Source: Flavobacteriales bacterium (GTDB lineage: Bacteria > Bacteroidota > Bacteroidia > Flavobacteriales_D > Crocinitomicaceae). From it: DNA of 64,000 nt. Below are positions 1 through 64,000 of the stretch, piece by piece. Both the position numbers and the translations under genes were made by a program. Below the pieces are notes generated by a model. The model saw only the letters and a list, made by a program, of their open reading frames with translations, made no database searches and had not been told where the DNA came from. How positions within the stretch are numbered: the stretch's first letter is position 1; every line of letters starts with the position of its first letter. The stretch is from positions 1 to 64,000 of the forward strand of contig CANMHB010000011.1 of the NCBI GenBank assembly GCA_947497485.1, written 5' to 3'.

Positions 1-83
1 ATCTTTTAAACTCCCCACACTAACACTTATCCAACTTCACATCTCTACACCAATTTCAACAACGTTTCATCGAAATCGGGGTG

Positions 84-113
84 CAAAGATACATACTCTT
101 TTTATTCTAACAA
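84..113 (-). promoter_or_regulatory. Strong leftward promoter (TTG-N19-TATCTTTG)
   Basis: On the minus strand a perfect Bacteroidota -7 box TATCTTTG (91 to 84) is preceded by TTG (113 to 111) at exactly 19 bases. An A/T-tract lies just upstream (about 114-145), like an UP element. Transcription should start near 77 and leave the window at the left. The TTTGCACCCC context after the -7 box resembles rRNA and translation-gene promoters of this phylum, but the transcribed gene is not visible. No open frame is supported in 1-281. Confidence 0.7.
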
Positions 114-281
114 TACTTTTTTTAAAGTTTTTTGAAAAAATGTTGGATTTTTAACCTATTTCATCTCAAATAAACCTTTAAAACATTTCAAAGCAAATAA
201 ATTAGAATAAAAATATTGTGTACAAAGACAATCCTACAATGTTGAAAATCAAATTAGTATGTGGTTATAAAAAATATGATT

Positions 282-971
282 TTACTTCCCTGCGATTTCC
301 ATCAATTTTCTTGTGTCAAGCACAATTAATTTTCTAGTTTGAACCTCAATTAGTCCTTCCTCTTTAAACTCTTTGAGCAGCCGAATTAATGTTTCTGTTG
401 CAGTTCCAACAAAATTTGCCATGTCTTCACGTGATAAGTTGATTGGCTCGTTTTCATATACTTTCATCAACAAAATTAAAGCAAAAGCCAAACGCTCACG
501 AACAGATTTCTGAGCCATATTTGTAATGAAGTCTGCCCTGTCAGCTAATTCTTTTGACAGCTCTTTGATGATACCATTACGCAACGTAGGATTCGTATCC
601 ATCATGGTTAAAAACTCATCTTTTCCTATAAAACATATATTACTCTCTTCCAATGTTTCAGCAGAAACATTGTATGGCTCACCACTTAACATTGCACGAA
701 AACCTATAATCTCACCTGCTTTAGCAATGTGAATGATTTGTTCTTTGCCCTCATCACCTCTTTTAAATATCTTAACCCTTCCTTGATTTAAACAATAGAC
801 TCCTCTCGGAAATGAACTTTCTAGAAATAAAGATTGATTTTTTTTATAATGACTGCATGCATGATTTTCCTCCAAATGTTTCAATTCATCCTCACAAAAT
901 GTTCCAAAAAGAGATATTTTTCTTGAAACACATGTTGAACACGTAACATGCTTATGGGATTTATCAAGCAT
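282..971 (-). CDS. Crp/Fnr family transcriptional regulator with N-terminal cysteine cluster
   Basis: A 229-residue regulator with a cyclic-nucleotide-binding-type beta roll (about 35-140) and a C-terminal winged helix (about 150-220) containing the typical LSREDMANFVGTATETLIR recognition region. The N-terminus carries C11, C14, C26 and C39, a spacing reminiscent of cysteine-bearing FNR-like sensors, so redox or oxygen sensing is possible; cluster binding is inference. It is monocistronic, with its own candidate promoter (TAAATTTG at 1002-995). It is the only one-component sensor in the window that could plausibly tune respiration genes such as the nuo operon, but no target site was identified. 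Confidence 0.88.
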   Translation of the reverse strand: MLDKSHKHVTCSTCVSRKISLFGTFCEDELKHLEENHACSHYKKNQSLFLESSFPRGVYCLNQGRVKIFKRGDEGKEQIIHIAKAGEIIGFRAMLSGEPYNVSAETLEESNICFIGKDEFLTMMDTNPTLRNGIIKELSKELADRADFITNMAQKSVRERLAFALILLMKVYENEPINLSREDMANFVGTATETLIRLLKEFKEEGLIEVQTRKLIVLDTRKLMEIAGK

Positions 972-994
972 AATCGTTTGTTTCGTTATTAACT

Positions 995-1002
995 CAAATT
1001 TA
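995..1002 (-). promoter_or_regulatory. Candidate -7 box of the Crp/Fnr gene
   Basis: TAAATTTG on the minus strand ends 23 bases before the ATG at 971. No TTG was found at the usual upstream distance, so this rests on the -7 box alone. Confidence 0.4.
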
Positions 1003-1122
1003 AGAAAAGTTGAAATTATTTAAATAAAGGTAACATGATTTTTTTTCTTAACGGATCTTTTCGTTTAATAAATAATATAAGGTAGAAATTGAAACAAAAA
1101 ACCTAAAATATTTTAAAAAGAA

Positions 1123-1827
1123 CTAATCTAATTCGAAAATATGTGAAATTAAATCCCTTTTATCTTCTAAAATTGTAAGTTCAACAAATCCTTTATTTGC
1201 GACTAAAAATGGTATTTTATTTTCCAAACATAAATCGATGTCGTGAGTGGACAAAACAATGCACTTGTGTTTTTTGGTGGCGATTTTGATTAACAATTCC
1301 ATCAATTTCTGTCGATTGATGTAATCCAAAAAAGCGGTAGGTTCATCCATTAAAATAATTGGCGTTTCCTGAATTAACGCGCGAGCTACAGCGCATATCT
1401 GGCGTTCACCATCACTAATTTTAACAGTCTGTTTTTCAAGTAAATCCCTAATATTCAATTCAGTTGCAATTATCTCAATGATATGTTTATCAGAAATGGA
1501 AAGTTTACCGGTAAGTGAAGTATAAGGTGCTCTTCCTAACGCAAGATATTCCCAAACGTTCATATATTCCACACCCGAAAATTTACTTTCAACGAAAGCA
1601 AACAACCTAGCTCGTTGATTTATTGTCAATTGATTAATTCCAATTCCTTCGACATTAATTTCTCCAGACAATAAAGGAATTGATCCAATAATACTCTGTA
1701 ATAAAGTAGATTTACCAGCACCATTTCTCCCAACTAACGCATAAACTTTTCCTTGACTCAATTGCAAATCATCAATCTTCAATAGCAAATTTTTATGCCC
1801 TATTTCCGAATTTCTAAATTGAATCAT
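1123..1827 (-). CDS. ABC importer ATPase, iron-chelate/cobalamin type
   Basis: A 234-residue ATP-binding subunit of a BtuCDF/FecBCDE-type importer. Walker A is GRNGAGKST (about 33-41), the signature is the variant ISDGERQ instead of LSGGQ, Walker B is IILMDEPTAFLD, and the switch histidine lies in LSTHD. The ATG overlaps the permease stop as ATGA, indicating translational coupling. It is the last gene of the permease and binding-protein operon. The substrate cannot be told from the ATPase; iron-siderophore, haem and cobalamin are all possible. Confidence 0.9.
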   Translation of the reverse strand: MIQFRNSEIGHKNLLLKIDDLQLSQGKVYALVGRNGAGKSTLLQSIIGSIPLLSGEINVEGIGINQLTINQRARLFAFVESKFSGVEYMNVWEYLALGRAPYTSLTGKLSISDKHIIEIIATELNIRDLLEKQTVKISDGERQICAVARALIQETPIILMDEPTAFLDYINRQKLMELLIKIATKKHKCIVLSTHDIDLCLENKIPFLVANKGFVELTILEDKRDLISHIFELD

Positions 1828-2813
1828 TTTATTTTTCGCATTAAAAGAAAAACAACAAAAGGAGCACCTAACAAAGAGGTAAGTGCATTAATTGGTAAAG
1901 AAATTTGACCTTCCATGATTTGTATTAAGCTGTCGCAAAGCAAAAGAAAAATAGCGCCAATTAAAAGATTTCCAATTATTAACCAAGTATGATTTTGGGT
2001 CTTGAATAAAATACGTGTTAAATTGGGAATAGCTAAACCAACAAAGGCTATCGGACCACAAAAAGCAGTAATTACACCAGCAAAAATAGCGGTTATTGCC
2101 ATGATCAAAAAACGTGTTTGCAATACTTTCAATCCCAATAAACCGGCAGAATGTTCCCCAATAACAAGCATATTCAAAGGTTTTACCAATAAAACTGAAA
2201 GTACAATTCCTATGAAAAACACAATTAAAATAATTGGTAACTGTAAAAATTCGACTTGCTGCAAAGATCCCATAGACCACATTGTATAAGCTTTCAGTTG
2301 TTCCGCTTTTGCAAATGATTCCATGATCGACACCAATGCAGTTGTGAAACTACCAAACATTAATCCTACTAGTAAAAGAGAAATTTGAGACTTTAAGCGC
2401 TGTGCCAAAGCCATCATCAATAATCCTGAAAGCATTGCTCCAATCAATCCTGAACCAATTAAGCCGAATTCAGTTCCAAAAAATGATACTCCCGTCATCA
2501 GTGAAATAGCCACTAACAAACTTGCTCCTGAATTAATACCTAACACATACGGTCCAGCTAAAGGGTTTCGAAACAAGGTTTGCATGAGCATCCCTGCCAA
2601 CGAAAGACCACCTCCTGCGATGAGCGCCATTACCATTCTAGGAATTCGAAATTCACGTGCCAATAATTGTTCAGTTGTTAAGTTTGATGAATCTGAAGGG
2701 AAATAATCGGAAAAATCCAAGGGTATTTGCCCGCAAAAAAGATGACACAAAATGGAAACGGGCAATAAGATTGCAAGGATTGTTAAAACGATGATTATCC
2801 TTTTGTTGTTCAT
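1824..2813 (-). CDS. FecCD/BtuC-type ABC transporter permease
   Basis: A 329-residue inner-membrane permease with about nine to ten hydrophobic helices, starting with a signal-anchor-like helix. Family landmarks include the REFRIPRMVMALIAGGGLSLAG segment near 53-74, NPLAGPYVLGINSGA near 84-98 and GPIAFVGLAIPNLTR near 250. These are diagnostic of the FecCD family. It overlaps both neighbours by ATGA junctions (with the binding protein at 2813-2810 and the ATPase at 1827-1824). It forms the translocation channel of the importer. Confidence 0.93.
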   Translation of the reverse strand: MNNKRIIIVLTILAILLPVSILCHLFCGQIPLDFSDYFPSDSSNLTTEQLLAREFRIPRMVMALIAGGGLSLAGMLMQTLFRNPLAGPYVLGINSGASLLVAISLMTGVSFFGTEFGLIGSGLIGAMLSGLLMMALAQRLKSQISLLLVGLMFGSFTTALVSIMESFAKAEQLKAYTMWSMGSLQQVEFLQLPIILIVFFIGIVLSVLLVKPLNMLVIGEHSAGLLGLKVLQTRFLIMAITAIFAGVITAFCGPIAFVGLAIPNLTRILFKTQNHTWLIIGNLLIGAIFLLLCDSLIQIMEGQISLPINALTSLLGAPFVVFLLMRKIK

Positions 2814-3892
2814 TTTACTTCTTCGTAAAAATACAATTTCATTCCATTTTTAGGATGGGCAATGTTATAAATATCACTTAAAATTAAATGCGGTTGAACA
2901 GCACCGAGTTCCCAATATTTATTCATTTTTGCTGAACTGCAATAAACTTTTCCGGTAACGAAAAATGGCAAAAACTTAGCTTTTGGATTCGTATTTAGAA
3001 TTTCCTTCTTCGTTGAAAATCCAGGATTTAACCAAATTGAAACATCCTTCGAATTCGATATAATTTGCTCTTGCGAAAACGGAATACTTCCTGTCCCCTT
3101 CGAATCCCTATAAATATAATTAAATCCCGCATCTTTAAAGAGCTTCGCATGAAAACTCTGACCTGCTGGAGCATACCAATAATCACCGATGAAATTACCG
3201 GAAATTGCTTTGGAATTTGACTCAACTTCTCCCCTATTTTTAAATTGATTGTATGACTTAACTATTTCCTTAAAAATGGATTTTGCTTCCTTTTGCTTTC
3301 CGGTCAAGTAACCAAATAATAAAACCCATTCTGCGCGTCCTAATGGATGCGTTTCTCGCCAATCAAAATTAGGAACACATGTAATTCCCATTTTTCTCAA
3401 ACGATTTTCATCTTTAAATTTACCGGAAAAAGCACTGTAAATGATTGTATTTGATTTTGAAGCAATGATTCTGTCTATTGACAACTGTGATTCTGAACCA
3501 AGTGAAATCGTTTTTCCTGATTTAATTTGATTTTTAACTTTCTGATTAAAAACCAGTTCTTTATCTGAAACAGCTCGAATTGATTTTTCCTCATCGATAA
3601 CACTCAACATTCCAATATGCGTAGCGGAAAGTGCTGCAATTGCGTTGGTTTCATTTATCAAAAATGAACTTGATTTTTTAGCAAACTCATTTGAAATTAC
3701 AAATGTTCTGAAAATCTTGGATTGGTCCGGGTGAATAATTTGAATTTTAACTTGATTTCCAGCTTCATAAATCCGCAACCATTTGCTGTATTGACAAATA
3801 TTTTTCCCAAAAACCAAATCCTTCGGTTTGTCTTTTGAATTTTGACAGGAAAATAAAATGAAAATCGAGCAAAGAATTGCAACTAATCGCAT
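2810..3892 (-). CDS. ABC transporter substrate-binding lipoprotein
   Basis: A 360-residue periplasmic binding protein of the metal-chelate/cobalamin class. The N-terminus is a lipoprotein signal with the lipobox FSCQ (Cys at about 16). The bilobed family pattern is visible: an IIASKSNTIIYS segment in lobe 1, a long connecting helix with WVLLFGYLTGK, and GQSFHAKLFKDAGFNYIY plus VSIWLNPG in lobe 2. It starts 3 bases after the panB stop, so it is probably co-transcribed with panB although functionally unrelated. If it carries cobalamin it could supply the methylmalonyl-CoA mutase at 23794-27147; that link is inference. Confidence 0.85.
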   Translation of the reverse strand: MRLVAILCSIFILFSCQNSKDKPKDLVFGKNICQYSKWLRIYEAGNQVKIQIIHPDQSKIFRTFVISNEFAKKSSSFLINETNAIAALSATHIGMLSVIDEEKSIRAVSDKELVFNQKVKNQIKSGKTISLGSESQLSIDRIIASKSNTIIYSAFSGKFKDENRLRKMGITCVPNFDWRETHPLGRAEWVLLFGYLTGKQKEAKSIFKEIVKSYNQFKNRGEVESNSKAISGNFIGDYWYAPAGQSFHAKLFKDAGFNYIYRDSKGTGSIPFSQEQIISNSKDVSIWLNPGFSTKKEILNTNPKAKFLPFFVTGKVYCSSAKMNKYWELGAVQPHLILSDIYNIAHPKNGMKLYFYEEVK

Positions 3893-3895
3893 GCA

Positions 3896-4711
3896 TCAAT
3901 ATTGTTCAGATTCATTTGGGAAATCGCCCGATTTAACGTCCTTAATGTATTCTTGGAAAGAATTCATCATCTGTTCATGTAAATTGTTGTATTTGCGTAA
4001 AAAACGAGGACTAAATTCATTGTTAATTCCCAACATGTCGTGAACAACCAAAACCTGACCATCAACCCCATTTCCAGCTCCAATTCCAATTATAGGAATA
4101 GAAACCATTTTCGCTACTTTCTCTGCCAAGGATGCCGGAATTTTCTCTAATACAATTGCAAAACAACCGGCCTCTTCCAATGCCTTAGCATCTTCAATCA
4201 AACGAGTTGCTTCCTCCTCCTCTTTCGCACGAACAACGTAAGTTCCAAACTTATAAATAGATTGTGGTGTTAAACCCAAATGTCCCATCACAGGAATTCC
4301 CGCGGTGAGAATTCGTTTTATTGACTCCAAGATTTCTTGTCCGCCTTCCATTTTAACGGCATGTCCACCCGACTCTTTCATAATGCGAATGGCACTTGAT
4401 AAAGCCTCTTTGGAATTCCCTTGATACGAACCAAATGGCATATCAACAACAATTAACGCTCGATTAATCGCTCTAACAACTGAAGAAGCGTGATAAATCA
4501 TTTGATCCAACGTAATAGGAAGTGTTGTTTCATGTCCAGCCATCACATTTGAAGCAGAATCTCCGACCAAAATCACATCAATTCCAGCGGCATCAATGAT
4601 TCGAGCCATCGAAAAATCATATCCAGTTAGCATGGAAATTTTTTCACCCGCTTGCTTCATTTCCTGAAGTGTATGTGTCGTGACTTTTTTTACGTTTTTA
4701 TGAACTGACAT
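3896..4711 (-). CDS. panB: 3-methyl-2-oxobutanoate hydroxymethyltransferase (PanB)
   Basis: PanB adds a hydroxymethyl group from methylene-tetrahydrofolate to 2-oxoisovalerate, the first step of pantothenate and CoA synthesis. At 271 residues it is of normal length. The metal and substrate residues match the family: D51 in LVGDS, D90 in [10 protein letters not shown]122 in VKMEGG, and the catalytic-type E189 in AIVLEKIP. The HLGLTPQ motif is at about 144-150. It lies 51 bases after purC and 3 bases before the ABC binding protein. Serine hydroxymethyltransferase, which makes its one-carbon donor, is also in the window. Confidence 0.97.
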
Positions 4712-4762
4712 GGTTTGAGTTAAAAGTTTAAATTTGAGAATTTAAGATGTAAAATTATTCGT

Positions 4763-5704
4763 TTATGAATTTATGTAATTTTCTACATTTTTTTGAATGC
4801 GAGCTTGAATATCGGTAGTATCTGATTTTTCGAATTTTTTACCAGTAATTCGTTCATAAAGCTCAATGTATCTCTCAGTGATTGTATTTACAAATTCATC
4901 TGGCATGAATGGCATTTGCTGTCCTTCCAATCCTTGAAATCCATTTTCAATCAACCATTGACGCACGAATTCTTTTGAAAGTTGTTTTTGTGGCTCTCCA
5001 CGCTCCTGACGCTCTTCGTAACCTTCCGCGTAAAAATAGCGCGACGAATCTGGTGTGTGAATTTCATCAATAAGGATAACTTCTCCGTTTCTGATTCCAA
5101 ATTCATATTTAGTATCGACCAATATCAATCCTCGTTCCGCTGCCATTTCTGTTCCTCGTTGAAACAGAGCACGGGTATATTTTTCCATTTGAAGATATAT
5201 GTGCTCTGGAACGACACCCTTGGCTAAAATATCTTCCCTAGAAATGTCTTCATCATGACCTTCCTCTGCTTTTGTTGCCGGTGTAATAATTGGCTCTGGA
5301 AATTTATCATTTTCCTTCATTCCTTCAGGCATTGTAACACCACACAAAATTCTTTTTCCTAACTTATATTCGCGAGCAGCATGTCCTGACATATACCCAC
5401 GAATTACCATTTCAACACGAACGGGTTCACAAGCATAACCCACAGCCACAGAAGGATCTGGTGTCGCAATTAACCAATTTGGAACAATGTCTTTTGTTGC
5501 GTCGAGAAACATGGTCGCCACTTGATTCAAAACTTGACCTTTGAACGGAATTCCTTTCGGTAAAATGTGATCGAAAGCAGAAATGCGATCCGAAGCGACC
5601 ATCACTAAAAGTCCATTTTCCAATGTGTAAACATCTCTTACCTTACCATTGTAAACAGAAACCTGTCCTGGAAAATTAAAAGTAGATGACGTTATTGCTT
5701 TCAT
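4763..5704 (-). CDS. purC: Phosphoribosylaminoimidazole-succinocarboxamide synthase (SAICAR synthase)
   Basis: PurC condenses CAIR with aspartate using ATP in purine synthesis. At 313 residues it belongs to the longer form of the family. Conserved parts are GKVRDVY at about 20-26, [19 protein letters not shown] at about 38-56, and the C-terminal DTKYEFG and [13 protein letters not shown] segments. Its ATG overlaps the phoH stop (ATGA at 5704-5701), so the two are translationally coupled. Confidence 0.97.
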
Positions 5705-6684
5705 TTATTTTTTGTTTTTTCTATTTGTTTTTCTTTAGCCTCTGCAACATCAAACGCTTCAATTATTTTCTTAACTAAACTATGTCGAATAACATCACTT
5801 TGACCTAAGCGAACGACATTTATTTCATCGACATCTTTCAACACATCCAACGCATATGAAAGTCCAGATTTCTGCTTGTGCGGCAAATCGACCTGAGACA
5901 TATCACCTGTAATAACAAATTTAGCTGTCATTCCCATACGAGTCAGAAACATTTTCATTTGCATGGTTGTCGTGTTTTGTGCCTCATCCAGAATTACGAA
6001 AGCTTTATCCAAAGTCCTTCCCCGCATAAAAGCAAGTGGTGCTATTTCAATTACACCAAACTCAATCATATCAGATAATTTCTCACCCGGAATCATATCG
6101 CGTAAAGCATCATACAAAGGCATGAGATAAGGATCCAATTTTTCCTTCAAATCACCTGGTAAAAAACCTAGATTTTCTCCTGCTTCGACCGCTGGTCTAG
6201 TTAAAACAATGCGTTTAACTTCCTTATTTTTTAGCGCTCTAACCGCCAATGCAACTGCTGTATATGTTTTACCTGTTCCTGCAGGGCCTACCGCAAAAAC
6301 CATATCACTTTGATTGACAGCCTGAACTAGTTTTTTCTGATTTACAGTTCTCGCTTTTATTTTTGTTCCGCCCGTTCCATGAACCAAGGTTTCAGAACCA
6401 TCGTCGTTTGAAAGCATTTTGGAACCATCAACAAGCATTAAATTATCAATGCTATTCTCAGAAAGAAAATTGAACTTATCAAAATGTTGAACTAAAAGAT
6501 CAAGTTTTCGTTCGAATTCATCTAAGATTTCTTCCTCTCCATTCAAACTAATAACATTCCCGCGAGCAGTAATTTTAAGTTGTGGAAAAAATGATTTCAA
6601 ATGGCGAAAATTGGAATTGTTTACCCCAAAAAACTCAGCAGGATTAATTCCTGAAATTTCAATGTTGCGTGATATCGATTTCAA
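5701..6684 (-). CDS. phoH: PhoH family ATPase
   Basis: A 327-residue PhoH-like nucleotide-binding protein. An N-terminal KH-like region (about 10-75) is followed by an ATPase domain with Walker A GPAGTGKT (133-140) and Walker B FVILDEAQ (229-236). Members are linked to RNA metabolism and ribosome quality control, but the exact role is not settled. The start is TTG at 6684: the codon directly upstream is a stop and the N-terminal [10 protein letters not shown] motif is conserved, so no later ATG fits. It leads the phoH-purC-panB gene run. Confidence 0.92.
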
Positions 6685-6724
6685 TTATTTTTCTTTTCTC
6701 AATGGCTATTTTACCGATTTCAAT

Positions 6725-6732
6725 TACTTTTG
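6725..6732 (+). promoter_or_regulatory. Candidate -7 box for the SAM hydrolase gene
   Basis: TACTTTTG on the plus strand lies 42 bases before the ATG at 6775, in the short divergent region with phoH. No clear TTG lies at 17-23 bases upstream. Confidence 0.35.
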
Positions 6733-6774
6733 GTAAAATTAAAAATTAATTGGCATACTGAAATTCATTTTTGA

Positions 6775-7623
6775 ATGCAAATAATCACCTTAACATCTGA
6801 CACTGGTTTACAAGATTTTTACGTTGCTGCAATGAAGGGGGCAATTTTAAATTTAATTCCCAATGCTACAATAATTGATATTTCACATTCAATCAAACCC
6901 TTTGACGTTGCAGAGGCTGCTTATCAAGTTCAAAGTTGTTATAAAGATTTTCCTGCAAATACCATTCACATTGTTGCAGTTGATAGTGAACCGATTCTGA
7001 ACGTTTCAAGTCCGAGCTATCCTGCTATAATGAAATTTCAAAATCAATATTTCATTTCAAACGACAACGGTTTTTTTGGGACTTTTCTTGACGAAGATCA
7101 TCCTGATGAAATGTATCGATTCGAAGATGTTCAAAATGATGAAAACCTCCTTAAGTTCCCTACGAAAAACTGTTTCATTCCTTTAGCTGCTAAAATATCT
7201 CAAAAATTACCAATAAATTCATTCGCTAGCCCAACGGATAAGTATAAAAGAGCCTTCATTTTAAAGCCAATTATTGAACAATTTGCAATCCAAGGAACAG
7301 TAATACACATCGATTCATTTGGAAATATAATTACGAATATCAATAAAAGTGATTTTGATCGATTTGGAGATAAAACCCCATTTACGATTTATTACCTTGA
7401 CAAATTATATTACATCGATAAAATTTCTCGAACCTATAACGATGTTCCAATGGGTGAACGTGTTGCAATTTTCAATAGTAACAACCTGTTAGAAATTGCC
7501 GTAAATAGAGGTGCAAACAGAAGTACAGGTGGAGCTGACAAACTCTTTGGAGTGCGATTGGGAGATATTTTCCGAGTTGAATTTACACCAGCTGGTTCCC
7601 ATCGTGATTTTCAGTTTATGTAA
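6775..7623 (+). CDS. S-adenosyl-L-methionine hydrolase (adenosine-forming), DUF62 family
   Basis: A 282-residue member of the SAM hydroxide adenosyltransferase family, which splits SAM to adenosine and methionine. The N-terminal TLTSDTGLQDFYVAAMKG carries the conserved substrate aspartate, HIVAVDSEP continues the N-terminal domain, and the C-terminal barrel begins with HIDSFGNIITNI, the family hallmark. The last residues include the conserved AGSHRDFQ. It is followed after 2 bases by an ABM-domain gene, so they probably form a two-gene operon. The physiological purpose of these enzymes is poorly understood. Confidence 0.9.
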   Translation: MQIITLTSDTGLQDFYVAAMKGAILNLIPNATIIDISHSIKPFDVAEAAYQVQSCYKDFPANTIHIVAVDSEPILNVSSPSYPAIMKFQNQYFISNDNGFFGTFLDEDHPDEMYRFEDVQNDENLLKFPTKNCFIPLAAKISQKLPINSFASPTDKYKRAFILKPIIEQFAIQGTVIHIDSFGNIITNINKSDFDRFGDKTPFTIYYLDKLYYIDKISRTYNDVPMGERVAIFNSNNLLEIAVNRGANRSTGGADKLFGVRLGDIFRVEFTPAGSHRDFQFM

Positions 7624-7625
7624 GT

Positions 7626-7943
7626 ATGCTTACTCGAATCGTAAAACTTCATTTTCAAGCAGATAAAATCGATGATTTTTTATCACACTTTGAAACAATC
7701 AAGTGGAAAGTTGCTCATTTCCCGGGTTGTCAAGGAATGAAACTTTTAAGAGGAGAAAATGATCCTTGTTTGGTTTTTACCTACAGCGTTTGGGAATCTA
7801 CTGATGCACTCGAAAATTACAGAAAATCTGATGTATTCCAGAATTTATGGCCTAAAATAAAAATTTGGTTCGACCAAAAACCGGAGGCATGGAGCGTAGA
7901 AACGCATTTTGATGGGTTTCCAAAGAATTTAAATCAAATCTGA
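7626..7943 (+). CDS. Antibiotic biosynthesis monooxygenase (ABM) domain protein
   Basis: A 105-residue single-domain protein of the dimeric alpha/beta-barrel ABM class: an N-terminal strand (LTRIVKLHFQ), then FPGCQGMKLLRG, then the VFTYSVWESTDALENYRKSDVF segment typical of the family. Family members include small monooxygenases and haem-degrading enzymes, but many are unassigned. It follows the SAM hydrolase by 2 bases and ends 20 bases before the converging rhlE stop. Confidence 0.8.
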   Translation: MLTRIVKLHFQADKIDDFLSHFETIKWKVAHFPGCQGMKLLRGENDPCLVFTYSVWESTDALENYRKSDVFQNLWPKIKIWFDQKPEAWSVETHFDGFPKNLNQI

Positions 7944-7963
7944 GTTATTCTTTCAATAATTTT

Positions 7964-9163
7964 TCATCGGCTTTTTTGCCAAACTCTTTTAACCCTTGGC
8001 TGTTGAACTTTTTTCTCTGCAATTTTCCCAGTCGCAGGAAAGGCATGATCGGAAACCACTGGAATATTTAACCCAATTAATTTTTGAATGTCTTTCACAT
8101 ACGCTCGTTCTTCTGTGTTGCAAAAAGAAACTGCTTTCCCAGAAGCACCTGCCCTACCCGTTCGGCCAATGCGGTGAACATAAGTCTCAGGAATGTTCGG
8201 AATATCGTAATTCACCACAAACTCCAATTGATCAATGTCGATTCCACGTGCTGCAATGTCGGTTGCAACTAGAACTTGTAATGATTTTTCCTTGAATTTC
8301 TTTAAAGCGTTTTGTCGAGCGTTTTGTGACTTATTGCCGTGAATCGCTTCCGACTTGATTTGATTTCGATTCAAGATTTTAACCAATTTATCGGCGCCAT
8401 GTTTAGTTCGTGTAAAAACCAAGGCAGTTTCAACCTTATTGATATTCAATACCTCTATCAACAAATCCTTCTTGTTTTCGGTATCAACGAAATATATTTC
8501 TTGCTGAATAGTCTCGGCAGTTGATGAAACGGGTGTTACTTCAACGTGACTCGGATTGGTTAGAATTGAATTTGCCAACGATGTAATTTCTTTCGGCATC
8601 GTTGCAGAGAAAAACAGCGTTTGACGTTTTTCAGGAATTAGCTTGATAATTTTCTTTACATCGTGAATGAATCCCATGTCCAACATTCGATCCGCTTCAT
8701 CCAAAACAAAAATTTCAAGATTTCTCAAATTTATGTGACGCTGTTGCACCAAATCAAGCAATCTACCTGGCGTTGCAATTAAAATATCAACTCCAGCTTT
8801 CAAACGATTTACTTGCGAAGTTTGATTAACTCCACCAAAAATAACGGCGGATTGCAATTTTAAATTTTGACCATAATCTTTAAAACTTTCGTCAATTTGA
8901 ATTGCTAACTCCCTTGTGGGAGTTACGATCAAAGCACGAATCACGCGTTTCTGTTCCGGATTTTTTGTTGATTGCAAACGTTGTAAAATTGGAATAGCAA
9001 ACGCAGCAGTTTTTCCCGTTCCAGTCTGAGCACAGCCCATAATATCTTTCCCTTGAAGGACGATTGGAATGGCTTGTTCTTGAATGGGTGTTGGATTGGT
9101 ATAACCTTGTGTGTTAAGAGCGTTTAAGATCGGCTCTAAAAGATCTAGTTCTTTAAATGTCAT
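7964..9163 (-). CDS. rhlE: DEAD-box RNA helicase, RhlE type
   Basis: A 399-residue ATP-dependent RNA helicase with the full motif set: Q motif NPTPIQEQAIP (about 23-33), motif I AQTGTGKT (45-52), Ia PTRELA, II DEAD (155-158), III SAT (186-188) and VI HRIGRTGRAG (about 335-344). The C-terminal tail after the core is short and basic (RVKRVWQKSR), as in RhlE rather than CsdA proteins. It is monocistronic with its own promoter at 9230-9223. Roles are expected in ribosome assembly and mRNA turnover. Confidence 0.94.
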   Translation of the reverse strand: MTFKELDLLEPILNALNTQGYTNPTPIQEQAIPIVLQGKDIMGCAQTGTGKTAAFAIPILQRLQSTKNPEQKRVIRALIVTPTRELAIQIDESFKDYGQNLKLQSAVIFGGVNQTSQVNRLKAGVDILIATPGRLLDLVQQRHINLRNLEIFVLDEADRMLDMGFIHDVKKIIKLIPEKRQTLFFSATMPKEITSLANSILTNPSHVEVTPVSSTAETIQQEIYFVDTENKKDLLIEVLNINKVETALVFTRTKHGADKLVKILNRNQIKSEAIHGNKSQNARQNALKKFKEKSLQVLVATDIAARGIDIDQLEFVVNYDIPNIPETYVHRIGRTGRAGASGKAVSFCNTEERAYVKDIQKLIGLNIPVVSDHAFPATGKIAEKKVQQPRVKRVWQKSR

Positions 9164-9222
9164 AAATTAGATTCAACTCTAAGTTTGACATAATAAATGA
9201 AATGAAAGACCTAGACTTTGAA

Positions 9223-9230
9223 CAAAGGTA
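9223..9230 (-). promoter_or_regulatory. Candidate -7 box of rhlE
   Basis: TACCTTTG on the minus strand is an exact TAnnTTTG match. It predicts transcription from about 9217 with a leader near 54 bases, a typical length for DEAD-box helicase genes that are cold- or self-regulated. No TTG lies at the expected upstream spacing. Confidence 0.5.
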
Positions 9231-9313
9231 AGCTATTTAATCGGTTTTAGAGTATTCTCTCAGAAATACTCAAACAATATCGGAATTAAACCAAATGATT
9301 TCTGCTATGTTAT

Positions 9314-9321
9314 TATTTTTG
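9314..9321 (+). promoter_or_regulatory. Candidate -7 box of menB
   Basis: TATTTTTG matches TAnnTTTG and lies 14 bases before the ATG at 9336, predicting a leader of under 10 bases. Confidence 0.45.
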
Positions 9322-9335
9322 CAAAAACATTTTTT

Positions 9336-10157
9336 ATGGCTAACAGAAATTGGGAAACGTTAAAAAAATACACAGATATTAAATTCGAGTTTTTCGAAGG
9401 AATCGGAAAAATAACCATAAATCGTCCGCATGTTTATAATGCTTTTCGTCCGGAAACAAATTTCGAGATGTTGGATGCCATGAACATTTGTCGCGAAAAT
9501 CCAGACATCAATGTTGTGGTTTTAACTGGTGAAGGAGATAAAGCATTTTGTTCAGGCGGAGACCAAAATGTCAAAGGAGTTGGAGGATACATTTCTGAAA
9601 ATGGTGTTCCACGATTGAATGTGTTGGATTTACATAAAGCTATTCGTTCTCTTCCTAAACCTGTAATTGCCATGGTAAATGGTTACGCAATTGGTGGCGG
9701 ACACGTATTACACGTTGTTTGTGATTTGACCATTGCTTCCGATAACGCTCGTTTCGGTCAAACAGGTCCAAAAGTTGGAAGTTTTGACGGCGGATTTGGT
9801 TCTTCTTATTTAGCAAGACACGTCGGACAGAAAAAAGCAAGAGAAATCTGGTTTTTATGTAATCAATATACCGCCGAAGAAGCCGAAAAAATGGGTATGG
9901 TCAACAAAGTGGTTCCTTTTGAGCAATTAGAAGACACCATTGTTGAATGGAGCAGAACCATTATGAAACGCAGTCCATTGGCAATTCGAATGATTAAACG
10001 TGCGATGAATGCAGAATTGGACGGACAACACGGTCTGATGGAACTTGCAGGCGATGCTACCCTACTCTATTATTTAACGGAAGAAGCGCAAGAAGGCAAA
10101 CATGCTTTTCTTGAAAAACGCGACCCGAATTTCTTACAATATCCAAAATTTCCTTAA
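9336..10157 (+). CDS. menB: 1,4-dihydroxy-2-naphthoyl-CoA synthase (MenB)
   Basis: MenB closes the second ring of the menaquinone headgroup from succinylbenzoyl-CoA. The 273-residue protein has the crotonase fold with the oxyanion-hole segments AFCSGGDQ and YAIGGGH, and the MenB-specific [16 protein letters not shown], which separates it from ordinary enoyl-CoA hydratases. Menaquinone is the likely electron acceptor of the NADH dehydrogenase encoded at 38576-51218. The other men genes are not in the window; pepD follows 18 bases later. Confidence 0.95.
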
Positions 10158-10175
10158 TTTCTAATAAAATTTAAT

Positions 10176-11630
10176 ATGTCTATTCGCTCATTAGAACCTC
10201 AAATTCTTTGGAATCACTTTGCTGATTTAAATGCTGTTCCACGTCCTTCTAAGAAGGAAGAACGCGTGCGTCAGTTTATAGTTGATTTCGGAAAGAATCT
10301 TGGTTTGGAAACAATCGTTGACAAAATCGGAAATGTGATTATCAAGAAACCGGCTTCGGCAGGAATGGAAAATCGCAAAACAATTATCTTGCAAGCGCAT
10401 TTAGACATGGTTCATCAGAAAAATTCTGATAGAACCTTTGATTTTGATACACAAGGGATTGAAATGCTTGTGGACGGTGATTGGGTGAAAGCAAATGGAA
10501 CGACATTAGGCGCAGATAACGGTATTGGCGTTGCTGCAATCATGGCTGTATTGTCTTCAAATGAAATTGCACATCCGGCTGTCGAGGCATTTTTTACGAT
10601 AGATGAGGAAACAGGAATGACCGGAGCCATGCAAATGGATGGATCGTTGTTTAAAGGAGAAATTCTATTGAACATTGACACTGAAGATGATGACGAACTT
10701 TCTATTGGTTGCGCCGGAGGAATTGACACGAACACATCCTTTTCTTATTCGGAAGTAGCACTTAATCCAAACAGTAAAACAGTTGAAATTTCAATCCGTG
10801 GATTATTGGGCGGTCACTCTGGAATGGACATCGACAAAGGAAGAGGAAACGCTAACAAATGGATGGCACGAATTCTTTGGGAAATTAGTCGTCACATTTC
10901 CGTTCAATTGGTTTCTTTCGATGGAGGAAGTCTGAGAAATGCCATTCCAAGGGAAGCGACTGCAATAATTGCTATTTCATCCTCAGAGGCAGCAAAATTT
11001 CATGATTTATTTGACATTCAGGTTGCCACGTTGAAAGAGGAATACAAAAGCATTGAACCGGCAATCAATATTCAAGCAAAAGAAATAAGTGCCGCTGAAA
11101 AAGCAATGTCAGATGAGGATTTTAAAAAGATAATCAATTTGCTTTGTTCTGTTCATAATGGCGTTTTCAGAATGAGTCCAGATATTGCAGGATTGGTTGA
11201 AGCATCTTCGAGTTTGGCTCGAATCATTATCAATAAAGGAACGTTCACAAGTCAGTCGTTGCAACGGAGCAGCGTGGAATCAACTAAATCTGAAGTTGCA
11301 ATGGCAATTCGTTGTGCATTTGAAAACATTGGTTGTGAAGTAGTTCAAGGAGGTGAATATCCAGGTTGGCAACCCAATCCAAATTCAGCTATTTTGAACG
11401 TAATGGAAGACCTTTACAAAAAAATGTTCAATGAAAATCCAAAAGTGAAAGCTTGTCACGCAGGTTTAGAATGTGGAATTCTAGGAAAACATTTGCCTGG
11501 CGTTGATATGATTTCGTTTGGACCAAATATTCGTGCAGCACATTCACCGGACGAAAAAGTTCAGATTTCTTCAGTTCAAAAGTTTTGGGAATTTTACATC
11601 GAAACACTCAAATCTATTCCTGTAAAATAA
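10176..11630 (+). CDS. pepD: Aminoacyl-histidine dipeptidase (peptidase D, M20 family)
   Basis: A 484-residue zinc dipeptidase of family M20C that hydrolyses Xaa-His and related dipeptides. Metal and catalytic residues are visible: H75 and D77 in LQAHLDMVH, D114 in GADNGIG, E144-E145 in IDEETG, and the late CHAGLECGIL histidine. The dimerisation domain contains GGHSGMDI. Length is typical. There is no signal peptide, so it is cytoplasmic. It converges on the FISUMP gene with a 9-base gap. Confidence 0.94.
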   Translation: MSIRSLEPQILWNHFADLNAVPRPSKKEERVRQFIVDFGKNLGLETIVDKIGNVIIKKPASAGMENRKTIILQAHLDMVHQKNSDRTFDFDTQGIEMLVDGDWVKANGTTLGADNGIGVAAIMAVLSSNEIAHPAVEAFFTIDEETGMTGAMQMDGSLFKGEILLNIDTEDDDELSIGCAGGIDTNTSFSYSEVALNPNSKTVEISIRGLLGGHSGMDIDKGRGNANKWMARILWEISRHISVQLVSFDGGSLRNAIPREATAIIAISSSEAAKFHDLFDIQVATLKEEYKSIEPAINIQAKEISAAEKAMSDEDFKKIINLLCSVHNGVFRMSPDIAGLVEASSSLARIIINKGTFTSQSLQRSSVESTKSEVAMAIRCAFENIGCEVVQGGEYPGWQPNPNSAILNVMEDLYKKMFNENPKVKACHAGLECGILGKHLPGVDMISFGPNIRAAHSPDEKVQISSVQKFWEFYIETLKSIPVK

Positions 11631-11639
11631 AGTACTGAA

Positions 11640-12584
11640 CTACTCCTTTAAACAACGAATGGACATTCCAAAATCCTTTGTTGCATAGTTCATGATTAAT
11701 TCATTGTCGATGTTTGAAAGATATCTATATCGACCATACAATGTAAATTGCGGAGTTGAACTCCAAAAATTTATTTGTTCACCGATTTTTTCAAAATCAC
11801 CATTTGGATTTCTGAAACCACCCGGCAAGGCATAAAATCCACTGCTATTATTTCCATTCCCGGAATTTGTTTTTGCGATTTTAAGTCTTTTGTTATTACA
11901 AGAAGAACATAGCTTTCCTTTTCGCTGCTCATCATCCCAATTAATACAGGTTTTACATCTTTCTTCGACATTCCAACTATTCCACCCAGAATTAGATTTC
12001 ATTTTAATACCAACATCTCCCCATAGATAGGTGTCAAGTATATTAAGATCTTCAAATTCTGGAATTTTCCATCCAATCGGTGCCAACCCACGGGGATCAG
12101 AAACAGCAAACCAATTATAAAGCTTGCCATATTTCTCACCATTTTTCTCATCATTATTGTAGTAACACCAAGCTGGAATGCCTTGTTTTCCCGCCAAAAT
12201 CCACTCTTCAGTTGTTTTCGCTTGTTGAATTACATCTCCGTTTCTAAAATTCTCAACATCTAAATTTTTTTTCATCCAATGTTGAGTTCCAATCTGAACA
12301 AACTCGTAAGTTTTTGATACTTTCTCAACTGCTTTAACTTGTTCAGTATTCTTTACATTGGAATTAATTCCTAATTGCGTTTTAAGAATCCTTATTTCTT
12401 CCTCCTTTTCAGCAAGTTGCCGCATTAATTCTTTTACTTGGGCCTGATTTTTAGATCGCTCACTATTAATTACATTGGTTAAACTATCAATACTTTTAAG
12501 CAATGAACCCATCTGATTTGAACTCGATTGAGCTTCAGAATTTGAAGCTATTATGCAAAACAAAATAAAGATTAACCTCTTCAC
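11640..12584 (-). CDS. Exported FISUMP-domain protein
   Basis: A 314-residue secreted or envelope protein. A signal peptide (about 1-19, ending SEAQ) is followed by a coiled coil (about 22-75) and a FISUMP domain starting near 97 (QIGTQHWMKKNLDVENF) and ending with ALPGGFRN, FWSST and MSIRCLK. Inside the domain sits an extra C-x2-C-x12-C-x2-C unit (CKTC...CSSC) that could bind zinc. The start is GTG at 12584, 4 bases after a degenerate -7 box (CAATTTTG). No T9SS sorting domain is present. Function unknown. Confidence 0.82.
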   Translation of the reverse strand: MKRLIFILFCIIASNSEAQSSSNQMGSLLKSIDSLTNVINSERSKNQAQVKELMRQLAEKEEEIRILKTQLGINSNVKNTEQVKAVEKVSKTYEFVQIGTQHWMKKNLDVENFRNGDVIQQAKTTEEWILAGKQGIPAWCYYNNDEKNGEKYGKLYNWFAVSDPRGLAPIGWKIPEFEDLNILDTYLWGDVGIKMKSNSGWNSWNVEERCKTCINWDDEQRKGKLCSSCNNKRLKIAKTNSGNGNNSSGFYALPGGFRNPNGDFEKIGEQINFWSSTPQFTLYGRYRYLSNIDNELIMNYATKDFGMSIRCLKE

Positions 12585-12670
12585 CTAACAAAATTGACCA
12601 TTTATTCTAGAATATTCAAATTTTTAGCGGTTAATAAAATATAAATACCCTTTAAAAAATCAATTAGAAC

Positions 12671-12678
12671 TATCTTTG
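12671..12678 (+). promoter_or_regulatory. -7 box of ribBA, predicting a leaderless mRNA
   Basis: TATCTTTG is a perfect -7 box and ends only 5 bases before the ATG at 12684. With the usual 5-7 base distance from box to start site, transcription would begin at or beside the A of the ATG. This argues for ATG 12684 over the GTG at 12678, which lies inside the box. Confidence 0.6.
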
Positions 12679-12683
12679 TGCAA

Positions 12684-13898
12684 ATGAAATTTGAACTAAA
12701 TACAATCGAGGAGGCAATCCAAGAAATTCAAAATGGTCGTGTTGTAATTGTCGTTGATGATGAAGATCGTGAAAATGAAGGTGATTTTCTCACAGCTGCA
12801 AGGAATGCCACACCAGAAGTAATCAATTTTATGGCAACTCATGGTCGTGGACTAATATGCGCACCAATCAGTGAGAATCGTTGTGATGAACTTGGTCTTG
12901 AAATGATGGTTCGAAATAATTCTGCAGCGTATGAAACTCCTTTTACCGTTAGTATTGACTTAATTGGACATGGATGCACTACTGGAATTTCTGCAAGTGA
13001 TCGTTCCAAAACAATTTTAGCTTTAATAGATCAAAATACGAGACCAGAGGAATTAGGAAAACCAGGACATATTTTTCCGTTAAGAGCTCGTAAGGGAGGT
13101 GTTTTGAGAAGAGCAGGCCATACTGAAGCTGCAGTGGATTTATCGAGAATGGCTGGTTTTGAAGAAGCGGGGGTAATCGTTGAAATACTTAATGAAGACG
13201 GCACGATGGCTCGTCTACCTGAACTGATTGAAATTGCGAAACGCTTCGACCTTAAAATAATTTCGATAGAAGATCTAATTAAGTATCGAATTAAGACCGA
13301 AACCCACGTGGAACGTGTTGTGGATGTTCATCTACCAACGGATTTTGGTGATTTTCAACTACACGCATTCAAAGACAAAAATACAGATCAAGATCATTTA
13401 GCACTTGTAAAAGGAAAATGGAATAAAAACGAATCAATTCTCGTTCGAGTTCACTCTTCCTGCCTAACTGGTGATATTTTTGGATCTTGCCGATGTGATT
13501 GTGGTCCGCAATTGCATAAAGCAATGGAATTAATTGAAGAGGCAGGAAAAGGTGTGATTATATACATGAATCAAGAAGGTCGCGGAATTGGGCTGATGAA
13601 TAAACTTAAGGCCTATAAATTACAAGAGGAAGGGCTTGATACATTTGATGCCAATGTAAAACTAGGATTTAAACCCGATGAACGTGATTATGGTGTTGGA
13701 GCTCAAATGTTGAGAGATCTTGGTGTTCGTAAAATGAAATTAATGTCAAACAATCCAAAGAAAAGGACTGGCTTGATTGGATATGGCTTAGAAATTGTTG
13801 AAAATGTTCCACTCGAGATTTCAAGCAATATTCACAACGAAAATTACCTTCAAACAAAAAAGGATAAGTTCGGACATAATTTAAATCTGAAAAAGTAA
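12684..13898 (+). CDS. ribBA: Bifunctional DHBP synthase / GTP cyclohydrolase II (RibBA)
   Basis: A 404-residue riboflavin enzyme. The N-terminal RibB domain (about 1-198) makes 3,4-dihydroxy-2-butanone 4-phosphate from ribulose 5-phosphate ([11 protein letters not shown] and [11 protein letters not shown] motifs). The C-terminal RibA domain (about 205-400) opens GTP; its zinc cysteines are in [15 protein letters not shown] and its catalytic region in NQEGRGIGL and [10 protein letters not shown]. The product feeds FMN for NuoF and FAD. No FMN riboswitch is possible in the short upstream region. Its TAA stop overlaps the lolD ATG by one base (TAATG). Confidence 0.97.
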
Positions 13899-14554
13899 TG
13901 TTGTTCGCCCAAGGAATTGCAAAAAAATATGGCCAATTAGAAATCCTTAAAGGTGTCGACTTACGTGTAAATTCTGGAGAAATAGTTTCAATCGTTGGTT
14001 CCTCTGGAGCTGGAAAAACTACTTTATTACAAATACTCGGAACTTTGGATCATCCAGACTCAGGAACGCTCGAAATTGCAAATGTCAATCCATTCAAATT
14101 AGGATCTAAAGATTTATCCAAATTCAGAAATCAATCCCTGGGATTTATTTTTCAATTCCATCAATTACTTCCCGAATTTTCAGCTATTGAAAACGCAATG
14201 CTTCCAGCTATGATTGGTGGAAAGTCCAAAAAAGATGCGGAAGAATTGGCTATACCCTTGCTTCAAAAACTCGGAATTGAAAACCGAAAAGACCATAAAC
14301 CATCTGAGCTATCTGGTGGAGAGCAGCAACGAGTGGCGGTTTGTAGAGCACTTATTAACAATCCAAAGGTGATTTTTGCAGATGAACCCTCTGGAAATCT
14401 AGACACCAAAAACGCACGCGAATTGCATGAATTGTTTTTCAAATTACGTGATGATTTTAACCAAACCTTTGTTATCGTTACCCACAATGAAGAACTTGCT
14501 CAAATGGCCGATCGAAGTTTGGTGATGCGAGATGGTCGTTTTGTTAATCAATAA
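13898..14554 (+). CDS. lolD: Lipoprotein-release ABC transporter ATPase, LolD-like
   Basis: A 218-residue ATPase of the LolD/MacB class, which powers release of lipoproteins from the inner membrane. Walker A is GSSGAGKTT (about 35-43), the signature LSGGEQQRVAVCRAL is typical for LolD, and Walker B is VIFADEPSGNLD. Its permease partners (LolC/E) are not in the window. It is coupled to ribBA by a TAATG junction, although the functions are unrelated. Confidence 0.9.
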   Translation: MLFAQGIAKKYGQLEILKGVDLRVNSGEIVSIVGSSGAGKTTLLQILGTLDHPDSGTLEIANVNPFKLGSKDLSKFRNQSLGFIFQFHQLLPEFSAIENAMLPAMIGGKSKKDAEELAIPLLQKLGIENRKDHKPSELSGGEQQRVAVCRALINNPKVIFADEPSGNLDTKNARELHELFFKLRDDFNQTFVIVTHNEELAQMADRSLVMRDGRFVNQ

Positions 14555-14561
14555 TTGATTG

Positions 14562-15308
14562 ATGTCACCTAGTGAACTAAAAGAATTCCTAGATTTTAAA
14601 GCCGATTTCTATGAAAACCCAAGTTTCATTGTTGACGACCCAATTCAAATTCCACATCGCTTTGAAACAAAAGAAGATATCGAAATAAGTGCTTTTCTAA
14701 TTTCTATGATATCCTGGGGAAATAGAAAAAGCATTATCAAAAGTGGTGAAAATCTACTAAAATTAATTGAATACCAACCATATGAATTCGTAATGAATTT
14801 TTCGGAACAAGATTTAACATTTGTTCATAGAACCTTTAACAATATTGATTTGAATTTTTTCCTTAGATCACTGAAAAATATTTATGAAAATCACGGAGGG
14901 CTGGAAAAAGCTTTTCATTCCAATGATTCTAAACTAATCTCAAAAATTTCAAATTTTAGAAACATTTTTTTTAATATTTCTCACGAAAAAAGGAGCGAAA
15001 AACATATTTCCAATCCTCTTTCAGGCTCGGCCTGCAAAAGAATCATCATGTTTCTACGCTGGATGGTTCGATCAAACCAAAAAGGAGTTGACTTTGGTTT
15101 ATGGAATTCGATACCAAAATCATGTTTAATGATTCCACTAGACGTTCATACTGGAAATATTGCTTCAAAATTGGGTTTGATTCAAACGAATAAATTCTCT
15201 TGGAAAACCAATGAAGAACTAATCTCTATTTTACAGAAATTTGATCCAATAGATCCTGCAAAATATGATTTTGCACTTTTCGGTCTTGGTGCTTATGAGA
15301 AATTTTAA
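14562..15308 (+). CDS. TIGR02757 family protein (DUF2400)
   Basis: A 248-residue cytoplasmic protein of the conserved TIGR02757 family found across Bacteroidota and some Epsilonproteobacteria. Landmarks are SMISWGNRKSI (about 48-58), KRIIMFLRWMVR (about 160-171), the DFGLW and IPLDVHTGNIA segments, and the C-terminal DPAKYDFALFGLG. The DVHTGN region and the helical pattern recall HhH-GPD DNA glycosylases, but the activity is not established. ATG at 14562 is preferred over the adjoining TTG. Its stop overlaps the converging gene's stop within TTAA at 15305-15308. Confidence 0.85.
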   Translation: MSPSELKEFLDFKADFYENPSFIVDDPIQIPHRFETKEDIEISAFLISMISWGNRKSIIKSGENLLKLIEYQPYEFVMNFSEQDLTFVHRTFNNIDLNFFLRSLKNIYENHGGLEKAFHSNDSKLISKISNFRNIFFNISHEKRSEKHISNPLSGSACKRIIMFLRWMVRSNQKGVDFGLWNSIPKSCLMIPLDVHTGNIASKLGLIQTNKFSWKTNEELISILQKFDPIDPAKYDFALFGLGAYEKF

Positions 15309-15745
15309 TTCGGCTCTGGAAAAGGGATTAATTCAAAAGTCAAATCTGATTCTGAGGATTTTTCAGGCTTTAAAATCAAATGATTTTCGTCAACGAATTC
15401 AAAAATAAATGCCCATTTTTTATTTGGAAATTTTAATTCTAAGAAATTATTTTCAGACTCCAACAAATAAGTTCCCTTTTCATAATGATTATTGAAAAGA
15501 TCCTGTAGATTCCCATAAATGAATTGTTCAGATTTATAAAAAACAAAAACTTTTGAGGTTAAATCAATTCTAGCGTCTAAAAAATCATTGCCTCGATTAA
15601 CAGAATTTACCATCCAAACTTTACTATTTCCATCACAAAATGAATAAGTATAGTCTATTTTTTGAAGAACGTCGCCATTAACGCATGCCGAAATAAAAAA
15701 AAGAAGTCCAATAAATTTGAGATTAATAAACCAGACTTTTTTCAT
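15305..15745 (-). CDS. Putative lipoprotein of unknown function
   Basis: A 146-residue protein with a hydrophobic leader and a lipobox-like ISACVNG (Cys at about 21). The mature part is beta-rich with no recognised domain; the pattern of short strands around YTYSFCDGNSKVW and LKPEKSSES suggests a small lipocalin-like or barrel fold, which is only a guess. It starts 23 bases inside the upstream gene (15723-16382), so the two are one transcription unit. Confidence 0.65.
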   Translation of the reverse strand: MKKVWFINLKFIGLLFFISACVNGDVLQKIDYTYSFCDGNSKVWMVNSVNRGNDFLDARIDLTSKVFVFYKSEQFIYGNLQDLFNNHYEKGTYLLESENNFLELKFPNKKWAFIFEFVDENHLILKPEKSSESDLTFELIPFPEPN

Positions 15746-16382
15746 TTAATATTTTTTGTACCTCTAAAGAAACAGAATCAATTAATTCAGGTTTAATCCT
15801 TTCACTATTAATTTCCTCGCAACGAACGAAGTCATATTTCCCATTATTCCATGAATATAAACAGTGATAAAAGTACTTTTGATTTTCGTATCGTTCAAAA
15901 AATCGAACAACGATGTCATCATAAGAATTTGATTTTTTTCTTTTTTCTATTATATAGCCAACAAAACGATTTGTATTTACCAATTTTCCATTCGATCGTT
16001 CAAAAATGAGGAGTCTTCTTACTGGGAAACCATTAACCCCTGATCGGACCAACAGTATGAATCCTTCTTTTAGTGACTTACCATTTTTCAAAGGAAAAAA
16101 ACGGAAAAACTTTGGTGAGCAAGCTGGACGATCTAAGCTATTATCTTCCTTCATCGTCGAGTCACAAATCTTCAATTCTTTTAGTAATTTTTCTTCATCA
16201 ATACGATTGAATGAATTCAGATTAAAATCTGTAGAAATTTCTGTTACAGCGGATTCTACTTTTGGTTCTTGCACTTGTTTTTTCACATTTGAGTTTTCAC
16301 CGCTAAAATTTCGATAGACAAAAATCCCTCCTATTAAAACTAAAAAAGAGATTAAAGCAATAATTTTTTTGTTCTTCTTCAT
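15723..16382 (-). CDS. Membrane-anchored protein of unknown function
   Basis: A 219-residue protein with one N-terminal membrane helix (about 7-24, IIALISFLVLIGGIFVY) after a lysine-rich start, then a soluble extracytoplasmic region with no recognised family. ATG at 16382 is chosen over a TTG nine bases upstream. It overlaps the downstream lipoprotein gene by 23 bases, suggesting that the two products act together at the envelope. Confidence 0.65.
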   Translation of the reverse strand: MKKNKKIIALISFLVLIGGIFVYRNFSGENSNVKKQVQEPKVESAVTEISTDFNLNSFNRIDEEKLLKELKICDSTMKEDNSLDRPACSPKFFRFFPLKNGKSLKEGFILLVRSGVNGFPVRRLLIFERSNGKLVNTNRFVGYIIEKRKKSNSYDDIVVRFFERYENQKYFYHCLYSWNNGKYDFVRCEEINSERIKPELIDSVSLEVQKILNEKSLVY

Positions 16383-16414
16383 TTTAAACAATTATACGAA
16401 AAAAAGTAACCTAG

Positions 16415-17269
16415 TTACATAAAAATAGTCGTTGAAAAATTGAATGCCTGTTGAAATTCCAATTCAGACAAGCCCGTTTCAATCTTATTTTCCCTGAAAT
16501 ATTGCAGAACATCCTCAGTTGGTATATTTCCAGTTAGATCATCTTTTGCCATTGGACATCCTCCGAAACCTTTCATAGCACTATCGAATCGTCGACAACC
16601 AGCAGAATATGCCGCTTGAATTAATTGTTCAACGTTTTCCTTACGAGCATGTAGATGCGCACCAAACTCAACATTCGCTAATTCCTTGTTCAATGTTTTG
16701 AATAAATCATGAACATCCGTTGGATTCGCACAACCTATGGTATCAGACGGAGCTATTATTTCAATACCCAATTCATTATGAAGTTTTTGAGCCCATTTTA
16801 ACACAATTTCAGGATTCCATTCTTCCCCGTAAGGATTTCCAAATCCCATTGAAAGATAAACTACTAATTTTTTATTTTTAGAATGAACCAAGCCTTGTAT
16901 TCGTTCAACTCTTTCTATTGATTCAAAAATTGATGCATTGGTATTTCTCTGCTGAAAAACTTCAGAAACTGAAAAAGGATAACCAAGAAAATCAATCTCC
17001 TCAAAAGCTAAAGCATCTTCTGCTCCTCGTTCATTTGCAATGATAGCCAGTAATTTAGTTTTACCATTTAAATTCAATCCTTTGAGAACTTCAGCTGTAT
17101 CTCTCATTTGAGGAATAGCTTTTGGAGAAACAAAACTGCCAAAATCTATTGTATCAAAACCACAATTTAACAAAAGATTAATGTAGGCTATTTTCAAATT
17201 TGTAGGCACAAAATTCTCCATTCCTTGCATCGCATCTCTGGGACATTCAATCAATTTCAACTTACTCAT
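16415..17269 (-). CDS. mvaB: Hydroxymethylglutaryl-CoA lyase
   Basis: A 284-residue TIM-barrel lyase that splits HMG-CoA into acetoacetate and acetyl-CoA at the end of leucine degradation. The N-terminal [10 protein letters not shown] holds the conserved catalytic arginine/aspartate pair, the metal histidines lie in FGAHLHAR, and the signature cysteine is in [19 protein letters not shown] 17269 keeps the overlap with pyrD to 8 bases and gives the usual N-terminus. Together with the methylmalonyl-CoA mutase it points to branched-chain amino acid catabolism. Confidence 0.92.
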
Positions 17270-18305
17270 AAAGGCCTTCTTTGATAATTGCTTCATTTAT
17301 TTTTCGAATTAAGCTCGGTCCTTCATAGATAAACCCAGTATAAAGCTGTATTAAGGAAGCCCCTGCCTTTAGTTTCTCAATGGCATCACCAGGAGAATGA
17401 ATTCCACCGACACCAATAATTGGAAAAGCACCATTCGATTTTGAATGAAGATATCGAATTACCTCTGTTGATCTGTCATTCAATGGTTTACCTGAGATTC
17501 CACCAGGACCAAGACTTTCAACTTCTTTTGGATCGGTTGTCAGATTTTCTTGATTAATAGTTGTATTTGTTGCAATAATTCCTGCAATTTTGGTTTCTTG
17601 AACAATTTGAATTATGTCATCCAACTGATCATTACTCAAATCTGGAGCAATTTTCAATAGAATTGGTTTTGGATTTGGCTTGTTATTATTCAACGACTGT
17701 AATTCTGATAGTAAATTTGTCAATGGTTCTTTATCTTGCAATGCTCGTAAGTTCGGGGTATTTGGCGAAGAAACATTCACCACAAAATAATCTACAACAT
17801 CAAATAAAGATTCGAAACAAAGTTTATAATCAGTAATAGCGTCTTCATTCAAAGTAACTTTATTCTTACCAATATTTCCTCCGATAATCAAATTTGATTT
17901 ATTTCGATTTAGTAATCTTTGTTTTACAGCCTCAACACCATGATTATTGAATCCCATTCGATTTAGAATTGCCTCATCTTTCTTTAAACGAAATAATCTT
18001 GGTTTTTCATTACCATCCTGAGCTTTAGGTGTCACAGTCCCGACTTCTATAAATCCAAACCCAAGACAAGATAAATCACTAAACATCGTGGCATTCTTAT
18101 CAAATCCAGCAGCTAAACCCACTGGATTTTTAAATTTTATTCCGAAAACAGTTTTCTCAAGTATTGGATTTGATAAATCGAATATTTTATTGAATAGATA
18201 TTTTGAAAATGGTATTTTTAATATCAGATGAAGGGAATTCATTGCAAAATAATGAACTCTTTCCGCATCAAAAAAAAACAGAAAACGACGGATAATTTGA
18301 TACAT
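17262..18305 (-). CDS. pyrD: Quinone-dependent dihydroorotate dehydrogenase (class 2)
   Basis: A 347-residue membrane-associated enzyme that oxidises dihydroorotate to orotate in pyrimidine synthesis and reduces the quinone pool. The N-terminal amphipathic region ([15 protein letters not shown]) identifies class 2. The FMN barrel shows [14 protein letters not shown], the catalytic serine in [11 protein letters not shown], and the C-terminal GVGGI and LYTGF segments. ATG 18305 is preferred over TTG 18311. It overlaps mvaB by 8 bases. Confidence 0.96.
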
Positions 18306-18315
18306 AAACAAAGTT

Positions 18316-18346
18316 AAAAAAGAAAAGCGAGGTGAGACTCGCTTTT
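18316..18346 (-). terminator. Intrinsic terminator downstream of the OM-barrel gene
   Basis: A 9-bp stem AAAAGCGAG/CTCGCTTTT (18323-18331 with 18338-18346) has a 6-base loop and, read on the minus strand, continues into a T-rich run (down to 18316). It lies directly after the stop of the gene at 18357-19283 and separates it from pyrD. Confidence 0.85.
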
Positions 18347-18356
18347 AAAATTTGTT

Positions 18357-19283
18357 TTAGACTTTATATCTTCCAGAAGATTTGAGATTGTATTTTTTTC
18401 GCTGACGACCGTAGTCCTTATATGTCAAGTTCCTTGTTACAATTAAATTTACGTGGTAGTAAGCGTCTTTTTGATTCGAGTCACCTCTTTTTTCTCCTGG
18501 TGCGAAAGCAGGATTTCCAGAAGTTGGATTTGATAAGTCTATAGCCATTTGGCTGCCAAGATCTGAGGGGTTAGCATAAATCGTGCTAACGTCATCCACA
18601 TAATCAGAAAAAGTTTTCACGTAAGCCATTTCTAATCCAACACGCCACATTTTGGAAACTCCCATTCTAAAACCTAAACCAACTGGTATCGTCATCGTAA
18701 ATGGACTATAAGCAGTGGCTTGACCTTCTGTCTTGAGAGGACGCAAAGCAACTTTTTCACCCTGATAAACTGTTTTCGGATTGAAATAAAGCATTCCTAC
18801 ACCAGCAAACATATAGTATTGTTGACTTCGGTTTTTTTGAGAGTAATTACCTGGAAGGTTAAAAACCGAACCGAATTTTTCATTTGCGGCAAATATAAAT
18901 TCCAATCTCTGTTGAACCTCAAAGCAAAGACTTTGAAAATTCAAATTACGAGCATATCGAGTAGGTTCCTCTGACCATTTGTCGTCCGCTTTCAATTGAA
19001 AAACACAAAGACTTGTTGTTGTCGCAAAAAATGGATGAAAACGTTGTCTGTATCCCAACCAACCAGCAAGACCGGTGGCTTGTATATCAATATCTTTCAA
19101 ACTGTAATCCCTACCAACACCAACTGATCCTCCCAAATCGCCATTGAATTGAGTAGCACCAAAGCCGATTTGTAGCTCTTTTTTGTGAAGTGACCAGTTT
19201 CGCTGACTATTAAAGTTCGCGTGCTGCGAATAAGCCGTTAAACCGATTAAAATCGAGAAAATAAAGATTAAGTAGTTCTTCAT
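18357..19283 (-). CDS. Outer-membrane beta-barrel protein (DUF6089/PorG-like)
   Basis: A 308-residue exported protein: signal peptide about 1-19 (ending AYSQ), then amphipathic strands of a small barrel. The start of the barrel (LQIGFGATQFNGDLGG) and WLGYRQRFHPFFATTTSL resemble the Bacteroidota DUF6089 group that includes the T9SS component PorG, but it is longer and the assignment to PorG is weak. It ends at a clear terminator and lies 97 bases after the sigma factor and small membrane protein gene pair, so it may be in the same operon or a regulatory target. Confidence 0.72.
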   Translation of the reverse strand: MKNYLIFIFSILIGLTAYSQHANFNSQRNWSLHKKELQIGFGATQFNGDLGGSVGVGRDYSLKDIDIQATGLAGWLGYRQRFHPFFATTTSLCVFQLKADDKWSEEPTRYARNLNFQSLCFEVQQRLEFIFAANEKFGSVFNLPGNYSQKNRSQQYYMFAGVGMLYFNPKTVYQGEKVALRPLKTEGQATAYSPFTMTIPVGLGFRMGVSKMWRVGLEMAYVKTFSDYVDDVSTIYANPSDLGSQMAIDLSNPTSGNPAFAPGEKRGDSNQKDAYYHVNLIVTRNLTYKDYGRQRKKYNLKSSGRYKV

Positions 19284-19380
19284 TCTATTAGTTTAGGTTT
19301 AAGGAACTACGAAATTAGTTGATTTTAATTAAATCGCAAATTTTTTTTTCACAAAGTAAATTTATTCATAAAATCTAATA

Positions 19381-19563
19381 CTAAAATGTTAATAAAATGA
19401 AAGACAAAATACCAGAAAAACCGATAGCCCCATAAAACCAGGGGCTTCTCAGTAGTGATCTAGACAAATTAATCTTTCGCATAATCTCGTCAAAATTCTT
19501 TCGCTTTGAAATTTCTTCATTTGACGGTTCTTTTCGATCGATAATAATTTGAATTTTACTCAT
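19381..19563 (-). CDS. Small single-pass membrane protein coupled to the sigma factor
   Basis: A 60-residue protein with a charged N-terminal half (about 1-40, rich in K, R, E) and one membrane helix at the C-terminus (about 43-60). It starts on ATG inside the last codons of the sigma-factor gene (8-base overlap), so translation is coupled. The arrangement is that of an ECF sigma factor with a membrane partner, but the protein is much shorter than known anti-sigma factors and has no recognised domain. Function is inferred from position only. Confidence 0.65.
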   Translation of the reverse strand: MSKIQIIIDRKEPSNEEISKRKNFDEIMRKINLSRSLLRSPWFYGAIGFSGILSFILLTF

Positions 19564-20134
19564 ATTGCTGTTTATTAAATTTCTTTTTCAATTTAGCTAA
19601 AGCCCTGAAAGTTTTAACCTTAGCATTATTTTCAGTTAACCCTATAATCTCACCGATTTCTCTGAATGAACGTTTTTCAAAAAATCTCATCTCAATTAAC
19701 TGAAGTTCATTTTCCTTCAATAAAGTTAGACTTTTCAGGAGTTTTTCGCGATTTTCTTCAGATCGATCATCACAAATTTCATCTACCATTTGAACAATTG
19801 TTACTGAGTCAATATTTATTGTTCTTCTTGCCTTTTGATCTCTAAATGATTGATACAATTCACTTTTTGCAATTCTAAACAACCAAGAAGAAAAAGGAAC
19901 TCCACGAAACTCAAATTTGTTCAATGCACCCATAGCTTTAACGAATACACATGAAGTAATATCGTATGCCGATTCTTGTTCATCAACCCGTTTATAAATA
20001 TAGCGAAAAATTACTTCATAATATTTATTGTAAAGCGGAGCAAAAAACTGAGGGTTTCTCTTTGCTTTTTCAATAATTGTTAGTTCTTCGCTAAGAACTA
20101 AACTACTCTGGTGATAATTTAAGTTAGTTGCCAT
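19556..20134 (-). CDS. ECF-type RNA polymerase sigma factor
   Basis: A 192-residue sigma-70 family protein with region 2 (about 28-95; FAPLYNKYYEVIFRYIYKRV, the DITSCVFVKAMGAL core and SSWLFRIAKSEL) and region 4 (about 130-185; LKENELQLIEMRFFEKRSFREIGEIIGLTENNAKVKTFRAL). Region 3 is absent, as in ECF factors. It is followed by an overlapping 60-residue membrane protein and, after 97 bases, by an outer-membrane barrel gene. The regulon cannot be told from this window. Confidence 0.92.
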   Translation of the reverse strand: MATNLNYHQSSLVLSEELTIIEKAKRNPQFFAPLYNKYYEVIFRYIYKRVDEQESAYDITSCVFVKAMGALNKFEFRGVPFSSWLFRIAKSELYQSFRDQKARRTINIDSVTIVQMVDEICDDRSEENREKLLKSLTLLKENELQLIEMRFFEKRSFREIGEIIGLTENNAKVKTFRALAKLKKKFNKQQYE

Positions 20135-20317
20135 TTTTTTTTGGTTTTATAGTTTTTTAACTTGGAGAATAAAAGAGCTTGCAGTCTCTTTGTATTTGGA
20201 TAACGCAACAATTTTCAGAATGTAACAATTCTAGAAAAAATATTTTTAGAAAAAATTTGAGTTTCGTTCAATAATTCCTTTTTGCGACTTTTCAGGGAAT
20301 TACAAATAGAGTAAAAT

Positions 20318-22399
20318 CTAAAACTGAACTCGCAGCTGTATAAGCAAATCAGTCTTTCTTGAACCAACAACCTCTTCAGCGCCGGAACTAATGGAAGAAC
20401 GATTATTGTAAAGAAACAATCCGTAACGCAACCAGAGATCAAAACGCTTAAGGAAAGAATACCTTATTAGAACATAAGATCTACTTCCCTGATAATAGTA
20501 TGCCGGCACCGCAAAAGCATAAAGCGCATTGTTTTCAAATGAATAAATGCGTGTGTCGTAGCTGTCTGTTTCAAACAAGGCATATCGAAATGCGAGATCA
20601 ATAGGAAAGCTTCTAGGTCTAAAAATAAAATCTTGCGTCATCAACAAACCACTCTCTGGAGAATTGCTAGGTCGATTTATCGTAACATACTCAATTCTGC
20701 TCTTCAATGTGAAAAATTCACTTACGGTGTAAGATAAGTTGAAGCGATAGCTCCGTTGAATAACATCCTCTAGATCTTTAACAGTTCCATCAGAATCACG
20801 ACTATTTTTTTGCCGCATTTGTTGCCTAAAACGCGCATAAACCTCAAAAATCTTATTTGGTTTATAAATTGGTTGAATCAAGAATTCATGGCCATAAGAC
20901 GGAGCATCAATCAGGTATTTCATCCAAGGAAACCGAAATAAATCTGCATAACCATTAAGTGACCATTTCGAATTAAATTTCAACTTCAATCCCGCATACA
21001 AACCTTTTTCATTTTGGGTATTACTTCCTTCTGAGAATCCGGCATTATAAAATGTTTGATAATCCCGTGAATAATTTCGGTAGAGAAGTCCAATACTAGC
21101 TCTTGAATCTATTGAAATCATTGCACCATGAACCATAGCTAATCCATTTGAAACATCTGAACTAAGAATTTTTGAAACTTCTCCAAAAAGATTTAAATTC
21201 TTGAACGTATAATTATAGTCACCACTAAAAGATATTCTGTTCTGTCCTCTAAAATCAAATTGATTATAAAAACCTTCTTTTTTATCAAATACCTTATCGT
21301 AGCCCTGATAAACAATAGCCGTTCCTAACTTTAACCCATTAGTTGAATAGCGTAAATTTGCCCCAGAAATCAATTCATTTAATCCGTTCATTTTGGCTAT
21401 TTCAGCATTTGTGCGATGTAAACCCGATAAATCAATGGTTGAAATAAATTCCAAATCTTCGTAAGTTGAATCTGCCAAAACGGCTGCGTCAATTTTCTTT
21501 CTTGAACCAAATAAAGTCAAACCAAAATTTTTATAGGCTAGGTCCATGGCGGCACCTCTTAAAAAACGTGATTCATCAACACTCGTATATGGCCTAATTG
21601 GAATTGCATTTCGTTTTATCGTAGCTATATCAGCTGTTTTTCCAAACGCATAACTAGACCAAAGATTTAATCCTTGACCGATTTGAATTTGATAATCTCC
21701 AAGGACTGCAGATTTTAAATATTTACCTCCTTTAAAAAATGCATGTACAGAATAAAAATCGAATCCTTTTTTTTGAGCTCCTTTGAAAAATTGCTCGCCA
21801 GCATCCTTTTCACATGTATAACCAATGCTAATATTTGTTTTGTAGGTATAACGAAATCGCGTATAATAACGATCACCATTTCCATAATAGTAATTGTTCG
21901 AATTTTTCAAAATTGAATCGGGAACTTCTGCATAACCTGCTTTTTGTTCAATCATTGGTTGAACGCGAAAAAATTGTTCAAATTTCCCCTGCTTTATAGC
22001 TTCCTTAAATGTAATATGTAAATTATCCAATCGATCATCAATTCGGATAAATGGTCGAACGAGTTGAATGGTATTTAAATCCCAATATTCAAGACTTTGT
22101 AATTCATAAATTGAGATAAAATTTCCAAATGCCTTTCTATGCAAAAGCAAATCGTTGATTTGAACATCCGTTAACAAATTTAACTCTTCCAATTCCTGTC
22201 CCTGAGTCGAATTTAGATTAATCGGATTATCATAGTAAAAATTAAGTTGCTCAATAATATTTGTTAGATCCAGGTTTTCAGATTGCAATTGTTCTGAAAT
22301 AAACTCAATACGCTGCTGAATTATTTCACCCTTATCCTGTGCAATTAGGGGTTTAAAATTTAAAAGCAATAAAAGGAATAAAAATCTTTTATGCATCAT
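20318..22399 (-). CDS. Secreted helix-hairpin-helix protein with predicted C-terminal beta-barrel
   Basis: A 693-residue exported protein: signal peptide about 1-20 (ending LIAQ), a ComEA-like double helix-hairpin-helix region at about 50-118 (INLNSTQGQELEEL, then HRKAFGNFISIYEL and NTIQLVRPFI), then about 570 residues of alternating amphipathic strands (frequent Y/F-x-R-Y and ending in LLIQLRVQF), as expected for an outer-membrane barrel. Helix-hairpin-helix domains usually bind DNA. Such fusions are known in Bacteroidota but lack an assigned function. Its ATG overlaps the stop of the PorV/PorQ-like gene (ATGA), making it the last gene of a three-gene operon. Confidence 0.82.
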   Translation of the reverse strand: MMHKRFLFLLLLLNFKPLIAQDKGEIIQQRIEFISEQLQSENLDLTNIIEQLNFYYDNPINLNSTQGQELEELNLLTDVQINDLLLHRKAFGNFISIYELQSLEYWDLNTIQLVRPFIRIDDRLDNLHITFKEAIKQGKFEQFFRVQPMIEQKAGYAEVPDSILKNSNNYYYGNGDRYYTRFRYTYKTNISIGYTCEKDAGEQFFKGAQKKGFDFYSVHAFFKGGKYLKSAVLGDYQIQIGQGLNLWSSYAFGKTADIATIKRNAIPIRPYTSVDESRFLRGAAMDLAYKNFGLTLFGSRKKIDAAVLADSTYEDLEFISTIDLSGLHRTNAEIAKMNGLNELISGANLRYSTNGLKLGTAIVYQGYDKVFDKKEGFYNQFDFRGQNRISFSGDYNYTFKNLNLFGEVSKILSSDVSNGLAMVHGAMISIDSRASIGLLYRNYSRDYQTFYNAGFSEGSNTQNEKGLYAGLKLKFNSKWSLNGYADLFRFPWMKYLIDAPSYGHEFLIQPIYKPNKIFEVYARFRQQMRQKNSRDSDGTVKDLEDVIQRSYRFNLSYTVSEFFTLKSRIEYVTINRPSNSPESGLLMTQDFIFRPRSFPIDLAFRYALFETDSYDTRIYSFENNALYAFAVPAYYYQGSRSYVLIRYSFLKRFDLWLRYGLFLYNNRSSISSGAEEVVGSRKTDLLIQLRVQF

Positions 22400-23208
22400 T
22401 TCATTTGAACTGTGAAACTCAAATTTGGTGACCAGCCTATAATTTGTTGATATGCTGAACCCACATCCAATTTATAAATTCCTTTCCAGTGATAACCAAA
22501 ACCAAATGAAAATTCAATAGGGGCAGTTCCAAAGCCACCTCTGAAATAAACATTTTCCGCTGGTGAATACTCAATTCCTGATTTGAAACGAATTGGATAA
22601 TCTACATTTTTCTCAACTTCACCTAGAAAAATTACTTTATTTGAAACGTGATATCTTGTTCCCAAACGTAATAAACTCGAATATCGATCTTCTTGATAGG
22701 ATGAAAGTTTATTCCTAGTAAGATTTAAAACACTGAATCCAAGATGCCAGTTTTCAGTGATTTTCGCCATAAAACCCACTTCAGCAGTAACTGTTTGATT
22801 ACGACCATAAGCTTCTGGCAATCGAACCAAATGATAATTCATTTGAACACCAACAGATAAGTGATCAGTCAATGCCATTGCATATCCAAATCCAGAACGA
22901 TATGTTCGAAAATTCGTGTAACCAAAAGTCTGACCTCCGACAGAAATAACTCCTCTTTTTAATGGATAGGCTACAACAAATCCTTGTGATTGCAATTCAC
23001 GTAATAAAAAGCGATTTTCATAGGAAACTCCAAAAGCCAATTTTTTAATGCCAGCCAGAGCAGCCGGATTGTGGTGATAGGCCCAAACATCATTGATGGT
23101 TACACTGGCATTACCTAGCGCCATTGATCTGCTTCCCATTGGCTGCCAACCTTGAGCGAAAAACTGGTTAAAAACAGTAAAGAAAAGCAAGGTCTTTATC
23201 CATTTCAT
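22396..23208 (-). CDS. PorV/PorQ-like outer-membrane protein
   Basis: A 270-residue exported protein with a signal peptide (about 1-18, ending FFAQ) and the start GSRSMALGNASVTINDVWAYHHNPAAL that characterises the PorV/PorQ/FadL-like group: a small-residue SMALG turn followed by the NPAAL motif. The remainder is regular beta-strand sequence. It is shorter than typical PorV (about 390 residues). It overlaps both neighbours by ATGA and may form a complex with the helix-hairpin-helix barrel protein. A role in T9SS is possible but not shown. Confidence 0.75.
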   Translation of the reverse strand: MKWIKTLLFFTVFNQFFAQGWQPMGSRSMALGNASVTINDVWAYHHNPAALAGIKKLAFGVSYENRFLLRELQSQGFVVAYPLKRGVISVGGQTFGYTNFRTYRSGFGYAMALTDHLSVGVQMNYHLVRLPEAYGRNQTVTAEVGFMAKITENWHLGFSVLNLTRNKLSSYQEDRYSSLLRLGTRYHVSNKVIFLGEVEKNVDYPIRFKSGIEYSPAENVYFRGGFGTAPIEFSFGFGYHWKGIYKLDVGSAYQQIIGWSPNLSFTVQMK

Positions 23209-23648
23209 AAAAGCAAGCGTTTAAAAGATCCAATTTTTGTGGATTTATAATCCTCTTCTTCTGCAAAATACCAAGTATTTCCATTATCATCGCTCATCGC
23301 AAACAATGAAAATCTCTTTCCAACTGCACCAGCGTATTGATCTTCTTTTTTCAATAATTTTAATTCAACATGAATATTTTCAGAATCACGTGTTATTTTT
23401 CCAATTAATGCATCCGTCCAAAAATACTTTTCCTTTTCGAATTTCTTTTTAAAAGATTCATCGCTAATTGCCTTGTAATACTTTAAAATCTGTGGATGCG
23501 TTGCTGCCACACGAGAAAGTTTAAGATCAGTATTCACAGAATGAAGATATCTTGTTATCGCCATATTCAGCGACTTTTCTTCTGCCGAGTTCAATCCACA
23601 GGAGGTAATGAAAATAAGCAACATAAAAATCCAAATGATTTTTTTCAT
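23205..23648 (-). CDS. Small lipoprotein of unknown function
   Basis: A 147-residue protein with a lipoprotein signal (lipobox ITSCG, Cys at about 17). The mature domain is alpha/beta with a conserved-looking DNGNTWYFAEEEDY segment near the end; no family recognised. First gene of the lipoprotein, PorV/PorQ-like, helix-hairpin-helix operon, with ATGA coupling to the next gene. A -7 box TAAATTTG lies at 23682-23675, 26 bases before the ATG. Confidence 0.72.
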   Translation of the reverse strand: MKKIIWIFMLLIFITSCGLNSAEEKSLNMAITRYLHSVNTDLKLSRVAATHPQILKYYKAISDESFKKKFEKEKYFWTDALIGKITRDSENIHVELKLLKKEDQYAGAVGKRFSLFAMSDDNGNTWYFAEEEDYKSTKIGSFKRLLL

Positions 23649-23674
23649 TTTTAAATTTATTTGCGAAAATTAAT

Positions 23675-23682
23675 CAAATTTA
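23675..23682 (-). promoter_or_regulatory. Candidate -7 box of the lipoprotein/HHH operon
   Basis: TAAATTTG on the minus strand, 26 bases upstream of the ATG at 23648. It would drive the three-gene envelope operon. No upstream TTG at the usual spacing. Confidence 0.45.
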
Positions 23683-23761
23683 TCTAGCTTTTAAATGCTT
23701 AGGTTGAACTTAATTTAAATTTAATTTTCAATTATTAATTTCGGATTTTATCTAAGAAATG

Positions 23762-23769
23762 TATCTTTG
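23762..23769 (+). promoter_or_regulatory. -7 box of the methylmalonyl-CoA mutase operon
   Basis: TATCTTTG on the plus strand lies 24 bases before the ATG at 23794. A TTG start at 23767 would lie within this box, which supports the ATG as the true start. Confidence 0.55.
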
Positions 23770-23793
23770 AAAAAAATCAAAACACTTAAAAAT

Positions 23794-25017
23794 ATGGAAT
23801 TTCAATTCAAAATACCTGACCGAAAATTTTGGAGAGAAAAAGTCCTCAGTGAACTTAAAGAACATAAAGATCGAATAATTTATAAAAATGAGATTGAGGA
23901 AATAGAATTTGATATTACTGAAATTCCAACTAATCTTATTGAAAATCAAGATGAAAGAGACTCAAATGAATGGCGAAATTGTTTTTATGTGACTGTATCC
24001 AACGAAGATGAAGCGAATAAACTTTGTCTGAATGCATTGATGTCTGGAGCAGATAGCTTATTTCTTGATATTGCCAAATCTCAGACAGATTGGACGAAAT
24101 TATTTCAGGGAATTGGGTTTGAATACATTTCGACCCGGATTAGAACATCAGACTCCAATGAAATCAATTCGTTGGATAAGTATTTGAAAAATAATGAAAT
24201 CAAAAATGTTTTTCTCTTAATCGACCCACTCGTAAATGATAATTCTTTCCAGAAAGATCATGTTCTTTTTTTAAACGGGTTTGAACTAAATCAAATTGGA
24301 GCCAACGCAAGTCAAGAGTTGGGAATATTACTCTCATCTTTTCATGAATTACTATTAAAAGATTGTGGTTCGCATAAATTTAATTTTCACTTGGGCATTG
24401 GAAGCAATTATTTTATCGAAATCGCAAAATTTAGGGCGATTAAATGGCTAGTCAAAAATTTATGTTATATTTATAATATAGAATCACCCGAAATTGTATT
24501 TACTGCTGAAACAGGTTTTTTGAATAAATCTTTGAAAGATCCTCACACAAACCTTTTAAGACAATCTACAGAGGCCATGTCGGCAATATTAGGTGGCGTT
24601 GCAGAATTGACCATTAGATCATATGACGATATTTCTGAATCAGGATCAAATGAATTTTCACGAAGGATGGCCCTCAATGTTTCCTCTATTCTAAAAGAAG
24701 AAAGTTATTTTGACTATGTAAACGACCCATTGAAAGGAAGTAATTTAGTAAATCTATTAACAGAAAAAATAATTGAAAAAAGTTGGCAATATTTTCAAAA
24801 ACTCGAAAATTTTGGCTCAATAAATAGTCAAGATAAATTGAATTTCATTCGAGAATCAATTGAAAAAATTAGAACTAATAGGATTGATAAATTTGAGTCT
24901 AATGAAAATCAATTAATTGGAATTAATTGCTTTAAAAACAAAGATGAAAAACTGGCTCTTTGGAATACGGATAAAAAATACTTAGGAAAATCCTATCTTA
25001 TTCTTGAAAAAAATTGA
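23794..25017 (+). CDS. mutA: Methylmalonyl-CoA mutase small subunit
   Basis: A 407-residue protein homologous to the barrel half of methylmalonyl-CoA mutase; it pairs with the catalytic large subunit. The mutase-like core is recognisable (GANASQELGILLSSFHELL, then STEAMSAILGGVAELTIRSYD), but it is shorter than many small subunits and lacks a C-terminal cobalamin domain. ATG 23794 is chosen because an upstream TTG sits in the promoter box. The large-subunit gene follows after 3 bases. Confidence 0.92.
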   Translation: MEFQFKIPDRKFWREKVLSELKEHKDRIIYKNEIEEIEFDITEIPTNLIENQDERDSNEWRNCFYVTVSNEDEANKLCLNALMSGADSLFLDIAKSQTDWTKLFQGIGFEYISTRIRTSDSNEINSLDKYLKNNEIKNVFLLIDPLVNDNSFQKDHVLFLNGFELNQIGANASQELGILLSSFHELLLKDCGSHKFNFHLGIGSNYFIEIAKFRAIKWLVKNLCYIYNIESPEIVFTAETGFLNKSLKDPHTNLLRQSTEAMSAILGGVAELTIRSYDDISESGSNEFSRRMALNVSSILKEESYFDYVNDPLKGSNLVNLLTEKIIEKSWQYFQKLENFGSINSQDKLNFIRESIEKIRTNRIDKFESNENQLIGINCFKNKDEKLALWNTDKKYLGKSYLILEKN

Positions 25018-25020
25018 CAA

Positions 25021-27147
25021 ATGGAACGACGAAAAATTGAATCTTTAAATCTTGGGACTTCCTTAAAAAAAGATCGTTCATCTAAAATATTTGAAACAGC
25101 AGAAAATATTTCAATTAAATCGGAATATTTCAAAGAGGACATTACGGAAGAGAATCATCTTAAATATTTATCTGGGATTGAACCTTATTTAGGTGGACCA
25201 TATGCGTCTATGTATGTTTCGAAACCATGGACAATTCGTCAATATGCAGGATTTTCAACTGCAGAGGAATCAAACGCTTTTTATCGTCGAAACCTTGCTG
25301 CAGGACAAAAAGGTCTTTCGGTTGCCTTCGATTTGGCAACACATCGTGGTTATGATTCCGATCATCCACGCGTAATTGGCGACGTTGGAAAGGCGGGTGT
25401 TGCAATCGATTCAATTGAAGACATGAAAGTCCTTTTCAATGAGATTCCATTAGGAGAAATGTCTGTTTCAATGACTATGAACGGAGCCGTTCTTCCAATT
25501 ATGGCATTCTATATTGCCGCAGCGCAAGAACAGGGGGTTGAACTTTCGCAACTATCTGGAACAATTCAAAACGATATTTTGAAGGAATTCATGGTCCGAA
25601 ACACTTACATTTATCCCCCTACTCCTTCAATGCGAATTATAGCAGACATTTTCGAATATACGTCGAAAAAAATGCCAAAGTTCAATTCCATTTCTATTTC
25701 TGGCTACCACATGCAAGAGGCTGGAGCGACAGCCGCAATTGAATTAGCCTACACATTAGCGGATGGCATCGAATATATTCGAACAGGAATTCAAGCTGGA
25801 TTAAAAATTGATGATTTTGCCCCTCGGTTGAGCTTCTTTTGGGCAATCGGAATGAATCACCATATGGAAATTGCCAAAATGCGCGCGGGAAGATTACTTT
25901 GGGCAAAGCTTGTTTCACAATTCAATCCTGCAAACAAAAAATCAACGGCACTTAGAACACATTGTCAAACTTCGGGCTGGTCGCTGACGGAACAAGATCC
26001 ATTTAACAATGTTGCCCGCACTTGCATTGAAGCAATGGCAGCTGCACTTGGTGGAACACAATCATTACACACCAACGCATTAGATGAAGCGATTGCTTTG
26101 CCAACGGATTTCTCAGCTCGAATTGCAAGAAATACCCAACTTTTTATTCAAAAAGAAACTGGAATAACATCTTTTATCGACCCATATGCTGGAAGTTATT
26201 ACATCGAAAAACTCACATCTTCTCTCATGGATGAAGCTTGGCGATTAATTCAAGAAGTTGAAGAATTAGGAGGAATGGCGAAAGCGATAGAAACTGGAAT
26301 TCCAAAAATGCGAATCGAAGAAGCTGCTGCCAAAAAACAAGCAAGAATCGATTCTGGAAAAGATGTTATTGTCGGTGTCAATCGTTTTCAAGTAGATGAT
26401 GATTCAGAAATCGAAATTTTAGAAATTGACAATTCCAAAGTCCGTGCTGAACAAATCGAACGTCTGCATAATTTAAAGGCGAAACGAAATCAGGTATTAG
26501 TCGATGAGTTATTGAAAAAACTAGAAGATTGCGCGAAATCGGAAAATGGCAACCTACTTGAAATAGCTGTTGAATGCGCAATTGCTCGATGTTCATTAGG
26601 AGAAATTTCGCAAGCTTTGGAAAATGTTTTTGGTCGTTACAAAGCAACAATTCGAGCTATTAGTCAAGTTTATTCAAAAGAAGCAATGAAGGATCAAGAT
26701 TTTATCAAAGCCATTGAATTGGTCGAAACATTCACTAAACTAGAAGGAAGAAGACCTCGAATTATGATTGCGAAAATGGGACAAGATGGGCATGATCGAG
26801 GTGCAAAGGTTATCGCAACCGCATTCGCTGACATCGGTTTTGACGTTGACATTGGACCGCTATTTCAAACTCCTGAGGAGGCGGCAAAGCAAGCAATCGA
26901 AAACGACGTTCATATTTTGGGCGTTTCTTCGCTCGCTGCAGGACATAAAACACTCGTCCCAGCGGTTATTGAAGAGTTAAAAAATCAAGGAAGAGAAGAT
27001 ATTATGGTCGTTGCAGGAGGGGTAATACCACAAAAAGATTATGCCTTTCTCGAAGAGTCAGGAGTGTTTGGAATTTATGGCCCAGGAACCAAAATTGCAA
27101 AAGCAGCGCAGGAAATATTGAATCTTCTTATTGCAAGTCACCAATAA
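25021..27147 (+). CDS. mutB: Methylmalonyl-CoA mutase large (catalytic) subunit
   Basis: A 708-residue adenosylcobalamin enzyme interconverting methylmalonyl-CoA and succinyl-CoA. The TIM-barrel substrate domain spans about 50-520 ([19 protein letters not shown] and [19 protein letters not shown] landmarks) and the B12-binding domain about 570-700, with the base-off motif DxHxxG at D589-H591-G594 ([11 protein letters not shown]) and the later LAAGH and VAGGVIP segments. It links propionate, valine, isoleucine and odd-chain fatty acid degradation to the citric acid cycle. It depends on B12 uptake or synthesis. Confidence 0.97.
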
Positions 27148-27196
27148 TTTATAATTTCGGCACAAAAATTGAAACACACGGATAAAATTTTTAACT

Positions 27197-28324
27197 ATGA
27201 AAAATATTTGTATTACCTTATTTTCTTTTTTGACACTCTTGGTTCATGCTCAACCGAAATTAACTTTTACAGAATCAAAACAAATTTTGGTTTTAGACGA
27301 GGAAAATGAGGATGCAAGCACCGTAAAATTAAAAGCCAACTTTGTAAATGCTGGCACAAAAAAGCTCGGACATTTATGGACAATTTCCGGAACGAAGGAC
27401 AAAGATTGGGAATTTGTTAAAGGCGATGAAAAGTCTGAAGAAGTTACAGTTGAATTTAGCAAGGTAGGTATGTTCTCTGTTTCCCACACCTTAACTTTCT
27501 CTAGAACGAAAACACTGAAAGACGGATCTACAGAGGAAGAAGAAGACGAACTTTCTGTTGAAAAAGAAAACCTAATTACTGTTACGAATAATTTGGATGA
27601 ACTCACGCAAATACATGCGGATAGTAACTTCGTAAAACTTGTCAAGAAATCTGCTGATTACGTTGCTAAACCGAAATATGCTAGTGACCCGACTCCACAT
27701 ATATTTTTAGCCAAAGGGTATTTTGGGATGTATCGAAAGGACATCAAAGACGCTGCTATTCAGGAGCCTTTTGACGAGGCAATTGCTTCAACGGCGACTG
27801 CAATCGAAATGGATTTAAATGGAATATTTAACATGCCTATTCATAAAATTTGGTTGAATAAATTTCAAAATGAGGTCGTTAGCAACGGAGTTCTTTACAA
27901 TTTAGAAGAAGAAAACAATTATCCGATTTTTTACTCCGGAGATAAAAAGGAGCGAAACGCTGAATTAAATGGTCAAATGCTAGAAGGAATTGAACAATAT
28001 CTCTCAATTACGAAAAATCCGCTGGCTGGAAAGTTTTTAGAGGCCGCCATCCGATTCAATGCAAAAGACATTAAAAATGCTACGCTAATTTGGAAAACCG
28101 AGACAAAAAATCTTTTGGATTTAACAAGCATCGAAAATTTTACTGACACGGATCTAAAAGTTCTTAAAATTGGAATTATTTTAAGTGCTCAAGCACTTCA
28201 AAAGAAAGATGGTAATTCCACTGAAGCTTGTAATTTATTAAACAAAGCAAATGAATGGTTTGGTAAACAGAAAGACTTTTATTCTTATTACGAAAAAGTA
28301 ATGAATAAATGTGGGAAACAATAA
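27197..28324 (+). CDS. Secreted protein of unknown function
   Basis: A 375-residue protein with a signal peptide (about 1-18, ending VHAQ). The N-terminal third (about 20-130) looks like an immunoglobulin/PKD-type beta domain (VKLKANFVNAG, then a WTISGTKDKDWEF strand and VTVEFSKVGMFSVSHTLTFSR) interrupted by an acidic loop (TEEEEDEL). The rest is helical with weak tetratricopeptide-like periodicity. No family recognised and no T9SS tail. It is followed by a strong terminator. Confidence 0.7.
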   Translation: MKNICITLFSFLTLLVHAQPKLTFTESKQILVLDEENEDASTVKLKANFVNAGTKKLGHLWTISGTKDKDWEFVKGDEKSEEVTVEFSKVGMFSVSHTLTFSRTKTLKDGSTEEEEDELSVEKENLITVTNNLDELTQIHADSNFVKLVKKSADYVAKPKYASDPTPHIFLAKGYFGMYRKDIKDAAIQEPFDEAIASTATAIEMDLNGIFNMPIHKIWLNKFQNEVVSNGVLYNLEEENNYPIFYSGDKKERNAELNGQMLEGIEQYLSITKNPLAGKFLEAAIRFNAKDIKNATLIWKTETKNLLDLTSIENFTDTDLKVLKIGIILSAQALQKKDGNSTEACNLLNKANEWFGKQKDFYSYYEKVMNKCGKQ

Positions 28325-28350
28325 ACATTTGTATTTTCATAATTTTTCAA

Positions 28351-28379
28351 AAGGAGGGCTTACGGCCCTCCTTTTTTTT
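28351..28379 (+). terminator. Strong intrinsic terminator
   Basis: A 9-bp G/C-rich stem AAGGAGGGC/GCCCTCCTT (28351-28359 with 28365-28373) has a 5-base loop and is followed by a T-run to 28379. It ends the transcript of the secreted protein at 27197-28324. The next gene starts only 17 bases later, so that gene needs read-through or a promoter within the terminator region. Confidence 0.92.
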
Positions 28380-28395
28380 GTTTAGTTTGCAGTGT

Positions 28396-28695
28396 ATGAA
28401 GAAAATTCCACCTTTCGTAAAAAACAAATACTTTATAACGACTTTTTCATTTCTGGTATATTTTCTATTTCTAGACGATTTAGATATTATCACCATCGTA
28501 AATCAAAAAAGAAAGCTATCTAAATTAGAAGAGCAACGAGATATACTCGCTGAGCAACTAAAAGAAACTAAAAATACCTTAAGAAAGTTGAAAAATTTAG
28601 ATTATCTTGAGTCCTATGCGCGTTCTGAAAAGTTTTTCAAAAAAGACGACGAGGAAATTTTTGTCATTACTTTCGAAGAGAAAAAGAAGAAATAG
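28396..28695 (+). CDS. FtsB/DivIC family septum-formation protein
   Basis: A 99-residue bitopic protein with one membrane helix (about 12-27) followed by a coiled coil (about 32-66, QKRKLSKLEEQRDILAEQLKETKN) and a short C-terminal segment with YARSEKFFKKDDEEIFVI, the typical FtsB/DivIC pattern of the divisome. The ATG at 28396 lies after the terminator; an upstream in-frame start would put the terminator inside the protein. Its last 29 bases overlap the 3' end of the converging SpoIID gene. Confidence 0.85.
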   Translation: MKKIPPFVKNKYFITTFSFLVYFLFLDDLDIITIVNQKRKLSKLEEQRDILAEQLKETKNTLRKLKNLDYLESYARSEKFFKKDDEEIFVITFEEKKKK

Positions 28696-29827
28696 GCATT
28701 TGAAATAGTTTCATTTCAGGATAGTAAAAGTTTAATACTTGTTCATATTTATATCCGAATTTCACCATATTCATTGCTCCTTCTTGACATAACCCAACCC
28801 CGTGTCCGAATCCATGACCATTCAAAATAATAAAGTCACCTTCTCGCTTACAACTAAAATAAGTAGACTTCAGTTTAAAAGCATCACGAATATCTCTCAA
28901 AGGGATTCCAAAAATCGGACTGACGAAAAATGCCTTTCGATCTAACTGACTAAAAGTATGAGCCTGAATTAAACAGGTAGAATCCCAAATTGGGTAATTA
29001 TACTTTTCATTTAAAAATGAATTCCAATCATTTACCGGTATTTTTTTTGTCCATTTCGCCTGATTGGTATGGATACAAAACGTATCCTTAAAACTACTGA
29101 AACCCGCAATTTTTTGATTCCAAACGATATCTGGTTCGCAAGTTTGTCCGCCACAATTTGCATTAAAGTATGTTGGAGCCAATTCTCCTTGTTTATCTAA
29201 TAGCACCATCCCTCTTGTTTTCCTAACTGCAGAATCAATCCATTCCGATTGATTTCGCTTATGAAGATATGCTTGACAATGCGTTCCATCACAGAGATTA
29301 AATCCACTAGAACCATGCTTTTCCTTATATTTCATTGCATACGTTCTACTAATTATAGCTTGAACTTTATAATATTCTGTTTTTTGTCCTGGTCCTGCCT
29401 CTGATTCAATAACACCTTCAAGATATTGTTCAAGGTCAATTTCATTTAATATTTCCAGATTTCCTTTTCTATTGGTTACTATAAAATCTCCTTCATAAAG
29501 TCTCGCTTTTAAGGTTGGGGAAATTAATTTCGTTTCCAAGAAATTATCATTTTTCTCTGAAATAAATGAGAAATTCGAACTTGACGCCGTTGTTACTCCA
29601 TTTATTAAAAGTTCAACATCATTATTTTTGACATTTAAAAGAATTAAATCAGGAACATTTACTTTGGTAATTAAATTCGTATCTGAAAAAATAAAATAAG
29701 CCCCATTTTTAAGAGAAAATTTCGCCGTTTTAATCTTTTGAGAATTATACAAACCAATTCGGATTAATTGCGCTTTGCAAACTGATGAATGATAAAATAG
29801 GTAAAAAAGAATAATAAATCTTAACAT
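28667..29827 (-). CDS. SpoIID/LytB domain protein
   Basis: A 386-residue exported protein with a signal peptide (about 1-20) and a SpoIID domain: EIDLEQYLEGVIESEAGPGQ, the KVQAIISRTYAM helix, a CxGTHCQAY segment, and the C-terminal GHGFGHGVGLCQEGA. SpoIID enzymes are lytic transglycosylases on denuded peptidoglycan in sporulating bacteria; here, in a non-sporulating Gram-negative bacterium, the substrate is likely the cell wall too. ATG 29827 is preferred over the adjoining TTG. It is the last gene of the surE-lpxB run (9-base gap to lpxB). Confidence 0.9.
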   Translation of the reverse strand: MLRFIILFYLFYHSSVCKAQLIRIGLYNSQKIKTAKFSLKNGAYFIFSDTNLITKVNVPDLILLNVKNNDVELLINGVTTASSSNFSFISEKNDNFLETKLISPTLKARLYEGDFIVTNRKGNLEILNEIDLEQYLEGVIESEAGPGQKTEYYKVQAIISRTYAMKYKEKHGSSGFNLCDGTHCQAYLHKRNQSEWIDSAVRKTRGMVLLDKQGELAPTYFNANCGGQTCEPDIVWNQKIAGFSSFKDTFCIHTNQAKWTKKIPVNDWNSFLNEKYNYPIWDSTCLIQAHTFSQLDRKAFFVSPIFGIPLRDIRDAFKLKSTYFSCKREGDFIILNGHGFGHGVGLCQEGAMNMVKFGYKYEQVLNFYYPEMKLFQMPISSFSLRK

Positions 29828-29836
29828 CAATTTTTA

Positions 29837-30943
29837 TTAACCAAATTCAGACCAAATTTTTTGAGCAACTCGCATACTCGCTCCTTTTTCGCCAAGTAAA
29901 TAAATGAGCTCTTTATATTCATTTAACATTTTATCTCTCTTTACGCCTTCTAATTTTATCAATTCAAGTTCTTTCACAATATTTTCAACTGAACAATTTT
30001 GTTGAATCAATTCACGAACTACTTCTTTGTTTAGAATTAAATTCACTAATGAAATAAACTTGATCTTCACCAATAATTTAGCAATGAAATATGACACCGA
30101 CGAACTTTTGTAGCAGACGACTTGAGGCACTTGAAACAAGGCCGTCTCAAGCGTCGCAGTTCCCGAAGTAACCATCGCCATGGTTGAACTATTCAATAAT
30201 TGATATGTTTGATTCTGAATGAAATGAACATTCTTTTTTCTAAAACGATCATAAAATTGCATTTCTAAATTTGGCGCACAAGCGACATAAACCTCATAAT
30301 CAGGGAAACTTTCGCTAGCCTCTATCATTAACGGAAGCTTGCGTTCAATTTCCTGTTTTCTACTACCAGGAAGAATTGCCAAAATTGGTTTAATCGAAAG
30401 AATCTTGTTCCCTTCAACTTGATTAAAAAGATTAATCTCATCAAGTAGCGGATGTCCACAATATTCGACTTGAACTCCAAATTTTTTATAGAAATCCTGC
30501 TCAAAAGGTAGAATACAAAACATTTTATCTACATTGTCACGAATTTGAAAAACGCGAGATTGCTTCCATGCCCATATTTGCGGTGAGATGTAGTAGATAA
30601 CCTTTATTCCTTGACTTTTTGCCCATTTTGCAATTCTTAAATTAAAGCCCGGATAATCAACTAATAAAATAAAGTCAGGTTTAAATTCAATGATTTGAGC
30701 TTTGCAAAGCTTGATATTGCTCAGGATAGTTCGAATATTCATTAGCACCTCAACAAATCCCATAAATGCTAATTCCGAAATGTGTTTTTTCAATTCTACA
30801 CCTTCAGCCTTCATTCGATCACCACCCCATCCAACAAAAGTAGATTTTCTATTTAGAAGATTTAACTCACGAACTAAATTTGCTGCATGCAGGTCACCAG
30901 AAGCCTCACCAGAAATAATGAAAATACGTTTTGCAGAATTCAC
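29837..30943 (-). CDS. lpxB: Lipid-A-disaccharide synthase
   Basis: A 368-residue glycosyltransferase joining UDP-2,3-diacylglucosamine and lipid X in lipid A synthesis. The N-terminal FIISGEASGDLHAANL is the LpxB signature; LVDYPGFNLRIAKWAK, SPQIWAWKQ and ILPGSRKQEI are also conserved. The start is GTG at 30943, which overlaps the upstream stop as GTGA and gives the expected N-terminus; longer alternatives have no family support. It sits between a small membrane protein and SpoIID in an envelope-biogenesis run. Confidence 0.95.
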   Translation of the reverse strand: MNSAKRIFIISGEASGDLHAANLVRELNLLNRKSTFVGWGGDRMKAEGVELKKHISELAFMGFVEVLMNIRTILSNIKLCKAQIIEFKPDFILLVDYPGFNLRIAKWAKSQGIKVIYYISPQIWAWKQSRVFQIRDNVDKMFCILPFEQDFYKKFGVQVEYCGHPLLDEINLFNQVEGNKILSIKPILAILPGSRKQEIERKLPLMIEASESFPDYEVYVACAPNLEMQFYDRFRKKNVHFIQNQTYQLLNSSTMAMVTSGTATLETALFQVPQVVCYKSSSVSYFIAKLLVKIKFISLVNLILNKEVVRELIQQNCSVENIVKELELIKLEGVKRDKMLNEYKELIYLLGEKGASMRVAQKIWSEFG

Positions 30944-31245
30944 ATTATTACATTTATATAAATCATGTAGGGAGCATAACACAATAAGCCAAGAATGATT
31001 CCTTTCGAATATTCATATTTTTCACGATTCAAAAAAAGATAGAACCAAATAAGATTAGAAATCAATGCTAAGGAAATGTATTTACTTCTAAATTCAGTAA
31101 AATAAACAAATTGCATCCAAAAATATTGAAAGCTACTTCCAGAGGATTGAGCCATTACGAACAAAACCACTGGCAGAAAAAGCAATGGGGATAATAACCC
31201 GATTAACAATCCCAACGTGTTTTCCTTGGTCCAATTTATCTTCAT
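30940..31245 (-). CDS. Small membrane protein of unknown function
   Basis: A 101-residue inner-membrane protein with three predicted helices (about 12-32, 50-68 and 82-99) and a short charged N-terminus. The ATG at 31245 overlaps the surE stop (ATGA) and its own stop overlaps the lpxB GTG (GTGA). This tight position between surE and lpxB suggests an envelope role, but no family is recognised. Confidence 0.75.
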   Translation of the reverse strand: MKINWTKENTLGLLIGLLSPLLFLPVVLFVMAQSSGSSFQYFWMQFVYFTEFRSKYISLALISNLIWFYLFLNREKYEYSKGIILGLLCYAPYMIYINVIM

Positions 31246-32009
31246 AAGTTCCAATTTTTAAAATTATCTATTTCTTGATAAGCGGTTAAATCGTAGAGCG
31301 TGGGAACAATACTGACATAACCATTTTTCAGTGCATGTAAATCAGTATCCGGTCTTTTATCAACATCCGAAAACTCGCCTGTTAACCAAAAATATGTTCG
31401 TCCAAACTGGTCTATTCTTTTGTCGAATCGGTCAGCCCAAAAAGCATGAGCCTGTTTACAAATCTTAATACCTTTAATTTCGTCTAAATTTAATTTTGGG
31501 ACGTTGACATTCAAACAAATATTTTTTGGGAAGTCAACATTAAAAATTTTCTGAATAATTATTGAAGCATAATGTTTTGTCGCTGAAAAATCAGCATCAG
31601 CATCATAATCAGCCAAAGAAAAACCAATTGATGATATTCCTTCCATCGCACCCTCAATAGCAGCTGACATTGTTCCGGAATAAAGCACATTAGTCGATGA
31701 ATTTTCCCCATGATTTACTCCGGATAAAATCAAATCAGGCTTACGATGAAGCACCTCAAAAATTGCCAATTTAACGCAATCCACTGGAGTGCCAGAACAA
31801 GCGTAGGACTCAACTTCCCCAAATAAATCTATTTTATTTAAACGAAGCGGATGATTAATTGTAATTGCATGACCCATTCCAGATTGCGGTTTATCGGGAG
31901 CAACAACTACAACCTTTCCAAATTTTTTAGCTACTTCAACAAGTGCATGTATACCCTTTGCGCTAACGCTATCGTCGTTCGTAACCAAAATTAATTTTTC
32001 TTCCTGCAA
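31242..32009 (-). CDS. surE: 5'-nucleotidase SurE
   Basis: A 255-residue SurE-family phosphatase acting on nucleoside 5'-monophosphates. The metal site is visible in LVTNDDS (D near 11-12), SGTPVDCVKLA and LSGVNHGENSS, with a second conserved segment YSGTMSAAIEGA. The only usable start is TTG at 32009: the frame upstream has no other start before a stop. A -7 box TAATTTTG lies at 32036-32029. First gene of surE, membrane protein, lpxB, SpoIID. Confidence 0.94.
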   Translation of the reverse strand: MQEEKLILVTNDDSVSAKGIHALVEVAKKFGKVVVVAPDKPQSGMGHAITINHPLRLNKIDLFGEVESYACSGTPVDCVKLAIFEVLHRKPDLILSGVNHGENSSTNVLYSGTMSAAIEGAMEGISSIGFSLADYDADADFSATKHYASIIIQKIFNVDFPKNICLNVNVPKLNLDEIKGIKICKQAHAFWADRFDKRIDQFGRTYFWLTGEFSDVDKRPDTDLHALKNGYVSIVPTLYDLTAYQEIDNFKNWNL

Positions 32010-32028
32010 ATTGTTAAAATTTGATTGA

Positions 32029-32036
32029 CAAAATTA
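32029..32036 (-). promoter_or_regulatory. Candidate -7 box of the surE-lpxB operon
   Basis: TAATTTTG on the minus strand, 19 bases before the TTG start at 32009, within the short divergent region. Confidence 0.4.
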
Positions 32037-32076
32037 AATCAAAATAAAGCATAAATACCTACTTTTATTGCGACAT

Positions 32077-32853
32077 ATGAACAATTTACAATTAATAACT
32101 AGTGACCAAAAATTCGGGTTTTGCATGGTGCCTATATCACCAGTTCGAAGTGAAGCTAAAGATGTTTCCGAAATTTCAACTCAATTGCTTTTTGGCGAAC
32201 CTGTAATCATTATTTCTATAGAAGAAAGCTGGGTTAGAATCAAAACCTTTTTTGACCAATACAAAGGTTATGTCGATGTTAAACATTTACTTCCACTTTC
32301 TGAAAGCTCATTAAAAGAATGGAAGGATAATTCTATCTTTCAATACGAATTCATCAAAGATATTCAAACACCATGGGGCAAACAGATCACATCACGTGGA
32401 AGTTTCGTTGGGAAAACCACCACTTTTAAAATTGGTAATTATGCTTTTTCTCAATCTTTGAACCTTAACCAAACTAAAAGATTTTCAGAAATATGCAAAG
32501 AACTTCTCAATACCTCTTATCTGTGGGGCGGGAAAAGTGTTTTTGGGATAGATTGCTCTGGATTTGTACAAATGATATTCAGACTTTTAGGGATTGATTT
32601 ACCTCGAGATGCCTATCAGCAAGCTGAAATAGGATCAGAGGTGAGCTTTTCAGACTGTTTAGAAGGAGATATTGCCTATTTCATAAACAAACAAGGGGAA
32701 ATCATTCACGTTGGCATAATACTCGAAAACTATCAAATTATTCATGCTTCTGGCCGAGTGCGCATTGATCAATTGACTGAAACGGGAATTTACAATTCCG
32801 ACTATCAAAAACAAACACATCAACTTTGTTTTATAAAACGAATAAAGAATTAA
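32077..32853 (+). CDS. SH3-NlpC/P60 family cell-wall peptidase
   Basis: A 258-residue putative gamma-D-glutamyl endopeptidase. Bacterial SH3-like segments occupy about 10-85 (VSPVRSEAKDVSEISTQLLFGE, then VRIKTFFDQYKGYV). The NlpC/P60 domain follows at about 135-255: catalytic Cys in FGIDCSGFVQMIF, His in IHVGIIL, third polar residue in the IIHASGRVRID segment. No signal peptide is visible, which is common for this dipeptidyl-peptidase VI-like group that trims recycled muropeptides in the cytoplasm. ATG 32077 is preferred to a TTG nine bases upstream. Confidence 0.9.
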   Translation: MNNLQLITSDQKFGFCMVPISPVRSEAKDVSEISTQLLFGEPVIIISIEESWVRIKTFFDQYKGYVDVKHLLPLSESSLKEWKDNSIFQYEFIKDIQTPWGKQITSRGSFVGKTTTFKIGNYAFSQSLNLNQTKRFSEICKELLNTSYLWGGKSVFGIDCSGFVQMIFRLLGIDLPRDAYQQAEIGSEVSFSDCLEGDIAYFINKQGEIIHVGIILENYQIIHASGRVRIDQLTETGIYNSDYQKQTHQLCFIKRIKN

Positions 32854-32917
32854 TCGCATCAATTGTTTTGATTAAATCAGACATTTTTTCAGATATTTGC
32901 AATCAATAATCTAACGA

Positions 32918-33853
32918 ATGAAAATACTTATTACGGGGGGTGCTGGATTTATAGGAAGTAATTTAGCAAAGAGACTAATCGAGGATAAACACGAAGTTGT
33001 CGTATTAGACTCATTATTGCGCGGAAATAAACTAGATAAAGATACCTTTTCAAAAATTACTTTTATTAAGGGAGATGTTCGAAGTAGACAGCTTGTTTTA
33101 GACGCCTCAAAGGGATGTGATGTAATTTATCATTTTGCTGCAGTGCTTGGAGTTGATATCGTTGCAGACAATCCAGTTGAAACTATGGATGTTGAGGTAA
33201 TCGGAACGAGAAATGTGATTGAAGCTGCCGAAGCAAATAATGTAAAATTCATTCTTTACGCCTCTACAAGTGGGATTTACAGTCATTCAGCCATTGTAAA
33301 AAATGCACTTACTGAGGAAGTTTTAGTTGATCCAAGAACTTCATACGCAATGGCAAAACGTTACAATGAAATCTATTTGGCATCGCACCATGAAGAAAAA
33401 GGAGTAAATGTTATTTCCTTACGTTTTTTCAATGTTTATGGCTGGAATCAAGACAATAGAATGGTTGTTCCAAGATTTTTTGAGCAGGCACTGGAAAACG
33501 AGCCTATTACCGTTTTTGGAACCGGTAAACAAACAAGGGATTTTACCTACATAGATGATACGGTCGATGCTTGTGTTAAACTAATTGGAATTAAAGGCTG
33601 TCACATCGTGAACATTGCCAATGAAGCCGAATGGTGCATTACTGATTTAGCCAATGAAATCAAATCAATTACAAATTCAAAGTCTGACATAACCTACATT
33701 GAAGCACCTAAAAAACGATACGATTACGAAGTTGAACGCCGTGTAGGAAGTTCTGAAAAATTATTTCAATTAACGAAATATAAACCTCTTACCAATTTGC
33801 GAGCGGGTTTAGAAAAAATATATTTAATTAATTATTCAAATCAAACCAAATAA
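32918..33853 (+). CDS. NAD-dependent sugar epimerase/dehydratase (extended SDR)
   Basis: A 311-residue Rossmann enzyme with the nucleotide motif [10 protein letters not shown] (about 6-15), the active-site Tyr/Lys as YAMAK (about 146-150) preceded by STSGIY, and the substrate segment FFNVYG. It resembles UDP-glucose 4-epimerase-like and dTDP-glucose 4,6-dehydratase-like proteins; the exact sugar cannot be told. It is followed by glyA after 2 bases, but no other polysaccharide gene is nearby. Confidence 0.88.
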
Positions 33854-33855
33854 AT

Positions 33856-35130
33856 ATGGCTAGAGACACGCGTGTTTTTGAACTAATCGAACAAGAAAAA
33901 AACCGACAGTTGCATGGCATCGAATTAATTGCCTCTGAGAATTTTGTAAGCGAGCAAGTTATGCAAGCGATGGGTAGCGTGCTCACAAATAAATATGCTG
34001 AAGGGCTTCCAGGAAAGCGTTACTATGGTGGATGTGAGATTGTAGATCAAGTAGAACAGCTTGCGATCGATCGACTTTGTGAATTATTTGGTGCAACTTG
34101 GGCGAATGTTCAGCCACATTCAGGAGCTCAAGCAAACGCTGCTGTATTTTTAGCTTGTCTTCAACCAGGCGATTCAATTTTAGGTTTTGATTTATCTCAT
34201 GGTGGACATTTAACACATGGTTCCCCAGTTAACTTTTCGGGTAAACTATATAAACCTCATTTTTACGGCGTTTCAAAAGAAACAGGTTACATCGATTACG
34301 AGGCAATGGAATCCAAAGCTAGAGAAGTAAAACCGAAAATGATTATCTGCGGAGCATCAGCTTATTCAAGGGATTGGGACTACGCAAGAATCCGAAAAGT
34401 AGCAGATGAAATTGGAGCGTTAGTTTTAGCAGATATTTCGCACCCTGCTGGATTAATTGCAGCAAAATTATTAAACGATCCTTTAGAACATTGTCATATT
34501 GTTACCACAACAACTCATAAAACCTTACGTGGACCGCGCGGAGGAGTAATCATGATGCGTCACAATATTGAAAATCCATTTGGTTTAAAATGGAACAATG
34601 GAAATTTAAAATCAATGGGAGCATTATTAGATGCCGCAGTATTCCCAGGCATTCAAGGCGGTCCACTTGAGCACGTAATTGCCGCAAAAGCTGTTGCTTT
34701 TGGTGAAGCGTTAGATCCGTCTTACAAAACTTACATGAGTCAAGTTCAAAAAAACGCTCAAATTATGGCACAAGAATTTGTAAAACTTGGTTATTCCATA
34801 ATATCTGGAGGAACTGATAACCATAGTATGTTGATTGATTTACGCTCAAAAGGAATTACTGGTAAAGATGCTGAGAACTCATTAGTCAAAGCTGATATTA
34901 CCGTGAATAAAAACATGGTTCCATTTGATACTGAATCTCCTTTCGTAACATCCGGAATTCGAATTGGAACTCCGGCCATAACATCTCGAGGAGTCAAAGA
35001 ACATGAAATTCCTGAAATCGTTTCACTCATAGACCGAGCATTAATGAATAAAGATGATGAATCTATTTTAAATCTTGTTCGGAAAGATGTTAACTCATTG
35101 ATGAGCGAAAGACCACTGTTTGCTTGGTAA
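33856..35130 (+). CDS. glyA: Serine hydroxymethyltransferase
   Basis: A 424-residue PLP enzyme interconverting serine and glycine while charging tetrahydrofolate with a one-carbon unit. The N-terminal [18 protein letters not shown] and [15 protein letters not shown] are family signatures; the PLP lysine is K222 in [14 protein letters not shown]. Its one-carbon product serves PanB, purine and thymidylate synthesis. It could also supply glycine for aminolipids (see the acyltransferases near 63 kb), an inference. The next gene begins 1 base after its stop. Confidence 0.97.
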
Positions 35131-35131
35131 T

Positions 35132-35551
35132 ATGCGATTCGAAACAAAAAGAGATAACACGTTTGTTTTCATTTTTTTGTTCGTATTTATTCTCTACATG
35201 GGAATTGCTGTATTTTCAATCATAACCGAAAATGATTATTCAGTAATCTGGCCGTTTTCATTTGTCTTGTTTGTATTAATTATTTTGTTTTATCTGATAA
35301 TTAAAACGACTTATTTCGTTTTTGAGGAAAATCAGCTAGTCTGTAGAAGTCTTTTTTTTAAACGAAGTATACCATATTTAGCAATCCGAAAAATAGAAAA
35401 GCAAAAAGGCTTGTATGCTGGACTCAAATTTTCAACTGCGTGGAAAGGATTGATTGTACATTATAATAAATACGACGAATTGTTGATATCTCCTGAACGT
35501 GAGGAAGACTTTATAAAAGAATTAGATTTAAGAATAAGCGGTAAAAATTGA
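35132..35551 (+). CDS. PH-domain-like membrane protein
   Basis: A 139-residue protein with two adjacent membrane helices (about 11-31 and 39-60) followed by a bacterial pleckstrin-homology-like domain (about 65-135; FVFEENQLVCRSLFFKRSIPYLAIRKIEK). The domain class is widespread; function unknown. ATG at 35132 follows the glyA TAA by one base, making it part of the epimerase-glyA transcript. It converges on the cytochrome-like gene. Confidence 0.8.
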   Translation: MRFETKRDNTFVFIFLFVFILYMGIAVFSIITENDYSVIWPFSFVLFVLIILFYLIIKTTYFVFEENQLVCRSLFFKRSIPYLAIRKIEKQKGLYAGLKFSTAWKGLIVHYNKYDELLISPEREEDFIKELDLRISGKN

Positions 35552-35560
35552 ATCTTTCCT

Positions 35561-36028
35561 TTAATACCCATTAATTCGATTCGAACTTGCGTGACAAGAA
35601 TTGCACTGACCGGATGTTAATGCACTGCTCATGTATGACTTATGTCCAGTTGGTCCAGTAAGGACAGGATATAAACCTGAAATCTCAAAGTTTTCTGTGG
35701 TATAAAAATTTCCTTTTGAATCAACTTGAATTGTATGCACCAAATTACCTGTTCCATCAGGACCTGTATAAAGTTCAATTTTACCAGAAGATAACGTATT
35801 CGATGAAAGTGTATCATAAACTGTTCCAGCAACCACAAAACAGCCTTCTCCCTCTCCCCCGATTTTATGACATTGCATGCAATTTTCACCGCGATTATGG
35901 CTTTCATCACCACCCGTTTCACTGATGTTATCCTCATCACAAGCTTCTTCTTTTTCACACGAGTTAAAAGTTAAAATGGAAGTTGTTGCTAAAAAAACTA
36001 CCAGAAGTAATGAGTTTATTGAATTCAT
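35561..36028 (-). CDS. Lipoprotein with two c-type haem-binding motifs
   Basis: A 155-residue exported protein with a lipoprotein signal (lipobox FNSCEK, Cys at about 24). Two CxxCH haem motifs are present: CMQCH (about 53) and CNSCH at the C-terminus (about 145), separated by a beta-rich carboxypeptidase-regulatory-like stretch (VVAGTVYDTLSSNTLSSGKIELY). This fusion suggests an envelope electron carrier or a redox-tethered surface protein. It lies 82 bases downstream of a small exported protein gene on the same strand. Confidence 0.82.
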   Translation of the reverse strand: MNSINSLLLVVFLATTSILTFNSCEKEEACDEDNISETGGDESHNRGENCMQCHKIGGEGEGCFVVAGTVYDTLSSNTLSSGKIELYTGPDGTGNLVHTIQVDSKGNFYTTENFEISGLYPVLTGPTGHKSYMSSALTSGQCNSCHASSNRINGY

Positions 36029-36110
36029 AAATTTGTTTTCAGGTATTAAATTTAGTGTTTTTTACAACAACTTAAGAAAGTCTAATCTTCCACTCTATTT
36101 TTAAGAGCCA

Positions 36111-36329
36111 TCAATAATCCATATGCTCCTTTAAATACAATCTTTTGATTTTCAATTTGAAATAATGCTCTTGAACAAAGGAAATTAAATTAGAATTTTC
36201 ATTACGTTCGAGATGTTCTTGATAATGATCTATGAAATTGTTCAAATTCAAAAACTGCGCCCCTTGCATATTAGGTGCAAGAGAAAGCACAAAAAAATGT
36301 ATTGCTAATAGAAGATTAAACAATTTCAC
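36111..36329 (-). CDS. Small exported protein of unknown function
   Basis: A 72-residue protein with a signal peptide (about 1-24, ending MQGAQ) and a short helical, histidine-containing mature part (DHYQEHLERNEN, FVQEHYFK). The start is GTG at 36329, placed 4 bases after a perfect -7 box TAACTTTG (36341-36334), so the mRNA is probably leaderless. It may be co-transcribed with the haem lipoprotein downstream. Confidence 0.6.
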   Translation of the reverse strand: MKLFNLLLAIHFFVLSLAPNMQGAQFLNLNNFIDHYQEHLERNENSNLISFVQEHYFKLKIKRLYLKEHMDY

Positions 36330-36333
36330 TTAT

Positions 36334-36341
36334 CAAAGTTA
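36334..36341 (-). promoter_or_regulatory. -7 box of the small exported protein, predicting a leaderless mRNA
   Basis: TAACTTTG on the minus strand is followed by 4 bases and then the GTG start codon. TTG at 36366-36364 gives an upstream spacing of 22 bases, within the range used in this phylum. Confidence 0.6.
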
Positions 36342-36372
36342 TTATTTTTTCAAATGGCGCATCCAATTTTCT

Positions 36373-36380
36373 TAATTTTG
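36373..36380 (+). promoter_or_regulatory. Candidate -7 box of the M1 peptidase gene
   Basis: TAATTTTG on the plus strand, 20 bases before the ATG at 36401. Confidence 0.4.
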
Positions 36381-36400
36381 AGAATTCAATAAAATAAGAG

Positions 36401-38362
36401 ATGAACAAAAAACTATCTTTCCTTTTCGCAATTTCAATGAGTTTTCAATTGCTTTATTCACAAGAGAATTCTGCACACTGCTCCAAGCGAACAAAGGCTC
36501 ATAATGTTAATTTAAAAAGTAATACGTTATCGATTGCACAGATTGCTCAAACTGAAAAGTATGATGTAAACTATTACAATCTAAATTTAAATATGACGAA
36601 CACATCCACTTATCTTTCTGGAATGGTAAGAATGGATGCGAAGGCAAAGGTTAATTTAGATTCCGCTTTATTCGAACTTTTTCAATCTTTCACGATAACG
36701 GAAATTCGCGTTAATGGAATTCCAGTGAATTATTCAAGGAATCAATCAGCCATCAAAGTCCCTGTCAATGCAACGCAAGGTGTTTATTTTTCCATTGAAA
36801 CAGACTATTTTGGCACTCCTCCAACTGCGGCAACCAATCCTCTCGGTGGCGGTGGAATGACTTATAAAAAATCTCAAACGTGGGGTAATCGAGTTGTTTG
36901 GTCGCTTTCTGAACCATTTTCAGCCTATGAATGGTTTCCAGTTAAACAAAGCCTGAAGGATAAAATTGATAGTTCAGATGTAAGTATAACAGTTCCCGAT
37001 ACATGCAAAGCCGGTTCAAATGGGATTTTAGTTTCCGTTGACACACTTGGTAATGGATTATTGAAATTCAACTGGAAGAATCGTCATATGATTGATTACT
37101 ATTTGATCTCGGTATCTGTTGCGAAATATATCGAACACAACTACTATGTTCAACCAAATGGAAGCACTGATTCTATTTTTGTTCAGAATTTTATTTACAA
37201 CAACCCTCAGACTCTTCCTTATTTCCTGAATGATATAAATGAAACTGGGGATTTCTTGGTGTTATTCTCTGACCTCTATGGTTTATATCCATACGCCGAT
37301 GAAAAATATGGCCACTGCATGGCACCAATTTCCGGTGGAATGGAACATCAAACTATGACAACACAAGGTTTTTTTGAAAAAACATTAACTGCCCATGAAT
37401 TGGCACACCAATGGTGGGGGAACCAGGTAACTTGTGCATCATGGAGTGATATTTGGGTTAATGAAGGTTGGGCGTCTTACAGTGAATATTTAATGCTTGA
37501 AAATCTTTACCCAGCGGAGAAAAATCAGCACATGCTCGATGTTCACAACAATGTAATGAGCCAACCCAACGGAAGTGTTTGGTGCTTGGATAGTTTAAAT
37601 GAAGGTAGAATTTTTAGTGGAAGATTAACATACGATAAAGGAGCTGGAATAATTCATTCAATGCGTAATATTGTCAATGATGATAATTTATTTTTTGAAG
37701 TATTGAATTCTTTTCAAACAAAATATAAGGATAGCGTCGCAACTGGAATTGATTTCAAAAACGAGTTAGAATTACAAACTGGAATTGATTTCGATCCTTT
37801 CTTCGAACAATGGTATTTTGGTGAAGGATATCCAACATATGCATTAAAATGGAACCAGGTTGGAAATGATCTTTTTGTTAAGATAAGTCATATTACTTCT
37901 GCTTCGAATGTAACTCCAACCTTTACGAATCCTTTGGATGTTCGTTTTATACGAGTTGGATTAGGAGATACGATCATTCGATTTAATATCAATTCTAACA
38001 ATGAACTCTTTGTGATAAGTGAAATGGGACAAATTACAAATAGTATTTCAATCGATCCCAACAACTGGGTAATCAATCAAGTAGCTTCGATACTACAAGA
38101 TAATACTCTTGGTTCAATCAATCTTGAAGAAGAATCAAAAATAGAGGTTTACCCCAATCCTACTGATGGAGTTTTTCAAATTTTAAATCTTAATCAAAAT
38201 GCTGAAATTAAAATTTTCAATACAAATGGTCAGTTACTACTTTCAAAAAACATAGCTCCGAACGACTCAATTGATATTCAAGAGTTTTCGATGGGAACCT
38301 ATATTTTGGATATTTCATTTAAAGAAAATAAAAGACGAATAAAGCTGTTAACAATCAAATAA
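36401..38362 (+). CDS. Secreted M1 family metallopeptidase with T9SS sorting domain
   Basis: A 653-residue secreted aminopeptidase-like enzyme. Signal peptide about 1-20; N-terminal beta domain; gluzincin catalytic domain with the zinc motif HELAH at 332-336 and the third ligand glutamate in WVNEGWASYSEY near 355; GGMEHQTM in place of the GAMEN exopeptidase motif near 310-317; and a C-terminal type A sorting domain (last about 75 residues, beginning VYPNPTDGVFQI). It should be exported by T9SS and anchored or released at the cell surface. GGMEH versus GAMEN may alter the amino-terminal specificity. Confidence 0.92.
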   Translation: MNKKLSFLFAISMSFQLLYSQENSAHCSKRTKAHNVNLKSNTLSIAQIAQTEKYDVNYYNLNLNMTNTSTYLSGMVRMDAKAKVNLDSALFELFQSFTITEIRVNGIPVNYSRNQSAIKVPVNATQGVYFSIETDYFGTPPTAATNPLGGGGMTYKKSQTWGNRVVWSLSEPFSAYEWFPVKQSLKDKIDSSDVSITVPDTCKAGSNGILVSVDTLGNGLLKFNWKNRHMIDYYLISVSVAKYIEHNYYVQPNGSTDSIFVQNFIYNNPQTLPYFLNDINETGDFLVLFSDLYGLYPYADEKYGHCMAPISGGMEHQTMTTQGFFEKTLTAHELAHQWWGNQVTCASWSDIWVNEGWASYSEYLMLENLYPAEKNQHMLDVHNNVMSQPNGSVWCLDSLNEGRIFSGRLTYDKGAGIIHSMRNIVNDDNLFFEVLNSFQTKYKDSVATGIDFKNELELQTGIDFDPFFEQWYFGEGYPTYALKWNQVGNDLFVKISHITSASNVTPTFTNPLDVRFIRVGLGDTIIRFNINSNNELFVISEMGQITNSISIDPNNWVINQVASILQDNTLGSINLEEESKIEVYPNPTDGVFQILNLNQNAEIKIFNTNGQLLLSKNIAPNDSIDIQEFSMGTYILDISFKENKRRIKLLTIK

Positions 38363-38467
38363 ATAAACAACAGATTATCAATCGATTCAAAAAAATAATT
38401 TAAAAATTTATCCATAAATTGATCTTGTTTTGTTTGAAGATTTTTAATTGTTTACTGAACAATATTG

Positions 38468-38496
38468 TTGTTGAATAAAATAAAAAGATAAATTTG
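38468..38496 (+). promoter_or_regulatory. Promoter of the nuo operon (TTG-N18-TAAATTTG)
   Basis: A -7 box TAAATTTG (38489-38496) with TTG at 38468-38470, an 18-base spacing. Predicted start near 38502 gives a leader of about 74 bases before nuoA. It is the only full promoter seen upstream of the 12.6-kb cluster. Confidence 0.65.
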
Positions 38497-38575
38497 TGAC
38501 TGATTTTTTTCGATTAGTATAGTTTATACAAAACTTTGAGAAGAATCAATTGTTAGAACAATATTTGATAAAGAT

Positions 38576-38950
38576 ATGAAAGAAGTTTCTTCAGGCGCCA
38601 ACTACATTCCTTTGCTGATTCAAATAATCGTAGCGTTAGGGTTCGTAGTTTTCACCTTATTCGTAACCCATATTTTAATGCCTCGCATTAAATCGAACAA
38701 GAAAGATTCAAACTTTGAATGTGGAATTGAATCTGAAGGAAACGCTCGTTTTCCAGTTTCCATTCGTTATTTTATGACTGCAATCCTTTTCGTTTTATTT
38801 GATGTAGAAGTAATTTTCTTTTATCCGTATGCGGTTAATTTTTATGACTTAAAATTAGAAGGACTACTGGCAGTAATCATGTTTGTAGCATTTTTTCTTA
38901 TTGGTTTCATTTACATTAGAAAGAAAGGAGCATTAGAATGGGAAAAATAG
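38576..38950 (+). CDS. nuoA: NADH-quinone oxidoreductase subunit A
   Basis: A 124-residue complex I membrane subunit with three helices; the loop between helices 1 and 2 contains FECGIE and helix 2 the [14 protein letters not shown] stretch typical of NuoA. It opens the nuoA-N operon. Its stop lies 13 bases inside nuoB. Confidence 0.96.
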
Positions 38951-39495
38951 AAGACCTTGAAGTAATCAATGGTGAAGGTTATCAATTAACCACCCTTGAT
39001 AAAGCAATCGGATTAGCTCGTGCAAATTCCGTTTGGCCTTTACCGTTTGCGACCTCCTGCTGTGGAATTGAATTCATGGCGACAATGGGAAGTGCATACG
39101 ATTTGTCCCGTTTTGGAATGGAACGACTATCATTCTCACCAAGACAAGCTGATTTGTTAATCGTTGCTGGAACAATTTCCAAGAAATTAGGGCCCGTTTT
39201 GAAACAAGTTTACGAACAAATGTCAGAGCCAAAATGGGTTCTTTCTGTCGGAGCTTGTGCCTCCTCAGGTGGAATTTTTGATACGTATAGCGTTTTGCAA
39301 GGTATTGATCGAATTATCCCTGTGGATGTTTATGTTCCAGGTTGTCCACCGAGACCTGAGCAAATAATTGATGGTGTAATGAACATTCACAAATTAGTAA
39401 AACACGAGTCATCTCGAAGAAGATACAGTGATGAATACAAGCATTTGCTTAGCAATTACGACATAGAAACCAAAGAATCTGAAGATGTTAAATAA
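38938..39495 (+). CDS. nuoB: NADH-quinone oxidoreductase subunit B
   Basis: A 185-residue complex I subunit that binds cluster N2, which passes electrons to quinone. Ligand cysteines are visible in [24 protein letters not shown] and [10 protein letters not shown]. It overlaps nuoA by 13 bases and nuoC by 11 bases. Confidence 0.97.
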
Positions 39496-39985
39496 CGAAG
39501 CAATACTCAATCGTATTAACGAAAATTACGGCTCTGAAGTCGTAATTTCGGAAGAGAACTTTGGAATTCTTACAATCGAAATTAAAGCGGAAAAAACGCA
39601 CGAAATTATCAGTTGGTTAAAACGAGATGAAGTTTTAGAATGCTCGTTTCTTACGTTGCTTGGTGGAGTTCATTACCCAGACGACAAAGGAAGAGAATTC
39701 GCAGTCGTATATCATTTACACAGTTGGACAAACAACTTTCGTTTGCGATTAAAAGTATTTTTACCTTCTGAAAATCCAAGCATCAAATCAATAGTAGACA
39801 TTTACAACGGAGCGAACTGGATGGAACGTGAAACATACGACTTCTTCGGAATTAATTTTGAAGGTCACCCAGATTTGAGAAGAATTTTGAATATGGATTC
39901 CATGGACTATTTCCCAATGAGAAAAGAGCACGTCCTAGAAGATGCCACAAGAGAAGATAAAGACGATCGCTTCTTCGGAAGATAA
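39485..39985 (+). CDS. nuoC: NADH-quinone oxidoreductase subunit C
   Basis: A 166-residue peripheral-arm subunit with the conserved late segment [25 protein letters not shown]. It is separate from NuoD, unlike the NuoCD fusion of enterobacteria. Confidence 0.95.
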
Positions 39986-39995
39986 ATTTTTGACT

Positions 39996-41213
39996 ATGAG
40001 TGAAATCACAGATAATAACGTATCATACAAGTCCAAAGAAACGATTGACGGAAATTACGCAACGATCAACTTTGGTCCTACCCACCCTGCTACGCATGGA
40101 ATTTTTCAAAATGTCCTGAAAGTTGATGGAGAAAAAATTATTTCTTCTGAACAAACAGTTGGATATATTCACAGAGCGTTTGAAAAATTAGCAGAAAGAC
40201 GACCATTTAATCAAATCACACCGATTACCGATCGATTAAATTACTGTTCCTCCCCTATCAATAACATGGGTTGGCACATGACAGTTGAAAAACTAATTCA
40301 AGCCGAAATTCCTAAGCGCGCTCAGTACATGCGTGTGATTATCATGGAATTGGCTCGAATTGCGGATCACTTGATATGTAACTCAGTAATTGGCGTTGAT
40401 ACAGGTGCATTAACGAGCTTCTTCTACCCTTTCTCAGAAAGAGAAAAGATTTATGAAATGTATGAAGAAGTTTGTGGAGCGCGTCTGACCACGAACATTG
40501 GAAGAATAGGCGGTTTTGAAAGAGACTTCTCTCCTGTTTTTCACGAAAAATTAAAAAGTTTCCTGAAAACTTTCCCAAAGGCATTCGAAGAATTTAATTC
40601 CATGCTTGAAAGAAATAGAATTTTCATGGATCGCACGAAAGGAGCAGGACCAATTTCAGCAGAAAGAGCATTGAATTATTCATTCGTTGGTCCTAATTTA
40701 AGAGCAGCGGGTGTTGACTATGACGTTCGTGTTATGCAACCTTATTCATCTTACGAAGATTTTGATTTCATCATTCCTGTTGGAGTAAACGGAGATACCT
40801 ACGATCGTTTTATGGTTCGCCAGGAAGAAGTTCGTCAGAGTCTTCGAATCATTGAACAAGCATACAACAATTTACCAGAAGGATCATACAAAGCTGATAT
40901 TCCAGAGTTTTATCTTCCTCCAAAAGAAGAAGTGTACAACAACATGGAGGCCTTAATCTACCACTTTAAAATTGTGATGGGAGAAACCGAAGTTCCTGTT
41001 GGTGAGGTATATCATTCAGTAGAAGGTGGAAATGGTGAATTAGGCTATTATTTGATTAGTGATGGTGGAAGATCTCCTTACCGTTTGCAATTTAGAAGAC
41101 CTTGTTTTATTTATTATCAGGCATATCCAGAAATGATTACAGGAATGACTTTGAGCGATGCTGTATTGACATTGAGTAGTATGAATGTGATTGCCGGAGA
41201 ATTAGACGCATAA
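39996..41213 (+). CDS. nuoD: NADH-quinone oxidoreductase subunit D
   Basis: A 405-residue subunit forming the quinone pocket with NuoB. Landmarks are NFGPTHPATHGIF (about 23-35), IGYIHRAFEKLAE, and VGEVYHSVEGGNGELGYYL. ATG 39996 was chosen because starts farther upstream lie within nuoC and do not match family N-termini. Gap to nuoC 10 bases. Confidence 0.97.
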   Translation: MSEITDNNVSYKSKETIDGNYATINFGPTHPATHGIFQNVLKVDGEKIISSEQTVGYIHRAFEKLAERRPFNQITPITDRLNYCSSPINNMGWHMTVEKLIQAEIPKRAQYMRVIIMELARIADHLICNSVIGVDTGALTSFFYPFSEREKIYEMYEEVCGARLTTNIGRIGGFERDFSPVFHEKLKSFLKTFPKAFEEFNSMLERNRIFMDRTKGAGPISAERALNYSFVGPNLRAAGVDYDVRVMQPYSSYEDFDFIIPVGVNGDTYDRFMVRQEEVRQSLRIIEQAYNNLPEGSYKADIPEFYLPPKEEVYNNMEALIYHFKIVMGETEVPVGEVYHSVEGGNGELGYYLISDGGRSPYRLQFRRPCFIYYQAYPEMITGMTLSDAVLTLSSMNVIAGELDA

Positions 41214-41214
41214 A

Positions 41215-41751
41215 ATGAAAGTAAACAACCAAATGGCACATACAGACAATGGACCGGTTGAGTTCAGTGCTGAAACGATGTCGAAAATAAACGAACTAAT
41301 TGCTTCTTATCCTGAAGGAAAACATAAAAGTGCCCTAATTCGAATCTTGCATTTGGTTCAAACTGAAAAAGGTTGGGTTAGCACACCTTCAATGAACAAA
41401 GTCGCTGAAATCCTAAACATACAACCAATTGAAGTTTACGAAGTTGCTACTTTTTACACCATGTTCCATTTGGAGCCGGTTGGTAAATATGTTTTTGAAG
41501 TTTGTCGAACAGGACCATGCATGTTGGTTGGAAGTGACAACATCATCGAATACATTGAAAACAAATTGAATATAAAAGTTGGTGAAACAACGAATGATGG
41601 TGTTTTCACATTGAAAACTGCTGAATGCTTGGGTGGTTGCGGTTATGCTCCATTACTTCAATGCAAGTATAAATTTCACGAACATTTAACGAAAGAACGA
41701 GTTGACGAATTAATTGAAGAATACCGTTCCGGAAAACACGACCAAAACTAA
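41215..41751 (+). CDS. nuoE: NADH-quinone oxidoreductase subunit E
   Basis: A 178-residue thioredoxin-fold subunit carrying a [2Fe-2S] cluster; ligand pattern CRTGPC (C-x4-C) and CLGGC (C-x3-C). It begins 1 base after nuoD; a second in-frame ATG at 41233 is also possible. Confidence 0.96.
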   Translation: MKVNNQMAHTDNGPVEFSAETMSKINELIASYPEGKHKSALIRILHLVQTEKGWVSTPSMNKVAEILNIQPIEVYEVATFYTMFHLEPVGKYVFEVCRTGPCMLVGSDNIIEYIENKLNIKVGETTNDGVFTLKTAECLGGCGYAPLLQCKYKFHEHLTKERVDELIEEYRSGKHDQN

Positions 41752-41757
41752 ACGAAC

Positions 41758-43104
41758 ATGAGTAATAGAAAATTGCTTATTGAAAATGTGCATGTTGAGG
41801 GTTATGACACCTTCGATGTTTATCGCAAGCACGGTGGATATCGTTCTGTTGAAAAGGCGTTGAAGTCGATGACTCCTGATGAAGTCGTTGAAGAAGTTAA
41901 AAAATCAGGTCTTCGTGGTCGCGGTGGTGCTGGTTTCCCAACTGGAATGAAATGGTCTTTCCTTGCTAAACCAGAAGGTGTTCAGAGGCATTTGGTTTGT
42001 AATGCCGATGAATCGGAGCCTGGAACTTTCAAGGACCGTTATCTAATGGAGAAAAATCCACATTTGTTGATTGAAGGAATGATTACATCAAGCTACGCGC
42101 TTGGTGCAAATTTGTCTTTCATCTATATCCGTGGGGAATTCATGTATATACTTCACATCCTTGAAAAAGCAATTGATGAAGCATACGCTAAAGGATTTTT
42201 AGGGAAAAATATTTTAGGTTCTGGATACGATTTAGACTTACGCGTGGCACCTGGAGGTGGCGCATACATATGTGGTGAGGAAACAGCTCTTTTGGAATCA
42301 TTGGAAGGGAAACGTGGAAATCCAAGAATGAAGCCACCTTTTCCTGCAGTTAAAGGACTTTGGGGAAATCCAACAGTAGTAAATAACGTAGAAAGTATCG
42401 CTGCAGTTGTTCCAATTGTGAATGACGGTGGTGAAGAATATGCTAAAATTGGTATCGATCGCAGTACCGGAACAAAATTAATCTCTGCAAGTGGAAACTT
42501 AGTTCGACCAGGAGTTTATGAAATAGAACTTGGCTTAAGCGTTGAAGAGTTCATTTATGGAGATGATTATTGCCGTGGAATTGCGAATGGAAAGAAATTA
42601 AAAGCATGTGTTCCTGGTGGTTCATCCGTTCCTATTTTACCCCACTTTTTGGTTACAAAAACAGCCGCAGGAGCAGATCGTTTGATGACGTACGAAAGTC
42701 TCGCTGATGGAGGATTCGCAACAGGTTCTATGTTAGGTTCAGGTGGATTCATTGTTTTTGACGAAGATCAATGTATCGTTCGAAATACGTGGAATTTTGC
42801 TCGTTTTTACTCACATGAGTCATGTGGACAATGTTCACCATGTCGTGAAGGAACCGGATGGATGGAAAAGGTTCTCCACCGTTTGGAGCATGGTCATGGA
42901 AACATGCGCGATATTGAACTTCTTGAAGAAATCAATAAGAAAATCGAAGGAAATACAATTTGTCCACTAGGAGACGCAGCTGCTTGGCCTGTCGCTGCTG
43001 CAATTCGTCACTTCAGGGATGAATTTGAATGGCATGTGAATGAGCCACAACAAGCTCAGACTAGAAATTATGGTTTAATCACTCAACCAAGTGTTGCAGT
43101 TTAG
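41758..43104 (+). CDS. nuoF: NADH-quinone oxidoreductase subunit F
   Basis: A 448-residue NADH-binding subunit. GRGGAGFPTGMKW (about 58-70) binds NADH and FMN, and the [4Fe-4S] ligands lie in ESCGQCSPCREGTGW with the fourth cysteine in NTICPLGDAAAWP. It feeds electrons to NuoE/NuoG. FMN comes from riboflavin, whose RibBA is encoded at 12684-13898. Confidence 0.97.
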   Translation: MSNRKLLIENVHVEGYDTFDVYRKHGGYRSVEKALKSMTPDEVVEEVKKSGLRGRGGAGFPTGMKWSFLAKPEGVQRHLVCNADESEPGTFKDRYLMEKNPHLLIEGMITSSYALGANLSFIYIRGEFMYILHILEKAIDEAYAKGFLGKNILGSGYDLDLRVAPGGGAYICGEETALLESLEGKRGNPRMKPPFPAVKGLWGNPTVVNNVESIAAVVPIVNDGGEEYAKIGIDRSTGTKLISASGNLVRPGVYEIELGLSVEEFIYGDDYCRGIANGKKLKACVPGGSSVPILPHFLVTKTAAGADRLMTYESLADGGFATGSMLGSGGFIVFDEDQCIVRNTWNFARFYSHESCGQCSPCREGTGWMEKVLHRLEHGHGNMRDIELLEEINKKIEGNTICPLGDAAAWPVAAAIRHFRDEFEWHVNEPQQAQTRNYGLITQPSVAV

Positions 43105-43113
43105 AATAATGTT

Positions 43114-44076
43114 ATGATTAAAGTAACAATTGACGATATAGAAATTGAGGTAGAACCGGGAACAACGATTTTGAACGCGGCTCGACAAGCAGGAGGTGAC
43201 ATTGTTCCACCTGCGATGTGTTACTACTCAAAATTACCTGGTACAGGCGGAAAATGCAGAACTTGTTTGGTTGAAGTTGCTGCTGGTTCAACTGCCGATC
43301 CTCGTCCAATGCCAAAGTTGGTTGCATCATGTTCAACCGCCGTTATGGACGGTATGATTGTTAAAAACAAAACAAGTGAGCGTGTCCACAACAACCGTGG
43401 AGGTGTAGTTGAGTTTTTGTTAATCAATCACCCATTGGATTGTCCTATTTGTGACCAAGCCGGAGAATGTCACCTACAAGATTTAGGTTACGAGCACGGT
43501 TCTGCAAAAACGCGCTACGAAGAAAAACGAAGAACCTACGATCCAATTGATATAGGAAACAAGATTAAATTACACATGAATCGTTGTATTCTTTGCTATC
43601 GATGTGTTCATGTTGCTAATCAATTGACAGACAAACGGGTTCATGGTGTTTTGCATCGTGGTGAACATGCCGAGATTAGCACCTACATTGAAAATGCAAT
43701 CGAAAATGATTTCTCAGGAAATATGATTGATGTTTGTCCGGTTGGTGCACTTACTGATAAAACCTTCCGATTCAAAAGTCGTGTTTGGTTCTTAAAACCA
43801 ATGGAAGCTGAATGTTCATGTACAAAATGTTCAGGGAAAGCAGTTGTTTGGATGTTTGGAAATGAAATCTATCGTGTGACTGCTCGCAAAGACAAATATG
43901 GTGAAGTAGAAAATATTGATGATAAAGCCGCTTGGATCTGCAATGATTGTCGCTACGATAAAAAAGACACAAGTAAATGGAACATCATTGGTCCACGATC
44001 TATTAATCGACATTCGGTTATATCGCAAGGGAAATACAAAACGTTCATGGACAAAGAACAAAAAAAGATTAGCTGA
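43114..44076 (+). CDS. nuoG: NADH-quinone oxidoreductase subunit G, short form
   Basis: A 320-residue iron-sulfur subunit. It has the N-terminal ferredoxin domain ([2Fe-2S] in MCYYSKLPGTGGKCRTC), the H-x3-C-x2-C-x5-C motif (HPLDCPICDQAGEC) and the next [4Fe-4S] ligands (CILCYRC and CPVGALTDK), then the start of the molybdopterin-type domain (CSCTKC). It ends there, whereas canonical NuoG continues to about 700-900 residues. The reading frame stops cleanly at the coupled nuoH ATG, so this is a natural short form, as in other Bacteroidota. Confidence 0.94.
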   Translation: MIKVTIDDIEIEVEPGTTILNAARQAGGDIVPPAMCYYSKLPGTGGKCRTCLVEVAAGSTADPRPMPKLVASCSTAVMDGMIVKNKTSERVHNNRGGVVEFLLINHPLDCPICDQAGECHLQDLGYEHGSAKTRYEEKRRTYDPIDIGNKIKLHMNRCILCYRCVHVANQLTDKRVHGVLHRGEHAEISTYIENAIENDFSGNMIDVCPVGALTDKTFRFKSRVWFLKPMEAECSCTKCSGKAVVWMFGNEIYRVTARKDKYGEVENIDDKAAWICNDCRYDKKDTSKWNIIGPRSINRHSVISQGKYKTFMDKEQKKIS

Positions 44077-45107
44077 TGGATACAGGATTATTAATTGAAA
44101 AATCAGTTCTAGTTGTAATACTTTTCCTTGTTTCATTAGGAATTGCTGCCTATTCAACTTATTTCGAACGAAAACTTGCTGCTTGGATCCAAGATCGTGT
44201 TGGACCTGACAGAGCTGGACCATTTGGAATTCTTCAACCAATTGCAGACGGAACCAAAATGTTTTTAAAAGAAGACTTTATTCCCAAAAATGCTGACAAG
44301 TGGTTGTTTATTATTGGTCCTGGAATTTCGATGTTTACGGCTTTAATTACAAGCGCAATTATTCCTTGGGGAACAGATTTAGAATTATTTGGAAGAACTA
44401 TATCCCTGCAAGTAACAGATTTCAATATTGGAATTCTTTATTTATTCGCAGTTCTGTCAATCAGTGTTTATGGAATTATGATTGGTGGATGGGCCTCGAA
44501 TAATAAATATTCGCTTTACGGAGCTATACGTGCGTCATCTCAAATGATTTCCTATGAATTAGCAATGGGAATTTCAGCCATTACGATTATTTTAATGTCT
44601 GGAAGTTTGAGTCTATCCGAAATCGTTGAAAAACAACATGGTATGAATTGGAATATATTCTACCAACCGGTCGCATTTTTGGTGTTTTTTGTTTGTTCGC
44701 TCGCAGAAACTAATCGTGCTCCTTTTGACCTTCCTGAATGTGAGAACGAGTTAATTGGAGGATATCACACGGAATACAGCTCGATGAAGCTTGGTTTGTT
44801 TTTATTCGCCGAATATATCGCGATGTTTATTTCCTCAGCAATCATGGCAATCATGTTCTTTGGAGGATACAACTTCCCGGGAATGGACGCTTTCAGTGGA
44901 AATACCCTAGCAATTTTGAGTGTATTGGCATTTTTCACCAAAACGTTCATTATGATTTTTGTATTCATGTGGATTCGTTGGACAATCCCAAGATTCCGTT
45001 TTGATCAATTAATGCATTTAGGTTGGAAAGTTTTAATTCCAATCGCAATCGTTAACATGTTGATTACAGGATTAGTAATTGCATTAAATCAAGGTTGGTT
45101 TAATTAA
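44076..45107 (+). CDS. nuoH: NADH-quinone oxidoreductase subunit H
   Basis: A 343-residue membrane subunit at the junction of the two arms, with about eight helices. Conserved: YFERKLAAWIQDRVGPDRAGP (about 28-48), ETNRAPFDLPECENELIGGYHTEYSSM, and WIRWTIPRFRFDQLM. Its ATG overlaps the nuoG TGA by one base. Confidence 0.97.
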   Translation: MDTGLLIEKSVLVVILFLVSLGIAAYSTYFERKLAAWIQDRVGPDRAGPFGILQPIADGTKMFLKEDFIPKNADKWLFIIGPGISMFTALITSAIIPWGTDLELFGRTISLQVTDFNIGILYLFAVLSISVYGIMIGGWASNNKYSLYGAIRASSQMISYELAMGISAITIILMSGSLSLSEIVEKQHGMNWNIFYQPVAFLVFFVCSLAETNRAPFDLPECENELIGGYHTEYSSMKLGLFLFAEYIAMFISSAIMAIMFFGGYNFPGMDAFSGNTLAILSVLAFFTKTFIMIFVFMWIRWTIPRFRFDQLMHLGWKVLIPIAIVNMLITGLVIALNQGWFN

Positions 45108-45115
45108 GAAAAAGG

Positions 45116-45658
45116 ATGAAGAGTTTAACCAATAGAAAAAAAGTTGTTTCCGATAAACCGATGACGTTTACGGAGAAATTGTACCTGTGGGCAATTGCGA
45201 AAGGTATGATGGTTACGTTCAAGCACATGCTTAGAAAGAGAAAAACAATTAAATACCCGGAAGAAGTTCGTGTATTTGCTCCCGTATATCGTGGGATGCA
45301 TGTTTTGAAACGTGACGAAGAAGGTCGTGAAAATTGCACTGCTTGTGGTCTTTGCGCTGTAGCATGTCCCGCTGAAGCAATTACAATGGTAGCTGGCGAA
45401 CGTCAAAAAGGAGAAGAAAAACTTTATCGCGAGGAAAAATACGCTGAGACATATGAAATCAACATGTTGCGTTGTATTTTCTGCGGACTTTGTGAAGAAG
45501 CATGTCCGAAAGAGGCAGTTTTCTTAACAGATCGCATCGTTCCAACTGAATTTGAAAGAAATGATTTCATTTATGGAAAAGACAAACTAGTTGAGCCTCT
45601 TGACCATCGAATTGATATTACAAAACGCCAGCATACAGGTAAAAGATCGAAAATATGA
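45116..45658 (+). CDS. nuoI: NADH-quinone oxidoreductase subunit I
   Basis: A 180-residue ferredoxin-like subunit with two [4Fe-4S] motifs: CTACGLCAVACP and CIFCGLCEEACP. It links NuoG to NuoB. Its stop overlaps the nuoJ ATG (ATGA). Confidence 0.96.
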   Translation: MKSLTNRKKVVSDKPMTFTEKLYLWAIAKGMMVTFKHMLRKRKTIKYPEEVRVFAPVYRGMHVLKRDEEGRENCTACGLCAVACPAEAITMVAGERQKGEEKLYREEKYAETYEINMLRCIFCGLCEEACPKEAVFLTDRIVPTEFERNDFIYGKDKLVEPLDHRIDITKRQHTGKRSKI

Positions 45659-46167
45659 CCTTACAAATACTAGCAATCATTTTAGGATCCTTAACCATTG
45701 GCTCAGCTCTGATGGTAGTTTTAAGTAAACATCCTATTCGAAGCGTGATTTTTCTTGTAATTACCTTCTTTTTTATCTCATCTCTTTACATTTTAATGAA
45801 TGCCGAATTCCTAGCAATTGTAAATATTATTGTTTATGCTGGTGCAATTATGGTTCTTTTCTTATTTGTTTTGATGTTATTGAATTTAAACAAGCAAGCT
45901 GAACCCCAAACTTCTTTGTTCACAAAATTGACAGGAGTTCTAACCGCAGGAACTTTATTTTCTGTTTTAATTGCTGCGCTGAAAGATAGTCTTGTATTGG
46001 GAAAAACATATACTGCTGGAAATTCACAAATTGGTCTCGTAGAAAGCCTTGGAAATTTACTTTTTTCAAAATATGTAGTTCCATTTGAAGTGTCATCAAT
46101 TCTTTTTATTGCAGCGATGGTTGGAGCCGTATTGCTTGCGAAGAGAGAAAAACAAATAATTGATTAA
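45655..46167 (+). CDS. nuoJ: NADH-quinone oxidoreductase subunit J
   Basis: A 170-residue membrane subunit with five helices; the conserved MNAEFLAIVNIIVYAGAIMVLFLF stretch forms helix 3 with its pi-bulge. Coupled to nuoI by ATGA. Confidence 0.95.
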   Translation: MTLQILAIILGSLTIGSALMVVLSKHPIRSVIFLVITFFFISSLYILMNAEFLAIVNIIVYAGAIMVLFLFVLMLLNLNKQAEPQTSLFTKLTGVLTAGTLFSVLIAALKDSLVLGKTYTAGNSQIGLVESLGNLLFSKYVVPFEVSSILFIAAMVGAVLLAKREKQIID

Positions 46168-46168
46168 T

Positions 46169-46495
46169 ATGAATCCAGCAGTTAATAACATCGGTTCATC
46201 ACTTGACTTTTTTGTAGTTGTAGCAATCGCCTTGTTTTCAATTGGTACATATGGAGTGCTAACACGAAAAAATATGATTGTACTTTTGATGTGTATTGAG
46301 TTGATGCTCAATTCAGTAAACTTACTTTTAGTAACTTTCTCAAAATATTACGGAGCAAATGACCCACAGATCTTTGTATTCTTCATTGTAGTGGTTGCAG
46401 CTGCCGAGGCTACAGTTGGATTATCCATTCTGATCATGGCTTACCGTAGCAACAAATCAATTGATATTGAATTATTTAACAAATTAAAAGACTAA
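46169..46495 (+). CDS. nuoK: NADH-quinone oxidoreductase subunit K
   Basis: A 108-residue three-helix subunit with the proton-channel glutamates in MCIELMLNSVNLL and AAAEATVGLSILI. ATG 46169 follows the nuoJ stop by 1 base and is preferred over the TTG at 46160. Confidence 0.95.
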   Translation: MNPAVNNIGSSLDFFVVVAIALFSIGTYGVLTRKNMIVLLMCIELMLNSVNLLLVTFSKYYGANDPQIFVFFIVVVAAAEATVGLSILIMAYRSNKSIDIELFNKLKD

Positions 46496-46499
46496 GTCA

Positions 46500-48425
46500 A
46501 TGGCAGCAGATATTCTATTACTTACCTTAATTTCACTTCCTCTCATAGGAGCTGCATCGATTAGTCTTTTCGGTAAAAATCTACCTAAAACAATTGTTGG
46601 AACCCTAGCTACTTCGATGATTGCAGGTTCTTTTATTTGTGCTGTACTGATTTTCTTGAATCTTCCAAAAAATCAAATCGTTCACCTTTTTTCTGTGGTC
46701 AACCTGGATGATTTTAAACTGAATGCAAGTTTTCAAATCGACTCGCTTTCTATTTGGATGACTTTGATTATCACAGGAATTGGTTCTCTTATTCATCTAT
46801 TCTCAATGGGTTATATGAGTCACGATGAAGGATATTATAAGTTTTTCGGTTATTTGAATCTGTTTATTTTCTCAATGTTATTGCTCGTACTGGGGAGTAA
46901 TTACTTTGTTTTATTCTTCGGTTGGGAAGGCGTTGGTATGTGTTCATATTTGCTAATCGGATTTCATTACAGCGATCTTGAAAAAGGAACTGCGAATAGC
47001 GTTGCGGCAAGAAAAGCATTTATCATGAACAGAATTGGAGACGTTGGATTACTTTTCGCATTGTTCATGATTTTAGGAACATTCGGAACAGTAGAATACA
47101 ACGAAATTGCATCTAAAATTGGAGAACTTGAAATAACGTCAATAATTCCTTATGTTGCGATTGGTGCAATTACCTTGTGCTTGTTTTTGGCTGCGACAGG
47201 AAAAAGTGCTCAATTTCCTTTATTCACATGGCTTCCTGATGCGATGGCAGGACCAACACCTGTTTCTGCATTGATTCACGCGGCTACGATGGTTACAGCA
47301 GGTATTTACCTTGTTGTTAGATCAAATTTCCTTTTTGAATTAGCTCCATTTACCAAAGAAGTTATTCTTTATATTGGTTTGGCTACCTCTTTAGTCGCAG
47401 CATTTATTGCTATGCGCCAAAGTGATATTAAGAAAGTGCTGGCATATTCAACAGTTTCACAACTCGGTTTGATGTTCGTTGCGCTTGGAATGGGAGCATA
47501 CACTGTTGCACTTTTCCATGTTACAACTCACGCATTTTTCAAAGCGCTTTTATTCTTGGGCTCAGGAAGTGTTATTCATGCAATGTCTGACGAACAAGAC
47601 ATCCGAAAAATGGGTGGATTAGCGAAAAAAATTCCAACAACTCATTTGACTTTTTTAATTGGAACGTTAGCAATTTCTGGATTCCCATTCTTATCTGGAT
47701 TCTATTCCAAAGACGAAATTTTAGCCCATGCGTTGATGCATAATCCAGTTGTTTATGGCGTGTTAATGATTGCTGTAACCTTAACTGCAATTTACATGTT
47801 TCGTTTGTACTTTTTGGTTTTTCATGGAAAATTCAGAGGGGATTCTCACACTGAGTCTCACATCCATGAAAGTGGAAGTTCAATGACAATTCCTTTGATA
47901 ATATTAGCAATCTTATCTGTTTTTGGAGGAATTTTAAACCTTCCTGGAATATTCTTACACAAAGGTGCACATTGGTTCAATGATTATTTGAATGCTAACA
48001 CCATTGGTTTGGATTTAATCGAACAACATCATTTGGATGCAAGCCAAGCAATTCTTTTGATGGTAGTAGCAAGTATTATTGCATTGTCAGTAATGACTTG
48101 GGCTTATGTCAATTATGCGAAACGAGGTAATTTGGCCAAGGCTGATGAAGAATTGGCTGGTTGGGAAAAAGTTTCGAACGCCAAACTCTATTTTGATGAA
48201 TTATATAATCTCTTATTTGTGAAACCAATTGAATTTATTTCTGGTTCTGTTCATCATTATTTTGACGTTGCTGTTCTCAGAAATGGCGTATTCGGCATTG
48301 CAGGACTCGTTGAAAAAACAGGAAATGTTACACGTAAGTGGCAGTCTGGTTTACTTTCGAGTTACCTCTTCTGGATGGTACTTGGCTTGGTTGTTATTAT
48401 TGGTTCTTACATTATAAATAAATAG
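46500..48425 (+). CDS. nuoL: NADH-quinone oxidoreductase subunit L
   Basis: A 641-residue antiporter-like proton pump subunit with the long lateral helix at the C-terminus. Key residues appear in FFGWEGVGMCSYLLIGFHY (Glu about 144), ATGKSAQFPLFTWLPDAMAGPTPVSALIHAATMV (Lys about 230) and FYSKDEIL. Length is normal. Confidence 0.97.
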   Translation: MAADILLLTLISLPLIGAASISLFGKNLPKTIVGTLATSMIAGSFICAVLIFLNLPKNQIVHLFSVVNLDDFKLNASFQIDSLSIWMTLIITGIGSLIHLFSMGYMSHDEGYYKFFGYLNLFIFSMLLLVLGSNYFVLFFGWEGVGMCSYLLIGFHYSDLEKGTANSVAARKAFIMNRIGDVGLLFALFMILGTFGTVEYNEIASKIGELEITSIIPYVAIGAITLCLFLAATGKSAQFPLFTWLPDAMAGPTPVSALIHAATMVTAGIYLVVRSNFLFELAPFTKEVILYIGLATSLVAAFIAMRQSDIKKVLAYSTVSQLGLMFVALGMGAYTVALFHVTTHAFFKALLFLGSGSVIHAMSDEQDIRKMGGLAKKIPTTHLTFLIGTLAISGFPFLSGFYSKDEILAHALMHNPVVYGVLMIAVTLTAIYMFRLYFLVFHGKFRGDSHTESHIHESGSSMTIPLIILAILSVFGGILNLPGIFLHKGAHWFNDYLNANTIGLDLIEQHHLDASQAILLMVVASIIALSVMTWAYVNYAKRGNLAKADEELAGWEKVSNAKLYFDELYNLLFVKPIEFISGSVHHYFDVAVLRNGVFGIAGLVEKTGNVTRKWQSGLLSSYLFWMVLGLVVIIGSYIINK

Positions 48426-48427
48426 TT

Positions 48428-49873
48428 TTGGCTTTACTCGTATTACCTATCGTTTTAGCACTTTTATCCTTTTTGATTCCTCAAAAGCTTGTTCGCTACT
48501 TTGGATTGGCAGGTGCTTTAAGTTCATTGGTGGTTGCTCTTGGACATTTATCCTATTTTAATCCAGAACGTTACGTTTCTATTTTTGATCCGAATAAACT
48601 TTTTCCACTTGGACTTTCCTTTAAAATGGGATATGATGGATTAAGTTTAACGATGGTTTTATTAGTAAACGCCATTGTAACAATCATCCTGTTGGCAAAT
48701 TTCGCGAAAGAACTAGCTGAAAACAAAACATTTACCGCATTGGTTTTTTTAATGCAATTCGGACTTTTGGGAGTATTCTTAGCACAAGACGGATTGTTAT
48801 TTTATGGATTCTGGGAAATAACACTCATTCCGATTTTCTTCATTTTATATTGGTTCGGTCAACAGAATAATAATTCTGTATTATTGAAATTTTTCATTTA
48901 TACCTTACTTGGATCTTTAGGAATGTTGCTTTCATTCATCGTTCTAGGTACAAATGTTCAATCATTTGCATACAACGATTTAGCAGTAGCCGGAAGTTTT
49001 ATGGCATCCAAAATGGCTTGTTGGGTTGCGTGTGGATTTCTTTTAGCCTTTGCAATCAAAATACCTTTATTTCCGTTCCATACTTGGCAGCCTAACACGT
49101 ATACAACAGCTCCAATGGCCGGAACGATGTTACTTTCTGCATTGATGCTGAAAATGGCATTGTTTGGAATGATTAAATGGATGATACCGATTACCTATAA
49201 TGGATTCAGCGAAATTAAATGGCTGATCATTACCTTAGGTTCTATTGGAATTGTTTACGGAGCTATCATTGCCATCAAGCAAAAAGACATTAAAACGCTA
49301 TTTGCATACGCATCAATTAGTCACGTCGGATTGATTGCAGCAGGAATTGTTTTGTTCACGCAAACAAGTTTGGAAAGCGCCGTGATTCAAATCATTAATC
49401 ACAGTATTGTAGCGGTTGGGTTATTCTTTGCCGCCGACATAATTGAAAGCAGAACAGGTACAAGAAATATTTATGAATTAGGAGGTATTGCGAAACTAGC
49501 ACCTCGCTTTGCATTTTGGTTTGCATTAATGACGTTTGTATCTGTATCCGTTCCATTCACTGCAGGTTTTATTGGTGAATTTTTACTAATCAAAGAATTG
49601 TTCATGGCACATTGGGTAACAGGGCTTTTCGCATCTACAACTTTGGTGTTTGGTGCTGTGTACATGCTTCGGGCATACCAAGTAAGTATGTTTGGAACAC
49701 CTAAAATGACTTCATTTGAAGACCTAAAATGGAATGAAATATTAGTTTTTGCCTCACTTACAGTAGCTGCAATATTGATTGGTATTTCACCAGCATGCAT
49801 TATGAACTTTGTTAAACCAAGCATCGAACACATCAATGAATTGATGGTTGGAAGCCTAAACTTTATTAAATAA
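48428..49873 (+). CDS. nuoM: NADH-quinone oxidoreductase subunit M
   Basis: A 481-residue antiporter-like pump subunit; YGFWEITLIPIFFILYWFG carries the channel glutamate and KIPLFPFHTWQPNTYTTAPMAG the next site. The start is TTG at 48428: an in-frame stop lies 9 bases upstream, and the first downstream ATG would remove conserved helices. A TTG start in a complex I operon may lower its translation. Confidence 0.95.
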   Translation: MALLVLPIVLALLSFLIPQKLVRYFGLAGALSSLVVALGHLSYFNPERYVSIFDPNKLFPLGLSFKMGYDGLSLTMVLLVNAIVTIILLANFAKELAENKTFTALVFLMQFGLLGVFLAQDGLLFYGFWEITLIPIFFILYWFGQQNNNSVLLKFFIYTLLGSLGMLLSFIVLGTNVQSFAYNDLAVAGSFMASKMACWVACGFLLAFAIKIPLFPFHTWQPNTYTTAPMAGTMLLSALMLKMALFGMIKWMIPITYNGFSEIKWLIITLGSIGIVYGAIIAIKQKDIKTLFAYASISHVGLIAAGIVLFTQTSLESAVIQIINHSIVAVGLFFAADIIESRTGTRNIYELGGIAKLAPRFAFWFALMTFVSVSVPFTAGFIGEFLLIKELFMAHWVTGLFASTTLVFGAVYMLRAYQVSMFGTPKMTSFEDLKWNEILVFASLTVAAILIGISPACIMNFVKPSIEHINELMVGSLNFIK

Positions 49874-49874
49874 A

Positions 49875-51218
49875 ATGGACGCATTAATCGTAATTTTTAT
49901 CACCGGGCTTGTTGGTTTGTTTGTCGGAATGATGAAAAAGCCGGTGCTAACGCTATCCATTACAATTACCGGATTAGTAACCGCTTTCATTCTAACATTA
50001 TATGCTCGATCGTATGAATCTATTTTTAGTAAATACAATGGACTTTCTACCTCGCCATTAACAGATGCCTTTTCATTATTGGTGATTGGATTAACCATCT
50101 TAATCGTACTTGGAGGATTCAATTATTTCAAAAAAGATAAAGAACATACTTCTGACTATTACGGCCTCATGTTATTCTCACTTTGTGGAGCTTTGATCAT
50201 GATTGCTTTCAATAATTTCTTTATGTTCTTTTTAGGTCTGGAAATTATGTCTATTCCTATTTATGTTTTAGTAGGAATAAAAAAATCAAATGTATTGTCT
50301 TCAGAAGCCTCAATCAAATACTTCTTCACGGGTTCTTTTGCCACTGGAGTTTTGCTTTTTGGAATCGCATTGGTATATGGTGCTACAGGAACCTTCGATT
50401 TATTAACGATCAACTCCATGCGTGGAATTGCAGAACCTTCTCCAATGTTTCATATTGGCGTACTTTTCATTCTTGCTGCATTCTTATTCAAAGTTGGTTC
50501 TGTTCCTTTTCATTTCTGGAGCCCAGATGTGTATCAAGGAAGTCCTGATGCGATCATGTCCTACATGTCAACAGTAGTGAAGGTATCGGCGTTATGTGCT
50601 TTTGTTACGTTATTCAGCAACGTTTTCATGGATAGCAAACACGTTTACTTAATAATACTTGAAGTATTTATCGCTATCTCATTCATTTTTGGTTATGTAT
50701 CTGCATTGAAACAATCTAACTTAAAACGAATGTTAGCTTATTCCGGGATTAGTAACACTGGATTAGCGATGTTAACTATTTTGAATGGCGATTTTGGTTC
50801 GCTTTGGTTCTTTTTATTGTCATATACGGCAGCTACAATTTGCATAATGACCTTAAGTCAAGCAATGGATAAAATTGATTCTGAAGACATTTCGAATTGG
50901 AAAGGAATTGGTTATAAAAACCCCATAATTGGTGTTGTAATCATCATCTCATTTTTATCACTTTCAGGAATTCCTCCTCTAACTGGATTTTTTGGTAAAT
51001 TTTTGATTTTAAGTAACTCCTTCCAAAACCACCTTTGGTTGGTAATCATTGGATTAATCAGTTCAGTAATTGGTGCTTTTCTTTATTTACGCTTCATTGT
51101 GCTCTCAATGGCTAAAGATTCAAATGCTGAAAAAATTTGTTTAAGTCCATTGCATTTCGTAATTATTGGACTTAGCACAATTGTGTTATTATTCGGTTGG
51201 TCAATCTTACTTTTTTAA
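49875..51218 (+). CDS. nuoN: NADH-quinone oxidoreductase subunit N
   Basis: A 447-residue antiporter-like pump subunit; FLGLEIMSIPIYVLVG and FKVGSVPFHFWSPDVYQGSP are family landmarks. It ends the operon. No strong intrinsic terminator follows; instead a repeat-rich region begins 13 bases after its stop. Confidence 0.95.
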   Translation: MDALIVIFITGLVGLFVGMMKKPVLTLSITITGLVTAFILTLYARSYESIFSKYNGLSTSPLTDAFSLLVIGLTILIVLGGFNYFKKDKEHTSDYYGLMLFSLCGALIMIAFNNFFMFFLGLEIMSIPIYVLVGIKKSNVLSSEASIKYFFTGSFATGVLLFGIALVYGATGTFDLLTINSMRGIAEPSPMFHIGVLFILAAFLFKVGSVPFHFWSPDVYQGSPDAIMSYMSTVVKVSALCAFVTLFSNVFMDSKHVYLIILEVFIAISFIFGYVSALKQSNLKRMLAYSGISNTGLAMLTILNGDFGSLWFFLLSYTAATICIMTLSQAMDKIDSEDISNWKGIGYKNPIIGVVIIISFLSLSGIPPLTGFFGKFLILSNSFQNHLWLVIIGLISSVIGAFLYLRFIVLSMAKDSNAEKICLSPLHFVIIGLSTIVLLFGWSILLF

Positions 51219-51231
51219 TCTAATTAGTAGG

Positions 51232-51264
51232 GTATTTTTACGTTACTTAGTGCGTATTTTTACG
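51232..51264. repeat. Direct repeat GTATTTTTACG x2, 22-base period
   Basis: GTATTTTTACG occurs at 51232-51242 and 51254-51264, so copies lie about two helical turns apart on the same face. It overlaps an inverted repeat (AGTGCGTA at 51249-51256 with TACGCACT at 51278-51285). The 277-base intergenic region 51219-51495 otherwise holds only promoter-like elements. It could be a binding array for the adjacent regulators or part of the nuo 3' end. Confidence 0.6.
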
Positions 51265-51285
51265 CTGTTACATTTCTTACGCACT
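51249..51285. repeat. Inverted repeat with 21-base loop
   Basis: Perfect 8-bp arms AGTGCGTA and TACGCACT. The loop contains the second TTTTTACG unit. A long loop and the absence of a T-run make an intrinsic terminator unlikely; an operator or a weak RNA hairpin is more plausible. Confidence 0.45.
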
Positions 51286-51459
51286 TAAAAATCATTTTAT
51301 CGTATTAGAATTAATTATGCGAATTAAAATCCTCATATTCAAATAATTAAATATTCAACTTTCTTTATCGAATTTCTCAATCAGCAAAAACAAATTGCAA
51401 TAGAATTTTATTCTTTTCATGATTCGATTGGATGTAAAAAATCTAATTTTTCTGTCCTT

Positions 51460-51480
51460 TAAATTTGGTGTGTTAAACAC
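51460..51480 (+). promoter_or_regulatory. -7 box with palindromic operator candidate
   Basis: TAAATTTG (51460-51467) is followed at 51470-51480 by the 11-base palindrome GTGTT-A-AACAC, overlapping the expected transcription start of the regulator gene at 51496. Position suggests autoregulation; no TTG is at the expected upstream distance. Confidence 0.45.
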
Positions 51481-51495
51481 GCTGAATTCGGATTT

Positions 51496-52131
51496 GTGAG
51501 AGGGAATATCCTGCTATATAATTTAAATGCTCTGCTACAGGATGGTCTTAATTCTTTATTTAAAAGTCAAAATGAATTCAGTTTAAAAATTATCAGATCA
51601 AGTGTGGAATTTGAATTAATAAACTCAGAAACCATCCTGAATTCAAAAGTTATTCTATTTCAAACAATTGAATTAAACGAATCATTAAGACAAGCCATTA
51701 TTTATTTCAAAACAATTAATCCTCAAATTAAGGTTATTGCTTTAGGACAAAACTATCAAAAAGAGCTTCTGAATTCATTCAACTATTCCGATGTTTTTTT
51801 GGATGCGAAAGTCAACTTTAAAACACTCTTGAAAGCTATACAAATTGCATTATCAGATGGTTTTTTTATTGATCCAAAGGCTACAAAGGATTATATCAAC
51901 CTATTAAAATCCTCAGAAGATCGTATAATTAACGCGCTAACTAAAAGAGAAATTGAAGTATTAAAATTACTTTGCAACGATAAAACTTCAAAAGAAATTG
52001 GAAGCGAATTGAAAATTAGTAGTCGAACAGTTGAAAATCACCGTAAAAATCTGCTAAAAAAAACAAATTCTAGGGGTACGGCTAAACTATTAATCTACGC
52101 GATTAAAAATGATCTTTTTAAAATTGATTAA
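51496..52131 (+). CDS. LuxR-type regulator with degenerate (pseudo) receiver domain
   Basis: A 211-residue protein with a C-terminal LuxR/GerE helix-turn-helix (about 146-205; LTKREIEVLKLLCNDKTSKEIGSEL, then SSRTVENHRKNLLKKT). The N-terminal half aligns in length and pattern with a receiver (GNILLYNLNALLQDGLNSLF, later SDVFLDAK), but the acidic pair is replaced near N9-L10 and the phosphorylation position near 56 is Gln (VILFQT). It therefore cannot be phosphorylated in the usual way. Start is GTG 51496. It faces a response regulator-kinase pair on the other strand. Confidence 0.85.
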   Translation: MRGNILLYNLNALLQDGLNSLFKSQNEFSLKIIRSSVEFELINSETILNSKVILFQTIELNESLRQAIIYFKTINPQIKVIALGQNYQKELLNSFNYSDVFLDAKVNFKTLLKAIQIALSDGFFIDPKATKDYINLLKSSEDRIINALTKREIEVLKLLCNDKTSKEIGSELKISSRTVENHRKNLLKKTNSRGTAKLLIYAIKNDLFKID

Positions 52132-52149
52132 CCAAAAAATGGTGATTAA

Positions 52150-52806
52150 TTACTGAATTGTGTGAATTCGATTTTTCAACGCAAAATAAATGAGATCTAC
52201 AACCTTATTCGTTTTCGTTTTCTTACTGATTTGAAGTCTAATTCCTTCTATAGTTCTTGAACTCAAACATAAATGCTCCGCAATTTCCTGGTTTTTTAAT
52301 CCATTGCAAACCAATCTTATTACTTCAATTTCCTTTTCATTCAGTAGACTTAGTTCACTTCTTCGAACTGAATTAGGTTTTGTTCTCAAGGTTGTTATAA
52401 CTGCTTCGGACACATTTTTATCCAGATAATGCAAACCTTCATTGACCTGAAAAATGGCATCAACGATAATATCAAAATCAACATGTTTAGGTAAGCATGC
52501 TTTTGCGCCTAATTGCAAACACTCAACAATTTCAAGTTGGTCAATTGTAGCAGATAGAACGATGGACTTAATATCTGGATGTCTAACCTCCAAATTTTTA
52601 AGGAGTGTCTTGCCGTCTACAATAGGCATGCTCAAATCGATGATTAAAACATCAATCTTACTCTTTTTCAAGGCATTCATGACTTCAATTCCATTTGCGA
52701 CATCAAAAATGACCTTAATACCACTCTCATCATTTAACAATTTTACAATTCCTTGACGAACAATTAGATGATCCTCAGCTATACCAACTCTAATTTCTTT
52801 AGGCAT
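52150..52806 (-). CDS. NarL/FixJ family response regulator
   Basis: A 218-residue two-component regulator. The receiver has E11-D12, phosphoacceptor D57 (LIIDLSMP), and a lysine near 107 (LPKHVD). The LuxR-type DNA-binding domain is at about 150-210 (LNEKEIEVIRLVCNGLKNQEIAEHL, SSRTIEGIRLQISKKT). It starts 8 bases inside the kinase gene, so the pair is co-translated. It ends 19 bases from the converging pseudo-receiver regulator. Confidence 0.93.
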   Translation of the reverse strand: MPKEIRVGIAEDHLIVRQGIVKLLNDESGIKVIFDVANGIEVMNALKKSKIDVLIIDLSMPIVDGKTLLKNLEVRHPDIKSIVLSATIDQLEIVECLQLGAKACLPKHVDFDIIVDAIFQVNEGLHYLDKNVSEAVITTLRTKPNSVRRSELSLLNEKEIEVIRLVCNGLKNQEIAEHLCLSSRTIEGIRLQISKKTKTNKVVDLIYFALKNRIHTIQ

Positions 52807-53593
52807 GATTAATTGGTGACTTAATGTGAATAACTGCTCCTTCGTTCATGGAAAAAAGTTCCATTTTTGCTCCTATACGATTCAATCGCGACTGAATTGA
52901 TGAAAGGCCTTTTCCCTCTTTTAAATTTATCCATTTTAAATACTGATCATTGCTCAAGCCAATTCCATCATGACTTATACTCAAATAAAGGCAAATATGG
53001 TCTATCCTTAAATGAACGTTCAAAGAACTAATTTTTTCATGTTTAACAATGTTGTGAATCAATTCCTTAAAAAGAATGTAAACATTGTTCAATGTATCAA
53101 TATCCACAGATAATCCTTCTGAAATTTCTTCCTCGAAATTAACTTTAAAGCTACTGATACTATTCAAATACTCCTGCATTGCGGCTGACAACTGCTTCGC
53201 TAACTCAATTCTTGAGGCCAGGTTACCAATAAGAATTTGATGATTTTCGATTATTTGTGTAATTAACGAATTTACTTGCTCAATCTGACAAGTATTGGAT
53301 TTTGGGTTTAATTCCGTTAACCTTAAAATACGAATTTGATTTTTAAGAGCTGCTAGCAATGGACTTATCTCATCATGGAAACCAATAGAAATGCGTTTGC
53401 GTTCCTCTTCCAATGTGACCATTTGAGCATCCAAAAGTTGTATTTCCAGTTCTTTTTTTAATTGAATATGACCCTGCTCTTGCTTATTAAAGGACTTCAA
53501 GAAATTTGTTTTTAGAAAAATGATCGAAATAATTAGTACAAAAATTAATAAAGAGATGAGCACGAGACAAAAAACATTTCTTTCAAATGACAT
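52799..53593 (-). CDS. Sensor histidine kinase, NarX-like (HisKA_3)
   Basis: A 264-residue kinase with one N-terminal membrane helix (about 8-28) and no periplasmic sensor domain, a coiled coil (about 40-68), the HisKA_3 dimerisation region with phospho-acceptor H73 (ERKRISIGFHDEISPLL), and a HATPase domain with N-box ELIHNIVKH, G1 DGIGL and G2 GKGLSSIQSRL. Signal input must come through the membrane helix, coiled coil or a partner protein. It is the first gene of the pair with the response regulator. Confidence 0.92.
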   Translation of the reverse strand: MSFERNVFCLVLISLLIFVLIISIIFLKTNFLKSFNKQEQGHIQLKKELEIQLLDAQMVTLEEERKRISIGFHDEISPLLAALKNQIRILRLTELNPKSNTCQIEQVNSLITQIIENHQILIGNLASRIELAKQLSAAMQEYLNSISSFKVNFEEEISEGLSVDIDTLNNVYILFKELIHNIVKHEKISSLNVHLRIDHICLYLSISHDGIGLSNDQYLKWINLKEGKGLSSIQSRLNRIGAKMELFSMNEGAVIHIKSPINHA

Positions 53594-53738
53594 AATCTTT
53601 AATTTAAGTGCTTAAAAAGTCAATACTATTTTTTAATAGCATCTTTCACATTTGACTTGAAAATTTCATATTTCAAACTTATTATTAAGTTAATTAATTA
53701 TTTTAATATAATTTTTTAATGACAAGGTAATATATTGA

Positions 53739-53783
53739 TTTACGTATTTATACTTAGTTAAGCATAAGTGAATTTACGCGCTG
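53739..53783. promoter_or_regulatory. Shared sequence blocks upstream of the kinase gene
   Basis: TTTACGT (53739), TACTTAGT (53751) and TTTACGC (53773) occur in the same order and strand as at 51237-51265 upstream of the pseudo-receiver gene. ACTTA/TAAGT (53752-53756 with 53765-53769) forms an inverted repeat. The region lies 146-190 bases upstream of the kinase ATG. A shared regulator site is inferred. Confidence 0.35.
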
Positions 53784-53798
53784 ATATTAAGATAAAAT

Positions 53799-54503
53799 TC
53801 AGAATAAATCCCAATGAAAATCACATGTCAATTCACGATACGTTTTGGAATAGCTTCCGTTTTCATCGCGAATGATAAAATTATATATGTTGGGAATTGT
53901 TTTTCTTAAATGAAAACAAAAGATAATTCTAACATCAGGAATACTCGGTTTTGAATGAATTTGTATGACTTCCTTTGGAAAGAATGAATTTTGTTCTGCT
54001 ATATTCAAAATAGTTTCACGATTTGTAAAAGGCACAATAAGCCAAAAGGTGCCATCCTTCGAAATAGTTTTGTTAACAATTTCAAATAATGATGAGAACG
54101 ATTCGATACTGGCATGTTTAGCATCATTAATACTCTGCTGCTTACTAGGCAAAGAATCCAAATAATAAGGAGGATTAGAAAAAATTAAATCGTACTTTAC
54201 TTGAAACTGAAATTCAAAGTAGTCACCTTGAAAAACTGTTAAACGATCTGTCCATGGACTAGAATCAAAATTTTCTCGGCATTCTTGTGAACCATCTTTA
54301 TGAATTTCAATTGCATCAATTTGAATTTCGGGGTTCTTTTGGGCAATCATCAGAGATAAAACTCCCGTTCCTGCACCTAAATCCAATGCACGTTTATGAC
54401 CTGAAGCTTCTATAAAAGCGCCAAGTAACATACTGTCTGTTCCAACTTTTAGTGGATTTTTTTCTTGTTTTACGTCAAAACATTTAAAGCGAAAAACCGA
54501 CAA
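53799..54503 (-). CDS. trmN6: tRNA1(Val) (adenine(37)-N6)-methyltransferase-like protein
   Basis: A 234-residue SAM-dependent methyltransferase of the YfiC/TrmN6 family that modifies A37 of tRNA-Val. N-terminal FRFKCFDVKQEKNPLKVGTDSMLLGAF, the SAM motif ALDLGAGTGVLSLMIAQ and the catalytic SNPPYY are all present. TTG 54503 lies 1 base after the proS stop and gives the typical short N-terminus; a GTG at 54530 inside proS is an alternative. Confidence 0.88.
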   Translation of the reverse strand: MSVFRFKCFDVKQEKNPLKVGTDSMLLGAFIEASGHKRALDLGAGTGVLSLMIAQKNPEIQIDAIEIHKDGSQECRENFDSSPWTDRLTVFQGDYFEFQFQVKYDLIFSNPPYYLDSLPSKQQSINDAKHASIESFSSLFEIVNKTISKDGTFWLIVPFTNRETILNIAEQNSFFPKEVIQIHSKPSIPDVRIIFCFHLRKTIPNIYNFIIRDENGSYSKTYRELTCDFHWDLF

Positions 54504-54504
54504 A

Positions 54505-55977
54505 TTAATAGGCTTTTGCAAAAATAACACGCCCCTTCGAAGGTTTCCCTGTCACCATACAAACGCCTTCTTCTGCCGGAATATCAAATGGGATGCAACG
54601 AATAGTAGCTTTTGTTTCTTCCTTGATTTTATCCTCTGTTTCAGAAGTGCCATCCCAATGTGCTAGAAAGAATCCTCCTTTTTCTATTTCTATTTTAAAT
54701 ACATCGTAAGAATCAATCGCTTTTGTATTTTCTTGACGAAACGCCTTGGCTTTATTTAATAAGTTGGATTGTATGTCATTCAAAAGCTGTTCAATGTATA
54801 AATCAAGCCCTTCAAAATCAACGACTTCTTTTGTTTTTGTATCCCTTCGAGCAACCTCAGCTTTACCATTTTCCAAATCCCTCGGACCCATTGCAATGCG
54901 AACAGGAACACCTTTGGCTTCATATTCAGCGAATTTCCATCCCGGACGACGGTTATCATCATTGTCATACTTGAATGAAATACCTTTTGATTTTAACTTA
55001 CCAGCTATTTCGTTGATTTTTGTAGTAATCGCATCCAACTCTTCTTGCGAACGATAAATTGGAACGGCAACAACTTGAATTGGAGCCAAAGCCGGCGGTA
55101 AAACTAACCCTTCATCGTCTGAATGTGTCATAATCAAGGCTCCCATCAAACGCGTTGAAACCCCCCAAGAAGTTGCCCACACATATTCCAATTTACCTTC
55201 TTTGTCTGCAAATTTAACTTCAAACGCTTTAGCGAAATTTTGCCCAAGAAAATGCGACGTTCCAGCTTGAAGTGCCTTTCCATCTTGCATCATTGCTTCA
55301 ATGCACAGCGTATCATCTGCTCCTGCAAAACGCTCGTTTGCTGTTTTTCGTCCTTTTATAACAGGCATAGCCATATAATTCTCAGCAAAATCTGCATAGA
55401 CGTTGAGCATTTGTTCAGTTTCAGCAATTGCTTCTTGTTTTGTAGCGTGCGCCGTATGACCTTCCTGCCATAGAAATTCAGTTGTTCTCAAAAATAAACG
55501 CGTTTTCATTTCCCATCGAACCACATTTGCCCATTGGTTAATCAGTATTGGCAGATCTCGATAAGATTGAATCCAGTTCTTATAAGAATTCCAAATAATC
55601 GTCTCCGATGTTGGACGCACGATTAGTTCCTCTTCCAATTTGGATTCAGGATCAACCACCACCCCGCTTCCATCCTCTGCGTTTTTCAAACGATAATGAG
55701 TGACAACTGCGCATTCCTTTGCAAACCCATCAACATGGCTTGCCTCTTTACTTAAGTAAGATTTCGGAATAAATAGTGGGAAATAAGCATTTGAATGTCC
55801 AGTTTCTTTGAATTTAACGTCAAGAATTTCGCGCATTTTTTCCCAAATTGCGTATCCATATGGTTTAATAACCATGCATCCACGAACATCAGAATGTTCA
55901 GCAAGATCTGCACGATAAACTAAATCGTTATACCATTTTGAGTAATCCTCTTCCCTCGTTGCATATTTTTGAGCCAT
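54505..55977 (-). CDS. proS: Prolyl-tRNA synthetase (eukaryote/archaeal-like form)
   Basis: A 490-residue class II synthetase without the bacterial editing insertion, therefore of the short ProS type. Motif 2 is visible as the RPTSETIIW and WRFL-like [17 protein letters not shown] segments; motif 3 as [17 protein letters not shown]. The C-terminal anticodon-binding and zinc-binding-like domain ends with [10 protein letters not shown]. It has its own promoter at 56003-55996 and is followed by the TrmN6-like gene. Confidence 0.96.
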
Positions 55978-55995
55978 AGCTTAATAAATTGAGTG

Positions 55996-56003
55996 CAAAG
56001 ATA
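55996..56003 (-). promoter_or_regulatory. -7 box of proS
   Basis: TATCTTTG on the minus strand, 18 bases before the ATG at 55977; predicts a leader of about 13 bases. Confidence 0.5.
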
Positions 56004-56056
56004 AGTTTTAATTGAGAATTTTAATTTTGAAAATCCAACATTATAAACTCTCGAAC

Positions 56057-56090
56057 AAAAAAAACGGAAGATAAATTACCTCCCGTTTTT
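56057..56090 (-). terminator. Intrinsic terminator after the CotH-family gene
   Basis: Arms AAAACGGAAG (56061-56070) and CCTCCCGTTTT (56079-56089) pair with one mismatch; on the minus strand the hairpin is followed by a T-run (56064 to 56057). It lies 20 bases after the stop at 56110 and before the proS promoter. Confidence 0.8.
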
Positions 56091-56109
56091 AAATTTGATA
56101 AACTCAGAA

Positions 56110-58365
56110 TTAAAACTTGATTACTTTTCCTTCAAAGAAAATTTCACTATTATCATTTATTCGAACTGAATAAACTCCTGACATCCATTCGTTTCCTGAA
56201 ATTGTAAAACTATCAGACGAAATTTCCCCGAAATAAACAATCCTTCCCATCATATCTGAAATAACGAGTTCTTTCCCCGTAATTCCATCTGCATGGAAGG
56301 TCAAATCATTACTAAAAGGAACAGGATAAATTCGAACGGAATTTAATAAGCCTTCATTTATTCCAGACTGACAACTATTGACAGCATTGAAGGTTGGAAT
56401 TCCATATAAAAAAGCAGTTCCTCCATCTGGACAGCGAGCATAAGAAACATCCGTAGTTTGCGGGCCTAAAATGATTTGATCAAAAATAACAGCACCATTG
56501 CTGAAAATGATATTATCTCCGAGCGAGCTTAATTTAAAATTCGTATGTAGACCCGATTGTTCGATGTCATTATCTGCCCAAACAATTAAATGATCATTAG
56601 CATTGATTGCTGTACCAAGAGGAAATGGCCATTTCATTAAATTCAATGGATCGTCTGAAAGGTATAATCCAGATAAATCCAATCCTGTGCTTGTCGTATT
56701 ATATAATTCAATCCAGTCGTCACTTTCATCATTTGAATCATGACCATAATTGCTATTACTTGCTAAAACTTCGTTGATTAATACGTTTCCATTAACAGCG
56801 TAAGGCATAACTACATTAATTGAATGGTATTCATGTTCAGCACGTTGAGGAGAGAAGATCCCTGCATTTGCATTTTCAGCATAAATATAATACTCGAAAT
56901 CCACACCATTTAATGTGACTTGAGCACCGTAAATATGGTCTCCAGCGGCTCCATCGAAATGCGCACCATCATCGTACATTTGAACTCGATTAAACTTCAA
57001 TTGATGATCTAATCGGTAACCTAAATAAACGGTTGATTCGCCTGAACAATTCGCTGTAATATAAATTGAAGATCCATAAGCGGGAGCACTGTTGTTTGAT
57101 GCAAATGAATTTATGGTTGGGGCTACGAGCACATAATTTGAATTCGTATTAAAATAAGTAACTCGAGCGTCCATTAAGGTTTGAATTCCTGGAATTGAAC
57201 TACCGCCGGGACCTCCTCCACTTACGGCCGTAGTCAAGCTACTCTGAAATTGTGAATAAGTATAGAACTTGTATGGATCAGCTTGAACTGATGCATCGAT
57301 TGTTGAACGCAATGAATTTGCCGTTGAAAGATAGGATTGTGTTGCAAAAATTTCTTGAACGATTGTCCGAAGATGAGCCATGTACATTCTCTTGTACATA
57401 GGGTTGGCAAGAATTTTCTTAATTAACGGGTGATTTGCAGAAGTGCTGTTCGACATCGGATCTAAAGTTGCGCTTCCACTTCCTGATCCCGTTCCACCTG
57501 GAAAACCATTAAAACTCATATTTAAATCCCAAATGGTAGGCACAAATCGACTATTGAGATCCCATGTCAAGTAATAATTTTGGCGAAAAGCCCCGCTATA
57601 TGAGTCAAGATTTACAAGAACATTATTAAATGCAAGCATCCAGATTGCACGATCTATATCCAATTTTGATTCGATGTTATTGAAATCATTATTTAATGTA
57701 TTAATCAAATCAACCAAACGATTCCATCCAAATGGTGATTTCAATTCATAACCGTTAAAATAGGAACTGCTATCCATATTTATGTATTTTAAATCTGGAT
57801 TAACGGTCGAACCTGGTCCTGCTCCACCAATCGGATTGCATTTAAAATAAGTTTCGTCAGCTAAAAAATAATGATCTCCATTAAATTTTTCGTCAATGCT
57901 TTCTGCGTTTGAATAAAGTCCTCGAAGTGTGCCATTTATATAAACGTTTGCAAAATTAGCTTTCGGACAATCCATGTATTGTTCTAATATTGCGTAGGAA
58001 AGTACTTCACGTATCATTGAAGGATCTTGATATCCATTTTGAAGTTTAATACTGCGATAGCCTTGATAATCCTGACTCGATTTAATGTAATCTAAATTAA
58101 TGTGAAGGGGATTTTTATTGTTATTTGCATTATATGAACTGTTTCCTTTATACTTTACCCCAACACTATCAAAAGATACCCCATTTATTCGAACTGAATC
58201 AGCAATAACATAAGAATCAGTGGTTGTTGCCGCATCAAGCAAGGCATCCCAAGAGGCAGAAGCAAAGAAAATTTCGATTGTTTGAACTGTTGCGCGATCA
58301 TAAAAGTTTTGTGCTTTGGAAAAAAATACAACAAAAAGTGATGCGAATAAAAATAGTCGTTTCAT
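56110..58365 (-). CDS. Secreted CotH-kinase/lamin-tail protein with T9SS sorting domain
   Basis: A 751-residue exported protein. Signal peptide about 1-19; CotH-type kinase domain about 60-390 (landmarks GVKYKGNSSYN, LRGLYSNAESIDEKF and FVPTIWDLNMSF); a linking beta domain; a lamin-tail domain about 525-660 (INEVLASNSN, DWIELYN, LSDDP and SLGDNIIF); and a C-terminal type A sorting domain (last about 75, starting near IYPVPF). CotH kinases of spore coats phosphorylate secreted proteins; the surface target here is unknown. Monocistronic, with a terminator directly downstream. Confidence 0.92.
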   Translation of the reverse strand: MKRLFLFASLFVVFFSKAQNFYDRATVQTIEIFFASASWDALLDAATTTDSYVIADSVRINGVSFDSVGVKYKGNSSYNANNNKNPLHINLDYIKSSQDYQGYRSIKLQNGYQDPSMIREVLSYAILEQYMDCPKANFANVYINGTLRGLYSNAESIDEKFNGDHYFLADETYFKCNPIGGAGPGSTVNPDLKYINMDSSSYFNGYELKSPFGWNRLVDLINTLNNDFNNIESKLDIDRAIWMLAFNNVLVNLDSYSGAFRQNYYLTWDLNSRFVPTIWDLNMSFNGFPGGTGSGSGSATLDPMSNSTSANHPLIKKILANPMYKRMYMAHLRTIVQEIFATQSYLSTANSLRSTIDASVQADPYKFYTYSQFQSSLTTAVSGGGPGGSSIPGIQTLMDARVTYFNTNSNYVLVAPTINSFASNNSAPAYGSSIYITANCSGESTVYLGYRLDHQLKFNRVQMYDDGAHFDGAAGDHIYGAQVTLNGVDFEYYIYAENANAGIFSPQRAEHEYHSINVVMPYAVNGNVLINEVLASNSNYGHDSNDESDDWIELYNTTSTGLDLSGLYLSDDPLNLMKWPFPLGTAINANDHLIVWADNDIEQSGLHTNFKLSSLGDNIIFSNGAVIFDQIILGPQTTDVSYARCPDGGTAFLYGIPTFNAVNSCQSGINEGLLNSVRIYPVPFSNDLTFHADGITGKELVISDMMGRIVYFGEISSDSFTISGNEWMSGVYSVRINDNSEIFFEGKVIKF

Positions 58366-58546
58366 AGAATTTTTAATTACGTATTTCTATTAGATGAATA
58401 AAATTTAAAAAAATTGCATCGTGTTAATAGAATATTAAAATAAAGTTAATTCAAAAGATTGGAAATATGAACAATAAGTTCAGGTTAATCTCAAAATAAA
58501 TCGACTTAAAGACAAACATTAATTCTATTTTTACCCAATCAAAAAT

Positions 58547-59686
58547 ATGCTCTTTTTACTTATAATTTTATTGATATTGCTTTCTGAGTTGATATTTGCC
58601 GGAACGCTATTAAGCACAGATAATTCAATATTGAATCTAATTGCATATTTACAGTTAGTCTTATTTTGGAGTTCATTTTTATTGATTTTTAAATTCTTCA
58701 GACAACGATCACAACAAACGAACTATAAAAAAGGCTTTTACCTTTTTGGTTTGATGATTATAACAGGAGTTCCGACACTTGGCTTTTTTATTCCTGGAGT
58801 TTTGCATAACATCACACAAATTGAAGAATATAAATGGATTGGTTTAATCATCGCTTTCTTGTTATTAACAAGCCTCATAATCGGCATTGTTTGGGGTAGA
58901 TGGAATTGGAAAGTGCATCGAATTGAACTAGAATTCCCACATTTACCCGAAAGCTTTCACAACATTAAATTAGTTCAGATAAGTGATGTTCACATTGGTA
59001 GTTTTTTCGAAAATCATAATAAGGTTAAGAAAGCAATTCAAAAAATAAATGATCTAGAAGCTGATTATTTCTTTTTTACAGGCGACCTTGTCAACAACAC
59101 TGCGGATGAGATGCATGGTTGGGAGCCAATTTTCAGAGAAATTCAAGCAAAAAAAGGCAAATTCAGTATTCTTGGTAATCATGACTATGGTGACTATGTA
59201 AGATGGGAGAATCAAGAACAAAAACGTGACAATTTAATTCAATTGATAGATTCACATCGCGAAATAGGTTTCACACCTTTACTTAATAAAGCAGTTGAAC
59301 TCACAGATGGTTTTTGGTTGTTGGGCGTTGAAAACTGGGGGAAAGCACCATTTCGTCAAAGTGGAAAACTCGATGAAACATTAAAAAATATTCCAAACGA
59401 ACACTTTAAATTGCTTTTGTCTCATGATCCGAGTCATTTCGATGAGCAAGTGATTCATACAAACATTGATTTAACCTTATCGGGACATACGCACGGAATG
59501 CAGTTTGGCATCGAAAGATTTGGAATTAAATGGAGTCCTGTTTCTTTTCGCTATAAAAAATGGGGCGGACTATACAAGAAGGGAAATCAATACTTATATG
59601 TAAATCGTGGCTTTGGCTATATTGGATTCCCGGGAAGAGTTGGCATATACCCTGAAATTACGGAAATTGTTTTGAAGAAAAAATAA
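58547..59686 (+). CDS. Membrane metallophosphoesterase (YkuE/LpxG-like)
   Basis: A 379-residue protein with three to four N-terminal membrane helices (about 1-125) and a calcineurin-like phosphoesterase domain (about 140-375) with all metal motifs: QISDVHIG, FFTGDLVNN, LGNHDYG, LLSHDP and SGHTHGMQ. Related enzymes act on lipids, cell-wall precursors or UDP-diacylglucosamine; the substrate is not determined. Its stop abuts the converging porQ stop with no gap. Confidence 0.88.
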   Translation: MLFLLIILLILLSELIFAGTLLSTDNSILNLIAYLQLVLFWSSFLLIFKFFRQRSQQTNYKKGFYLFGLMIITGVPTLGFFIPGVLHNITQIEEYKWIGLIIAFLLLTSLIIGIVWGRWNWKVHRIELEFPHLPESFHNIKLVQISDVHIGSFFENHNKVKKAIQKINDLEADYFFFTGDLVNNTADEMHGWEPIFREIQAKKGKFSILGNHDYGDYVRWENQEQKRDNLIQLIDSHREIGFTPLLNKAVELTDGFWLLGVENWGKAPFRQSGKLDETLKNIPNEHFKLLLSHDPSHFDEQVIHTNIDLTLSGHTHGMQFGIERFGIKWSPVSFRYKKWGGLYKKGNQYLYVNRGFGYIGFPGRVGIYPEITEIVLKKK

Positions 59687-60727
59687 CTATTTTTTTCTCT
59701 TCCAATCTCTAATATTCGTGCTTAGACCAATTGCATGATTTTGCCCGGCCTTAGAATAGATTAGAAAGCCATAATCGATTTTAATTTTCTTGAAATATAC
59801 ACCTACACCAAATGAAAAACCAGCTAAACCAGGACGATTGTATACACGCAGTTGCTGTTGACGATTAAAATCAAAACCTGTTCTGAAATGCAGTGATTTA
59901 GAAGCTATTAATTCTACCTGTAAATTCAGGTGATGGGCTAATTTTTCGATAAAACCAGGAGTTTTCACTTCAATTGTATCACCTGATAGTGCGTCATAAG
60001 TTGGTTTTTGATTCGGATCTTGATAAATAACATCCCACTTATTTAGGTTTTTAGCCAATAATGAAAATCTAAATGGAGCGTGTTTCAATTTATAAGTAAT
60101 TGAAGATTGAATATCAATGGGAAGTTGTGTTTTTGAAGATGACGTATATTGTTTAACTACAAAACCAATGCCTTTGGCAACTATCGCTGCAGAAAACAAT
60201 TGATTTGGATGCTTATAAACAGCTGAAACATTCGTTGAAAAACCAAAAGAAGAATACGTTTCCAAATGTGATCCTAGAAAATTCATCCCAACACCTAGCG
60301 AAATAACAGGATTAAATGATTTTGAATAAAGCATTCCCACAGAATAATCCAAAGAACTAAATTTCCCAAGAACATTACCAACTTCATCTGTCTCAATAAA
60401 ATTCCCGTAATTAACATATTTGATCATCGGAGAAAAAATGCCAATTTTTGATTTAAAAGCATACTGCACAGAACCAAAATTCACACCAGTAGGAAGCAAA
60501 GTTTGATTAATAGCCAGTTGATTACGCATATTATTGTTCAACAAAGCAGGATTTTCTGAACTTAACACAAGGTCATTATCCACGACACTTAATAAATTAT
60601 TACCTGTACCAATGCTCCTTGCTGAATAAAATCCGTTTAATGACTGAAAACCGTTTATTCCCAAATTGTATTGTCCGAAACAATTAAAAACATACAAAAA
60701 GGAGAAAAACAAGAAGTACTTCATCAT
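59687..60727 (-). CDS. porQ: Type IX secretion system protein PorQ
   Basis: A 346-residue outer-membrane beta-barrel of the PorQ family: signal peptide about 1-18 (ending CFGQ), then GFYSARSIGTGNNLLSVVDNDLVLSSENPALLN, which matches the family's small-residue turn and NPALL motif, followed by barrel strands and the late YNRPGLAGFSFGVG. PorQ works in the attachment/release complex of T9SS. It is consistent with T9SS cargo proteins at 36401 and 56110. Confidence 0.85.
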   Translation of the reverse strand: MMKYFLFFSFLYVFNCFGQYNLGINGFQSLNGFYSARSIGTGNNLLSVVDNDLVLSSENPALLNNNMRNQLAINQTLLPTGVNFGSVQYAFKSKIGIFSPMIKYVNYGNFIETDEVGNVLGKFSSLDYSVGMLYSKSFNPVISLGVGMNFLGSHLETYSSFGFSTNVSAVYKHPNQLFSAAIVAKGIGFVVKQYTSSSKTQLPIDIQSSITYKLKHAPFRFSLLAKNLNKWDVIYQDPNQKPTYDALSGDTIEVKTPGFIEKLAHHLNLQVELIASKSLHFRTGFDFNRQQQLRVYNRPGLAGFSFGVGVYFKKIKIDYGFLIYSKAGQNHAIGLSTNIRDWKRKK

Positions 60728-60824
60728 ATAAAAACGTGGCTATTTCTAAAAAATTGCAACTTTTTTTTTGTAAAATTACTTGAAACATGTTAGATTCAAT
60801 AATAATTTGCGTTAAGCTAAATAA

Positions 60825-61460
60825 ATGCTTATGAAAAAAGATACTCAAAAATCAATATTGTTTGTTGGTAATCATGCAATTGCACATTTAGAAAATGTGC
60901 GAAACTATTTTAAAAGTAAATTCCATTTAAATTACATAAAGTATAAATCTGGTGATCCATTTGAAGATACTGATCCGAATAAAATTATTATAAATGATTT
61001 AGAAATGGATTATAATGGATCCTATGATTTAAATAATCTAACGTTGGCGATGTCTTTCATTTTGGAGCAGAATGGTAAATTAACCGAACCGGACTTAATA
61101 ATTGGAGATCCAAGTGAACTTTTATTTCAGGCGTTTTCTTTTGCACGATTGAGGGAAAACCCACTATTTTTTAAAAAGAATTTAAATCGAATATCAAAAG
61201 CTGACCCGAGTTTAAACTTATTTATTTATCCAATGGGGATGTTATGTTTTGACATTCGAAAAGAGATATCGAACTTAATATATGTATTGAAAAAACATGA
61301 TTCAAAAACATTTTTACTACGAAAAGATGAAGATGACTTAGACACAATAATCAATAAAATTTTAACAGACATTAATCATGTTTCAATATACGACATAGAG
61401 TCAGATTTAGAAGGACTAGAACATTTAACTGGTAAACCAAAGGATTTAATTAAGAACTAA
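60825..61460 (+). CDS. Unrecognised soluble protein paired with a sigma factor
   Basis: A 211-residue protein with no recognised family. The N-terminus (SILFVGNHAIAHLENVRNYFKSKF, shaped like a strand and helix) and alternating pattern suggest an alpha/beta receiver-like fold, but the usual phosphoacceptor pattern is absent. It has no signal peptide or membrane helix and is acidic at the C-terminus. The sigma-factor gene follows after 9 bases, so the two are probably co-transcribed. A regulator of the sigma factor is an inference from position. Confidence 0.75.
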   Translation: MLMKKDTQKSILFVGNHAIAHLENVRNYFKSKFHLNYIKYKSGDPFEDTDPNKIIINDLEMDYNGSYDLNNLTLAMSFILEQNGKLTEPDLIIGDPSELLFQAFSFARLRENPLFFKKNLNRISKADPSLNLFIYPMGMLCFDIRKEISNLIYVLKKHDSKTFLLRKDEDDLDTIINKILTDINHVSIYDIESDLEGLEHLTGKPKDLIKN

Positions 61461-61469
61461 TATATTTTA

Positions 61470-62033
61470 ATGAATAGCCAATTACAGGAAATTGTATTTA
61501 ATGAGTTGAAAAATCGATATGATCGATTTATTATTTATGTCATCAGAGAATATTTCAAGGGAGAAGACGTCCGAGATATGTATCAAGAGGTGTCAATACA
61601 TCTTTATAATAAAATTGGTGATTTGTATGATGACCATCCAGACCTTTTCTCTACGAGGTCTTGGATAAGGTCAGTAGTTGGAAATTTTTGCGTTTCCGAA
61701 ATCCGAAGAAGAAAAGGTAAGAAAAAGATTCAATTAGTATTTGACGATACTTCAGTGAATAATTCAGGTGAGCATGAAGAATTCCATTCCGACATTGATA
61801 AAAATGAAGACCTCAACGCAGCCATTAGTGATTTCCTAAAGAATCTTAGTAAACGAGATGCTTTAATGTTAAAAATGAAATACTATTACGGGAAATCAAC
61901 TACTTACATTAGTCGAAAGATGAATGAAACACACGTTAGTGTATACATAGGTAGACTTAAAGAACGCTTAATCAAGCGCACCGGAATAAGCAATTTAGAA
62001 AGTTTCGTGAAGAAGTATAATACCTATTTATAA
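61470..62033 (+). CDS. Sigma-70-like factor
   Basis: A 187-residue sigma factor. Region 2-like segment about 10-75 (FIIYVIREYFKGEDVRDMYQEVSIHLYNKI, then TRSWIRSVVGNFCVSEIRRRKGKKK) and region 4-like segment about 125-175 (LKNLSKRDALMLKMKYYYGKSTTYISRKMNETHVSVYIGRLKERL). Sequence is divergent from the ECF factor at 19556-20134. It is downstream of an unrecognised protein. No cognate promoter motif was identified. Confidence 0.85.
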   Translation: MNSQLQEIVFNELKNRYDRFIIYVIREYFKGEDVRDMYQEVSIHLYNKIGDLYDDHPDLFSTRSWIRSVVGNFCVSEIRRRKGKKKIQLVFDDTSVNNSGEHEEFHSDIDKNEDLNAAISDFLKNLSKRDALMLKMKYYYGKSTTYISRKMNETHVSVYIGRLKERLIKRTGISNLESFVKKYNTYL

Positions 62034-62037
62034 TCGA

Positions 62038-62952
62038 TCAAAAGTCGATATGACGATCCTTCTTATCAGGAAATATATCCTCTATCGTTACTAAAATACC
62101 TGTTTCTTCTACATTTCCGAAATCAGGATTCACAGCAGTTCCAAATGTTCGCATTGTCGGAGAAAGATTCATGTAAATATTTACTAGGGGCGGAATAAAC
62201 TCTCCTTTATCACGCACGTGTCCATTTAAAACCTTAAATCCGTCTTTGAAGTCTAATCCATCCAATTGAGATTCCACATATGCCCTGTCATAATTCTGAA
62301 CTAACGGATGATATGGTTTCATCAGATTATCGTTATCAGGAAAATAGTGATGCATGAAATGCAACAAAAAATCTCGGCAATCAGTATTGTAATTTGGGTA
62401 CATGGTTACTTTTCCAAAAAAGTACTTTATTTCTGGATTAAACTTTATTAAAGCTCCAAGTCCATCCCAAATATTATCTAAAGCAAAAAGGCCTTTCCTT
62501 GGGTTAACACTTGGCTGATAATTTGGTTGTACCCAACTTCGACCAAGCTCAATAGTAAAAGGCAAATAATCTTTAACAAATTGTTCAGAAAAGTCAAAAT
62601 AATGCATGGTTGAAAGATGGATATTTCCATTTTCGGTCATCGCATCCTTACATTTAATAAAGCGATAACCACCAATGATTTCCTCGTCTTCAGGGGACCA
62701 AAGAACAAGCTGTTTGTAGCAATTGTCATTTGTGTCATATTCATCTAGATCAATTGATTCGCCTGTTCCACCACCAGAAGCTCTAAAAGTAACCTCCCTT
62801 AATCTTCCAACTTCCAGAACAACGTTTGGAGCGTTCCAATTATCGATTATATAAATTTCGTTTTCGCCTTTTCTTGTATACCTTACAAATTTGTCTTTGG
62901 ATAATTCTTTTTTAATTACCACTTTATCGATTGGATCAATGATTTTTTGCAT
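62038..62952 (-). CDS. GNAT-type N-acyltransferase (GlsB/OlsB-like)
   Basis: A 304-residue hemolysin-related N-acyltransferase. Conserved segments are LEVGRLREVTFRASGGGTGES near 46-66, IIGGYRFIKC near 92-101, and FTIELGRSWVQPNYQPSVNPRKGLFALDNIWDGLGAL near 130-170. Such enzymes transfer a 3-hydroxyacyl chain to the amino group of ornithine or glycine. It overlaps the upstream PlsC-like gene by 17 bases; the pair matches the GlsB/GlsA arrangement for glycine lipids in Bacteroides. Confidence 0.85.
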   Translation of the reverse strand: MQKIIDPIDKVVIKKELSKDKFVRYTRKGENEIYIIDNWNAPNVVLEVGRLREVTFRASGGGTGESIDLDEYDTNDNCYKQLVLWSPEDEEIIGGYRFIKCKDAMTENGNIHLSTMHYFDFSEQFVKDYLPFTIELGRSWVQPNYQPSVNPRKGLFALDNIWDGLGALIKFNPEIKYFFGKVTMYPNYNTDCRDFLLHFMHHYFPDNDNLMKPYHPLVQNYDRAYVESQLDGLDFKDGFKVLNGHVRDKGEFIPPLVNIYMNLSPTMRTFGTAVNPDFGNVEETGILVTIEDIFPDKKDRHIDF

Positions 62953-63772
62953 ATTCGTTGTATGTTAACTTATGAACAATTTGTCTTACCTTTTGTGCTG
63001 CCTGATAATCATTTAACTCCTCGTCTATTTCAGAAAACCTTATTGGATTTCCAACAGTTATTTCAATCACTTTATTTCTTTGTTTAAATAGCTCGTCAGA
63101 CAACCATAACATTTCAATATTCGCTTTAATTCCAATAAATTTTCTAAATTTTGCAATCCTATAGAAAAAAGGACTTAATTCTCCTTTGATGTGAATTGGA
63201 ATTATTACGCGATCAAATTCTCTAGCATAGGTTACAAAAGTTTTTTTCCATTCTAGATCTTGGACCCTACCATCTATTTTACGACTTACCAAACCAGCAG
63301 GAAAAATACAAATCGCATTTTCCGACATAAAGGCATTTTTTATTTGCTGCCTTACTGAAACATCATTTTTTCCATGTTTATTAACTCCTATGAACAGTCC
63401 TTTTAAATTTTTCAAATTCATTAAAAGATCATTAACAATAAATTTCATATCATTACGATGGTGACGAAGGGCAACAATTAATCCAATTGCATCCATTCCA
63501 CCAAGAGGATGATTCATTGCCAGAATGACCGGACCTTCCTTCGGAATATTTTCAATGCCTTTGATTTTTAATTCAATATTGAAATAATTGATAATCGCTT
63601 CACAGAAGTCGGCATCAAAATAGTTTTCGTGTTCTATCAAAAAGTTATTGATCTCATCTTCATGCAAAATCCTTCTTAAATAAGAGATTACAAAGCCAGG
63701 TAACCAACGTAATAATTTCGGGTTTTTACTAGCAATTAAACCTTTTATATCAATAAACTTTTCTTTGCTCAC
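62936..63772 (-). CDS. PlsC-type O-acyltransferase (GlsA/OlsA-like)
   Basis: A 278-residue acyltransferase: NHPLGGMDAIG (H88 to D94, an H-x5-D form of the usual H-x4-D motif) and IFPAGLVSRK for acceptor binding. This H-x5-D form is typical of the aminolipid group. The enzyme should add the second acyl chain to the hydroxyl of the product of the downstream N-acyltransferase. Start is GTG 63772, only 4 bases after a perfect -7 box, so translation is probably leaderless. Confidence 0.85.
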   Translation of the reverse strand: MSKEKFIDIKGLIASKNPKLLRWLPGFVISYLRRILHEDEINNFLIEHENYFDADFCEAIINYFNIELKIKGIENIPKEGPVILAMNHPLGGMDAIGLIVALRHHRNDMKFIVNDLLMNLKNLKGLFIGVNKHGKNDVSVRQQIKNAFMSENAICIFPAGLVSRKIDGRVQDLEWKKTFVTYAREFDRVIIPIHIKGELSPFFYRIAKFRKFIGIKANIEMLWLSDELFKQRNKVIEITVGNPIRFSEIDEELNDYQAAQKVRQIVHKLTYNEYAKNH

Positions 63773-63776
63773 AAGT

Positions 63777-63784
63777 CAAATTTA
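63777..63784 (-). promoter_or_regulatory. -7 box of the aminolipid acyltransferase operon, leaderless
   Basis: TAAATTTG on the minus strand, 4 bases before the GTG start codon at 63772. No upstream TTG was seen at the usual spacing. Confidence 0.55.
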
Positions 63785-63839
63785 AAAATGTAAGTAACAA
63801 CGAAATTGGTTCTATCGAAAGATTTCAACCAATGAAATG

Positions 63840-64000
63840 TTAGTATTGGAAATCTATACTCAACCCATCGTATGCAAGAAACACATTTTCAGGCAACTCA
63901 ACTTCAACGTCATCATGTTTACCAAACAAATGAGAAATGTGTGTTAAATAAGCTCGATCCGGCGCAACTTGTTCAATAAATTCGAGCGCCTGCTCCAAAT
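63840..64000 (-). CDS. MBL-fold metallo-hydrolase (3' part; gene continues beyond the window)
   Basis: The last 53 codons of a minus-strand gene, ending at TAA 63840-63842. The frame reads LEQALEFIEQVAPDRAYLTH, then ISHLFGKHDDVEVELPENVF and LAYDGLSIDFQY. The conserved TH-x-SH and LAYDGL endings are those of PhnP-like metallo-beta-lactamase-fold hydrolases common in Bacteroidota. The N-terminal zinc-binding motif lies outside the window. Confidence 0.8.
   Translation of the reverse strand, partial: LEQALEFIEQVAPDRAYLTHISHLFGKHDDVEVELPENVFLAYDGLSIDFQY

Follow-up and report, generated by a model that had tools for sequence, protein, structure and literature searches.

A conserved pair of predicted outer-membrane barrel proteins in Bacteroidota, one carrying a ComEA-like helix-hairpin-helix domain

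What might a protein do that joins a ComEA-like helix-hairpin-helix (HhH) domain to a predicted outer-membrane barrel? The question is raised by three adjacent genes in the window, the 64,000-nucleotide stretch of Flavobacteriales contig CANMHB010000011.1 analysed here. The original prediction described an envelope operon in which a lipoprotein, a PorV/PorQ-like barrel and a secreted HhH-plus-barrel protein are linked by ATGA overlaps, and suggested that the HhH domain binds DNA. The three open reading frames, here called P3, P2 and P1, and both overlaps are present (Table 1), the overlaps reading TCAT on the forward strand and ATGA on the reverse strand. P1 and P2 each have a signal peptide, and P3 a lipobox (ITSC), all recognized by eye. 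The description as an envelope operon holds.

Table 1. Coordinates of the genes, domains and overlaps in the window
Feature	Position	Strand	Description	Basis
P1	20318..22399	-	693-aa secreted protein: (HhH)2 at N-terminus, then predicted outer-membrane β-barrel	ORF
HhH domain of P1	22043..22228	-	residues 58-119; ComEA-type fold, GxG hairpins absent	HHH_3, ComEA-chain profile match
Predicted P1 barrel	20318..21982	-	~residues 140-693; invariant E202, E276, E407, R441, E464	36-member alignment
P2	22396..23208	-	270 aa; PorV/PorQ/FadL-like predicted barrel; P1 partner	NF033709 match, adjacency
P3	23205..23648	-	147-aa lipoprotein, accessory; close relatives only	15/121 loci, phmmer
P2/P1 stop-start overlap	22396..22399	-	ATGA, 4 nt	
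P3/P2 stop-start overlap	23205..23208	-	ATGA, 4 nt	

The larger part of P1 is predicted to form an outer-membrane β-barrel on the basis of its signal peptide, its length, an alternating residue pattern and a C-terminal F. A rough strand estimate, which is not a structure prediction, also flags segments within the helical HhH region. In an alignment of 36 members, the others sharing 21-35% identity with the window P1, the five charged barrel residues listed in Table 1 are identical in 36/36. P1 matches were found in 57 of 60 relatives (42/42 of the good genomes among them) and, in a sample of 389 good genomes from across the phylum Bacteroidota, in 293 (E ≤ 1e-5), which indicates an old family. 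Family searches with P1 gave no match to a BamA or SprA model and, beyond HhH models, returned no curated family for the large barrel; none of the papers listed in literature searches was recognized as dealing with a P1-type barrel. In the available excerpts of two papers, a helix-hairpin-helix protein, BT3167, is given in an iron table (PMC10434189), and HhH is named only in a figure legend on a kinase protein (PMC3861447). The original view that this combination has no assigned function is in line with these literature and family searches, which yielded none. A phage origin was rejected, with zero tblastn matches across 50,697 phage records.

The neighbouring P2 is PorV/PorQ-like, as had been proposed, though its match to the PorV/PorQ family NF033709 (PorV_fam; 62.8 bits, E 4e-17) lies below the curated cut-off of 90. 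PorV_fam was matched at E ≤ 0.001 by 16/16 P2 members scanned. P2 falls under the equivalog cut-offs of both PorQ (19.8 of 220 bits) and PorV (12.5 of 250 bits). A role as a part of BAM was rejected on its score of 24.5 bits against the BamG model, whose cut-off is 250. Comparison of the P1 and P2 profiles gave a match probability of only 23%, so that relatedness of the two barrels is not established.

What is conserved is the P2-P1 pair rather than all three genes. P2 sits immediately upstream of P1 at 94 of the 103 loci with room for it (72/73 in the best-hit set L071-L150 and 22/30 in L151-L180), a count that includes the window's own locus (L152) and one genome twice (L151, L132); this linkage is far beyond chance. 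P3 is present at 15 of 121 loci and was rejected as a core part. The predicted three-gene linkage is therefore conserved for P2-P1, while the complete trio is confined to close relatives.

Co-occurrence was counted in a hand-picked panel of 80 genomes (40 of the 96 P1-negative and 40 strong P1-positive genomes), which also served for the SprA, the ComEA-like and the first DUF5689 counts. P2 orthologues (E ≤ 1e-30) were found in 27/40 P1-positive versus 0/40 P1-negative genomes (Fisher 1.6e-11), and at least four P1-positive genomes (G064, G070, G121, G136) have a P2 orthologue unlinked to P1. At this threshold P2 is absent from 13/40 P1-positive genomes, and at distant loci it adjoins P1 in 15/30, the other 15/30 having no adjacent P2; P2 is thus not obligatory for P1. 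Distances of P1 and P2 correlate across 140 loci (r = 0.90), a value for which species history alone could suffice. One genome counted as P1-negative, G077, turned out to have, next to a P2-like ORF, an HhH protein that is very diverged, so P1-negative calls may be wrong for genomes outside the class.

The ComEA-like (HhH)2 fold of P1 proved genuine. On its own, the window P1 scores 15 bits against Pfam HHH_3 (E 0.027), under the cut-off of 27. Across the family, HHH_3 was found at E ≤ 1 in 27 of 36 diverse members (best E 1.5e-16), and the P1-family profile matched the solved ComEA chains 8dss (E 1.3e-10) and 8dfk (E 6.7e-10) in a gap-free alignment of ~60 residues; we accept the domain as real on these two lines of evidence. 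The remaining 9/36 members gave no HHH_3 match at E ≤ 1, and three of the nine were checked separately. In three genomes (L246, L247, L248) an HhH domain is fused to P2 (HHH_3 57-63 bits), which argues that the domain is more than mere decoration.

The features expected of a DNA-contacting HhH give a different picture. GhG hairpins are the typical DNA-contacting signature of HhH domains. A GxG in either P1 hairpin occurs in 0/162 rows ungapped at these positions and in 0/179 rows overall (172 distinct, the sets L031-L070 and L071-L150 overlapping partly in genomes); the 162 rows are the fairer base, since the 179 include fragments (L047, L098, L102) and HhH-less or N-terminally diverged members. 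G[IL]G is found in the middle motif of 10/11 ComEA-like controls. One member, L044, has a GLG three residues ahead of the first hairpin, out of register. The net charge of the P1 HhH is -6 in the window and averages -3.2 over 175 rows. Column 80, which corresponds to the critical lysine of ComEA (K164 in B. subtilis, as given in the excerpt of PMC9747964), holds K in 0/179 and R in 1/179 rows, with Q80 in the window P1; the phylum's own ComEA-like controls also lack this lysine at that column, so it does not discriminate. Furthermore, three P1 members (L195, L201, L209) have no HhH match, yet P2 still adjoins them. The missing GxG, the negative charge and these HhH-less members leave the proposed DNA-binding function of the domain unsupported.

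In many Bacteroidota, P1-P2 could be an outer-membrane DNA-uptake module, counterpart of RA0C_RS04915/RS04920 of Riemerella anatipestifer, with the HhH domain of P1 receiving DNA or docking the ComEA-like protein at its periplasmic face. We consider this rather unlikely. The available excerpt of PMC8459023 describes RA0C_RS04915/RS04920, a predicted barrel and the DUF5689 protein RS04920, as needed for transformation, RA0C_RS02645 as a predicted periplasmic protein with three HhH domains, and an HhH protein plus an outer-membrane barrel as the proposed route of DNA passage, a combination that P1-P2 resembles. A separate ComEA-like three-HhH protein with a GIG hairpin is encoded in the same genome away from P1 (L181:7079-7954); it has the layout described for RS02645, and a profile comparison finds its third HhH homologous to that of P1 (97.3%). 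The ComEA-like family is present in 45/45 class genomes tested, with or without P1, whereas outside the class its profile gave only short, weak matches (best 2.7e-17) and none in G224. The HhH-P2 fusions also fit uptake, as does the distribution of DUF5689. Strong matches (E ≤ 1e-30, a threshold fixed after the results of the first survey) occurred in 23/25 and 31/33 P1-negative versus 5/20 and 3/17 P1-positive class genomes, or 54/58 versus 8/37 combined (Fisher 4e-13). The surveys took in all 96 P1-negative genomes, of which 58 belong to the class, and every one of the 37 strong positives in the class; excluded from the counts were seven class genomes with weak P1, three of them with strong DUF5689. 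By genus the counts are 20/23 versus 6/26 (hand tally; p 1e-5), and within family f15 they are 5/6 versus 1/7 (p 0.03). The pair may stand in for the known DNA-uptake module of related bacteria. This complementarity is, however, confounded by taxonomy, eight class genomes carry both P1 and strong DUF5689, and the pattern does not extend beyond the class, where strong DUF5689 was found in 0/58 genomes surveyed. P1-P3 themselves have no DUF5689 match, unlike RS04920, and elsewhere in their own genome, on a different contig, there is a single partial match (50.7 bits). Visual inspection of the 28 listed clusters of recurring neighbours revealed no recognizable competence gene, and the HhH features described above also speak against uptake. 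Handling of extracellular DNA, as originally suggested, thus survives as a weaker minority reading through the three fusions and the DUF5689 near-complementarity. A bolder version, which we regard as distinctly improbable, would have P1-P2 as the ancestral Bacteroidota gate for transforming DNA without a secretin or type IV pilus, the HhH handing DNA or docking to the three-HhH ComEA-like protein, and the DUF5689 module having replaced the pair in Flavobacteriaceae-like lineages, among which we presume family f17 to belong.

It is also possible, if unlikely, that P1-P2 provides a route through the outer membrane for a lipid, a glycan or a substrate that is small or hydrophobic; the HhH would then be the plug, and P2 would act like a FadL transporter. 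Membership of P2 in the FadL/PorV group and the conserved charged positions of the P1 barrel are consistent with transport. P1 members have no consistent transporter or porin match in Pfam or NCBIfam, with OmpW touched by 1/36 (E 0.0094), and no metabolic gene recurs past local synteny at 121 loci, which represent relatives and best hits rather than the whole phylum. Alignment of P1 by hhalign to a profile of 10 Wzi-type proteins gave 0.5%, and a Wzi-like capsule barrel was rejected. The window also has a PorQ gene (59687-60727) and, scoring under its cut-off, a PorG-like gene (18357-19283). These genes and the PorV/PorQ-like character of P2 would suit an accessory role in the type IX secretion system, which we consider highly improbable. 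SprA is present in 40/40 P1-negative and 34/40 P1-positive genomes, six P1-positives being without it, and P1 is thus independent of SprA; this distribution and the P2 scores on the PorV and PorQ models largely refute a type IX role.

The reading we favour, with a probability of about 0.5, is a two-barrel complex of P1 and P2 in the outer membrane, the HhH serving as a periplasmic docking domain rather than a DNA clamp. The P2-P1 linkage and co-occurrence, the correlated distances, the PorV_fam matches of P2, the invariant barrel residues, the absent GxG, the HhH-less members that keep P2 and the BamG-BamA precedent speak for it; the P1-positive genomes and distant loci lacking P2, the HhH-P2 fusions and the low match probability between the P1 and P2 profiles speak against it. 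The large barrel P1 would be accompanied in the outer membrane by the small FadL/PorV-type barrel P2, and the N-terminal (HhH)2 of P1 would lie on the periplasmic side, where a role in docking, or as a plug, is most likely. From the charged residues conserved in the P1 barrel we propose a specific substrate or client and not a general pore. Outer-membrane biology has a clear gap here: a pair of barrels retained through a large part of the phylum includes a fold known from a DNA-uptake protein, and the searches gave its large barrel no curated family beyond HhH models. Should the substrate prove not to be DNA, the pair would remain a candidate for a two-barrel complex not yet described, alongside BAM and type IX secretion.

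The proposed complex can be compared with several known systems. The HhH folds of PsbU and GspK serve protein contact, and the P1-family HhH matches both domains weakly; unlike P1, PsbU and GspK have no barrel. ComEA (ComE operon protein 1) shares the (HhH)2 fold with P1, which differs in lacking GxG in both hairpins, in its glutamine in place of the lysine and in continuing into a predicted barrel. PorV accompanies SprA as a small FadL-type barrel beside a larger outer-membrane machine, an arrangement like that suggested for P2 and P1, although P2 fails the PorV model. Although P2 lies far under the BamG cut-off and P1 is without a BamA match, the pair likewise resembles BamG-BamA, in which, according to the available excerpts (PMC12611786, PMC12578637), BamG is a FadL homologue bound to BamA, again a small FadL-type barrel with a larger outer-membrane machine.

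The original prediction placed three genes in one operon joined by ATGA overlaps, and these are indeed present on the minus strand between P3 (the lipoprotein) and P2 (the PorV/PorQ/FadL-like protein) and between P2 and P1 (the helix-hairpin-helix, HhH, protein). Across genomes the proposed trio shrinks to a pair. P2 lies directly upstream of P1 in 94 of the 103 loci that leave 700 bases or more for it (72/73 best-hit and 22/30 phylum-wide loci), while P3 occurs in only 15 of 121 surveyed loci (relatives plus best hits). P2 was a neighbour in 103 of these 121 and the next commonest neighbours, reflecting local synteny, in 34. An ECF sigma factor lies downstream on the same strand in 34/121; it may regulate the operon or be plain synteny.

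Features in the window and at loci elsewhere
Feature	Position	Strand	Remarks
P3	23205-23648	minus	ORF, 147 aa, lipoprotein
P2	22396-23208	minus	ORF, 270 aa
P1	20318-22399	minus	ORF, 693 aa
ECF sigma factor	19556-20134	minus	downstream of P1
PorG-like gene	18357-19283		downstream of P1; 78.9 bits, cut-off 130
PorQ, type IX secretion	59687-60727	minus	271 bits, cut-off 220
Proteins with type IX sorting tails	36401-38362; 56110-58365	plus; minus	one of the two aminopeptidase-like
Glycine N-acyltransferase GlsB	62038-62952	minus	481 bits
ORF next upstream of GlsB	62936-63772		acyltransferase-like by eye
ComEA-like protein	L181:7079-7954		291 aa; three HHH_3 stretches; another contig
HhH-bearing P2 homologues	L246:3824-4939; L247:3827-4978; L248:4063-5277		three families; unlinked to P1
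Probable very diverged P1-P2 pair	L249:2033-3757; 3761-4978		574-aa HhH protein beside P2-like ORF
Barrel-like neighbour of DUF5689 gene	L241:3-1361		only one scanned; no family match above cut-off

P2 adjoins P1 in 15 of 30 more distant loci, including one P2 at 35 bits and one 297 bases away. In a hand-picked set of 80 genomes, P2 (E≤1e-30) was found in 27/40 with strong P1 versus 0/40 of the P1-negative ones, drawn from 96 (Fisher 1.6e-11). Four genomes (G064, G070, G121, G136) carry P2 away from P1. The genome of the diverged pair was counted P1-negative. In a subset of loci from the window's genus (L058-L067), P1 shares only about 24-34% identity within the aligned stretch; its upstream partner, of 255-264 aa, escaped the P2 BLAST search, and the sigma factor downstream is the same as in the window.

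P1, single-copy in the window's genome, gave alone only sub-threshold matches to the HHH_3 and ComEA models and none to solved-structure sequences. Matches occur in 57/60 relatives (42/42 good genomes among those), and a 21-row profile recovered 296/392 phylum genomes (293/389 good ones) at E≤1e-5, counting weak matches down to 9.4e-6. E202, E276, E407, R441, and E464 are invariant in all 36 diverse members, the others being 21-35% identical to the window's P1. Models shared by several of the 36 are HhH-type (Pfam, NCBIfam); a radical-SAM NCBIfam model touches 5/36 at E of at least 0.02. The remainder of P1 is predicted from its sequence to be a barrel. P2 scores 62.8 bits against the PorV/PorQ family (cut-off 90) and weakly, 24.5 bits, against BamG (cut-off 250). 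Since the window has its own PorQ over cut-off, P2 is a separate paralogue. A role for the pair as part of type IX secretion is made very unlikely by SprA, present in 40/40 P1-negative and 34/40 P1-positive genomes of the hand-picked set.

The P1 family profile aligns without gaps to ComEA structures 8dss and 8dfk, so the predicted (HhH)2 fold stands and, by profile, is that of ComEA. DNA binding, also part of the original prediction, fared poorly. A GxG pattern in the hairpins is the signature of DNA-binding HhH domains. None of the 162 P1-family rows ungapped over the hairpins has it in either one, and the full set of 179 rows (172 distinct) likewise contains no case; 171 of these 179 carry S, T, N, or D at hairpin position three. 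Backbone nitrogens usually make the contacts between HhH domains and DNA, and the B. subtilis K164A mutation lowers transformation more than 100-fold (PMC9747964). The K164 column holds Q 136 times, R once, and K never in the P1 family, an unfair test because the phylum's ComEA-like proteins also lack a lysine at that column. Net charge is -6 in the window's HhH (mean -3.2 over 175 rows), and -3 to +5, mostly near zero, in ten ComEA-like segments. Three P1 members (L195, L201, L209) have no HhH match, and P2 is still beside them. The missing GxG, negative charge, and HhH-less members therefore make DNA binding by this domain unlikely on sequence grounds. In the solved relative 9yi2, the best profile match, the first hairpins within the aligned stretches likewise have no second glycine.

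The ComEA-like protein encoded in the window's genome has an N-terminal membrane segment, read by eye, and GIG in its middle HHH_3 stretch. By description rather than sequence, its layout resembles RA0C_RS02645, described with three HhH domains and essential for Riemerella anatipestifer transformation (PMC8459023). Its profile reaches E≤1e-30 in all 45 class genomes, 20 of them P1-positive and 25 P1-negative; of 35 genomes beyond the class, 34 gave short, weaker matches only.

A tie between P1-P2 and DNA uptake survives as a lead, not proof. Of the three HhH stretches in the ComEA-like protein, the last, which has no GIG, matches that of P1 at 97.3% probability. Three P2 homologues carry a C-terminal HhH (HHH_3 57-63 bits); these also lack GxG by eye. 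By published annotation, RA0C_RS04920 belongs to DUF5689 (PMC8459023). Strong DUF5689 (E≤1e-30) occurs in 54/58 P1-negative versus 8/37 P1-positive class genomes (p 4e-13), a second batch (31/33 versus 3/17) repeating the first (23/25 versus 5/20). The split persists by genus (20/23 versus 6/26, hand tally) and within family f15 (5/6 versus 1/7). However, one family, f17, dominates the P1-negative class genomes, members of f18 and f22 have both P1 and DUF5689, and 0/58 genomes outside the class have strong DUF5689, whatever their P1 status. A long ORF, read as barrel part, directly precedes the DUF5689 gene in 4/6 loci examined; L245 has a lipoprotein between them and L242 no long ORF.

By analogy with BamA-BamG, we propose that P1 and P2 would form a two-barrel complex in which the HhH serves for docking, a reading we hold at about even odds (roughly 0.5). 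Among the studies that full-text searches of open-access papers listed, we recognized none on this barrel pair. In BamA-BamG a FadL-type barrel is bound to a large barrel (PMC12611786, PMC12578637). The pair is a new form of a known kind, a FadL-type partner with a large predicted barrel, in which a ComEA-type fold is reused.
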